Shown: piece after piece, positions 1 through 41,990 of the stretch
Layout of the letters: each line of letters begins with the position of its first letter
How positions within the stretch are numbered: the stretch's first letter is position 1
Origin: Ignavibacteriota bacterium
Lineage (GTDB): Bacteria > Bacteroidota > Ignavibacteria > UBA10030 > UBA6906
Length of the DNA: 41,990 nt
Direction: 5' to 3'
Assembly: GCA_003158475.1 (NCBI GenBank)
Contig: PMJR01000077.1
Location: 5,185-47,174 of the forward strand
Made by a program: the position numbers and the translations under genes
The notes under the pieces: generated by a model
Told to the model about the DNA's origin: nothing
The model's input: the letters and a program-made list of their open reading frames with translations, nothing else
The model's database searches: none

Positions 1-2235
1 CTGCGGGAACCTGTAGTTCGGATCCGTCAGCGCCAGTTCATACGTCGAAGCCGGCGCGCCGGTCACGTTCGCCGGCTTGTAAGCGTCGGGGTTCGGGTTA
101 AAGTGGTAACTCTTGAGGGCAGTCGTGTCGGTCACCTGGAGGAATCCCGTGAGCACACCCGTGTTGCCGATCTGATTCGAGATCCAGACATACGCCGGCT
201 TGCCGGTGAAGATTCCGGTTCCGCCGCGCACCTGGGTGGTACGATCGCCGAAGACATCATAGTTGAATCCCAGCCGCGGCGAGAAGAGAGCCTTTGCGTC
301 GGGCAGCTTTGCCGAATTGTACTTGACGGCGTTGCCGTTCTCATCCATGAACGTCAGGCCGTCGGCGTTGGGGTTGTCGAACCCGGTCGCCCCGAAGCTG
401 GGGACATCGAGCCGGAGACCGAGGGTCAGCTTCAGGTCCTTGCTCACCTGATACTCATCCTGTCCATAGACGCTCCAGTAGTACACATCAAGCGGCTGGA
501 GCGGCTTGACCTGTCCCGGGATGTTATTGTACCGCACCTGGAACTCGCGCGGGGCAACGGGGGACGCCGTATGGTTGAGATAGGCGTTCGCATCCGTGTA
601 GAAATCCGCAAGCGAGTTGTAGACGTACGCGCTCTGTTTGCCGGGAAAAAAGACGTTTTCCGAGTGGTACTTCTCACCCGCGACGCCGAATGTCAGCACG
701 TGGCCAATGCCGAGATCCCATGTGAAGTTATCCTGCACCTGCCAGCTGGAATAGCGGAGTTCGTTGTTCGGGGTGAAGGGTTCCGAACCGAACGACGTGT
801 AGACCGCGCCGGCGTTCAGGATGTCGACGAACGGGAAGAGCTGTCCCACGTCGCCGCGGCTCTCATCGCTGTAGCTGTAGCCGACGATGAGGTTGTTGTA
901 CATGGCGCTGGAAAAGATCGAGTTCCATTCGCCGACGAACGAGTAGTCGTTCTCGTTGATCGTGTAATTCGATCCGGAGTAGTTCAGACCGAAATTGTTG
1001 CTGCGGCGGGTGCCGAAACCGAGTGAATTCGAATTCGAAAGGAGGACGTCGGTCTTCGAATCCAGACGATTATAGCGGACCGAGAGCTTGTTGCTCTCGT
1101 CAAGGTTGAAGTCGAGCTTGGCCAGGTACCGTTTTCCGGGCGTGTTAAAATTATACCCCTGGTACGGTCCGGGGTTGTATCCGAACTTCGAGGTAAGGAA
1201 CGACGACAGCGCATCAAGATCGCTCGCGAGAACTCTCGTCGTGTTGCCGACTGCCGTTTGACCTCCGGTATTCGCGGTGAACGTCGTTCCCGGCTGCGTG
1301 GTCTTGTCCCCCTCATAGTTGACGAAGAAGAAGAGCCTGTCTTTGATGATCGGTCCGCCGAGACTGAACGTGAACTTGTTGTAGTCGAACGTCCCCGGAT
1401 TGTACGCATTATCGTACGCGCGCGTCCCCACCATATCCTGGTTGCGCTTGCCGTACATCAGGGTTCCGGAGAAGTTGTTCGTGCCGCTCTTCGTGACGGC
1501 GTTCATCGCCGCACCGACGAAGTTGCCCTGACGCACGTCGAACGGTGCGATGTTCACCTGCACCTGCTCGATGGCATCCAGTGAGATCGGCGCAACCCCT
1601 GTGCGTTCTCCCACCTGGCCCTGAAGGCCGAACGAATTGTTGAAGTATGCGCCGTCGACCGTCGTATTGTTATACCGGCTGTCCTGGCCGATGTACGAGT
1701 CGCCGCCGTAGCTGGTATTGGCGCGCGATTCGGGCGTCAGGCGAACGAAGTCCTGGAACTTGCCGGAAATCGTCGGCAGGAGGGCAAATGTCGCCTTGTC
1801 GATGTTTGTCGCGGCGCCCGTCCGTGAAGAATTCAAGACCGACTGCCGTTCGCCCGTGACGACCAGCTCGGCGGTCTGAATGGTCTCCTCGGTCAGCACG
1901 AAATTCACATCCGTCGTCTGGGACACAATCGTATAGACATTCTCCCGCGAGGCCTTCTTGTGTCCGACGAGAGTCACGGTGACAGTGTACGGACCGCCGA
2001 CGCGGACGTTGGGGATCACGAAGCGTCCGTTCTCACGCGTGCTGGTGCCGTAGGTCGTCCCGCTTGACACGTGCAATGCAACGACCGTTGCCCCCGGCAA
2101 CGCTTCGCCGGTGGTACTCGCGACCAAGCCGCCGACGGCGCCGGTCGTGATTCCCTGCGCAAGCAGCGAAGATGTTCCTGCGACAAATAGTGCGATTGCT
2201 GCCGCTACCCACCATCTGGTAAAGGTCAGTTTCAT
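1..2235 (-). CDS. TonB-dependent receptor, N-terminal 745 residues (3' end beyond window)
   Basis: Outer-membrane receptor of the TonB-dependent family, expected to import a siderophore, glycan or other large ligand using energy from TonB; the ligand cannot be read from sequence. The start at 2235 is preceded by GGGAGG about 5 nt upstream. Residues 1-27 form a signal peptide ending in a cleavable LLAQ. Residues about 28-110 are a carboxypeptidase-regulatory-like beta-sandwich (GLVASTTGEALPGATV), then a plug-like segment with an alternating aromatic/Gly beta pattern continuing to the window edge. The reading frame is open to base 1, so the C-terminal barrel is missing here. This architecture is typical of Bacteroidota and Ignavibacteriota. 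No SusD partner is visible on the upstream side. It is transcribed divergently from the aminotransferase at 2668. Family assignment is firm, substrate unknown. Confidence 0.9.
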   Translation of the reverse strand, partial: MKLTFTRWWVAAAIALFVAGTSSLLAQGITTGAVGGLVASTTGEALPGATVVALHVSSGTTYGTSTRENGRFVIPNVRVGGPYTVTVTLVGHKKASRENVYTIVSQTTDVNFVLTEETIQTAELVVTGERQSVLNSSRTGAATNIDKATFALLPTISGKFQDFVRLTPESRANTSYGGDSYIGQDSRYNNTTVDGAYFNNSFGLQGQVGERTGVAPISLDAIEQVQVNIAPFDVRQGNFVGAAMNAVTKSGTNNFSGTLMYGKRNQDMVGTRAYDNAYNPGTFDYNKFTFSLGGPIIKDRLFFFVNYEGDKTTQPGTTFTANTGGQTAVGNTTRVLASDLDALSSFLTSKFGYNPGPYQGYNFNTPGKRYLAKLDFNLDESNKLSVRYNRLDSKTDVLLSNSNSLGFGTRRSNNFGLNYSGSNYTINENDYSFVGEWNSIFSSAMYNNLIVGYSYSDESRGDVGQLFPFVDILNAGAVYTSFGSEPFTPNNELRYSSWQVQDNFTWDLGIGHVLTFGVAGEKYHSENVFFPGKQSAYVYNSLADFYTDANAYLNHTASPVAPREFQVRYNNIPGQVKPLQPLDVYYWSVYGQDEYQVSKDLKLTLGLRLDVPSFGATGFDNPNADGLTFMDENGNAVKYNSAKLPDAKALFSPRLGFNYDVFGDRTTQVRGGTGIFTGKPAYVWISNQIGNTGVLTGFLQVTDTTALKSYHFNPNPDAYKPANVTGAPASTYELALTDPNYRFPQ

Positions 2236-2470
2236 CTATGCCTCCCGCGAATGAGTGTTCTTGATTGGTGGATGGTCGCAAATTCGCCCAAGCGAACATC
2301 CAGGAATGGTACAATACGTAAGTTGAGAACGAAGATACGATGTGGAACAGATGTGAAAAAATCCCCGGGAAGTGCGGTGCAGAATATGCCGGCCGCAATC
2401 GGGTTGTGTACTCACTGGACAAGCGGTGGATGAACATACACAGGGGAGTTCTAAAATGCAAGCGGACAAT

Positions 2471-2504
2471 GTTACGGTTACGTTACGGTTACGATTTCGT
2501 TACG
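2471..2504. repeat. Iteron-like array of GTTACG units with 11-bp period
   Basis: The 11-mer GTTACGGTTAC occurs twice in perfect tandem (2471-2481 and 2482-2492), followed by a degenerate third copy (2493-2503) that keeps the terminal GTTAC. Seen as hexamers, GTTACG starts at 2471, 2477, 2482, 2488 and 2499. The 11-bp spacing places the copies on one face of the helix, as in arrays bound cooperatively by a regulator. It lies about 165 bp upstream of the aminotransferase start and about 235 bp upstream of the receptor start. Binding function is inference. Confidence 0.55.
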
Positions 2505-2570
2505 GCGCAAAAAAAACTTCCACGACGCGTGTTCCCTCCTCCGGATGTCGCACACGGCGGGGACGTTGCT

Positions 2571-2599
2571 TTTCAAACGGAAAATCCTGACTTTACATT
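2571..2599 (+). promoter_or_regulatory. Possible sigma-70-type promoter of the aminotransferase
   Basis: TTTCAA (2571-2576), a 17-bp spacer and TACATT (2594-2599) lie about 70 bp upstream of the aminotransferase start. The -10 is fair and the -35 poor, so this is a weak call based on spacing and position only. Confidence 0.3.
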
Positions 2600-2667
2600 C
2601 AGAGTGGATCAGAGATCTCTACGCCGCCCCAGTTCCTTTCAGACACCCTTCCTTACACGAGGTCACC

Positions 2668-3744
2668 ATGCACAAAAAACTGTTTATACCCGGCCCGACC
2701 GAAGTCGCCCCCGAAGTTCTTGCAAAGATGGCCACACCGATGATCGGGCATCGCTCGAAGGATGCGTCGAACCTTCAGCGCGAGATCAGCGAAAAACTGC
2801 GCAAGGTCATGTACACACAGAACCCGATCGTGCTTTCCACAAGCTCCGGATCGGGCCTGATGGAAGGATCGATCCGGTCATTCACCGCGAAACGCGCAAT
2901 CGTCTTTTCGGTCGGCGCATTCGGCAACCGCTGGTACAAAATGGCAGAGGCAAACAATGTCCCCGCCGACAAGCACGAAGCGGAGTGGGGCCATCCGACC
3001 ACGGCGGAGGTCGTCGAGAAGTATCTTTCGACCGGGAAGTACGATGTCATGACCGTCACGCACAATGAAACGAGCACCGGCGTCATGAACCCGGTGGAAG
3101 AAATCGCGGAAGTCAAGAAGAAATACCCCGACGTCATCTGGCTTCTGGACACGGTGAGCTCCATGGCGGGGACGAAGATCGATGTGGACGCGCTGGGTGT
3201 GGACGTCTGCATCTGCTCCACGCAGAAGGCTCTCGCGCTCCCCCCCGGCATGGCGATTGCATCGGTCAGCAAGCGCGCGCTCGAACACGGGAAGCTGGTG
3301 AAGTACCGCGGCTGGTACCTGGACCTGCTCGAGCTCTATAAATACGTCGAGACGAAGGACTACCAGTACTCCGCTACCCCCTCCCTGTCACACATGTTCG
3401 CGATGAACTTCCAGCTCGACCGGATTCTGGCCGAGGGGCTCGAAAAACGGTATGCCCGGCACAAGGAGATGGCGGAGTACACGCGGGCCTGGGCAAAGAA
3501 AAACTTCGCCCTTTATCCGGAGGAAAAGCACGCCTCTGTCACGCTGACAACGATAACCAACACGACCGCCTTCTCCGTGAAGGCGCTGAACGATGCCCTG
3601 GGAAAGCAGTGGATGCAGATTTCCAACGGGTACGGCGACCTGAAAGAGAAGACGTTTCGCATCGCCCATATGGGCGAGCTTACTCTCTCAGACGTCAAAG
3701 AAGTGACCGCGGCAATCGACAAGATTCTCCCGACATTGAAATAG
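2668..3744 (+). CDS. Class V PLP-dependent aminotransferase (alanine/serine-glyoxylate or phosphoserine type)
   Basis: A 358-residue fold-type I aminotransferase of the class V group that includes serine-glyoxylate, alanine-glyoxylate and some phosphoserine aminotransferases. It begins with the family signature FIPGPTEVAPEVL. The PLP-binding lysine is K187 in CSTQKALALPPG, and the cofactor-binding Asp is in the LLDTVSSMAG segment. ATG 2668 is chosen because GAGGT lies 4 nt upstream and because residues before it do not resemble the family. Thirteen bases downstream is a DUF1015 gene, so the two are probably co-transcribed. In other genomes this kind of pair often sits with serine-biosynthesis genes (recalled, not checked), so a role in serine/phosphoserine metabolism is plausible. 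Exact substrate is not decidable from sequence. Confidence 0.88.
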   Translation: MHKKLFIPGPTEVAPEVLAKMATPMIGHRSKDASNLQREISEKLRKVMYTQNPIVLSTSSGSGLMEGSIRSFTAKRAIVFSVGAFGNRWYKMAEANNVPADKHEAEWGHPTTAEVVEKYLSTGKYDVMTVTHNETSTGVMNPVEEIAEVKKKYPDVIWLLDTVSSMAGTKIDVDALGVDVCICSTQKALALPPGMAIASVSKRALEHGKLVKYRGWYLDLLELYKYVETKDYQYSATPSLSHMFAMNFQLDRILAEGLEKRYARHKEMAEYTRAWAKKNFALYPEEKHASVTLTTITNTTAFSVKALNDALGKQWMQISNGYGDLKEKTFRIAHMGELTLSDVKEVTAAIDKILPTLK

Positions 3745-3757
3745 GCAGGGATGCTGC

Positions 3758-4999
3758 ATGGCAACCATACGTCCGTTCAAGGGCTTCCGGCCGAAGCGGG
3801 AGTACGCCGCGCGCGTCGCCGCCAAACCGTATGATGTCCTGAACTCGGAGGAGGCAAGGGCTGAAGCGGCGGGGAATCCGGTCTCATTCCTCCACGTCGG
3901 GAAACCTGAAATCGACCTGCCGGGCGATGTCCGCATCGACGATGAGCGGGTGTATCAGAAGGGGAAGGAAAACCTCCGGAAACTCATCGCCGACGGCATA
4001 CTGAAAGAAGACCCGACGCCCTGCCTGTATCTCTATTCCCAGACAATGGGGGACCACACGCAGTACGGGATCATGGGCTGCGCGTCCGTCCGGGAGTACC
4101 TGGATAACACGATCAAGAAGCACGAGCTGACAAGGAAGGAGAAGGAAGATGACCGGACGAAACACGTCAAGATCACCAATGCGCATACCGGTCCGGTTTT
4201 CCTGACCTATCGCGCGAGCCCGGCGATCGACACGGTCGTTGAGGGGATCCGCCGGAGGGAGCCGGAGTACGACTTCATCCTCCCGGACGGCGTGCGCCAC
4301 AGGCTCTGGGTGATCGACGATGCGAATGTCATCAGCTCCCTTGTCGGGGATTTCAGCCGCATCACCTCCCTGTACGTCGCCGACGGCCACCACCGGTCCG
4401 CGGCCGCCGCCCGCGTCGGGGATGAACTCGCGAAGGGGAACCCCCTGCACCGGGGAGATGAGGAATACAACTTCTTCCTCGCCGTCCTGTTCCCTCACAA
4501 TCAGCTCCGAATCATGGACTACAACAGGATTGTGAAGGACCTCAATGGCCTCGACCTCGGAGAGTTTCTCGCCAGGATCGGGAAGACATTTGACGTGACG
4601 GGTGGTCCCCATCCCGCATGGCCGTCGCGGAAGGGAGAGTTCGGGATGTATGTCAAGGACACATGGTACACTCTCCGCGCTCCGGGAGACCTGCTTGCCG
4701 ACCCCGATCCGGTGGAGCGGCTCGACGTGTCCATTCTCCAGAAGGAGATCCTTGGACCCATACTCGGGATCGACGATCCGCGGACGAGCAAGAGGATTGA
4801 TTTCGTCGGGGGGATACGGGGCCTGCAGGAACTGGAACGGCGGGTAAATTCCGGGGAGATGGCGGTTGCGTTTGCCCTCTTTCCGACGTCCATCGAGGAG
4901 CTCCTCTCGATCGCGGACGCCGGGAAAATCATGCCGCCGAAGTCAACGTGGTTCGAGCCGAAACTACGGGACGGGGTGGTTGTGCATTTCCTCAGCTAG
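3758..4999 (+). CDS. DUF1015 family protein with DGHHR motif
   Basis: A 413-residue protein matching the DUF1015 family in length, in its opening IRPFKGFRP and in the motif VADGHHRSAAA (D209-G-H-H-R213). It has no signal peptide or membrane segment, so it should be cytosolic. The DGHHR motif resembles the active-site motif of ParB/sulfiredoxin-fold free-serine kinases such as SerK and SbnI; that resemblance is my inference, not a demonstrated function. It lies 13 bp behind the aminotransferase, which fits a joint role in serine or phosphoserine metabolism. Its stop shares the CTAG tetranucleotide with the stop of the convergent repressor gene, leaving no room for a terminator. Family assignment is firm, biochemical role unknown. 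Confidence 0.85.
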   Translation: MATIRPFKGFRPKREYAARVAAKPYDVLNSEEARAEAAGNPVSFLHVGKPEIDLPGDVRIDDERVYQKGKENLRKLIADGILKEDPTPCLYLYSQTMGDHTQYGIMGCASVREYLDNTIKKHELTRKEKEDDRTKHVKITNAHTGPVFLTYRASPAIDTVVEGIRRREPEYDFILPDGVRHRLWVIDDANVISSLVGDFSRITSLYVADGHHRSAAAARVGDELAKGNPLHRGDEEYNFFLAVLFPHNQLRIMDYNRIVKDLNGLDLGEFLARIGKTFDVTGGPHPAWPSRKGEFGMYVKDTWYTLRAPGDLLADPDPVERLDVSILQKEILGPILGIDDPRTSKRIDFVGGIRGLQELERRVNSGEMAVAFALFPTSIEELLSIADAGKIMPPKSTWFEPKLRDGVVVHFLS

Positions 5000-5646
5000 A
5001 GCTCCTTGATCAACTTTACGACCTTCCAGACGAAGTTGATGTCCTTCTTCTTCACGGTCACAGGCTCAAACTCGGGATTGAGCGGTATGAGGTGAATGTA
5101 ATTCCCCTCGAACTTGACCTTCTTCAGCGTGTCCTCTTCATTGACCCGCACGACGCAGATATCGCCGCTGTGTGCCTCTGACTGAGGGCTGACCACCACG
5201 ATGTCCCCGTCTTCGATCCGCGGGGCCATGCTGTTCCCCTTCACCTTCAGCGCAAACGCCCCGGGGTCTTTCACGTCGTCCACGGTGACGTAGTGATCGA
5301 CGTAGTCCGGGTGGAACATCGTCGCGACTTTCCCCGCGGGTACGGAGGAGACGAGCGGGAGCTCCGCCAGGTGCATCTTCCGTTTCGGGGAGGCGGGCAG
5401 GGGATAGACGTTTTCCGGACGCCTCACTCCCGCGTACATCTCCCCCTCCCCCGTCAGGAGCCACGTCGGCTGGACATTCGTCACCTTCGCAATCTTCGTA
5501 ATGGCGATTCCGTCGGGGACCTGCTCCCCTTTCTCCCAACGCTGCAGCGTCCGCGTCACCACACCGGTCTTTACCGCAAGCGCGTACTGGTCCATATCCT
5601 TGCTCTCCCGGGCTGTCCGGAGCCGTTCTCCGATCGTCGATTTCAT
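4996..5646 (-). CDS. XRE-type repressor with S24 (LexA/CI-like) self-cleavage domain
   Basis: A 216-residue transcription factor. Residues about 5-65 form an XRE helix-turn-helix (YALAVKTGVVTRTLQRWEKG) and residues about 95-210 an S24 peptidase domain. The catalytic Ser is S139 in VKGNSMAPRIEDGD and the general-base Lys is K175 by comparison with LexA (TLKKVKFEGN). The self-cleavage bond would be A104-G105 in SSVPAGKV. All parts needed for RecA-stimulated or self-cleavage inactivation are therefore present. The start at 5646 is preferred over an upstream in-frame start because the extra residues would run into the operator region. It is divergent from a DUF72 gene, with two matching palindromes between them, so autoregulation plus control of the DUF72 gene is likely. 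It resembles prophage CI-type regulators more than housekeeping LexA, which has a winged HTH. Confidence 0.9.
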   Translation of the reverse strand: MKSTIGERLRTARESKDMDQYALAVKTGVVTRTLQRWEKGEQVPDGIAITKIAKVTNVQPTWLLTGEGEMYAGVRRPENVYPLPASPKRKMHLAELPLVSSVPAGKVATMFHPDYVDHYVTVDDVKDPGAFALKVKGNSMAPRIEDGDIVVVSPQSEAHSGDICVVRVNEEDTLKKVKFEGNYIHLIPLNPEFEPVTVKKKDINFVWKVVKLIKEL

Positions 5647-5666
5647 AGCACCCCACCGGCAATAAT

Positions 5667-5678
5667 GACAATAATGTC
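5667..5678. promoter_or_regulatory. Putative operator 1 of the S24 repressor (GACA-N4-TGTC)
   Basis: GACAATAATGTC lies 20 bp upstream of the repressor start and matches operator 2 in both half-sites. Position near its own gene suggests autorepression. Confidence 0.5.
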
Positions 5679-5688
5679 TGTTGAAGAC

Positions 5689-5717
5689 TTGACAAGACGA
5701 CATTTATGTCGTATCTT
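5689..5717 (+). promoter_or_regulatory. Promoter of the DUF72 gene with embedded operator 2
   Basis: TTGACA (5689-5694), a 17-bp spacer and TATCTT (5712-5717) form a strong sigma-70-type promoter. The spacer contains GACATTTATGTC (5699-5710), extended to a perfect 7-bp-arm palindrome ACGACAT-TT-ATGTCGT (5697-5712). A repressor bound here would block RNA polymerase directly. The two operators are 32 bp apart, about three helical turns. Confidence 0.6.
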
Positions 5718-5773
5718 GGCTGGAGCAATGTAGTGAATTCCCGCGGTTCTGTCAAGTCATTTCCGGAGGTCAC

Positions 5774-6688
5774 ATGCTGAGCGAGAAGGCGGTGTATCGC
5801 GTCGGTTTGGGGGGATGGGAGCACGAAGTCTTTGATTCCTGCTTTTACCCGCGGGAGGGAGCCTCATCCCCGGACAAGCTGAACTTCTTCGCACAGCACT
5901 TCCAGGCGGCCGAAGTCCGCTCAACATTCTGGGATGACACGCTCACAGCGATGGACGCGCAGGAATGGATCAAGGCGCTTCATGATGCCCCGGGATTTCT
6001 CCTGAACGTCAAGCTCCACTCGACATTTACACACGGGAAGTCTCTACGTCCTGACCGGACACGAACCGTACGGCAGATTCTCCAGGAACTGGCCAGGCAC
6101 AACCGGCTCGGGTCCCTCCTCGTCCAGTTCCCGTATTCGTTCACGAACACGGGGGGAAACCGCCATCATATCGTGAGGCTCGCGGAGATGTTCGCCGGGT
6201 TCCCCCTCCACGTGGAGTTCCGCCACCAATCGTGGAACCAGGAAGGATTGATCACATTCCTCCGGGAAAATTCGCTGGGGGTCGTGGGAGCGGACATGCC
6301 GCGCATCAAGCAGTACATGCCGTTCATCACGGCCGTGTGCGGGGAGACGGCGTACCTCCGGCTCCACGGGCGGAACGAAAAGGGGTGGATGCTGAACGGG
6401 TACGACGCGCGATACGACTACCAGTACAACAGCCGGGAGATCCGGGAAATTTCACGGCGGCTTCGCGGCCTCGAACAGCGATGCCGCACCGTCATGGTGA
6501 TCTGCAATAACAACACGGGAGGGAAGTCTCTCCCCCTCGCATTCCAGCTCCTCTCAGCCCTCAGGGAAGGAAAGCCTGTCGCGGTCCCCCCCCGGACGCT
6601 CAAGGCGTTCCCATTCCTCAGGGCAATCGCTTCGCCGGAGACAGGTGAGACGTCTCTCCTCGACGCCGACTACCGTCGGGCGATTTAG
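5774..6688 (+). CDS. DUF72 (YecE-like) family protein
   Basis: A 304-residue protein of the DUF72 family (YecE-like), a TIM-barrel family of uncertain biochemical role. Family marks are the opening VGLGGWEH, the FYPREGAS segment, the EVRSTFW strand, and LHVEFRHQSW near the middle, followed by a YLRLHGRN strand. GGAGG lies 4 nt before the start. The promoter at 5689-5717 contains a palindrome likely bound by the adjacent S24 repressor, so the gene may respond to DNA damage or a related stress; this is inference. No signal peptide or membrane segment is visible. The 187 bp after its stop carry a sigma-54 promoter for the next gene. Confidence 0.85.
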   Translation: MLSEKAVYRVGLGGWEHEVFDSCFYPREGASSPDKLNFFAQHFQAAEVRSTFWDDTLTAMDAQEWIKALHDAPGFLLNVKLHSTFTHGKSLRPDRTRTVRQILQELARHNRLGSLLVQFPYSFTNTGGNRHHIVRLAEMFAGFPLHVEFRHQSWNQEGLITFLRENSLGVVGADMPRIKQYMPFITAVCGETAYLRLHGRNEKGWMLNGYDARYDYQYNSREIREISRRLRGLEQRCRTVMVICNNNTGGKSLPLAFQLLSALREGKPVAVPPRTLKAFPFLRAIASPETGETSLLDADYRRAI

Positions 6689-6805
6689 ACGCACCTCAGA
6701 GCGTCATGGTCGTAGACCCCCCTCTTCCCGATTCCATTTCCACTTTCTCATTCCTGGGAAAGATCCTTCCACCCTATTGAGATCCGCCCGGAAACAGCAG
6801 GTCTT

Positions 6806-6833
6806 CCATCTCAAAAGATGGCACGGCTGTTGC
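6806..6833 (+). promoter_or_regulatory. Sigma-54 (-24/-12) promoter with overlapping palindrome
   Basis: TGGCACG-GCTG-TTGC (6819-6833) matches the sigma-54 consensus TGGCACG-N4-TTGC exactly, with GG and GC 12 bp apart. Transcription would start near 6845, about 30 nt before the kinase ATG. A perfect inverted repeat CCATCT-CAAA-AGATGG (6806-6821) overlaps the -24 element and could be a repressor site. Two further GGAA/TTCC near-palindromes around 6755-6771 could be activator sites. Confidence 0.7.
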
Positions 6834-6875
6834 GCTTCCTTAAGACGGACACACATCACCCAAAAACCGGTCCTC

Positions 6876-9653
6876 ATGGAAAAAGTAAGCGACCGGGGCG
6901 CTGACGAAACGGTCAGAAACGAGCCCGCAATCCTCGATGGTCCGCTCTCCCCTGCGGAACAGAAGATCTCCGACATGCTCAAGAGATCACCCGCGATCCT
7001 CTTCACAATCGACGCGTCACTCCGGTACACATGGTTCTTCGATCCACGGGATCCCGGTCCCGGGAGTGCCTCGATGTTCACAGGAAAACTTGACGCCGAT
7101 CTTTTCACACCCGAGAACGCAAAGAGGCTGACCGAACTCAAGCGGCGGGTCCTCCAGACCGGGAGGGGGTGCCGCCAGGAAATCAGGAAGGAGAGCGAGG
7201 AGGGGGACAGACACTTCGAGCTCACGCTCGAGCCGCTGCACGACGAATCCGGGAACGTCACCGGGATCAGCGGGATGGCGATGGAGATCACGGATCGCCG
7301 GATCGCCGACCGGGAGATCAGGCTCCTCGCTCAGACGGTCGCCTCCACACGCGACTCCGTCGCGCTCATCGACAGGCAGGGACGGGTCCTTTTCGTCAAC
7401 GACTCATTACAGGCACTCCTCGGCTGCGGCCAGCACGAACTCATCGGCCAGGATATTTCATCGATCGGCGCGCCGCTCCCGGGAACACCGATGCGCGAAC
7501 AGATCGTCCGCGATGCCGTCGAAGAAAGCTGGCACGGGGAATGGACCGCCCGGAAGAAGGAGGGAAGGGAGTTTCCGCTTGACGTGTGGCTCTCCCCGCT
7601 CAGGAACGACGAGGGGGAACCGACGGCGTTCGTCGCCGTGGCACGCGATCTCACGGAGAGGAAGCAGGCGGAGCGGATTCAGACGGCGACGTACCGGATC
7701 GCCGCCGCGGTGAGCACGACCGATAACCTCTATGATCTGTACCGGGCAATCCACGAGATCGTCGGCGAGCTGATGCCGGCGGAGAATTTCTATATCGCCG
7801 TCCTCGACGAGCAGTCCGGTCTCCTCTCCTTCCCCTATTTTGTCGACGAAAAGGAGAGTCCACCCGTGCCGCGCACCCCGGGGAAGGGGCTCACCGAATA
7901 CGTGATCCGGACGGGGGAACCCCTCCTCGCGTCGCCGGAAGTCTTCCATGAACTGGTCGATGCGGGACTCGTGGAGAGCCTCGGGGCCCAATCACTCGAC
8001 TGGCTGGGCGTGCCGTTATCGACATCGGGCGAGACGCGGGGCGCACTCGTCGTCCAGAGTTATTCCGAGGGGGTCAGATTCCGGCGGGAACACTATGACA
8101 TCCTCGCATTCGTGTCAACGCAGATCGCCATGGCAATCGAACGGAAACGCTCGGAAGAGGCTGTGCGCAAGAGCGAGGCGCTGTTGCAGACGGTGTTCGA
8201 AAGCCTGCCGTTCGAGCTCTGGGTCTGCGACGCGGACGGCCGCTACGTGATGCAGAACCCCACATCCGTCTCCCGCTGGGGGGACCAGAGAGGCAAACGC
8301 CCGTCGGAAACAGGGATCGACCCCGCGGTGCGGCGTCTCTGGGAAGAAAACAACAGGCTCGCATTCAAAGGGCAGATCGTCACCGGAGAGAGTGAGTACA
8401 ATGAAGGGGGAAAGACGCTCCACGTCTATAATGTCATTACACCTGTCAGGCAGGACGGCGTAATCCGGGGGATCATGGGGATGAACATGGACATCACCGA
8501 CCGGAAAAACCTCGAGCAACAACTCCTGCAGTCGCAAAAGCTCGAGTCCCTGGGGACACTTGCCGGCGGTATCGCCCATGATTTCAACAACATTCTCGGG
8601 ATCATCATCGGGCACGCCTCGCTCCTCGCGGAGGTCGGCGGAGACCCGGCCAAACTCAGCAGGAGCGCCGGCGCGATCGAGAAAGCGGCGATCCGGGGGG
8701 CGGCACTCGTCCGCCAGATCCTGACGTTTGCGCGGAAAGCAAACGTGGTATTCGAGCAGGTCAACCTCAACGAACTCGCCTCCGAGCTCGGACGTATGAT
8801 CCAGGAGACTTTTCCCCGGACGATCACGATCTCGCTCGACCTGGCTCCCGATCTCCCGTTCGTGGATGGGGACAGGACCCAGTTGCACCAGACACTGCTG
8901 AACCTTTGCGTCAATGCCCGGGATGCCATGCCGGCGGGGGGCTTCCTCTCGATCACGACCGAGCGGATCCGGAACCGGGGACACGGGGGGGACCAGGAGT
9001 GGTTCGCCAGGCTCACGGTCGCCGATACAGGATCCGGTATGGACGAGACCACCAGGAGAAGGATATTCGAACCATTCTTTACGACGAAGGAACCCGGAAG
9101 GGGGACCGGGCTCGGCCTGTCGGTCGTGTACGGGATCGTCGAGAGTCACAGGGGTTTCATCACGGTTGATTCCGCCCGGGGAAAAGGGACGAAATTCACG
9201 CTTGACTTCCCCATACCGCTCTTTGCGGCCGCAGATGTCACCGCGATGGAGGAGGGGGAGCTGTCCGGGACGGCGGGGACGGAGACCCTGCTCGTCGTGG
9301 AGGACGAGGGGATGCTCTCCGAGCTGCTCAAAGCCGCGCTCGAAGAGCTGGGCTATACGGTGATCACCGCTTCGACCGGTGACCAGGCGCTGAAAATCTA
9401 CGAATCACGGGGGGCGGACATCGCACTCGTGATCAGCGACCTCGGACTTCCGGGAATGAGCGGACGGGATCTTTTCCTGAAGATCCGGGCGCTCCGGCCG
9501 GAGGCACGCGTCGTGATTGCCACCGGATACCTCGACCCCGAGACACGGACAGAACTCCTCACGCTCGGCGCGAGTAGTTTCATCCAGAAACCCTACCTGA
9601 CGGATGACGTGGCCCGCGCGGTGCGAGAAGCGTTGAAAGACGTGACAAAGTAA
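6876..9653 (+). CDS. Hybrid sensor histidine kinase, PAS-PAS-GAF-PAS-HisKA-HATPase-REC
   Basis: A 925-residue signalling kinase with no transmembrane segment, so probably cytosolic sensing. Approximate order: PAS 35-140, PAS 150-268 (ending ARDLTERK), GAF 275-432, PAS 440-548 (ending NMDITDRK), HisKA with phospho-acceptor H568 in GGIAHDFNN, HATPase with the N box [11 protein letters not shown]1 DTGSGM and G2 GTGLGL, then a receiver domain with D855 in VISDLGLPG. The GAF and PAS domains may bind heme, flavin or small ligands; no diagnostic Cys pair or heme His is evident by eye. The start at 6876 is chosen because the sigma-54 promoter lies just upstream; it has no clear Shine-Dalgarno sequence. 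A longer frame exists upstream but overlaps the DUF72 gene and is not protein-like. No separate response regulator with an output domain is adjacent. Confidence 0.9.
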
Positions 9654-9674
9654 CGTTGAGGGTTGCTGTGGAAT

Positions 9675-10232
9675 TCAGTTGCGGCTGCTTTTCCGGAAGA
9701 TTTTTCCCGCGCGGGGTCTGGAAGGACTCCGCTTCGCCGGAGGAGGGGGCACCCCCGCGAGCACAAACGAGCCCTGGAACATGTACCTCTCCGTCGCGGT
9801 GGCGAGCCCGGCTTTTACGGGGAGCCTGAACACCTCCTCTGCGATCGCGCGTGTCACCTCCGTTTTCCGGAGAACCCGTTCCTGGTATTTCTTCGACCAG
9901 AGGCGTTTTCCGGTCCGCTGCTTAAAGGCGGAACCCGATGCCGTCCGGAACGCCGCCAGGAAGAGCTTCATATCGGCCCCCTCCTCTTTCCCCCGGACGA
10001 GCAGCGCAAGACGGTCGGGGAGGAAACAGTAGGCGTACACCTCGAACCCATGCGCGCGGCAGGACCCGCGCAGGATATCCAGCGTCGGTATGACCGTCTC
10101 CCGGTCCGCAAGCGTGCCGCACGCCGGATGCCCGAGGAGCGTGATGAGATACCGGTGCATCCCACGGTAGTTGAATCTGGTCCCGGGTTCTCCTCCCCCG
10201 CCGGGGAGATGCATTTCCGTCACCATCCCCAT
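9675..10232 (-). CDS. Y1/REP-associated transposase-like protein lacking the HUH motif
   Basis: A 185-residue protein with the outline of the IS200/REP-associated tyrosine transposase (Y1_Tnp) fold: FNYRGMHRYLITL at 20-32, AHGFEVYAYCFLPDRLALLV at 60-79, then LWSKKYQERVLR (candidate Tyr, Y116) and a KAGLATATERYMFQGSFV tail like the usual NPVRAGLV...YPWSG ending. The metal-binding HUH motif normally reads MPDHVHLL; here the two histidines are R74 and A76. The protein is therefore probably not a functional nuclease unless another site replaces them. The C-terminal 25 residues are basic and Pro-rich. ATG 10232 overlaps the stop of a dehydrogenase remnant (TGATG). No terminal repeats were recognised. 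Confidence 0.65.
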   Translation of the reverse strand: MGMVTEMHLPGGGGEPGTRFNYRGMHRYLITLLGHPACGTLADRETVIPTLDILRGSCRAHGFEVYAYCFLPDRLALLVRGKEEGADMKLFLAAFRTASGSAFKQRTGKRLWSKKYQERVLRKTEVTRAIAEEVFRLPVKAGLATATERYMFQGSFVLAGVPPPPAKRSPSRPRAGKIFRKSSRN

Positions 10233-10321
10233 CAGATGATCCCCTGCATGAAGCCCCCGTCGACGTTGACTGTTGTTCCGCTTATGTCGCTGGCCCGTTC
10301 GGACCCGGGAAAGACGGGGTG
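10232..10321 (-). pseudogene. C-terminal remnant of a short-chain dehydrogenase/reductase
   Basis: The minus strand reads VFPGSERASDISGTTVNVDGG then FMQGII and a TGA stop. This is the standard C-terminal end of classical SDR/FabG enzymes, where a SDRASxITG segment and VDGG precede the last residues. Only about 28 codons remain; the next bases upstream are the stop of an unrelated 89-codon gene, so the catalytic and Rossmann parts are gone. The stop overlaps the start of the transposase-like gene. It is best read as a scar of a deletion or insertion that removed the rest of the enzyme. Confidence 0.6.
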
Positions 10322-10323
10322 AG

Positions 10324-10593
10324 TTAATCGAGGGAGGTCACGCCCTGTGCGCGGAGTGACTCCTTGATCAGCCTGACCGCTTCTTCTTCACTGACTCCGA
10401 GACGCGCCCCGGCCGTTTTCACCGAAAGTTCGAGCGAGTCGCGGCGCGTCGTCAGCCAGCGCCAGACATTGTAGCCGAGCCGGTCGCGATCGTGCGGATC
10501 CGCAGCGGGGATGCCGCTGACGCTCGCGTAGGCGACCTTCTCCAGTGATCCTTCGACCGCGGGTTTGACGGCCGAGGGGGCTTTCGTCGTCAT
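10324..10593 (-). CDS. Small hypothetical protein, 89 residues
   Basis: Not recognised. A strong AGGAG sits about 9 nt before the ATG, and codon use resembles the neighbours, so it is probably a real gene. The protein is soluble and charged: an unstructured N-terminal third, a WRWLTTRRD segment near residue 43, then LGVSEEEAVRLIKESLRAQG, which could be a small helix-turn-helix or helical-bundle tail. Its upstream region carries two copies of GGCGTCAA 21 bp apart, suggesting regulated expression. It lies between the patatin gene and the SDR remnant on the same strand. Confidence 0.6.
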   Translation of the reverse strand: MTTKAPSAVKPAVEGSLEKVAYASVSGIPAADPHDRDRLGYNVWRWLTTRRDSLELSVKTAGARLGVSEEEAVRLIKESLRAQGVTSLD

Positions 10594-10634
10594 GATGAAT
10601 TCTCTCCTCTTGCGGTGCTCTTTCCGGCTTCCGT

Positions 10635-10663
10635 GGCGTCAATATACTCAATCGGGGCGTCAA
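10635..10663. repeat. Direct repeat GGCGTCAA with 21-bp period upstream of the 89-residue gene
   Basis: GGCGTCAA occurs at 10635-10642 and 10656-10663, two helical turns apart. On the minus strand a TATATT hexamer (10646-10641), usable as a -10 element, overlaps the inner copy, so the pair could be an operator. The left flank of the -10 has only a poor -35 match. Confidence 0.4.
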
Positions 10664-10666
10664 AAG

Positions 10667-13414
10667 TCAGAACTGGTACCCGATGACAAAATACCAGAGG
10701 AGCGGGCCCTGCTGGACGGGATTGTTGGGGAGGTCCCGGTTGAAAAAGAAACTCTTCCCGGCCCCCACCGCCGCCTGTCCGATCGGCGTGTCAAAGGCAA
10801 GCTCCAGCCCGAGCCCGTGGCGGAGCGTGCTGAATTTTATATCCTCCGGGATCTCAGAGATCGTCCCGAGGTCATACCGGACGCGGAGGTACGATTCGAA
10901 GAGGACCTTGAACGGCAGGAAATACCGGTACTCCATGTTCATAAGAAGGAGCTCCCTCCCCCTCCGGTCGTCTTCGCGCGTGCCGAAGAAGCTGTCGAGT
11001 CCCCCGAGCCTGAATTCCTGCGCGAACGGCATGGTCTTGTCGGCAAACCCCATCGTGAAACGCGGATGGAGCGTATGGCGACGCCCCCAGGTCGTGAAGG
11101 TCTCATACATGACATGCAGCGAGTTGTAACTGATGTTGCTCCCGAGCCCGTCGACGGCGAACTCGTATGAGATGTCCAGCCCGACCCCGCTCAGAGGGAA
11201 CGGGGACCTGTCCTTGGTGTCGACAATCGTGCCGAGGCGAATCAGCGCAAGCCTGTACCGGTCCTCCAGCGCCGCCGCCCGGTCCAGGCTCTTGACTCTC
11301 ACATCCTCCAGGATGAGCTCCAGCGTCGCGTTCCCGAGCCGTTCCAGCTGGGTGCCGAAGGCGAGGTCCACGCCGTATCGAATATCCCGGTACTCGGCCG
11401 CCACGTCGCGCGTCCAGTGATACTGTTCCTCCGCCGGACCGTCGGTGTACAGATAGCTGTCCAGCGTCTTGATGAATCCCCCCACACCGAACGTGAGATA
11501 TGAGTTGAACAGCCGCCTCGCCTTGTACTCCATCACCACGTCCAGGTTCCTTTGCCCCCCGGCGACGGTCATCCCGAGGTCCATCCCCGATCCCTGGAAG
11601 TTCTCGTCGCGGATATCGAGGAGACCCTGGAGGTAACGCTCGTTGTCGGCCCTGGTACCGATCCTTACAAGTTGCGAGGGCCTTTCCTGGAGGCGGATCG
11701 TGATCATGGGCTGCCCGGCGTCGTACGTGACTTCGAGGTACACAAAATCGAACAACGTCGTGCTTGCGATGTTCGTGATCCCTTTCCGGGCCCTGTCGAT
11801 CTGGAAGACATCTCCCACGTGCAGCGGAAATTCGCTCAGGACGAACGCGTCGCGCGTCCTGACTCCCCCCCGGACGTCGATCGCGTGAATCACCCCCTCG
11901 TTGATCCGGACGTGGAGCACGCAGGCGGGCTGCTCGAACCAGGCGGTGTCAATCCGGGCCAGTGAATAGCCCGCGGAGCGGTAGAGCCGGAGAATTCCTT
12001 CGAGCTTCCCCCTCACCGAGTCGGCGTCCAGGGGGTACCCCTCCATGTGTGCGATCACGGGGGCAAAACGCGCCGAAGGGAGCAGGAGGTTCCCTTCGAT
12101 CTTCACCCCCCTGAGTACCGGGTTCCCGGTCAGGGTGAATGTGACGCGTGTGGTTCCGCTGTCGGTCTCGATTTCGGCCGCGACGTCAGTGTATCTCCCC
12201 GACGCGTACAGGTCCTCGACATCCGCCTGGAGTTCTTTGCGTGTGACCACGCCGGCCTGCGACCCTTTTTCGATCGCCGCGCGGAGGGATTCGGAAGGGG
12301 GCGCTCCGGCAAATGCAACAGAGGTCCTGGTGAAGATTGCCCGCGTGGTATCTCCCTCCTCCCGCATCCGGGCGAGCTTCTTTGCGTAGAGCGAGAGTAT
12401 TTCGGGCATCCCCTTTTCCGCCGCCGCCGCCCCCGCTTCGATCAACGTGTCGAGGCCGTGAAAATCGGACGAGAGGTGTTTCCCCACGTCGGGCGTGATC
12501 ACAATATCGGCAGCCGGGAGCTGGCTCGCGTTCTCCTGGTTCATCATGATGCTGATGATCTGGTCGGCCGTCTGCCAGGGGGCGCGGAATATCTCACTCG
12601 GCGGACGGAGGCTGCTCGTCGAGTTGACAACGATGACCAGGTCGTATCCCTTGCTGCGGGCCACGTCGACCGGGATGTTGGAGAGGAGCCCGCCGTCCAC
12701 AAGCTGCATCCCGTTTTTCTCAATCGGCTGGAAGAGGAGGGGAAAAGTCGCGCTTGCGCGGAGCGCCTCCGCAAGCGAGCCGTCTTTGAGGACAACGCGT
12801 GTCCCCGACACCAGGTCGGTCGCCACGGCCCGGAACGGGATCTTCAGGTGATCAAAATCGGGGACCGGATGGTAGAGCGCCTGCAGCGTGCGCGCGCTCA
12901 GGAAATCCGTGAGCCGCTGACCGCTGGAGACCGCCGAGGGGATCACGGGCTCAAAGCCCTGGAACCGGACGGCGAGGAAACTCCTGTCGCCGGCGATCTT
13001 CTGATCGACGAAGAGCTCTGTCCTATTCGTTTCCTCGCTGAGCGAGAGTACGTCATCCCAGGGGGTATCCAGGGCGAGGGCTTCGATTTCAGCGACTGTG
13101 TATCCCGACGCGTAGAGGCCGCCGACGATGGCACCCATGCTCGTCGCGGCGATGAAGTCGACGGGGATGTTGTACCGCTCGAGGATACGGAGGACGCCGA
13201 TCTGCGCCACGCCCCTCGCGCCTCCCCCGCTCAGAACCAGGGCGACACGGGGGCGTTTCAACTGCCGGTGCGCGATCAGCGCCGGGCGTTCGGCACGGGA
13301 ATCGTCGAAATGTGGCCTGAGCGTGATCCGCTCACCTGCGGGGGCGGTCACCGTCAAGGCCTGCGCGAGGAAAAGCAGGGACAAGCAAGGGAAAAGTATG
13401 TGTCGGTGGCGCAT
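10667..13414 (-). CDS. Patatin-like phospholipase fused to POTRA/Omp85 barrel (PlpD-like)
   Basis: A 915-residue secreted lipase/outer-membrane protein. Residues 1-27 are a signal peptide. The patatin domain (about 55-330) has the oxyanion loop SGGGARG (62-68), the nucleophile S92 in AATSMGAIVGG (first Gly of GxSxG replaced by Ala) and the dyad Asp D240 in LVDGGLLSNIP. Residues about 365-560 form POTRA-like modules (LRGVKIEGN, IHAIDVRGG) and the rest a 16-strand-type surface-antigen barrel that ends in the aromatic WYFVIGYQF, as outer-membrane proteins do. This is the type Vd secretion (PlpD) arrangement. ATG 13414 is chosen over a GTG 24 bp upstream because it begins the signal peptide directly; neither has a good ribosome-binding site. 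A TTGACA lies near 13496 on the same strand but its -10 is poor. It is divergent from the BatA-like gene. Confidence 0.9.
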   Translation of the reverse strand: MRHRHILFPCLSLLFLAQALTVTAPAGERITLRPHFDDSRAERPALIAHRQLKRPRVALVLSGGGARGVAQIGVLRILERYNIPVDFIAATSMGAIVGGLYASGYTVAEIEALALDTPWDDVLSLSEETNRTELFVDQKIAGDRSFLAVRFQGFEPVIPSAVSSGQRLTDFLSARTLQALYHPVPDFDHLKIPFRAVATDLVSGTRVVLKDGSLAEALRASATFPLLFQPIEKNGMQLVDGGLLSNIPVDVARSKGYDLVIVVNSTSSLRPPSEIFRAPWQTADQIISIMMNQENASQLPAADIVITPDVGKHLSSDFHGLDTLIEAGAAAAEKGMPEILSLYAKKLARMREEGDTTRAIFTRTSVAFAGAPPSESLRAAIEKGSQAGVVTRKELQADVEDLYASGRYTDVAAEIETDSGTTRVTFTLTGNPVLRGVKIEGNLLLPSARFAPVIAHMEGYPLDADSVRGKLEGILRLYRSAGYSLARIDTAWFEQPACVLHVRINEGVIHAIDVRGGVRTRDAFVLSEFPLHVGDVFQIDRARKGITNIASTTLFDFVYLEVTYDAGQPMITIRLQERPSQLVRIGTRADNERYLQGLLDIRDENFQGSGMDLGMTVAGGQRNLDVVMEYKARRLFNSYLTFGVGGFIKTLDSYLYTDGPAEEQYHWTRDVAAEYRDIRYGVDLAFGTQLERLGNATLELILEDVRVKSLDRAAALEDRYRLALIRLGTIVDTKDRSPFPLSGVGLDISYEFAVDGLGSNISYNSLHVMYETFTTWGRRHTLHPRFTMGFADKTMPFAQEFRLGGLDSFFGTREDDRRGRELLLMNMEYRYFLPFKVLFESYLRVRYDLGTISEIPEDIKFSTLRHGLGLELAFDTPIGQAAVGAGKSFFFNRDLPNNPVQQGPLLWYFVIGYQF

Positions 13415-13537
13415 CGGGGTCCGGTCGGACGAGATCACGAGAGTAAAGAAAAGTAGCTGTTTCGGGGAGGAAAATCAATGAGGAACCTCGGCAATGTCAA
13501 GTTGCTTTTCTATTAAGTTTTTTGATACCTTTGGCTG

Positions 13538-15730
13538 ATGACATTTCTGAATCCCTTTGTTCTCTTCGGTCTCGCCGCCGCAGCCGTTCCTGTTCTCCTG
13601 CATCTGCTTAACCTGCGCAAACTCCGGACAGTTGAATTCAGCTCAGTCCGGTTCCTCAAGGATCTGCAAAAGACGTCGATGCGGCGCCTCCGCATCAGGC
13701 AGATACTCCTCCTGATCCTCCGTACGCTCCTCATCGTCGCAGTCGTCACGGCGTTCTCGCGCCCCGCACTCCGGGTCCGGCTCGGGGGATTCGGGACCCC
13801 GGCCGCATCGAGCACCATGATCATCATCGTGGACGATTCTCCGAGCATGAACGTCCATGATGAACGGGGGACGGCATTCACGCGCGCAACGCAGGCAGGT
13901 ACCAGGCTCATCGATCTCGCCACGAACGGTGACAGGCTCACCATCGTCCCCCTCTCGGAACTGCGGGCGGGGAACCCTCTCCCTGCACCCAGGACGCCCG
14001 AATCCGCGCGGGAGGCGCTGGGCCGGATGACACCGTCACCGATCAGCGTGCCTCTGGGAGATGCACTCGCCGCTCTCAGACCACTTCTGGCGTCCTCACC
14101 CGATGCGAACCGGGAGGTGATGTTCGTCAGCGACGGACAGGCCACACAGCTCGCCTCAGGTATACCGGGCGTATCGGGAGGGACTCCCCCTGATTCGGGC
14201 GGAGCGCCCGACACGCGTGCCAAAGTCTTCCTCTGCTCTTCTCCCCCCCTGCGGCACGAGAACACGGGGGTGACCGGCGGAGAGATCCTGACCAGGATCC
14301 TGACAGACAAAAAACCTGTCCGGTTCCGCCCGCGGATCAGCAACATGGGGGACGAGCCCGTGCGGGAGTCCGTCGTGAGCCTGTACTCGGACGGCGCCAG
14401 GGTCGCCCAGCAGTCGGCGGATATTTCTCCCCGTGGCGAGGTACGCCCCGTCTTCTCGTTCATGGTGAAACGGCGGGGGATACTCGGGTGTTCGGTACAG
14501 ATCGAGGATGACGCGTTCGAATCCGACAACGTGTATGCTTTCGTCGTGGAAGTCCCCGAGCACATCGCCGTTCTCCTGACGGGCCCCGACGCTTCTTCGA
14601 CGCGGCTGGCCGCGCTTGCGCTGACTCTCGGGGGGGATTCGCTGCTCGCCGGACACCTCTCCGCTCACGAGATCACGCACGCACAACTCCCGTCGACGGA
14701 TCTTTCACGTGTCGATGTCATCGTCATGTGCGGATATGAAGGGATCACCGGGGCAGCTTCCCGCAGTGTGGCACGATTTGTCGGCGAAGGGGGGGGACTG
14801 ATCCTTTTCCCGGGCGCAGCAGCCCTTTCGCGGGAGGGGGTCCTCTTCAGGGAACTCGGACTCCCCCCCCCCACCGGAATACCGGTCACGGCGCCGACCG
14901 GGAGCTTCGTTTCGTTCTCATCGGTCGATTACGCCCACCCGTTGTTTGAAGGACTGTTCGACACAAAAAAAGGGGGAGGGAAGCCCGCGGTCGAGTCTCC
15001 CAGGATACTGACATCGCTCCCCCTCTCCGCCGGGGAGAAGGGAACAAGAGTCATCGGCCTTACCGACGGGAACGCGTTCCTCGTCGACTACAGCGTTGGA
15101 ACCGGGCGCGTGCTGGTCTTCGCGGTCGAAGCAGGGACCGCATGGTCCGATTTTCCGCTCAAAGGACTGTTCGCGCCCCTCCTCCACCGGGCCATAGCGT
15201 ACACCGGATCACGGTCGACACCACGCCCGTCAGTCGTCCCCGGGGATCCGCTGAGATTTTCGCTCAGGCTCCGGACTTTCACCGACAGGGAGACATACAC
15301 GGTCACTTCCCCGGATGGAAACACCCAGAAGGTCGTTCCGGAGTTCCAGCCCGTTACGGGAACGGCCATGTTCAGCGGGGGGACTGCACGGGAACCGGGC
15401 GTGTACCGTCTGTCCCGCGACGGGCGCGGCCCGGGAGAGCCCGCTAGGGATCTCGCGGCTCTGGCCGTCAACATTTCTCCCGGCGAATCCGATTTGAGGA
15501 CCGCAACAAACGACGACATTGAAAAATTCCGTCTGCGTGCGGGCGTACCCGCCGGGCAACTATACACCATGCCGCCGGAACAGGCCGCAGAGACCGTGCG
15601 GCAGGCCCGCTACGGAATCGAGCTCTGGAAGGATTTCGTCGTGCTTGCGGCATTGCTGGCCATCGCCGAAATGGCGGTCGCCCGGGCACCGGGAGCCGGG
15701 TCCGGCAACAGGGAGACCGCGCGAACATGA
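13538..15730 (+). CDS. BatA-type double-transmembrane protein with vWA domain
   Basis: A 730-residue inner-membrane protein. The N-terminal 80 residues are the BatA/aerotolerance-regulator module: a first helix (about 6-24), the signature LNLRKLRTVEFSSVRFLKDL, and a second helix (about 55-73). A von Willebrand A domain follows with a MIDAS DxSxS at D99-D-S-P-S103. The middle region (about 340-480) resembles a class I glutamine-amidotransferase-like fold, common in this family, and a third membrane helix lies near 700-718. Such proteins are linked to envelope stress and MoxR-type AAA partners, but no MoxR gene is next to it. There is no Shine-Dalgarno sequence; TACCTTTG, resembling the Bacteroidota -7 element, sits only 4 nt before the ATG. 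A run of ten C at 14863-14872 encodes Pro-Pro-Pro. Its stop overlaps the hflX start (ATGA). Confidence 0.85.
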   Translation: MTFLNPFVLFGLAAAAVPVLLHLLNLRKLRTVEFSSVRFLKDLQKTSMRRLRIRQILLLILRTLLIVAVVTAFSRPALRVRLGGFGTPAASSTMIIIVDDSPSMNVHDERGTAFTRATQAGTRLIDLATNGDRLTIVPLSELRAGNPLPAPRTPESAREALGRMTPSPISVPLGDALAALRPLLASSPDANREVMFVSDGQATQLASGIPGVSGGTPPDSGGAPDTRAKVFLCSSPPLRHENTGVTGGEILTRILTDKKPVRFRPRISNMGDEPVRESVVSLYSDGARVAQQSADISPRGEVRPVFSFMVKRRGILGCSVQIEDDAFESDNVYAFVVEVPEHIAVLLTGPDASSTRLAALALTLGGDSLLAGHLSAHEITHAQLPSTDLSRVDVIVMCGYEGITGAASRSVARFVGEGGGLILFPGAAALSREGVLFRELGLPPPTGIPVTAPTGSFVSFSSVDYAHPLFEGLFDTKKGGGKPAVESPRILTSLPLSAGEKGTRVIGLTDGNAFLVDYSVGTGRVLVFAVEAGTAWSDFPLKGLFAPLLHRAIAYTGSRSTPRPSVVPGDPLRFSLRLRTFTDRETYTVTSPDGNTQKVVPEFQPVTGTAMFSGGTAREPGVYRLSRDGRGPGEPARDLAALAVNISPGESDLRTATNDDIEKFRLRAGVPAGQLYTMPPEQAAETVRQARYGIELWKDFVVLAALLAIAEMAVARAPGAGSGNRETART

Positions 15731-17010
15731 TCAGGACAGGGGAGCACGAACGGGCGATACTTGTCGGCGTCGCAACGCCGTCGGAGAGACGCGGAAGGGT
15801 CGAGGATTATCTTGAGGAACTGGCACGCCTTGCCGACTCCGCCGGCGCCGAGGTGGTGCACCGGATTCTACAGGTGCGCCACTCGATCAACGCCGCCTTC
15901 TTCATCGGGAGGGGAAAGGCCGAGGAGCTTTCCTACCTGGCGGAGGGAAAAAAGATCGACATCATCATATTCGACGACGACCTGTCCGCCGTGCAGGTTC
16001 GCAATCTCGAGAAGCTGATCAAATGCAAGATCATCGATAGAAGCGGGATCATACTCGACATATTCGCATCCCGCGCAAGGACAAACGAGGCGAAGACGCA
16101 GGTGGAGCTCGCCCAGTTACAGTACATGCTCCCCCGCCTCACCCGCCAGTGGACCCACCTTTCCAAGCAGTTCGGCGGCATAGGGACGAAGGGACCGGGG
16201 GAAACACAGATCGAGACGGACCGGCGCGCAATCCGGACCAGGATCTCCCACCTGAGCACGAAGATCCGCGAGATCGGCAAGGAAAGGGAAGTCCAGCGGA
16301 AAGGAAGGGAGCAGTTCCCGCGGCTGGCGCTCGTAGGATATACAAACGCCGGAAAATCGACGCTCCTGAACTGGTTCTCCGGCGCCGACGTGGTTGTCGA
16401 AGACATGCTCTTCGCCACGCTCGACTCCACCGTCCGGCTCGTCTCCCTCACCCCCGCGCACCGGATACTTCTTTCCGACACCGTCGGGTTCATCCGGAAA
16501 CTGCCGCACAATCTCGTCGCGTCGTTTAAGAGCACGCTCGACGAGGTGAGAGAGGCCGACATCCTGATTCACGTGATCGACGTCAGTCACCCCCTCTTCG
16601 AAGAGCAGATCGCCGTCGTCAACGAGACGCTGGAGGAGATCGGCGCGCAGGGAAAACCGACCGTGATGGTGTTCAACAAGGTCGACCTCCTTGGGAACAG
16701 AAACGTCATCGCCTACGTTTCCGCCAATTTCCCCCACGCGGTATGCATCTCGGCTGCACGGGGGATCAACATGTCCGCACTCACCGACGCCCTCGTGTCG
16801 CTCCTGGAGGGGACCGTCGTGGAGGAGACGCTCACGTTCGGGCAGGGGGAATACGACATGGTCGCGCGCGTGCACGAGACCGGGGAAATACTCGAGGAAC
16901 GGTATGACGGGGAAGGGATCACGGTCCGCGTGCGCATGAACAGGACCCGACTCGAGCAGCTCAAGAAGTCTCTTTTGATAAAGCGGAAGGGGGACGGGCG
17001 CACAGCGTAA
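15727..17010 (+). CDS. hflX: GTPase HflX
   Basis: A 427-residue ribosome-associated GTPase that splits stalled or stressed 70S ribosomes. The N-terminal HflX domain (about 10-190, with GRGKAEEL and the helical GPGETQIETDRR linker) is followed by the G domain: G1 GYTNAGKS (204-211), G3 DTVGFIRKLPH, G4 NKVDLL and a terminal SAARG G5 loop. Length matches the family. It starts in an ATGA overlap with the BatA-like gene, so the two are translationally coupled. The end of the gene forms a GC-rich hairpin, and the neighbouring lipoprotein gene is convergent. Confidence 0.95.
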   Translation: MIRTGEHERAILVGVATPSERRGRVEDYLEELARLADSAGAEVVHRILQVRHSINAAFFIGRGKAEELSYLAEGKKIDIIIFDDDLSAVQVRNLEKLIKCKIIDRSGIILDIFASRARTNEAKTQVELAQLQYMLPRLTRQWTHLSKQFGGIGTKGPGETQIETDRRAIRTRISHLSTKIREIGKEREVQRKGREQFPRLALVGYTNAGKSTLLNWFSGADVVVEDMLFATLDSTVRLVSLTPAHRILLSDTVGFIRKLPHNLVASFKSTLDEVREADILIHVIDVSHPLFEEQIAVVNETLEEIGAQGKPTVMVFNKVDLLGNRNVIAYVSANFPHAVCISAARGINMSALTDALVSLLEGTVVEETLTFGQGEYDMVARVHETGEILEERYDGEGITVRVRMNRTRLEQLKKSLLIKRKGDGRTA

Positions 17011-17024
17011 GCCCGTCGTCCCCC
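16989..17024. terminator. GC-rich hairpin between convergent hflX and lipoprotein gene
   Basis: GGGGGACGGGC (16989-16999) can pair with GCCCGTCGTCCCCC (17011-17024) with a 3-nt bulge around an 11-nt loop. It spans the hflX stop codon. No T-run follows on either strand, so it is at most a weak, possibly bidirectional, terminator. Confidence 0.4.
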
Positions 17025-17030
17025 GCTCCG

Positions 17031-19211
17031 TTACGGCGCAGGAGAGAGATCACCGGCTTCCTTCTTCTGCGAAAAGCCCTTCAGTTTCCTCTTCCCTTCG
17101 AGCTCCCCGCGGCTGTCTCCCTCGTACAGGACGGCATCGTCATCTCCCAGCACGATCGCTACGGGAGCCCCCCCCCGCAGGCGGAACGACCCTCGCCACG
17201 CGTCCCCGTTCTCCATCATCCAGAGGAGGTTCACTCTCATTTCCTTCGGCAACGTCGGGGCGTTCAGGTGCAGGCGCGTGTTCTCGCTGGTCTTCCGGTA
17301 TTCCACTTCTATCGGGAAGCTGCCGGCATAGACCGTGAACTGGACCATGGGGAGAGAAGCCGGGAGCTTGGGCTGGAGGACGAATGTGCCCCCCGCCAGA
17401 TCGACACGCACTCCGAAGTAGTCCTGGTAGACACTCCGTATGAACTCGGCCATCCCGGTGAGTGACGCCCTTCGTCCCGCCGGAGAAGGATCGAACATTT
17501 CGGGAAGTGTCCCGGCCATGCCGCTCCCGAGGGCCAGAGCGGCCATCTTCCTGGTGAGGAGGTAACTGACATCCTGGCGGTCGTACCGGGTGAGCGCGTA
17601 GGAGAGTGGCCCGGCGAGCCAGGTCCAGACGGGGCCGTTATACTCCCCGCCGGCCTTCCCCCCGGAGCGGTCAAACCGGGGATCCGATGGGGCAAGCGTG
17701 CGAACGCCTTCCCCGGAGAGGAGCCCCGCAACCGCGGTCCGAGTCACTCCGTGACGTATTGCCTCTTCGTCCACCAGTTCGAGACACATCACACCGTTCG
17801 GGCGGATCTCCGGCGATCGGGTACCGTCCGCTTCCAGGTGATCCGCCAGCGTACGGGCTGCGGTGTCCGCGAAGAGGAGCGTGAAGTTCCGGGCGGTCTT
17901 CTCAGGGAGGTCTTCCCATCTGCGGAGAGCGACGGTATCGGCAAGGTAGGAAGCGGCAAACCTGCCGATCATCTGCTGGAAATACCACAAAACCTGCACC
18001 TCGGCGGCCCTGTTCCCTCTCGCCACACCTTTCATCCAGGTTTCGCGGGGTCCGTGGACGAGGAAATTGAACCTGTCAGCGTGCGTCCTCAGCGTGCCGT
18101 CGATGCTTTTCGTGATGACCGGATAGAGCGCGGAAAGGAGCGTCGTGTCCTCGGTGTTCACGACCTGATCGTATAACTCCCTCACAAACCAGGGTGTCAC
18201 GTCCGCCCCTTCGTAGGAAGGGCGTCCGTTCACGATCCGGTCGGGAAGGCGACCGTATGACGGGCTCCTGCGGAGTGTGTCCTGGTAGCGGGAGAGGGAG
18301 CGGAGGATCGCCGCGGTACGCTGAAAATCGCCCGTGGCAAGTCCGAGACCCGCAATGGACTGGGCATTGTCGCGCACGTCGATCGATCCGTCCCAGGGAA
18401 GACCGGAAACCGCAAACGTGTCGCGACGGTCCACCATCAGCCCGTCAAGCGCAAGCATCATCCAGTGGACTGCAAGGTCGAGCGTGTCGTCGGACGTGTC
18501 GAAATACGAGGCGTTGAGGAGCGCTTGCATGCGCAATCTCCGGGCCGCCAGGAGCGAATCCGCCCGGCCGTACAGGACGGAGGCGATGCCGCGATCTGCA
18601 CCCGGGCCGAGAGCGCAGAGAAGGAATGTCGCTTTCCCGGCCCCGTCGAGAACAACGCCGTCCTGTGTCACCGAGCAATCTTCTCCCGCCGTGAGGAGGA
18701 TCGCTCCTCCCCCCGCAAGCTCCCAGGCCCAGAGATGACCGGAACCGGGGCCTGCACTCCCCCCCCCCGGAGAAACATGCAGCATCACTCTCCCGGGACG
18801 CGGGAGCGCCACGCGAACTATGAAGCCGTGCACGTCCGCGCCTCCGGTGGCCTCGAGACCGGCCACACCGACGGAAACCCCTCCCCGGTAATACCTGGTG
18901 GTTTCATACGGACGTATCCGGGCCGAATCGAGCCTGTCGGCAGAAAGGACCCCCTCCCCCCATTCCACTTGCACGCGTTTCAGTACCTCGACACCTCCCA
19001 CGGACCAACTGTCGCCGTCATCTCCCCCTCCCACAACACCGGTAAGGAATGCCCCCTCCCTGTCCGACTGCATGTACGAACGTGCGCCCCCCAGGACCGG
19101 GATCGAGAGATCGTCTATGCGAACCGGCATTCGTTCACTCGGGCGTCGTTCATTCCCCGAACATCCGGCGAGAAGCGAGAGACAAACGAGGGGGACAAGG
19201 GGATAGCGCAT
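17031..19211 (-). CDS. Lipoprotein with debranching-enzyme-like (alpha/alpha)6 glycosidase domain
   Basis: A 726-residue exported protein. The N-terminus is a lipoprotein signal with lipobox LLAGC at about residues 14-18, so it should be membrane-anchored in the envelope. From about residue 250 it resembles the glucosidase half of glycogen-debranching enzymes (GDE_C/GH133) or a related six-hairpin glycosidase: SIDVRDNAQSIAGL, HGPRETWM, AAEVQVLWY, RPNGVMCLEL and EYNGPVWTWLAGP. In the bacterial debranching family the WMD motif normally keeps an Asp; here it reads WMK, so substrate or activity may differ. The start at 19211 is supported by GGAG about 6 nt upstream. Runs of ten G (18759-18768) and nine (17168-17176) occur in coding positions. 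Probable role is envelope or extracellular alpha-glucan breakdown; no other glycan genes are adjacent. Confidence 0.7.
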   Translation of the reverse strand: MRYPLVPLVCLSLLAGCSGNERRPSERMPVRIDDLSIPVLGGARSYMQSDREGAFLTGVVGGGDDGDSWSVGGVEVLKRVQVEWGEGVLSADRLDSARIRPYETTRYYRGGVSVGVAGLEATGGADVHGFIVRVALPRPGRVMLHVSPGGGSAGPGSGHLWAWELAGGGAILLTAGEDCSVTQDGVVLDGAGKATFLLCALGPGADRGIASVLYGRADSLLAARRLRMQALLNASYFDTSDDTLDLAVHWMMLALDGLMVDRRDTFAVSGLPWDGSIDVRDNAQSIAGLGLATGDFQRTAAILRSLSRYQDTLRRSPSYGRLPDRIVNGRPSYEGADVTPWFVRELYDQVVNTEDTTLLSALYPVITKSIDGTLRTHADRFNFLVHGPRETWMKGVARGNRAAEVQVLWYFQQMIGRFAASYLADTVALRRWEDLPEKTARNFTLLFADTAARTLADHLEADGTRSPEIRPNGVMCLELVDEEAIRHGVTRTAVAGLLSGEGVRTLAPSDPRFDRSGGKAGGEYNGPVWTWLAGPLSYALTRYDRQDVSYLLTRKMAALALGSGMAGTLPEMFDPSPAGRRASLTGMAEFIRSVYQDYFGVRVDLAGGTFVLQPKLPASLPMVQFTVYAGSFPIEVEYRKTSENTRLHLNAPTLPKEMRVNLLWMMENGDAWRGSFRLRGGAPVAIVLGDDDAVLYEGDSRGELEGKRKLKGFSQKKEAGDLSPAP

Positions 19212-19338
19212 GGTTGCTCCGTTGCAGTGTGATCGCGCATAACCTACGGAAATCGGCGGAGAGAAACAAAGCCGCTGGAATCCCGGAACGCATTTTGTTA
19301 TCATTGACGATCATTCATCAGGGAGCGCCGGAAGAACC

Positions 19339-20142
19339 ATGATCAACGTGGCGATCGAAGCAGCCCGCGAGGCGGGCAGGTTCCTCAAGTACAGCGTCGG
19401 CAAAGTCAGGACCATCGAGATGAAAGAGGGGGAGGAACGGAACCTCGTTTCAGAAATCGACAGGGGCTCCGAAGAGAAGATCATCAGCCTGATCAGGCGG
19501 CGCTATCCGACACACGGGATACTCGCCGAAGAGAGCGGCGGGAGCAACCCGGGTGCCGAGTACAAATGGATTATCGATCCCCTCGACGGCACGACGAATT
19601 TTCTGCACGGGCTCCCCGTCTTCTGCGTCACCATAGGTATAGAGCACCGGGGTGAAATCATCGCCGGGGTGGTGTACGATCCGAACCAGGACGACCTGTA
19701 CACCGCCGAGAAAGGGAGCGGAGCTTTTGTGAACGGACGACGGCTGAAGGTGTCGACAACCGGGAAACTCATCAACAGCCTCCTCATGACGGGATTCCCG
19801 TACGATGTCGCGCAGAACCCGGAGCACGCAGTCGAACATTTCGTGAACTTCCTGATGGAAGCACGCGGGATACGAAGGTTCGGGTCTGCGGCGCTGGACC
19901 TCTGCCACGTCGCCGCCGGCCGCCTGGACGGTTTCTGGGAAGTGAACCTCCATCCGTGGGACATGGCCGCGGGGATACTCCTCGTGACGGAGGCGGGGGG
20001 AAAGGTGAGCGATTTCGACGGCGCGCCGCTCAGCATTTACGGGAAGAAGGTCGTCGCCTCCAACGGAGTGATACACGACGCCATGGTGAGCGTGCTGGGG
20101 AAGCACCGCCGGGGGGGCGCGGGGGGGATCAAAACCTCTTGA
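19339..20142 (+). CDS. suhB: Inositol monophosphatase family protein (SuhB-like)
   Basis: A 267-residue Mg-dependent phosphatase of the inositol monophosphatase family, which hydrolyses myo-inositol phosphates or related sugar phosphates such as NADP or PAP in some members. The metal site is complete: the EESG glutamate, then D80-P-L-D83-G-T-T within WIIDPLDGTTNF, and WDMAAGILLVTEAGG near the C-terminus. Length is typical. It is divergent from the lipoprotein gene and convergent with the ferredoxin gene, overlapping its 3' end by 14 bp. The last codons contain two runs of seven G separated by CGC. The exact substrate is unknown. Confidence 0.9.
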   Translation: MINVAIEAAREAGRFLKYSVGKVRTIEMKEGEERNLVSEIDRGSEEKIISLIRRRYPTHGILAEESGGSNPGAEYKWIIDPLDGTTNFLHGLPVFCVTIGIEHRGEIIAGVVYDPNQDDLYTAEKGSGAFVNGRRLKVSTTGKLINSLLMTGFPYDVAQNPEHAVEHFVNFLMEARGIRRFGSAALDLCHVAAGRLDGFWEVNLHPWDMAAGILLVTEAGGKVSDFDGAPLSIYGKKVVASNGVIHDAMVSVLGKHRRGGAGGIKTS

Positions 20143-20566
20143 TCATGTCGAAGAAGAGGACTCCGAACATGCCCAGAAAAGCGAGCGTGAAGACCGCCGC
20201 GATCCCCAGGACTGCCATCCTTTGTTTCGTCTCCTGCACATCGACGGGGCGGACCGGGTGCGTTTTCACAACCATGTCCCCCGTGACAGAGGTCTGACAC
20301 GCGAGCCGGACGTTCTTCTCCACGACGCGGGCCACCGCAAGGCTCCCCCCGAGGGTTCCCTCCTCTTCACGACTCCTGGGGGATGCCCCCTTCCCGTCGA
20401 CGATCTCCACCGCACACGTGCCGCAGAAATTGTTCCCCCGGCAATTCAGAAGGGCCTCAAGCCCGCTGTAGGGGGACACGCCGATTTTTTTCATTAGAAG
20501 CCGGAGGTTCGAGCCTGCCTCCGCATCGAACGAACGGTGTTCGTTATAGAACGTGACAACCGGCAT
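20129..20566 (-). CDS. [2Fe-2S] ferredoxin with C-terminal membrane anchor
   Basis: A 145-residue redox protein. Residues 1-105 form a plant/adrenodoxin-type [2Fe-2S] domain with ligands C42, C48, C51 (NCRGNNFCGTC) and C90 (RLACQT). Residues about 118-139 are a single hydrophobic helix followed by MIKRF, so the ferredoxin is held at the membrane by its tail. AAGGAG precedes the start. It is the last gene of the minus-strand run and lies 18 bp after the pyrimidine phosphorylase. Membrane-anchored ferredoxins of this kind could hand electrons to a membrane oxidoreductase, but no partner is encoded beside it. Fold is certain; the partner is unknown. Confidence 0.85.
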   Translation of the reverse strand: MPVVTFYNEHRSFDAEAGSNLRLLMKKIGVSPYSGLEALLNCRGNNFCGTCAVEIVDGKGASPRSREEEGTLGGSLAVARVVEKNVRLACQTSVTGDMVVKTHPVRPVDVQETKQRMAVLGIAAVFTLAFLGMFGVLFFDMIKRF

Positions 20567-20584
20567 CTCTCTCTCCTTCTCTCG

Positions 20585-21949
20585 TCAGTACGTCAGGGGG
20601 GCGACCCAGGCGTGTACCCCATCTTTGTCGACGGTCGCCTTCACGCAGTTCTTCGGCGGGGGCGGAGAATCTCCAATCGTGACGCAGGAAGAAAATTCCC
20701 GGACCGCCCGTTCCGCCACTTCCTCACGGTCGGTTTTTATCACCGCAAGGAGGTCGTTCTTCTCGACCCTGTCCCCGATCTTCCGGGAGAGTACGATCCC
20801 CGCCTTCGGATCGACAGAATCCTCCACCCTGAGTCTGCCGGCACCGAGCTCGACTGCCAGCACGCCGATGCGCCTCGTCCCGAAGCCCGTGATGTAGCCG
20901 GATGAAGAGGCACGGACTTCGAGGGAGAGCTTCGAGACCGGGTAGCGGGAGGGATCGCGGATGAAGGAAGAATCCCCCCCCTGGCGCTCCACTATCTGTA
21001 TGAATTTTTCGTACGCCTTCCCCGACCAGATTGCCGACCGGCACTGCGTGATCCCTTCGGCGATAGTCCGGGCCCTGCCGCCGAGATGGACCATCGCCCC
21101 GCCGAGAACGTAGGAGAGCTCCATGAGATCCGGGACGTTCTTTCCCTTCAGGCATTCGGCCGACTCCACCACCTCGAGCCAGTTGCCGATCATCATCCCC
21201 AGGGGCTGGTCCATGTCGGTGATGAACGCAACGGTCTCCTTCCCGCAACTATTGCCGATGGAGACGAGCGCCGTCGCGAGTGCGACCGAATCGTCATAGG
21301 ACTGCATGAATGCACCGTCCCCCGTCTTGACGTCGAGCACGAGCGCATCGATACCCTCGGCGAGCTTTTTGCTCATGATGCTCCCGGCGATCAGCGGTAC
21401 CGATTCTACCGTTGCCGTGACGTCGCGGAGGGCGTACATCCTCCGGTCCGCGGGGGCGATCTCCGCGGTCTGACCGCTGAGAACAAGGCCGGTGTCCCGA
21501 ATCACGTCCCTGTACTCGTCCATTGTCAGGGCGGTCCGGAAGCCGGGGATTGATTCGAGCTTGTCAAGCGTCCCCCCCGTGTGCCCGAGTCCTCTCCCGG
21601 AGATCATCGGGACGGCGACGCCGCAGGCGGCGACCATCGGGGCGAGTATCAACGAAATCTTGTCCCCCACCCCGCCGGTCGAGTGCTTGTCGACCTTGCG
21701 GCCGGGAATGAACGAGAGGTCAACGATACTCCCGGAGCGGAGCATGACATCGGTGAACCGGGCGGTCTCTTCCGGTCCCATCCCCCGGAAATAGACGGCC
21801 ATCAGGAAAGCCGACATCTGATAGTCGGGCACTTCCCCGCTGAGGTATCCGCCGATCAGCGATTCGATTTCCGGGTGGGTGAGTATTCCGCCGTTCCGCT
21901 TCTTGCGGATGATCTCGACTGTATTCACGGTATCTTCATGAACAGTCAT
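20585..21949 (-). CDS. deoA: Pyrimidine-nucleoside (thymidine) phosphorylase
   Basis: A 454-residue enzyme that phosphorolyses thymidine, deoxyuridine or uridine to base and sugar-1-phosphate. Family motifs are complete: KHSTGGVGDKISL, the ISGRGLGHTGGTLDKLESI signature, SKKLAEGIDALVLDVKTGDG, and a C-terminal alpha/beta domain. The mixed sequence features place it between the thymidine phosphorylase and broader Pdp subtypes, so the symbol is provisional. Its ATG overlaps the stop of the HAD phosphatase (ATGA). Together with pyrE it marks a pyrimidine metabolism run. Confidence 0.93.
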   Translation of the reverse strand: MTVHEDTVNTVEIIRKKRNGGILTHPEIESLIGGYLSGEVPDYQMSAFLMAVYFRGMGPEETARFTDVMLRSGSIVDLSFIPGRKVDKHSTGGVGDKISLILAPMVAACGVAVPMISGRGLGHTGGTLDKLESIPGFRTALTMDEYRDVIRDTGLVLSGQTAEIAPADRRMYALRDVTATVESVPLIAGSIMSKKLAEGIDALVLDVKTGDGAFMQSYDDSVALATALVSIGNSCGKETVAFITDMDQPLGMMIGNWLEVVESAECLKGKNVPDLMELSYVLGGAMVHLGGRARTIAEGITQCRSAIWSGKAYEKFIQIVERQGGDSSFIRDPSRYPVSKLSLEVRASSSGYITGFGTRRIGVLAVELGAGRLRVEDSVDPKAGIVLSRKIGDRVEKNDLLAVIKTDREEVAERAVREFSSCVTIGDSPPPPKNCVKATVDKDGVHAWVAPLTY

Positions 21950-22590
21950 TCGACGAGTGGCACGAGGGCGGAAAACTCGCCGATGATGAAGTCCGGCTCA
22001 GCCGCCTGAATCTGGTCCTCGCTCATCGCCCCGTACGTCACCCCCACGGTGGCGATCCCCGCGTTCTTCCCCGCCATCACGTCCATGGCCGTGTCCCCCA
22101 CCATGATTGTCGCTTCCGGGTCCCAGCCTTCCGCCGCGAGGATCACATGTATTATCGCGGGGTCAGGCTTGAACGGGAGCCCGTCGCTCCCCTGCAGCCT
22201 GTCGAACAGGGGCGTGATGCCGAAATGGTCGGTGACCCTCCGTATGCCCGGCCCCCTCTTCGTCGAGGCCACGGCAATTCTCTTGCCACCCGAGTGGAGG
22301 CGCTCGAGAGTCCCGCGGACACCGGGGAAGAGGGTCGTCGTCAGGAGGGACCGGGGGGGATAATACTCCGAGTACAATCCTGAAGCTTCATCGATCCGGT
22401 CGTGCATCCCCGCGGGGAGGATATGCCGGAATGTCTCTCCGAGCGGCAACCCGATGAACGGATACAGGTCTTCTTCGCGAAATCCCTCCGCACCAAGACG
22501 CTCCAGCACCCATAGCTGCGCCCGCGCGATATCTCTCCTCGAATCGCTGATCGTCCCGTCGAAATCGACGATGATGTTGTCGTACGGCAT
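21946..22590 (-). CDS. HAD-superfamily phosphatase (phosphoglycolate phosphatase/PpaX-like)
   Basis: A 214-residue HAD hydrolase of subfamily IA. Motif I is DFDGT near residue 9, motif II VASTKR, motif III the KPDPA lysine, and motif IV MVGDTAMDVMAGKNAG. The cap domain is helical, as in phosphoglycolate phosphatases, pyrophosphatase PpaX and nucleotidases. Placed between a NUDIX hydrolase and a pyrimidine phosphorylase and coupled to the latter by ATGA, it may act on a nucleotide or pentose phosphate; sequence alone does not decide. Confidence 0.88.
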   Translation of the reverse strand: MPYDNIIVDFDGTISDSRRDIARAQLWVLERLGAEGFREEDLYPFIGLPLGETFRHILPAGMHDRIDEASGLYSEYYPPRSLLTTTLFPGVRGTLERLHSGGKRIAVASTKRGPGIRRVTDHFGITPLFDRLQGSDGLPFKPDPAIIHVILAAEGWDPEATIMVGDTAMDVMAGKNAGIATVGVTYGAMSEDQIQAAEPDFIIGEFSALVPLVE

Positions 22591-22593
22591 ACC

Positions 22594-23169
22594 CTACGGT
22601 TTCCGCTCCAGCAGCCTTTTTTCGGCGAGGAGAAGCCCGATGATGGTCTTCGCGTCCGGGTATTCTCCACGGACAGCACGCGAGACCGCCTCGCCGAAAG
22701 GAACCTCTTCGACCGTCATGCTCAGCTCTCCTTCCTCCCTGCGCGGTCCTCCCGGGAGAGGTGAGAGACCGCGGGCGAGGTAGATGTGAAGTTCTTCGTC
22801 GCAGAAGCCGGGTGTTGTGAAGACCGTCGCCAGGTGCTCGAGAGAGACCGCGCTGTAGCCCGTTTCTTCGGCCAGCTCCCTCCCGGCTGCAGACATCGGA
22901 TCTTCCCCTTTCGCGAGCTTCCCTGCGGGAAGCTCCGTGACACGCTTGCCGATCGGGTACCGGAGCTGCGACACGAGAAGCACGCGCCCGTCGTCCAGCA
23001 GCGGCACGGTGACCGCACCGCCGGGATGACGCGCGATCTCACGGACGCCCGCTTTTCCCGAGGGATATTCCACCCTGTCGACGAGGAGGTCGATCACGCG
23101 CCCTGTGTAGAGGACTTCACGTGAAAGCTGCTTCAACTCCATCGGCGTCTCCCCTTTCGGAGGCGTCAT
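22594..23169 (-). CDS. NUDIX hydrolase, ADP-ribose pyrophosphatase type
   Basis: A 191-residue NUDIX enzyme. The Nudix box is intact: GKLAKGEDPMSAAGRELAEE followed by TGY (G-x5-E-x7-REL-x-EE-x-G-Y). The flanking VLLVSQLRYP and TPGFCDEELHIYLA segments match the ADP-ribose/nucleotide-sugar pyrophosphatase branch. Start choice: ATG 23169 overlaps the pyrE stop (ATGA) and has AGGGGG upstream; an in-frame ATG at 23142 is also preceded by a good GGGGAG and cannot be excluded. Likely role is clearing ADP-ribose or a related nucleoside-diphosphate compound. Confidence 0.88.
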   Translation of the reverse strand: MTPPKGETPMELKQLSREVLYTGRVIDLLVDRVEYPSGKAGVREIARHPGGAVTVPLLDDGRVLLVSQLRYPIGKRVTELPAGKLAKGEDPMSAAGRELAEETGYSAVSLEHLATVFTTPGFCDEELHIYLARGLSPLPGGPRREEGELSMTVEEVPFGEAVSRAVRGEYPDAKTIIGLLLAEKRLLERKP

Positions 23170-23753
23170 TTGTTCCCCCTGCTCCCAGGCTTGATGACCG
23201 GAAGCCCCCGTGCGCAAAGGGGACAGTCCGCAGGAGGGTACGCGACGACATCCATCGCCATCAGCGAGCACTGGACGCCCCCCGCATCCATGGCGAACCG
23301 CACTTTCCCCCCGCTCCTGTCGACGATAAACGCGACACCGGCGACTTTTCCCCCCCCCTGCCGGACGAGCGAGATCACCTCCGAGACCGATCCGCCCGTC
23401 GTCACGACGTCTTCGCACACCAGCACATTTTCCCCCGGCATGATCCGGAACCCCCGCCGCAGCTGCATAACCCCTTCCTTCCGTTCGGCGAAAAGCGTGC
23501 GGGCCCTGAGCTGGCGCCCCACCTCCTGCCCCACCACGATCCCGCCGAGCGCAGGGGCGACCACAACCTCGATTCCCGCGGGACGGAAACGCTGTGCGAG
23601 TTCCCCGCAGAGCAGCTCGGCGTAGTGCGGATACTGCAGGACCCTGGCGCACTGAAAATACCGGTCGCTGTGCAGCCCCGAGGTCAGCTGGAAATGCCCT
23701 TCCAGCAAAGCCTCCGAATCCCGGAATATCGAAAGAAGATGTTCGTGTTCCAT
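23166..23753 (-). CDS. pyrE: Orotate phosphoribosyltransferase
   Basis: A 195-residue enzyme converting orotate and PRPP to OMP in de novo pyrimidine synthesis. The PRPP loop is VLVCEDVVTTGGS (110-122). The conserved FQLTSGLHSDRYFQCA segment lies near the N-terminus and a CPLCARGLP motif near the C-terminus, a trait of this PyrE subgroup. The start at 23753 gives the usual family N-terminus; a longer frame upstream would overlap the beta-barrel gene. A run of nine G codes for part of GGGKVAG. It begins 22 bp after the beta-barrel gene, and its stop overlaps the NUDIX start. Confidence 0.93.
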   Translation of the reverse strand: MEHEHLLSIFRDSEALLEGHFQLTSGLHSDRYFQCARVLQYPHYAELLCGELAQRFRPAGIEVVVAPALGGIVVGQEVGRQLRARTLFAERKEGVMQLRRGFRIMPGENVLVCEDVVTTGGSVSEVISLVRQGGGKVAGVAFIVDRSGGKVRFAMDAGGVQCSLMAMDVVAYPPADCPLCARGLPVIKPGSRGNK

Positions 23754-23775
23754 CGCCCTGTGTGATTGTCTTTTC

Positions 23776-24402
23776 TCAGAAGAGGAACCTGAATCCGGCG
23801 CGGAGAGCGGCGAGAACGCCCACATTGGGATCGTCGGTCACGTACAGAGCCCTCGCTTCCGCATCGAACGCAAAGGTACGGCTGATACGGTATTCCACCC
23901 CGCCGTAGAGCGAGGCCGCAAGTCTCGTCTGGAACGGCATATCGTAATACGTCACGCGCCCGGAACCCGTCTCCTGCCGGTACTCCGCCCCGGTCATATG
24001 CGAGAATCCGATCATGCCGCCGATGTAGGGCGTGAACTTCTTGCCCGGTGCAATCGTGAAACGCCCGACGACCCCGGCGACAATCTGGGCCACGGGCGGA
24101 TTCTTGAACGGGAGGTTCGGGTAGGCAGATACAAATTCGGGGCCGCGGAACCAGTATGCAGCCGCCTCGAGATCGAAACCGAGCGAGACGTTTCGGCTCA
24201 CGCCCTTCAGGACCTCCAGCGACGCCGTGGGGCCGGAGCCCCAGAACTTCGTCAGTCCGTCGTGTGAGAGAGGCCATGACCAGCCCCCCAGGACGCTTAT
24301 CGAATTATAGCGGAGAGGTGAGGGAGGCAGCGCCGGACTTTGCGCCGCGGCTTGCATCACCGCCAGCATACACATGACGGTCAACGCGTTTCGCTTTCGC
24401 AT
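23776..24402 (-). CDS. Outer-membrane beta-barrel protein, 208 residues
   Basis: A small exported protein with a cleavable signal peptide (residues 1-21, ending MQAAAQ) and alternating hydrophobic strands with Gly and aromatic residues, ending in GFRFLF as outer-membrane barrels do. It resembles the OmpX/OmpA-like eight-stranded group. AGAGGG precedes the start. No enzymatic motif is seen, so a structural or adhesion role is as far as sequence goes. It lies 22 bp upstream of pyrE and may share its transcript. Confidence 0.75.
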   Translation of the reverse strand: MRKRNALTVMCMLAVMQAAAQSPALPPSPLRYNSISVLGGWSWPLSHDGLTKFWGSGPTASLEVLKGVSRNVSLGFDLEAAAYWFRGPEFVSAYPNLPFKNPPVAQIVAGVVGRFTIAPGKKFTPYIGGMIGFSHMTGAEYRQETGSGRVTYYDMPFQTRLAASLYGGVEYRISRTFAFDAEARALYVTDDPNVGVLAALRAGFRFLF

Positions 24403-24467
24403 CGTTCCCTCTTTCTGTTTTGAGTGTCAGTCGTTTCGGTCGCATCCGGCGGGAAGGCCGACGCGGG

Positions 24468-24944
24468 TTACCATCCCTTCTCGCGGCGGAGATTCGCGAT
24501 ATGTTCTACGTGCTTCTCTCCGTGACCGGCGTACACGTTGAGCTGGCTTTCCAGAGTGACTTCCCCCCGTTCCGGGTGGAGGGCGCTCCGCGTCCACTCC
24601 CCGTCCGGAACGCGTTCGAGAAGCACCGACCATCTGTCGTGCAGGCCGCGGAGGATTTCCAGCGATACCCCGATCGGCATCTCCGTGGTGTCGGCCAGAG
24701 CAGCCCAGGCGTTCTGGTCGTACGGCTTGATCGTGGGTTTCACCTCGGTGAGAATCAGCTTCATGCGGATGAACGCGTTCATGTGTGCATCCGCGAGGTG
24801 GTGGACGACCTGACGCACGGTCCAGCCACCTTCTCTGTACGGGGTATCGAGCTGTTTGTCGTTCAACCCCTTCACGGCCTTCTCAAGCGCCGCCGGGAGA
24901 GCACGTATCCCGTCGATTTTTCTCCGGCGTTCCTCGTTCATCAT
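24468..24944 (-). CDS. YfiT/DinB-family protein (bacillithiol transferase-like)
   Basis: A 158-residue four-helix-bundle protein of the DinB/YfiT family. The metal site appears intact: the VRQVVHHLADAHMNA helix and the C-terminal GHGEKHVEHI histidines. YfiT-type proteins transfer thiols such as bacillithiol to electrophiles; which thiol is used here is not known. GAGGGGAG precedes the start, and the ATG overlaps the stop of the radical-SAM gene (ATGA), so the two are translationally coupled. Confidence 0.82.
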   Translation of the reverse strand: MMNEERRRKIDGIRALPAALEKAVKGLNDKQLDTPYREGGWTVRQVVHHLADAHMNAFIRMKLILTEVKPTIKPYDQNAWAALADTTEMPIGVSLEILRGLHDRWSVLLERVPDGEWTRSALHPERGEVTLESQLNVYAGHGEKHVEHIANLRREKGW

Positions 24945-25969
24945 GCGCTCCCCTCCTCGGTTTGTTCCACTTTGTTGTCGGCCGGTCCCTTGAACGGCCG
25001 GTCCCTGTCGTCGAACTCAGGCCGGTAGTAGTCAGACGCCTCAAATTCCTGCGCCCATCCATTCCCCATCCCCAGATTCTCCACGATGGCCAGCACCTTC
25101 TGATATTCGCTTTCACGGACCTTCCGGTCCAGGAGCGGCATCGTCAGGGCCCTGTGCGTGGGGAAGTACTGGGACATCACGCTCAGTGCCGTGTCCGCCC
25201 CCAGCGTATCGCGGATCCAGGTGAGGGTTTCCCTGCTGGCGGCGATGTCGTTCGGCAGGACCAGGTGCCGGATGATGAGACCCCGCTTCACAAGCCCGTC
25301 GTCCCCCTTCACCAGCGTGCCGCCGACCTGGCGGTGCATCTCGGCCACCGCCGTGCGCGCATGGAGAGCGTAGCCGTCGATTTTCGAGAACTCGCGCCCC
25401 ATCGCATCGTCGCCGTACTTCAGGTCAGGCAGGTAGATGTCGATCACGCCGTCCAGAAGCCGCAGGACATCCACCGCATCGTAGGCGTTGGTGTTATAGA
25501 TGAGAGGGAGGCGAAGCCCCGCGCCTGCGGCCGCCTCCAGCGCCATGACGATCTGAGGGACAAAGTGCGAGGGGGAGACCAGCCCGATCCCGTGACATCC
25601 CTTTTCCTGGAGCTCCACCATCATCTGCGCCAGGCGGTCGATGCTCACCTCGTTCATCCGTTCAGACTTGTGGTTCTGGCTGATCTGGTAGTTTTGGCAA
25701 TAGACGCAGCGGAGGTTGCAGTTGCCGAAGAATATATTGCCGACCCCGTGAGTCCCCGTCAGAGCGGGTTCCTCGCCGAAGTGGGGGGTGTATGCGGACA
25801 CCACCGGGAGCTCGCCCGAATAGCAGCGCGCAATCTCGCCGAGGAGGCGGTTGTTGCCGCAGTCGTGCGGGCAGACCGTGCACGAGGCGAGCATGGCGCG
25901 GAGCTTCCCGGCGCGCATGCGCAGCTCGCCGGATCGATGCAGGGCGATATACGAAGGAACGAAAGGCAT
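24941..25969 (-). CDS. Radical SAM protein, pyruvate-formate-lyase-activating-enzyme-like
   Basis: A 342-residue radical SAM enzyme of the PflX/YjjW-like group. The iron-sulfur motif is CNLRCVYC in GNCNLRCVYCQNYQ, preceded by a second Cys set (CTVCPHDCGNNR) that may hold an auxiliary cluster or Zn. The LPDLKYG and IIRHLVLPND segments are family-typical. The start at 25969 matches the family N-terminus (VPSYIALHRSGEL) but has no Shine-Dalgarno; the -10 element at 25977-25982 ends 7 nt upstream, so the mRNA may be leaderless. Its glycyl-radical or other target is not encoded nearby. Coupled to the YfiT-like gene. Confidence 0.85.
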   Translation of the reverse strand: MPFVPSYIALHRSGELRMRAGKLRAMLASCTVCPHDCGNNRLLGEIARCYSGELPVVSAYTPHFGEEPALTGTHGVGNIFFGNCNLRCVYCQNYQISQNHKSERMNEVSIDRLAQMMVELQEKGCHGIGLVSPSHFVPQIVMALEAAAGAGLRLPLIYNTNAYDAVDVLRLLDGVIDIYLPDLKYGDDAMGREFSKIDGYALHARTAVAEMHRQVGGTLVKGDDGLVKRGLIIRHLVLPNDIAASRETLTWIRDTLGADTALSVMSQYFPTHRALTMPLLDRKVRESEYQKVLAIVENLGMGNGWAQEFEASDYYRPEFDDRDRPFKGPADNKVEQTEEGSA

Positions 25970-25976
25970 GGAAAAA

Positions 25977-26005
25977 AATATAGCAAAGTTTCCACGTGAT
26001 TCCAA
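25977..26005 (-). promoter_or_regulatory. Promoter of the radical-SAM gene, possibly leaderless
   Basis: On the minus strand TTGGAA (26005-26000), a 17-bp spacer and TATATT (25982-25977) precede the ATG at 25969 by 7 nt. Transcription would start at or within a base or two of the ATG. Its -35 abuts the -35 of the opposite promoter. Confidence 0.55.
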
Positions 26006-26034
26006 TTGCCGAATGGGGGGAGAAACCGTATTTT
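26006..26034 (+). promoter_or_regulatory. Promoter of the epimerase/reductase gene
   Basis: TTGCCG (26006-26011), a 17-bp spacer and TATTTT (26029-26034) lie 28 bp before the ATG. It is back-to-back with the minus-strand promoter at 25977-26005. Confidence 0.55.
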
Positions 26035-26062
26035 GTCGGACAGAACGAACGGAAAGACGCCC

Positions 26063-27193
26063 ATGGCGGAACACATCTTCATGACCGGTGGTACCGGGCT
26101 GGTCGGGACAAACCTCATTCCCCGGCTGCTGAGAGCGTTCCCCGGATCGACGATCACGCTCCTTGTCCGCGGGGACAACGATGCGGACGTCGCGCTCAGG
26201 GTGGACGAGATCTCGCTCAAAGTGGAGCGGGGGGAGGGGATCCCCGGCGCACGGGGGCGGATCCGGGGTCTCCGGGGTGACGTCCTGATGAACCAGTGCG
26301 GGCTCTCCGCGAATCAGCTCGACCGGCTCGTGGATGAAACGACGTACATCATTCACGGAGCGGCGACGATCAGGTTCGATCATCCGATCGAAGAGGCACG
26401 CGAAGTGAACTGCGGGGGGACGCGGAAGATGCTCGCGATCGCGGAGCGGTGCGCAGAGCGCGGGAAGCTGAAACGGTTCGTGTACATCGGCACCTCGTCG
26501 GTGTCGGGCCAGCGCGCGGGGGTCCTCACCGAAGAGGAACTCGAGACGGGGCAGCGGTTCTTCAACACCTACGAACAATCCAAGTGCGAATCGGAACGGA
26601 TTGTCCGTGACCACTTCAGCCGGATCCCCGCGGTGATCTTCCGGCCCAGCATCATCATCGGGGATTCACGGACCGGCGCAACCAGTTCCTTCAACGTCAT
26701 CTACATCCCCCTCCGCCTCCTCCAGAGGGGACTGCTGGAGTTCGTCCCCGGGACCCCGGACACAAAGATGGACCTCGTGCCGATCGACTGGGCGGACGAC
26801 GTGATGGTGCACATCATGGGGCTGGATGCGGCCAACGGGAAGGTCTGCCACGTCACCGCCGGACCTGACCGTGCCGCTCCCCTGGGGGAAGTCGTTCTCA
26901 GCGCAACGGCATACTTCGACCGCCATACGCCGCTGGCGGCGCCCCGTTCCATGGAGTTCGTCACGCGGGAGGAATTTGAGCGACGCAGGAGGCTCACGCA
27001 CGGCAGGGAGGAAGCGCTCCTGGGACAGCTTGACACGTTGTTGCCGTACGTGAGCATCGACAGGCTCTTCGACTCGAGGAACACCGACGCGCTGCTCCAG
27101 GGAAGCGGGATCACGTTCCCCAGATTCAACGCGTATGGAGAGAAGATCCTTGCCTATTGCCTTAAGACAAAATGGGGCAAGCTCCCGGGCTAA
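26063..27193 (+). CDS. Extended SDR, NAD(P)-dependent epimerase / thioester-reductase-like
   Basis: A 376-residue Rossmann oxidoreductase. The nucleotide loop is TGGTGLVG at 8-15. The catalytic pair is Y170 and K174 (YEQSK), with the serine in YIGTSSVSG. The middle (FRPSIIIGDSRTG) matches the NAD_binding_4 group that includes thioester and fatty-acyl reductases, while other features fit nucleotide-sugar epimerases; the substrate cannot be chosen between these. The start at 26063 is chosen because GGAAAG lies upstream and the promoter at 26006-26034 starts beyond any earlier in-frame start. It is convergent with the deformylase-like gene, leaving 12 bp. Confidence 0.85.
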   Translation: MAEHIFMTGGTGLVGTNLIPRLLRAFPGSTITLLVRGDNDADVALRVDEISLKVERGEGIPGARGRIRGLRGDVLMNQCGLSANQLDRLVDETTYIIHGAATIRFDHPIEEAREVNCGGTRKMLAIAERCAERGKLKRFVYIGTSSVSGQRAGVLTEEELETGQRFFNTYEQSKCESERIVRDHFSRIPAVIFRPSIIIGDSRTGATSSFNVIYIPLRLLQRGLLEFVPGTPDTKMDLVPIDWADDVMVHIMGLDAANGKVCHVTAGPDRAAPLGEVVLSATAYFDRHTPLAAPRSMEFVTREEFERRRRLTHGREEALLGQLDTLLPYVSIDRLFDSRNTDALLQGSGITFPRFNAYGEKILAYCLKTKWGKLPG

Positions 27194-27205
27194 AGGGCGG
27201 CCCCG

Positions 27206-27730
27206 TCACATCTCCTTCCTCCCCGAGACGCGCTTCAGTCTTTCCAGTTCCGATTTGTACACGATATGCTTCGAATCGACCGCACGGTCAAGCGCCAGTA
27301 TCCCGTTCACATGATCAATCTCATGCTGGAGGAGCTCCGCCAGCGCACCCCGGGCCTTCAGGAGGTGCTCTTTCCCCTCCGGATCCCGGTAGCGCACTTC
27401 GATCGACAGGTGCCGTTTCAGTTTTACCGCAAGTTCCGGGAAGCTGAAGCAATCGTCCCAGAGCGTCATCATCTGCCTGCTGCTCCTGACGATCTCAGGA
27501 TTCACGAGTGCAAGGGGCCCGTCGACATCGATGAACAGCACCCGGCGCTTGTCGCCGATCTGGGGGGCGGCGATCCCCCTGCCGAACCCGTTCCGCCGCC
27601 GGAAGTCGTGAAGCGTGTCCGCCAGGTCCCGGACCAGCGCGCGGAGGTCGGGAGTGTTGTACTGCCTCACCCGCACGCAGAGGGAGCGGAGAAGCGGATT
27701 GCCGAGCAGGAGAACCGGACGGATACTCAT
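27206..27730 (-). CDS. Peptide-deformylase-like protein with divergent motif II
   Basis: A 174-residue metalloprotein of the Def family. Motif I is GRGIAAPQ (50-57) and motif III QHEIDH with H136, E137 and H140. Motif II, normally EGCLS, reads DDCFS with the metal-ligand Cys C94, so all three metal ligands survive but the flanking E and G have changed. GGAGG about 5 nt before ATG 27730 fixes the start. It is the last gene of a glnD-murI-def-like run. It could be a second deformylase or one acting on other formylated substrates; the housekeeping Def is not in this window. Confidence 0.8.
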   Translation of the reverse strand: MSIRPVLLLGNPLLRSLCVRVRQYNTPDLRALVRDLADTLHDFRRRNGFGRGIAAPQIGDKRRVLFIDVDGPLALVNPEIVRSSRQMMTLWDDCFSFPELAVKLKRHLSIEVRYRDPEGKEHLLKARGALAELLQHEIDHVNGILALDRAVDSKHIVYKSELERLKRVSGRKEM

Positions 27731-27742
27731 GTTCACCTCCGT

Positions 27743-28543
27743 TTAGAAGCCTGAGACCCGGTGCACCCTTCCCATGGTGCGCCCGAGAAATCTCTCGCCG
27801 ATCTCGGCAAACCGGGCGGGGAGGTCGCTGACATAGAACTCGAGGTTCGGTTTCTGGCGGCTCGGGTTCCGCAGTTTCTTCTCGTCCAGCGCGGCCTCAA
27901 CGTCCGCGGCCACCGCCGCCCCCGAATCGATGAGAGTCACGTGAGGGTCCATCGCCGCGGCGATCGCGCCGCGCAAAACCGGATAGTGGGTGCACCCCAG
28001 GATCAACGTATCGATTTTTTCGAGCGTGAGCGGGAAGAGGTACTCTTTTGCGACAAGGGCGGTCACCCTGTGGTCGATCCACCCTTCTTCAGCGAGCGGG
28101 ACGAAGAGCGGGCACGCCTGTGCGAACACCTGGACGTCCGCGTCAATCTGACGGATCGCGTGCGCATAGGCGCCGCTGTTGACCGTGGCGACCGTCCCGA
28201 TGATCCCCACCCTCTTTTTCTTCGTCGCCCGGATCGCCTCGCGGGCCCCGGGAAGTATCACCGCAACCACGGGCACCCGCGCCCGGTTCTGAACGACGTC
28301 GAGTGCAACCGCCGAGACCGTGTTGCAGGCGATCACCACCATCTTGACTCCCTTCGAAACAAGGAAGTCCACATCCTGCATCGCATATTCCCGCACGACC
28401 GTGGGGGACTTCGGACCGTACGGCACGCGGGCCGTGTCGCCGAAGTACACGATATTCTCGTTCGGGAGCCGTGCGCTCAACGCGCGCACAACCGTGAGTC
28501 CGCCGATCCCGCTGTCAAACACACCGATGGGTTTGGCGTTCAT
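27743..28543 (-). CDS. murI: Glutamate racemase
   Basis: A 266-residue enzyme making D-glutamate for peptidoglycan. The two catalytic cysteines are C73 (VVIACNTVSA) and C184 (ILGCTHYPVL), with the opening IGVFDSGIGGLTV. Length is typical. Its start overlaps the glnD stop (ATGA), and the deformylase-like gene follows 12 bp downstream. Confidence 0.95.
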   Translation of the reverse strand: MNAKPIGVFDSGIGGLTVVRALSARLPNENIVYFGDTARVPYGPKSPTVVREYAMQDVDFLVSKGVKMVVIACNTVSAVALDVVQNRARVPVVAVILPGAREAIRATKKKRVGIIGTVATVNSGAYAHAIRQIDADVQVFAQACPLFVPLAEEGWIDHRVTALVAKEYLFPLTLEKIDTLILGCTHYPVLRGAIAAAMDPHVTLIDSGAAVAADVEAALDEKKLRNPSRQKPNLEFYVSDLPARFAEIGERFLGRTMGRVHRVSGF

Positions 28544-31191
28544 GACGTCCGATCGAGCCGTTCCCCGGCAAGACGCTGTATTGTGGAGAGGATCCTTTCC
28601 CGGATCCTCTCCCGGGTCGCGGGATCCGTGATCTGTTTCCCGGACCGGTCAAGCGTATAGAAGGCATCGACGATCCCGTCCACGCGTGTGGCGATCTTGG
28701 CAAAGCGAATATCCAGCCCGAGTTCCGACATTGTTTCGGTCAGCCGGTACAGAAACCCGACGGAGTCCGGGGCATAGACGTCGATAATCGTGTAGCGCGG
28801 GTTCTCTTCGAAGCGGACATCAGTGGTCACGGACGGGTTCGTCGGCAACTTCGGCCGGCGTTTCCATTTCTTGTCGTGTTCCCGGAAGAGATTCTCGATG
28901 TCGAGGGCCCCCTCCATCACCAGGCGAAGGTCGCCCGCGATCTTCTCGCAACGCCTCTGCTCCAGCCCCTGTTTCGTCCCGGAGTCAGTGACGCGAAACC
29001 TGTCGATAATGAGGCCGTCATCCCTTGTGAACACGTTCGCGTCGAAGATATCCGCATCGTTGACGGAGAGCACCGCGCAGAATTTTGAGAGTGCGAACGG
29101 CGCGTCCCGGGCGATCACGGTGATCTCCGTGTGCCCGCCGGCCCGGGCGAACAGGGCCGATACCGGCTCGCTGTTCCCCCCCTTCAGGATATGCTGCTCG
29201 ATCTCCTCCTCGCTGAAAAGGGCGACGTACGACGCGTCCCCCACCCCCGCAATATGGCGCCGGACACGTTCCGGGGGGATCGATCTGCTCAGAAATTCGA
29301 CGACGTTTTCAGCCGCCTCATCGGTAATCCCCCGGTGGAACTCGTCGATCTCGACGCCTGTCAGCTTGCGCCTCAGCACTTCCGCGGTGCGCTGGTACAG
29401 CTCCTGCAGCATCGCCGCTTTCCATTCCGTCCACACACTGGCATTCAGCGCGGACAGGTCGGCGTACGTCAGCACGTAGAGGTAGTCAAGCAATTCCGGT
29501 CGCTCGAATCGTGAGGCGAATTCCCTCAAGGTGTCCGGGTCGTGGACATTCCTGCGGAATGCGGTCTGCTCCATTGCGAGGTGGTGGCGGACGAGAAACC
29601 CGACGTCGGGGGCTGCATCGGGCATTCCCAGGCGGTTCATTATCGTGGCGGACATGCTGACGCCGGTGATTTCGTGGTCCGCTACCCCGCGCGGCTTCGC
29701 GATATCGTGCAGGAGTATGGCCGCATACAGGATATCCTTGCGGGGGAGGTTCCGGAACACCTCCCGGAGGATACCCTGCTTCTCCCTCAGGTTTTCCGCG
29801 TTGGCGATCGCAATCAGCGTGTGCTCGTCCGCCGTATAGTAATGATAGACATTGTGCTGGAAAAAAGCGACGAGCGCGCCGAACTCGGGGATGTACCGCG
29901 GGAGAACGTCCGCATCGTTCATCTCGTGCAGCGTTTCCGCCACCCGGTGGGTTCTGAGTATGCGCCGGAAATATGAAGAGAGTCCGGGCGAATCCGCGTC
30001 CTCCTCGTGCAGGACCTCGGCGCTTCTCTCGAGCAGGCCCCGCAGGCGGAGGTCCGGCGGCGTCTCATGCTCGGCCGCAAGCGTAAACGCCTCGAAGATC
30101 TGTGCGGCGCTGCCCAGCGCGGCCACGGACGGATCGATTGTCAGCGCATCGTCGTAGAGTATGAACGCGGAGCCGACCTGTTTGCCAGGAGATCCGGACA
30201 GTCGGGGGGGTTCGATCGATTCCCTGAACCGCTGCCCCGCCCGTTGCAGGAGCCTGAACACCGTCCGCGCATGGATATAGTACCCGCGCATGAAGACCTC
30301 CACGGGCATGAGACCGGGACCGGACTCCACGCCGATCCCCTCGGCGACGTCCCTCTGCAATGCGTATTCCAGAGTGTCGTGCTGGGACTCGCGGCGGTAG
30401 TGCATTTCGTGCCGCACACGGAGCAGGAACTCGAATGCCCGGACGGCGGCACCGTGTTCCTCCGTATCGATGAGGCCGTCCGCGGCGAGCATGTCGAGAA
30501 AATCCTTCGTCGCACACGAACCTGCACGGAGAGGGGTGAAATACCGCGGGTCGGTTCCCCGGTAGAGCCAGAACGCAGCATGCAGGTCCCGCAGGCCCCC
30601 CGCGCTTTTCTTTATGTTCGGTTCAAGGAGCTTGACGGAGCTCCCGTAACGCTCATGACGCGCCCGGACGTCCTCGAACACGCCACCGATCAACCAGGCG
30701 GGGGGAGCCTGCGCGATCTGCGCCTGAATACGCCTGTAGAGCTCCTCCGCGAGGGACGCGTTGCCGCAGATGTATCGGCTTTCGATCATCGAAGCCCAGG
30801 ATTCAAATGTCTCCCCGTGAAGAGCGATCGCCTCATCGACCGTCCGGACGCTGTGTCCGATGTCGACGCCCGCGTCCCAGAGGAAATGGAGGACGGCCTT
30901 CGCGGCGTCTCCCGCCGCTTCCAGAAGATCCCCCGAGTCGCACAATACCATGACATCGATGTCGGAGTGGGGACACAGCTCTCCCCGCCCGTATCCCCCC
31001 AGCGCGAGTATTGCTATCGTGTCCATCATCCCCGCAGGGAGGCAATCGCACGCGGACCGGATTGCCTCATCCGTCACCGATGTGAGGTCCCTGCATGTGA
31101 GGAACCCACCCGCACCACTCCGATGTGAGGCAGCGATCTCCGCCTTTCGTGTCCCGAGAAACGACTTTAGCGATTGGGGATCAGTCTGCAT
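28540..31191 (-). CDS. glnD: PII uridylyltransferase / uridylyl-removing enzyme
   Basis: An 883-residue bifunctional sensor of glutamine that uridylylates PII protein and reverses it. Order: nucleotidyltransferase with LGGYGRGELCPHSDIDVM (about 64-81), a GlnD linker domain, an HD phosphohydrolase with LLHDIAKPRG and HHLAME, and two C-terminal ACT domains for glutamine binding. Length is standard. The start at 31191 has no strong Shine-Dalgarno; a sigma-70-type promoter at 31230-31258 lies upstream, with a perfect palindrome over the expected transcription start. No glnB or amtB is nearby. murI is coupled downstream. Confidence 0.95.
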   Translation of the reverse strand: MQTDPQSLKSFLGTRKAEIAASHRSGAGGFLTCRDLTSVTDEAIRSACDCLPAGMMDTIAILALGGYGRGELCPHSDIDVMVLCDSGDLLEAAGDAAKAVLHFLWDAGVDIGHSVRTVDEAIALHGETFESWASMIESRYICGNASLAEELYRRIQAQIAQAPPAWLIGGVFEDVRARHERYGSSVKLLEPNIKKSAGGLRDLHAAFWLYRGTDPRYFTPLRAGSCATKDFLDMLAADGLIDTEEHGAAVRAFEFLLRVRHEMHYRRESQHDTLEYALQRDVAEGIGVESGPGLMPVEVFMRGYYIHARTVFRLLQRAGQRFRESIEPPRLSGSPGKQVGSAFILYDDALTIDPSVAALGSAAQIFEAFTLAAEHETPPDLRLRGLLERSAEVLHEEDADSPGLSSYFRRILRTHRVAETLHEMNDADVLPRYIPEFGALVAFFQHNVYHYYTADEHTLIAIANAENLREKQGILREVFRNLPRKDILYAAILLHDIAKPRGVADHEITGVSMSATIMNRLGMPDAAPDVGFLVRHHLAMEQTAFRRNVHDPDTLREFASRFERPELLDYLYVLTYADLSALNASVWTEWKAAMLQELYQRTAEVLRRKLTGVEIDEFHRGITDEAAENVVEFLSRSIPPERVRRHIAGVGDASYVALFSEEEIEQHILKGGNSEPVSALFARAGGHTEITVIARDAPFALSKFCAVLSVNDADIFDANVFTRDDGLIIDRFRVTDSGTKQGLEQRRCEKIAGDLRLVMEGALDIENLFREHDKKWKRRPKLPTNPSVTTDVRFEENPRYTIIDVYAPDSVGFLYRLTETMSELGLDIRFAKIATRVDGIVDAFYTLDRSGKQITDPATRERIRERILSTIQRLAGERLDRTS

Positions 31192-31213
31192 GGATTATTC
31201 TGAGGCGGGAGGG

Positions 31214-31228
31214 GGATATGACATATCC
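31214..31228. promoter_or_regulatory. Palindromic operator candidate GGATAT-GAC-ATATCC
   Basis: A perfect 6-bp-arm inverted repeat with a 3-bp centre. It lies immediately downstream of the glnD -10 element and would cover the start site, so a bound factor would repress glnD. The adjacent MarR-like gene is one candidate for the factor. Confidence 0.5.
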
Positions 31229-31229
31229 G

Positions 31230-31258
31230 AATATACCGAATGAGGTGAGGAGATTCAA
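31230..31258 (-). promoter_or_regulatory. glnD promoter
   Basis: On the minus strand TTGAAT (31258-31253), a 17-bp spacer and TATATT (31235-31230) precede the glnD ATG by about 38 bp. Confidence 0.6.
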
Positions 31259-31365
31259 CGGAACTGCTGAAATACCGTACGCCATTGATTACGAATTCAA
31301 CGATTTGCAACACGCACACGCTGTAAATTCCAAGCAAAAACTGTTCATCGGGGGAAATAGTTTCT

Positions 31366-31382
31366 TAGGCACAACTATTGCT
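31366..31382 (+). promoter_or_regulatory. Sigma-54-type promoter of the regulator-hdr-mvh operon
   Basis: TAGGCACAACTATTGCT matches the sigma-54 consensus YTGGCACGRNNNTTGCW at all but two informative positions, with GG (31368-31369) and GC (31380-31381) exactly 12 bp apart. Transcription would start near 31393, about 25 nt before the regulator ATG. No competing sigma-70 pair was seen for this gene. Confidence 0.55.
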
Positions 31383-31417
31383 ACACTACCAGTACTATTG
31401 GCCCCCCATCAAATCGG

Positions 31418-31858
31418 ATGGTGCGTACGTTGCCTTCACCGGCGGAATCGTTAATCGGCGTCCTCACGGAAACCAGGAAGCTCGAGAAGCGCCTCGAGTC
31501 TCTCACGCGGCTTTCTTCAGACGCCCTCCTTGTCCTCCTGCTGCTTCACACAAGGAAACCTGCGAGCGTGAAGGAGCTGACCGGGCATCTGGGCGTCAGT
31601 GACAGCCGCACTTCCAAGCTTCTCTGCCTCCTGGAAGACAGGGGGTTCATCACGCGCCGCATCAGTCTCTCGGACCGGCGGGTGGAACAAATCTCGCTCA
31701 CTCCCCGGGGTGACCGGATCGTCGAGATAGCACTCAGCGCGCCTGCTTCACCGCACGAGGAAGCACCCCCCAGCTGTCCCCTGAACATCGTGCCGTCGAT
31801 CAACGTGCTGGGGATCCTCATCGGGTGCGCTGCTCTCTATTTGAAAATGACCTGCTGA
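31418..31858 (+). CDS. MarR-like winged-helix regulator with hydrophobic Cys-containing C-terminus
   Basis: A 146-residue regulator. Residues about 34-100 are a MarR-type winged helix: helices around VKELTGHLGVSDSRTSKLLC and the wing RISLSDRRVEQISLTPRG. Instead of the long C-terminal dimerisation helices of MarR proteins, residues 110-146 are a Pro-rich linker and a hydrophobic stretch (about 124-142) that could cross or dip into the membrane. Cysteines lie at 70, 120, 137 and 146, the last being the final residue. This suggests redox or membrane sensing, which is inference. The start has no Shine-Dalgarno but sits 25 nt downstream of the predicted sigma-54 start site. hdrC begins 52 bp after its stop. 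Confidence 0.7.
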   Translation: MVRTLPSPAESLIGVLTETRKLEKRLESLTRLSSDALLVLLLLHTRKPASVKELTGHLGVSDSRTSKLLCLLEDRGFITRRISLSDRRVEQISLTPRGDRIVEIALSAPASPHEEAPPSCPLNIVPSINVLGILIGCAALYLKMTC

Positions 31859-31910
31859 ACGCGCGTGTGACGCTTTCCCCGTTCAGCATTACTGCAGGAG
31901 GATGACAGGT

Positions 31911-32561
31911 ATGAAGCTTCCAACCCCACCAGCCCTTCGGACTACCGTTACGAATTCTCCACCCCGGATGAAGACCGTCGTCAGGAGACTCAAGTTCGAG
32001 TCGGAGCTCGACCTCTCCTTCGGCGAACATGTGGCCGAGCGGGCGTACGGACAGAAGCTTCTCAGTTGCATCCAGTGCGGGACCTGCAGTGCAACATGTC
32101 CCCTCAGCCATTATATGGACTACACGCCCCGCAAGATCATCGCCATGACACGCGAGGGTTTCAAGGACGAAGTCCTGAACAGCCTGACAATATGGCTCTG
32201 CGCGTCGTGCTATGCGTGCACCGTCCAGTGCCCACGACAGATCCATATCACCGACGTCATGTACGCGCTCAAGCGCGAGGCAATCGCGCGGGGATTCTAT
32301 CCGGCAAGAAACCCCATCCCGGTCCTTGCGAAGGCGTTCTACGAAAGGGTGAGGCACGACGGCCGGAACACCGAGAGCAGGCTTCTCATCACACTCTATC
32401 TCCGCACCAATCCATTCAAAATGCTGAAGGAAGCGATGCTCGGGCTCCATCTTTTCCTCACGGGACGCCTCTCACTCAAGAAAGAGAAAATAAAGGGCAT
32501 GAAAGAACTCCGGAAGATGATCGATTCCGTCGAGCCGCGAAAGGAGGCTGTCCCCTTATGA
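31911..32561 (+). CDS. hdrC: Heterodisulfide reductase subunit C-like iron-sulfur protein
   Basis: A 216-residue soluble protein with two [4Fe-4S] motifs: C53-x2-C56-x2-C59-x3-C63 (CIQCGTCSATCP) and C97-x2-C100-x2-C103-x3-C107. In Hdr complexes HdrC passes electrons from HdrA to HdrB. ATG 31911 is chosen over 31902 because AGGAGG lies 9 nt before it and directly abuts the other. Its stop overlaps the hdrB start (ATGA). The gene order hdrC-B-A with mvhDGA following is that of a single functional module. Confidence 0.93.
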   Translation: MKLPTPPALRTTVTNSPPRMKTVVRRLKFESELDLSFGEHVAERAYGQKLLSCIQCGTCSATCPLSHYMDYTPRKIIAMTREGFKDEVLNSLTIWLCASCYACTVQCPRQIHITDVMYALKREAIARGFYPARNPIPVLAKAFYERVRHDGRNTESRLLITLYLRTNPFKMLKEAMLGLHLFLTGRLSLKKEKIKGMKELRKMIDSVEPRKEAVPL

Positions 32562-33460
32562 GCTACCTGTATTTCCCCGGATGCTCACTGCGCAGCACCG
32601 GCCGACCGTACGAAGAGTCCATACTCGCCGTCTTCAGGAAGCTGAACATCCCTCTGAAGGAACTCGACGACTGGAACTGTTGCGGTGCCACCGCATACGT
32701 TTCCATCGACGAGAACAGGGCGTTCACGCTTGCCGCACGCAACCTCGCGATCGCGGAACGGATGCAAAACAACGGGAACGCGGGGGAGGACCTGATGGCC
32801 CCCTGCAGCGCCTGCTATCTGGTTCTGGAAAAGACCCAGCACTACATGAAAACGGACGAAGGCGTCAACACGGAGGTCACCGCAGCACTCCGCCGCGGGG
32901 GCTTCGACTATAAGGGGACGACGAAAGTGCGCCACCCGCTCGATATCCTCGTGAATGACATCGGGATCGAGCGGATCGCCAAAGCGGTTGTCAGGCCGAT
33001 GAAGGGGATGAAGGTCGCCTGCTACTACGGTTGCCAGGTCGTCAGGCCTTTCGAGACATTCGACCACGCGGCGTATCCGACCACGATGGACCGTCTTGTC
33101 ACCGCACTGGGCGCCACGGCGATCGACTGGCCGATGAAGGCGCGCTGCTGCGGCGGGAGCCTCACCGGGACAATCCAGGAGGCGGGGCTCCGTCTCAACC
33201 GGGCCCTCCTCAAGGAAGCCGAAAAGCGGGGGGCGAACATCATACTGACATGCTGCCCCCTCTGCCAGCACAACCTGGAGTGCTACCAGAAGCGTATCAA
33301 CCGGCGCTTCGGCGAATCGATACATATACCGGTCGCCTATTTCACGCAGTTCATCGGGCTTGCGCTCGGCATCCCCCGGAAGGAACTCGGCATACAGCGC
33401 CTTTTCATCCCGCTGAAGTTCGCAGATCCGCCCACGAAGGAGGCACACGCCCATGCCTGA
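32558..33460 (+). CDS. hdrB: Heterodisulfide reductase subunit B-like (two CCG domains)
   Basis: A 300-residue catalytic subunit. Both cysteine-rich CCG domains are complete: C9, C41-C42, C83 and C86 in the first (WNCCGA, APCSACY), and C155 or C159, C197-C198, C232 and C236 in the second (ARCCGG, CCPLC). In archaeal HdrB these bind two non-cubane [4Fe-4S] clusters that reduce CoM-S-S-CoB. This bacterium should have no such substrate, so the physiological disulfide or other acceptor is unknown. AGGAGG lies upstream of the start. It overlaps hdrC by 4 and hdrA by 8 bp. Confidence 0.93.
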   Translation: MSYLYFPGCSLRSTGRPYEESILAVFRKLNIPLKELDDWNCCGATAYVSIDENRAFTLAARNLAIAERMQNNGNAGEDLMAPCSACYLVLEKTQHYMKTDEGVNTEVTAALRRGGFDYKGTTKVRHPLDILVNDIGIERIAKAVVRPMKGMKVACYYGCQVVRPFETFDHAAYPTTMDRLVTALGATAIDWPMKARCCGGSLTGTIQEAGLRLNRALLKEAEKRGANIILTCCPLCQHNLECYQKRINRRFGESIHIPVAYFTQFIGLALGIPRKELGIQRLFIPLKFADPPTKEAHAHA

Positions 33461-35492
33461 GACCAACGGCCACGACGCCCCCCGCGTCGGATTCTACGTC
33501 TGCCACTGCGGGCACAATATCGCTGGTATCGTCGACGTCGCGGAGGTCGCCCGTTTCGCCGGGACGCTGCCGAATGTGATCGTCGCGCGCGACTACAAGT
33601 ACATGTGTTCCGACCCCGGCCAGGAACTGATAATCACCGACATCCGCGAGCACAGGCTCAACCGGATCGTTGTCGCATCCTGCTCTCCCCTCCTCCATGA
33701 GCACACGTTCCGTGTGGCCACCGAGAAAGGAGGGCTCAACCCGTTTTATTTCCAGATGGTGAACATCCGGGAGGACGTCTCCTGGGTGACCGAAAACCAC
33801 GACGCGGCAACGCACAAGGCGCTCGACCTCGTCCGGGCCGCCGTCCGGCGCGTGGCACACCACCGCTCGCTCGCGACGAAGCACGTACGCATCCACCCCG
33901 ACGTGCTTGTCGTCGGGGCGGGGATCTCGGGAATCCATGCAGCGCTCACGCTGGCCAACGCCGGGAAGAAGGTCACGCTGGTGGAGAGAGAGCCCACGAT
34001 CGGCGGGCACATGGCGATGTTCGACAAGACGTTCCCGACGCTCGACTGTGCTGCCTGCATCCTGACGCCCAAGATGTCCGCGGTGAAGAACCACCCGAAC
34101 ATCACCCTCTGGTCATACTCCGAGGTCTCGGAGGTCAGCGGGTACGTCGGCAGCTACACTGTGAAAGTGAAACGGAAGCCCCGCTTCGTTTCCGAGGAGC
34201 TCTGCGTCGGCTGCATGGAATGCATCGACGCGTGTGTGTACAAGGAGGGGAAGACGCCGGATGAATTCAACCAGGGCCTGAGCAAGCGGAAGCCCGTGTA
34301 CATCCCCTTCCCCCAGGCCACCCCGCAGGTGGTGCTCATCGATCCCGACACGTGCATCGAGTTCAAGTCGGGACGCTGCAAGAAAACCTGTGTGGAAAAA
34401 TGCGACCGGAACGCGATCGATTTCAAGCAAAAGGAGGAGATCAAGGAGATCCAGGTCGGCACGATCATACTCGCCACAGGCTTCAAGACATTCGACCCGA
34501 AGCGCATCCCGTATTACGGCTACGGAAAATACCCGAACGTGTACAGCTCCCTTGAGGTCGAGCGGCTTGTGAACGCCTCCGGCCCGACCGGCGGCGACCT
34601 TGTGCTGCGCGACGGGCGCCATCCCAAGACCGTCGGGATCATTCACTGCGTCGGGTCGCGTGACAGGAACACCAACCGCTGGTGTTCCCGGACCTGCTGC
34701 ATGTATTCGCTCAAACTCGCCCACCTCCTGAAGGAACACTCGGAGGCGGAGGTGTATAACTTCTATATCGACATCAGGGCGGCGGGAAAGGCGTACGAGG
34801 AGTTCTACGACAAGCTGCTCGAGGAGAACATCCACTTCATACGGGGCCGGGTGGCCGAAGTGACCGACTGGAGCGCGCGACCGGAGGAGGAGGGGAAGAT
34901 GATCATCCGCGTCGAGGACACGCTCATCGGCGTCGTCCGCCGCGTCCCTGTGGACATGGTCGTCCTCGCCGTCGGCATGGAGCCGCAGGCCGACTCCCAA
35001 GACGTCCGCCGCATGTTCAACATCTCCTGCTCGACGGAAGGCTTCTTCCTTGAGCGCCATCCGAAGCTCGCCCCGGTGGACACGTTCACCGACGGCATAT
35101 TCATCGCCGGGGCATGCCAGGGACCGAAGGACATCCCCGACAGCGTCGCGCAGGCGGGGGCCGCGGCAGCCCAGGCGCTCTCGCTGATCGACGCCGGGGA
35201 AGTGGAGCTTGAGCCGAACACCGCCTACGTCGTTGAGGAATCCTGTTCCGGCTGCAAGTCGTGCCTCAACATCTGTCCCTACACCGCCATCACCCGGGAC
35301 GAAACCAGGCAAAAGGCTTTCATCAACGAGGCGCTCTGCAAGGGATGCGGCACCTGCGTGGCCACCTGTCCCTCGGGCGCCATCAGGCAGAATCTGTTCG
35401 AGGACGAGCAGATATTCAGCGAGATCGAAGGGCTGCTTCAGGAAAAGGAATCCGTTCTGACAGGAGGTGGAGCATGGCGAGCACCGGCATGA
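33453..35492 (+). CDS. hdrA: Heterodisulfide reductase subunit A-like flavoprotein
   Basis: A 679-residue electron-bifurcating flavoprotein. After an N-terminal Cys-containing domain comes the FAD Rossmann motif G155-A-G157-I-S-G160. Ferredoxin-type motifs follow: CVGCMECIDACVY at 251, a second Cys set CIEFKSGRCKKTCVEKC, and two C-terminal clusters beginning at C598 (CSGCKSCLNICP) and C629 (CKGCGTCVATCP). The WCSRTCCMYS segment also matches HdrA. In methanogens HdrA splits electrons from H2 (through MvhD) between ferredoxin and HdrBC. AAGGAGG precedes the start. The protein is not fused to MvhD. Confidence 0.95.
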   Translation: MPETNGHDAPRVGFYVCHCGHNIAGIVDVAEVARFAGTLPNVIVARDYKYMCSDPGQELIITDIREHRLNRIVVASCSPLLHEHTFRVATEKGGLNPFYFQMVNIREDVSWVTENHDAATHKALDLVRAAVRRVAHHRSLATKHVRIHPDVLVVGAGISGIHAALTLANAGKKVTLVEREPTIGGHMAMFDKTFPTLDCAACILTPKMSAVKNHPNITLWSYSEVSEVSGYVGSYTVKVKRKPRFVSEELCVGCMECIDACVYKEGKTPDEFNQGLSKRKPVYIPFPQATPQVVLIDPDTCIEFKSGRCKKTCVEKCDRNAIDFKQKEEIKEIQVGTIILATGFKTFDPKRIPYYGYGKYPNVYSSLEVERLVNASGPTGGDLVLRDGRHPKTVGIIHCVGSRDRNTNRWCSRTCCMYSLKLAHLLKEHSEAEVYNFYIDIRAAGKAYEEFYDKLLEENIHFIRGRVAEVTDWSARPEEEGKMIIRVEDTLIGVVRRVPVDMVVLAVGMEPQADSQDVRRMFNISCSTEGFFLERHPKLAPVDTFTDGIFIAGACQGPKDIPDSVAQAGAAAAQALSLIDAGEVELEPNTAYVVEESCSGCKSCLNICPYTAITRDETRQKAFINEALCKGCGTCVATCPSGAIRQNLFEDEQIFSEIEGLLQEKESVLTGGGAWRAPA

Positions 35493-35986
35493 AACAGGGT
35501 ACCAACGGCTGGGAGCCCCGCATCGTTGCATTCTTCTGCAACTGGTGCACATACACAGCGGCTGACCTGGCCGGAGTCTCACGGCTGCGGCACGCACCCA
35601 ACGCGCGCGTCATCCGCGTGATGTGCTCCGGAAGGCTCGACCCGCAATTCGTCCTGGACGCGTTCGCCCGGGGCGCCGACGGCGTCCTCGTCGGCGGCTG
35701 CCATCCCGGAGACTGCCACTACATGGAAGGGAACTACAAAGCACTCCGACGGGTCCGGCTCCTCCAGAGGATGATGAAGGATATGGGGATCCATGAAGAT
35801 CGCTTCCGGTTGGAATGGATTTCGGCCTCCGAGGGGGAGAAAGTCAAAACCACAATCAACACCATGACCGAGCGGGTCCGCGCGCTCGGCCCGCTGGGCC
35901 TCCCGGAGAGGTTCGCCGAGTGGGACGAAGAGATGGACGGGCTCGCTCACGCGATCGCAGCACAGGAGGAGGCAGTCCATGCCTGA
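35474..35986 (+). CDS. mvhD: Methyl-viologen-reducing hydrogenase delta subunit-like
   Basis: A 170-residue [2Fe-2S] protein that links the hydrogenase to HdrA. Cysteines C22, C25 (FFCNWCTY), C51, C76 and C81 (GGCHPGDCHY) are all in family positions. It overlaps hdrA by 19 bp and mvhG by 8, and AGGAGGT precedes the start. Its presence between hdrA and the hydrogenase subunits is the best single sign that the two halves form one complex. Confidence 0.94.
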   Translation: MASTGMKQGTNGWEPRIVAFFCNWCTYTAADLAGVSRLRHAPNARVIRVMCSGRLDPQFVLDAFARGADGVLVGGCHPGDCHYMEGNYKALRRVRLLQRMMKDMGIHEDRFRLEWISASEGEKVKTTINTMTERVRALGPLGLPERFAEWDEEMDGLAHAIAAQEEAVHA

Positions 35987-36953
35987 GAAACCGAAAGTCG
36001 CATTTTACTGGTGTGCATCCTGCGGCGGATGCGAAGAGTCCGTCGTCGACCTCGCCGAGGAGATACTCGGCGTGGTGAACGCCGTGGACATCGTCTTCTG
36101 GCCCGTCGCAATGGACTTCAAGAAACAGGACGTGGAAGCGATCAGTGACGGCGGGATACTCGTTTCATTGATCAACGGGGCGGTCCGCACGTCGGAACAG
36201 GAAGAGATGGCAAAGCTGCTCAGGAGAAAGAGCGCGCTGGTCGTCGCCTACGGGTCCTGCGCACACATGGGAGGGATCCCCGGGCTGGCAAACCAGTTTG
36301 ACCGCGAACAGATACTCCGCTACGTGTATGAAGAGTCCCCGTCGACGATCAACGAACTGCACACGCGTCCGCAGACGGCGAGTCCCGAGGGGGGGCACAC
36401 GCTGACGCTCCCGGAGTTCCGCTCCATGGTCAGGACGCTCGACCAGGTTATCCCCGTCGATTACTATCTTCCCGGCTGTCCCCCGGTCCCGCGAATGCTG
36501 AAGGCTGCGCTCGACACGCTCCTTTCAGGGAATCTCCCGCCGAAGGGGACGGTGCTCGGGCCCGACACCGCCATGTGCGAGGAGTGCCCGCGCAAGGAGA
36601 GCAAACCGGCCGATCTCGCATACACGGCATTCCGCCGGCCGCACGAGGTGATCATCCAGCCGGAGACCTGTCTCCTCGCCCAGGGGGTGATCTGCATGGG
36701 CCCGGCAACGCGCGGGGGCTGTGGAGCACAATGCGTCACGGGGAACATGCCCTGCAGCGGATGCTTCGGCCCGACTTCCCGGGTCATGGACCAGGGAGCG
36801 AAAATACTCTCGGCGATAGCTTCATCCCTCAGTGCGAAAGAGACGGAGGGAATCGACAGGACACTCGCAACGATCCCGGACCCCGTCGGGACGTTTTACC
36901 GGTACGGGCTCCCCGGCTCGCTGCTGCGCAGGAAGATCGCAGATCACAATTGA
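35979..36953 (+). CDS. mvhG: [NiFe] hydrogenase small subunit, Mvh type (group 3)
   Basis: A 324-residue cytoplasmic small subunit with no Tat signal. The proximal-cluster cysteines begin at WCASCGGCEES (C12, C15, C18), continue with GSCAHMGG and PGCPP, and a C-terminal ferredoxin-like Cys set (GGCGAQCVTG, PCSGCFGP) should hold further [4Fe-4S] clusters. This fits group 3c F420-non-reducing hydrogenases, whose small subunit lacks the export signal and anchor of uptake enzymes. It overlaps mvhD by 8 bp and is followed by the large subunit after 13 bp. Confidence 0.93.
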   Translation: MPEKPKVAFYWCASCGGCEESVVDLAEEILGVVNAVDIVFWPVAMDFKKQDVEAISDGGILVSLINGAVRTSEQEEMAKLLRRKSALVVAYGSCAHMGGIPGLANQFDREQILRYVYEESPSTINELHTRPQTASPEGGHTLTLPEFRSMVRTLDQVIPVDYYLPGCPPVPRMLKAALDTLLSGNLPPKGTVLGPDTAMCEECPRKESKPADLAYTAFRRPHEVIIQPETCLLAQGVICMGPATRGGCGAQCVTGNMPCSGCFGPTSRVMDQGAKILSAIASSLSAKETEGIDRTLATIPDPVGTFYRYGLPGSLLRRKIADHN

Positions 36954-36966
36954 CGAAGGGAATGCC

Positions 36967-38463
36967 ATGGAGAGCGGCACACAGGAAGCGCACGCGGGAA
37001 CGGTTACCCGGAGGGTCACGATCGACCCGATCACACGGCTCGAAGGGCACGGTAAGATCGACATATTCCTTGACGCACGGGGTGAAGTGGAGAAGGCCTA
37101 CTACCAGATCCCGGAGCTGAGGGGGTTCGAGGTGTTCTCCCTCGGACGGCCCGCCGAGGAAATGCCGCAGATCACCAGCAGGATCTGCGGAGTCTGTCCC
37201 ACGGCGCACCACATGGCCGCGACCAAGGCGCTCGACGACCTGTACCACGTGGATCCCCCTCCGACCGCAAAGAGGATACGGGAGCTCATCTACAACGCGT
37301 TCATGCTCGAGGATCACGCGCTTCACGTCTACATCCTGGGGGGACCTGATTTCATCGTCGGCCCCGACGCACCCAAAGCGATGCGGAACGTGGTGGGGGT
37401 GATCGACAGGGTCGGCATCGACACGGGGAAGAAGGTGATCGGCATGCGCAAGCGGCTCCGCGAGCTGATCGCGCACCTCGGCGGAAAAGTCATCCATCCC
37501 GTTTTCGGCCTCCCGGGAGGAGTGGCAAAGGGGGTCTCCCCGGACGAGCTCCCTGCGCTGCGACAACTGGCGGACGACGCTCTGGAGTTTGCCCGCTTCA
37601 CACTCGGCGTCTTCAGAACCATCGTGCTTGCCAACGAGAAGTACGTCTCTCTCATCACATCGGAGGATTTCACGCACAGGACCTATTCCATGGGCCTCGT
37701 CGACGCGAACAACAGGGTCAATTTCTACGACGGAATGCTCCGCGTCACCGACCCGTCCGGGAAGGAATTTACGAAATTTGCTTCGGCGAAGTACCTCGAC
37801 GTCATCGCAGAGCATGTCGAGCCATGGAGCTACGTGAAATTCTGCTACCTGAAACAGGTCGGCTGGAAGGGATTTAGCGACGGCCCCGAGAGCGGCATCT
37901 ACTCGGTCGCACCGCTGGCCCGCCTCAATGCTTCCGACGGGATGGCAACGCCCGAGGCACAGAAGGCCTATGAAGAGCTCGTTGCGACGCTCGGGGGGAA
38001 ACCTGTGCATCATACGCTGGCGAACCACTGGGCCCGTGTTGTCGAGATGATCCAGGCGGCTGAAAGGCTGAAGGAGCTTGCGAACGACCCGCTCCTCACG
38101 GGGAAAGAGATCCGGACGCTCCCCACGGAAAAGCCAACTGTCGGCGTGGGGGTGGTGGAAGCGCCGCGCGGTACGCTCATTCATCATTACGAGACGGACG
38201 AGCGCGGGCTCATCACAAAAGCGAACCTGATCGTGGCAACGCAGAACAACGCAGGAAGGATCTCGATGAGCGTGGACAAAGCTGCCAAGGGGCTGATCCA
38301 CGGGGGGATCGTGAACGACGGGCTGCTGAATAAAATCGAGATGGCCTTCCGTGCCTATGATCCCTGCAACGCCTGTTCGACGCACTCGCTCCCCGGTCAG
38401 ATGCCGCTCACGCTGAGGCTCCGGAACGCCTCCGGGGAGACACTCCGGGTGATCCAGCGATGA
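36967..38463 (+). CDS. mvhA: [NiFe] hydrogenase large subunit, Mvh type (group 3)
   Basis: A 498-residue catalytic subunit with the Ni-Fe ligands in RICGVC (C74, C77) and DPCNAC (C467, C470). After the conserved H473 a 25-residue C-terminal tail remains; in this family it is removed by a dedicated protease during maturation, and such a protease is encoded next. AAGGGA precedes ATG 36967; a longer frame upstream would run inside mvhG. Its stop overlaps the protease start (ATGA). Confidence 0.95.
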   Translation: MESGTQEAHAGTVTRRVTIDPITRLEGHGKIDIFLDARGEVEKAYYQIPELRGFEVFSLGRPAEEMPQITSRICGVCPTAHHMAATKALDDLYHVDPPPTAKRIRELIYNAFMLEDHALHVYILGGPDFIVGPDAPKAMRNVVGVIDRVGIDTGKKVIGMRKRLRELIAHLGGKVIHPVFGLPGGVAKGVSPDELPALRQLADDALEFARFTLGVFRTIVLANEKYVSLITSEDFTHRTYSMGLVDANNRVNFYDGMLRVTDPSGKEFTKFASAKYLDVIAEHVEPWSYVKFCYLKQVGWKGFSDGPESGIYSVAPLARLNASDGMATPEAQKAYEELVATLGGKPVHHTLANHWARVVEMIQAAERLKELANDPLLTGKEIRTLPTEKPTVGVGVVEAPRGTLIHHYETDERGLITKANLIVATQNNAGRISMSVDKAAKGLIHGGIVNDGLLNKIEMAFRAYDPCNACSTHSLPGQMPLTLRLRNASGETLRVIQR

Positions 38464-38954
38464 CGGACACGCCATCCAGGAAGCCGCAGGACCTCCTTCT
38501 GGCCCTCGGCAACCCGCTCATGGGGGACGACGGGGTCGCCCTCCTCGCCGCCCGGGCTCTCCGCCGGCGGTACAGGGAGGAAATCGACATCAACGAGTCA
38601 CCGGTCGCCGGTTTCGCGCTTCTCGACCTCCTCACCGGATACAACCGGGCACTGATCATCGACGCATCCGCGACGGGGGACGCTCCTCCGGGGACTATAC
38701 GGGAATTCACGCGGGAGGATTTCACCGCGGACATCTCCGCTTCCCCCCACTATGCGGGGCTCCCTGATGTCCTTGCCCTTGGCGGACAACTCGGTGTACC
38801 CCTCCCCGGGGAAATCCGGATACTCGGCATGGAAATCGAGGCCCCCGGCGTGATCCGCGAGGGGCTTGGTCCCGCGGCGGCCGGATCGCTCCCGGAATTC
38901 CTCCGGCGGGCAGGAGAAATACTCGACACCTGGATCGCCCCATCCCCACTGTGA
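38460..38954 (+). CDS. Hydrogenase maturation protease (HyaD/HybD/HycI family)
   Basis: A 164-residue endopeptidase that removes the C-terminal tail of a [NiFe] hydrogenase large subunit once Ni is in place. Family motifs: LALGNPLMGDDGV near the N-terminus, LIIDAS in the middle and SPHYAGLPD, corresponding to the three Ni-sensing residues (E/D, D, H). Coupled by ATGA to the large subunit at 36967, which is its likely substrate. Confidence 0.92.
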   Translation: MTDTPSRKPQDLLLALGNPLMGDDGVALLAARALRRRYREEIDINESPVAGFALLDLLTGYNRALIIDASATGDAPPGTIREFTREDFTADISASPHYAGLPDVLALGGQLGVPLPGEIRILGMEIEAPGVIREGLGPAAAGSLPEFLRRAGEILDTWIAPSPL

Positions 38955-39002
38955 GGGCGCACCCCCTCCGCACCGGATGGCGGCTGCTGGTGGGGGAACC
39001 GG

Positions 39003-39031
39003 TTGACTTGGCCCCACCGATTGCGTACTAT
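39003..39031 (+). promoter_or_regulatory. Sigma-70-type promoter of the AAA+ regulator
   Basis: TTGACT (39003-39008), a 17-bp spacer and TACTAT (39026-39031) give a strong promoter starting near 39038. The regulator is therefore probably transcribed independently of the hydrogenase operon before it. Confidence 0.65.
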
Positions 39032-39060
39032 TCGGAAAACCGGGTACCACCCTCTCCCCT

Positions 39061-40035
39061 GTGCAGTCCGTCCATTCCATATCGCTCATCACGCAGAGCG
39101 ATCCGATGCGCACGATCATCTCACGCATCGACGCCATCTCTGCATCGGATTCCTCCGTCCTCCTGATCGGCGAGACCGGTGTCGGAAAAGAGCTCGTCGC
39201 CGAGTACATACACCACACGAGCGTCCGTTCCTCCAACCCTCTCATCAAGGTCGGCCTGGCGGCACTCCCCCCGGACCTCCTGGAGACCGAACTGTTCGGG
39301 CACGCCAAGGGGGCATACACGAGCGCGCTCAGCGACAAGAAGGGGCTCTTTGAGCTCGCGCATACGGGGAGCATATTTCTTGACGACATCGATGATTTCC
39401 CCCTCCCGCTTCAGTCGAAGCTCCTTCGGGTACTCGAATCGCGGGAATTGATGCGTGTCGGCGGAACAGTCCCCATTCCGGTCGATGTCCGGCTTATTAC
39501 CGCGTCAAAAGTTGATCTGAAGGAACTGGTGAACCGGGGGTTATTCCGTGCCGACCTGTATTACAGGATCAACGTGGTGCCTGTCGTCATCCCACCCCTC
39601 CGGCAGAGGGCCGTGGACATTCCGCTCCTTGTGAATCATTTTCTCCGCCGCTTCTCGAGTGAGGAGATCCCCGGAATTGACGATGATGCAATGAAAGCGC
39701 TGGTCCGCTATTCCTGGCCGGGGAATATCCGGGAGCTGCGAAACACCATTCAGAGAATCACGGTCTTTGTCAGGGGGAAGATTGCTCTCAGCGACCTCCC
39801 CCTCGAGATACGCGAAGAAAACCCCCTCGAATTGATGATCAAGGCCTGTAACAGGTGCTTCTCCGAGGACCGGATGTCATTCGATGACGTGGTCGCGTGT
39901 CTGGAAACGAATCTGATACGGCGCGCGCTCAAGGAATCGATGGGGAACCGGACGCATGCCGCCAAGCTTCTGGGGATGAACCTCTCGACGCTCCGCGACA
40001 AATTGAAGAAGTATAATCTCTCCGACCAGGGCTAG
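39061..40035 (+). CDS. NtrC-family AAA+ regulator without sensory domain, altered key motifs
   Basis: A 324-residue protein consisting of a bacterial-enhancer-binding AAA+ domain and a C-terminal Fis helix-turn-helix (296-318, AAKLLGMNLSTLRDKLKKY). There is no receiver, PAS or GAF domain. Walker A is GETGVGKE (37-44) and the arginine-finger region FRADLYYRI (162-170) is normal. Unusual: GAFTGA reads GAYTSA (84-89), Walker B is FLDD with D109 for the usual Glu, the Asn of the NCAAL segment is G65, and sensor I ATN reads ASK. Asn and Glu make up the glutamate switch known from PspF, so both of its halves are changed. The GTG start at 39061 has no clear ribosome-binding site; an ATG at 39106 is the alternative. 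It sits between the hdr-mvh operon and the uptake hydrogenase. Confidence 0.88.
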   Translation: MQSVHSISLITQSDPMRTIISRIDAISASDSSVLLIGETGVGKELVAEYIHHTSVRSSNPLIKVGLAALPPDLLETELFGHAKGAYTSALSDKKGLFELAHTGSIFLDDIDDFPLPLQSKLLRVLESRELMRVGGTVPIPVDVRLITASKVDLKELVNRGLFRADLYYRINVVPVVIPPLRQRAVDIPLLVNHFLRRFSSEEIPGIDDDAMKALVRYSWPGNIRELRNTIQRITVFVRGKIALSDLPLEIREENPLELMIKACNRCFSEDRMSFDDVVACLETNLIRRALKESMGNRTHAAKLLGMNLSTLRDKLKKYNLSDQG

Positions 40036-40071
40036 TTCCCGCCCCCCTTCTGCGGAATCCCGTCTGTGAAT

Positions 40072-40087
40072 CGGCGGAATTTCGCCG
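40072..40087. other. Near-palindrome CGGCGGAATTTCGCCG after the AAA+ regulator
   Basis: A 16-bp sequence with seven complementary pairs and one G-T pair, 36 bp after the regulator stop. It could be a hairpin or a protein-binding site. No T-run follows. Confidence 0.3.
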
Positions 40088-40158
40088 TCACTCCTCCTCC
40101 TCCTGCAGCCAACCCCCGATTTCGACACCCATCGGCGGCTTAACATCTGGCATGGTAA

Positions 40159-40440
40159 ATGAATGCTTTCCGGCGTGCCGTCAAACATTCCGCTATGACT
40201 CCGAAAGTCAACAGCAGCCAGATCCGAGGGAGCGTCATCGAAACATTCGAGATGGGGGGTCGAACAGTCATCCGTCTTGCGATCACCGGCGGCTCCCTCG
40301 ATTTCCTCTCCGAACCCGATACTGCATTCCATCTCGGAGACACACTGTTACTCGATGGAGAATTCCGCCCCTGTTCGGTACGCCCCGCGCTGGACCCGGA
40401 ATACCATCATCCGGTTCCGGGCGCGGACTTCCTCTCCTGA
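40159..40440 (+). CDS. Small hypothetical protein, 93 residues, upstream of uptake hydrogenase
   Basis: Not recognised. The downstream 80 residues are dominated by short beta-type segments (IRGSVIETFEM, TVIRLAITGG, HLGDTLLLDGEF), suggesting a small barrel. The VGD-hydrophobic-hxGF pattern recalls HypC/HupF chaperones or TOBE domains, but the essential N-terminal Cys of HypC is missing, so this is only a resemblance. The start is uncertain: ATG 40159 or 40195, neither with a Shine-Dalgarno. It is followed by hyaA after 90 bp, which fits an accessory role in hydrogenase maturation or control. Confidence 0.5.
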   Translation: MNAFRRAVKHSAMTPKVNSSQIRGSVIETFEMGGRTVIRLAITGGSLDFLSEPDTAFHLGDTLLLDGEFRPCSVRPALDPEYHHPVPGADFLS

Positions 40441-40530
40441 CAGTCCCGCCGAGTTCAGGCGGGGCTGAAGCGGAGGAGATCGACACCGGCGAATTTCCGA
40501 AGTCACTATCCTCACCACTCGGAGGTTTCT

Positions 40531-41652
40531 ATGGGCGAAACACCTCTCACCATCTGGGAGCACGCGCAACTTCAGGGCTATTCGCGCCGTGACTTCATCA
40601 AGTTTTGCGGTTGGATCGCGGCCGCCACCGGCATACAGTCGACCGGCGTTGCCCAGGTCGTCAAGTCGCTCGACACAAAGCCGCGCCTCCCCGTCGTGTG
40701 GTTCCATTTCCAGGAATGCACCTGCTGCAGCGAGTCGTTCATCCGTTCCTCGCACCCGATCGTCTCGGACATAGTCCTTGACAAGATCTCACTTGACTAC
40801 ACGGAGACTCTCCAGGCCGCGGCGGGGAAACAGGCCGAAGAGGCGCTCCAGGCGACAATGAAAAAATACAAAGGGGAGTACCTGATGCTCGTGGAAGGCT
40901 CCGTCCCGACGGAGGAGGGGGGGATTTACTGCTGCATCGGGGGACGGACCGCGCTGGATATCGTGAAGGAGGCGGCCGGAGGGGCCAAGGCGATCATCGC
41001 ATGGGGAAGCTGCGCATCCAACGGATGCATACAGGCCGCCCGCCCCAACCCCACCGGCGCAACGCCGATCCACAAGATCATCACCGACAAACCCGTCATC
41101 AATGTCCCGGGCTGCCCTCCGATCGCGGAGGTGATGGCCGGGACGATCGTCCACCTCCTCGCGTTCGACCGTATCCCGCAGCTCGACGGTCTCGGGCGCC
41201 CCAAGGCCTTCTACTCCCGGCGCGTCCACGACACGTGCTACCGGAGGCCGAATTATGACGCCGGATTGTTCGTCGATTCATTCGACGACGAGAACGCCAA
41301 GCGGGGATACTGTCTCTACAAGGTCGGCTGCCGCGGCCCCGTGACATACAACTCGTGCGGCGTCATGCGCTGGAACAACGGGGTGAGCTACCCCATACAG
41401 TCGGGGCACGGCTGCATTGGGTGCAGCGAGGCAAATTTCTGGGACAACGGCCCGTTCTACCAGCATCTGGCTTCCTTCCCCGGATTCGGCATCGAGACAA
41501 CCGCAGACAAGGTAGGGGTCGTTCTCGGCGTCGCGACCGCCGCTGGAATTGCCGCCCACGCGGTCTCCACCAATATCAGGAAGCGGAAGCTCATCCAGCA
41601 GGAAATCAAGAGCAGCGAACCGTCCGGTGATTCGAAGAAAGGAGGCGCCTGA
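40531..41652 (+). CDS. hyaA: Tat-exported membrane-anchored [NiFe] hydrogenase small subunit, O2-tolerant type
   Basis: A 373-residue periplasmic uptake hydrogenase small subunit (group 1). A Tat motif SRRDFIK (18-24) is followed by the iron-sulfur region and a C-terminal anchor helix ([19 protein letters not shown]) with a basic tail. The proximal cluster carries the usual cysteines plus both extra ones of O2-tolerant enzymes: ECTCC at C63, C65, C66, where O2-sensitive forms have ECTGC, and C161-ASNG-C166. These allow the [4Fe-3S] cluster that survives oxygen. GGAGG precedes the start. The large subunit follows with a TGATG overlap. A cytochrome b subunit would be expected beyond the window. 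Confidence 0.95.
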
Positions 41653-41990
41653 TGTCCAACCGCATCGTCATCGACCCGATCACGCGCATCGAGGGACACC
41701 TCCGCGTTGAAATAGAAGTACGGGATGGCAAAATCGTCGACGCGTTCAGCTCCGGAACGATGGTCAGGGGGTTCGAGCGGATACTCAAGGGGCGCGACCC
41801 CCGGGACGCCTGGGCCTTCGCGGAAAGGGCCTGCGGTGTCTGCACCACGGTGCACGCCCTCGCGTCCGTACGGACAGTGGAAGATGCGCTGGGGATCACC
41901 GTTCCGCCGAACGCGGAGCTCGTGAGGAACCTCATGTTCTGCGCGCAGTACCTTCAGGACCACGTGGTCCACTTTTACCACCTGCACGCG
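41652..41990 (+). CDS. hyaB: [NiFe] hydrogenase large subunit, group 1, first 113 residues (cut by window)
   Basis: The start of the catalytic subunit paired with the preceding small subunit. It opens [18 protein letters not shown] and contains the first Ni-Fe motif as RACGVC, with Ala for the common Ile. AGGAGG precedes the start, which overlaps the hyaA stop (TGATG). The rest, including the C-terminal DPCxxC motif, is outside the window. Confidence 0.95.

Follow-up and report, generated by a model that had tools for sequence, protein, structure and literature searches.

A conserved clade of receiver-less sigma-54 activators with an altered glutamate switch and invariant linker cysteines beside [NiFe]-hydrogenase operons

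How might a sigma-54 activator work once both halves of its glutamate switch have been replaced? AAA+ proteins are taken to have this switch in common, and most experiments on it have used mutants of model proteins such as PspF. The question is raised by a gene in the window, by which we mean the whole stretch of 41,990 nucleotides from an Ignavibacteriota bacterium that was analyzed here. The gene and the codons of interest are as follows.

39061..40035, + strand: gene for a receiver-less sigma-54 enhancer-binding protein (bEBP), from the ORF call, Pfam and orthologs
39253..39255, + strand: codon 65 (GGC), encoding Gly in place of the switch Asn
39385..39396, + strand: Walker B codons 109-112 (D109, I110, D111, D112), replacing E-x-G-E/D
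39508..39510, + strand: codon 150 (AAA), encoding Lys in place of the sensor I Asn
39847..39900, + strand: codons 263-280, with C263, C266 and C280 (CxxC-x13-C) in the linker, present in 49/49 core members

The protein of 324 residues is read from a GTG start, which is supported because orthologs begin at the same position. Pfam recognizes a Sigma54_activat domain (PF00158, 204.7 bits), an AAA lid and a Fis-type HTH_8 but no N-terminal domain, as the AAA+ domain begins at residue 9. The AAA+ domain and lid occupy approximately residues 9 to 250, the cysteine-bearing linker residues 251 to 280, and the Fis-type helix-turn-helix residues 281 to 318. An AlphaFold model has a mean pLDDT of 90 (56 to 74 in the linker), its nearest folds are FleQ, ZraR and NtrC1, and RpoN is encoded in the same genome. 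By fold, motifs and targets, the protein is a bEBP of clade 6 of the AAA+ proteins. Its Sigma54_activat domain carries a GAFTGA-like L1 loop (GAYTSA) with the invariant Thr (T87, 49/49 clade members), the Walker A Lys (K43) and the arginine fingers of the RxDxxxR motif (R163 and R169) are conserved, and an upstream activating sequence and a -24/-12 promoter are both significant at the target in 33/49 loci. The Glu-Asn pair of the glutamate switch is what the protein lacks, with Asp at 109 in 49/49 and Gly, Ser or Ala at 65.

The original prediction had read G65, D109, K150 and GAYTSA as departures and Walker A and the arginine fingers as normal, and the translation agrees throughout. Walker A is GETGVGKE (residues 37 to 44), G65 lies within VGLAAL, GAYTSA spans residues 84 to 89, Walker B is DDIDD (D108, D109, D111 and D112), sensor I is S149-K150, and the arginine fingers are R163 and R169. 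One further change had been overlooked, G111D, which with D109 turns DEIGE into DDIDD. D109, D111, D112, K150, R163, R169 and T87 are invariant in the 49 core clade sequences, and residue 65 is Gly in 32, Ser in 13 and Ala in 3 (one row is truncated). Among 114 other sigma-54 activators, by comparison, residue 65 is Asn in 102, residue 109 is Glu in 110, and residue 150 is Asn in 92 and His in 13. Fifty-five sequences have both D109 and K150, and each residue is found without the other just once; thus, the proposed coordinated change of interacting residues holds across the clade, and K150 and D111 are likely companions of D109 and of the Gly/Ser/Ala change at residue 65. The L1 loop is spelled variably in the 49 sequences, with Phe or Tyr in 26 and 23 and with Ser, Gly, Asn, His or Thr in 32, 11, 4, 1 and 1, respectively. 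Among the altered motifs, GAYTSA is therefore the least meaningful change and not a fixed mark of the clade. Looking for a clade with all four changes beside hydrogenase genes had been suggested as a check, and such a clade exists for residues 65, 109 and 150 and for the genomic context, though not for the spelling of the loop.

The altered residues could in principle reflect local decay or a sequencing error. Members of the ortholog clade (49 sequences) are 51 to 93% identical to the activator and share the same changes. A search of 60 relatives gave a sharp ortholog group at 56 to 93% identity followed by a fall to approximately 46%, and a profile search within the class gave a gap from approximately 473 to 387 bits, one truncated gene excepted. 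Three further members were found by profile search in another class of the same phylum, and named contigs with members include Ignavibacteriales CG_4_9_14_3 (65%) and Bacteroidetes Glo_2 and Bacteroidales bin10098 (57%). The assembly contains no 16S gene, and among plasmids the best HyaA match is from Parabacteroides. Moreover, dN/dS of the activator gene against three congeneric orthologs was 0.09 to 0.12, and the codons concerned are conserved in four congeneric genomes. The gene is under purifying selection, no homolog with canonical motifs was found among the same-context homologs, and decay or error is ruled out by the 49 orthologs and the dN/dS ratio of about 0.1, to the point that we give it virtually no credence. 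We conclude that the clade is a real, conserved subfamily of sigma-54 activators for hydrogenase-type operons, and we found no description of it in a nonexhaustive search of the literature, so that as far as searched it is previously undescribed.

What the activator might control is suggested by the DNA on either side of its gene.

40053..40062, + strand: enhancer half 1, CGGAATCCCG (palindrome consensus CGGAATTCCG)
40075..40084, + strand: enhancer half 2, CGGAATTTCG, 22 bp from half 1
40148..40163, + strand: -24/-12 sigma-54 promoter, TGGCATGGTAAATGAA, present in four congeneric genomes
40195..40440, + strand: small conserved ORF of 81 aa, likely the first gene of the hydrogenase operon, with homologs in approximately 20 clade loci
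40531..41652, + strand: [NiFe]-hydrogenase small subunit of the hydA/HyaA type (TIGR00391, 486.6 bits; PF14720)
41652..41990, + strand: [NiFe]-hydrogenase large subunit, truncated where the window stops, adjoining hyaA in clade loci
31902..38954, + strand: HdrCBA-MvhDGA heterodisulfide reductase/hydrogenase cluster and maturation protease, upstream of the activator

Directly 3' of the activator stop codon, two CGGAATTCCG palindromes 20 to 22 bp apart recur in tandem across the clade, followed by the -24/-12 promoter, the small ORF and the [NiFe]-hydrogenase operon. Against shuffled sequences, the enhancer pair and the promoter are each significant in 38/49 clade loci. With spacing left unconstrained, the distance from enhancer start to promoter is 82 to 88 bp in 27 of the 33 loci with both elements and approximately 95 to 96 bp, one helical turn more, in 3 (the window, L211 and the second gene of L182). 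The window promoter lies 95 bp past the enhancer start and is conserved in four congeneric genomes, and the window enhancer pair, the second palindrome of which is imperfect, is the best match in its own genome (1 mismatch). Enhancers went undetected in approximately 11/49 members, some of them at contig ends or in divergent arrangements. We considered a wider regulon in the same genome, but matches elsewhere have two mismatches, and the single one that was looked at (L221) falls within a coding region. We note that the same genome encodes two divergent sigma-54-like proteins without a recognizable GAFTGA (L017 and L018).

The -12 element of the window promoter is GA rather than GC in all four congeneric genomes, and 14/36 enhancer-linked promoters in the clade have GA, GT or GG there instead of GC. 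The L1 loop is in contact with promoter DNA at -12/-11 (PMC7175178), and relaxed -12 elements could therefore matter in the clade. The L1-loop residue and the -12 base, however, showed no clear correlation across clade promoters.

Genomic context also ties the clade to hydrogenase. In most clade loci hyaA and hyaB lie 3' of the activator on the same strand, with the hyaA start approximately 1.2 to 1.6 kb from the activator start, and the synteny extends to the named Ignavibacteriales and Bacteroidota contigs. Among 391 class genomes, the clade gene is present in 25/31 with a close HyaA versus 15/360 without (Fisher P of approximately 1e-23, with related genomes counted as independent). Homologs of the small ORF sit between promoter and hyaA in approximately 20 clade loci; the ORF evolves rapidly, is 65 to 85 aa long in relatives and carries the pattern 'GEVVEIFE...HLGD...E'. 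It has no Pfam or family match, and it is possibly a small beta-barrel. HypC was rejected as its identity for want of a family match, and weak matches to sigma-70 profiles look like chance.

Some clade members have other neighbors. Five (L194, L198, L200, L201 and the second copy in L182) precede Hdr-Mvh clusters and have their own enhancer pair and a strong sigma-54 promoter, and six (L195, L196, L176, L177, L186 and L202) precede cytochrome c-like or other respiratory genes, judging from translations. Within the window, control of the upstream HdrCBA-MvhDGA cluster by the activator was rejected, as no enhancer pair was found there and the site at 31367 belongs to a different conserved block. 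That site is a -24/-12-like sequence (AGGCACAACTATTGCT) within 31310-31385, where approximately 45 bp are nearly identical in three congeneric genomes. The block lies upstream of a MarR-like ORF (31418-31858) and hdrC and contains AATAGTT/AACTATT inverted repeats.

Does so altered an AAA+ domain still activate sigma-54? The original prediction had raised, as the alternative to a different ATPase cycle, some function outside classical sigma-54 activation, such as that of a repressor or constitutive activator. Some NtrC-family proteins, such as TyrR and HupR, do act outside sigma-54 control, and the change of both switch halves and of sensor I would suit a repressor or sigma-70-type regulator that has a weakened ATPase and only binds DNA. 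The -24/-12 promoter, however, is conserved and keeps a constant helical phase relative to the enhancer; T87, Walker A and the two arginine fingers do not vary, and the genome supplies RpoN. Enhancer, promoter, spacing, T87 and arginine fingers together point to a working sigma-54 activator, and we consider a repressor quite improbable.

PspF, the model for mutations of the switch, likewise has an AAA+ domain and Fis-type helix-turn-helix without an N-terminal domain. Wild-type PspF differs from the clade in having E108 and N64 and in being regulated by PspA, and the activator does not reach the cutoff of the PspF equivalog TIGR02974 (250.6 versus 443.55 bits) and is not PspF. The laboratory mutants E108D and N64S change the same two positions as in the clade and keep partial activity: on duplex DNA, E108D activates like the wild type despite its lower ATPase activity, and N64S is still able to engage polymerase but favors pre-opened DNA (PMC4132715). 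Thus, the Glu-Asn switch is evidently not strictly required, and the PspF mutants suggest that the cycle in the clade may be slower or regated but functional. On the other hand, N64Q and E108A/Q nearly abolish ATPase activity (PMC3419264), and the combined changes could in principle inactivate the activator. The clade goes beyond the PspF mutants in its further changes, K150 and D111. The different ATPase cycle that had been proposed is a fair inference from coordinated changes found clade-wide.

How the activator might be controlled is a separate matter. A parallel by genomic context is HoxA of Cupriavidus necator, which is also a sigma-54 activator beside [NiFe]-hydrogenase genes, is 37% identical over the AAA+/HTH part, and is switched by HoxJ phosphorylation (PMC10073562). 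Unlike the activator, HoxA has a receiver domain, ENCAAV, DEIGD, an ATH sensor I and GAFTGA, and it lacks the linker cysteines. Direct comparison with HoxA, with the AAA+ domain of the activator beginning at residue 9, rules out a HoxA-type response regulator because the N-terminal receiver is absent.

The earlier claim that the protein lacks any sensory domain is correct for the N-terminal domain but missed three cysteines that likely form a sensor. C263, C266 and C280 are invariant in all 49 core members, in a linker that is otherwise variable, and they coincide exactly with the branch that lacks the N-terminal domain. Longer relatives of receiver-bearing length (L207-L210, L038 and L045) resemble the clade in having Ser at 65, DDVDD and Lys in sensor I but are 449 to 499 aa long, have an N-terminal region and lack the linker cysteines; four of them (L207-L210) also have a standard GAFTGA and are without CGGAATTCCG enhancer palindromes. 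A single origin of D109 with K150 in the clade and these relatives was not rejected (p-AU 0.87); convergent origins were set aside, for although the free tree needs three changes, a single clade has the higher likelihood.

Constitutive activity would be another way to dispense with a receiver. The switch would stay engaged and control would fall to expression of the activator itself or to a partner protein, and indeed PspF E108Q forms constitutive hexamers with a structure that is engaged whatever the nucleotide (PMC4132715). The absence of the N-terminal domain speaks for this reading, but the three cysteines are invariant in a variable linker in exactly the receiver-less branch. That invariance makes a built-in sensor more likely, and we think constitutive activation of the hydrogenase operon unlikely.

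The cysteines likely constitute a redox or metal sensor. In alpha- and betaproteobacterial NifA, the redox or metal site is proposed to be formed by cysteines where the AAA+ domain joins the linker, whereas in Gd-NifA a different pair of linker cysteines gave DNA binding no redox dependence (PMC10590331). Oxygen-responsive NifA from those groups has four cysteines, partly inside the AAA+ domain, and a GAF domain, whereas the activator has three, all in the linker as CxxC-x13-C, and no GAF domain. With a score below the NifA cutoff as well (295.7 versus 528.85 bits), it is not an oxygen-sensing NifA. Three cysteines are also one fewer than a classic four-Cys metal site. Perhaps they bind structural zinc that merely orders the linker, with the signal arriving by another route. 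In the AlphaFold model, C263 and C266 sit close to where one helix ends and C280 lies in the helix that follows, an arrangement that a zinc hairpin would fit, but confidence in that stretch is low (pLDDT of approximately 56 to 74). Because the clade targets anaerobic or redox enzymes, we favor a redox input and regard purely structural zinc as rather doubtful.

We propose that the protein is a sigma-54 activator that acts locally and is dedicated to the adjoining hydrogenase operon, with activity set by its cysteines, and we give this reading, drawn from sequence, a probability of roughly 0.68. Dimers would bind the two tandem CGGAATTCCG palindromes just past their own stop codon, as conserved sites and geometry suggest, and by the established bEBP mechanism the AAA+ ring would contact sigma-54 RNA polymerase approximately 85 to 95 bp downstream via GAYTSA. 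ATP would be hydrolyzed through D109 (with D111) and the sensor I Lys instead of a Glu-Asn switch, in a cycle that, by analogy with PspF E108D and N64S, may be slower or differently gated yet still working. C263, C266 and C280 may set activity by binding a metal or Fe-S center or by acting as thiols, and, with no receiver domain present, it is they that would report redox or oxygen state. That the clade is a new bEBP subfamily in which Asp/Asp/Lys replaces the Glu-Asn switch and a three-Cys redox or metal center in the linker gates the ATPase is a more specific proposal, with the odds somewhat against it, and we offer it tentatively.

Judging from conservation and target promoters, this is a natural lineage in which both halves of the switch have changed, with a companion change in sensor I, and function has been kept. 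Its enhancers and promoters can be read directly from DNA, a signature that allows regulons to be predicted. The clade, the longer relatives with the same switch and canonical bEBPs provide a ready comparison for what the switch does and a natural test case for how ATP-driven activators work and sense redox state. The findings also suggest a way in which poorly studied bacteria may couple their hydrogenase operons to redox state with no need of a two-component system. Ultimately, if the proposal is true, the clade would represent a sigma-54 activator that senses redox state as a one-component system and turns on hydrogen and heterodisulfide metabolism.
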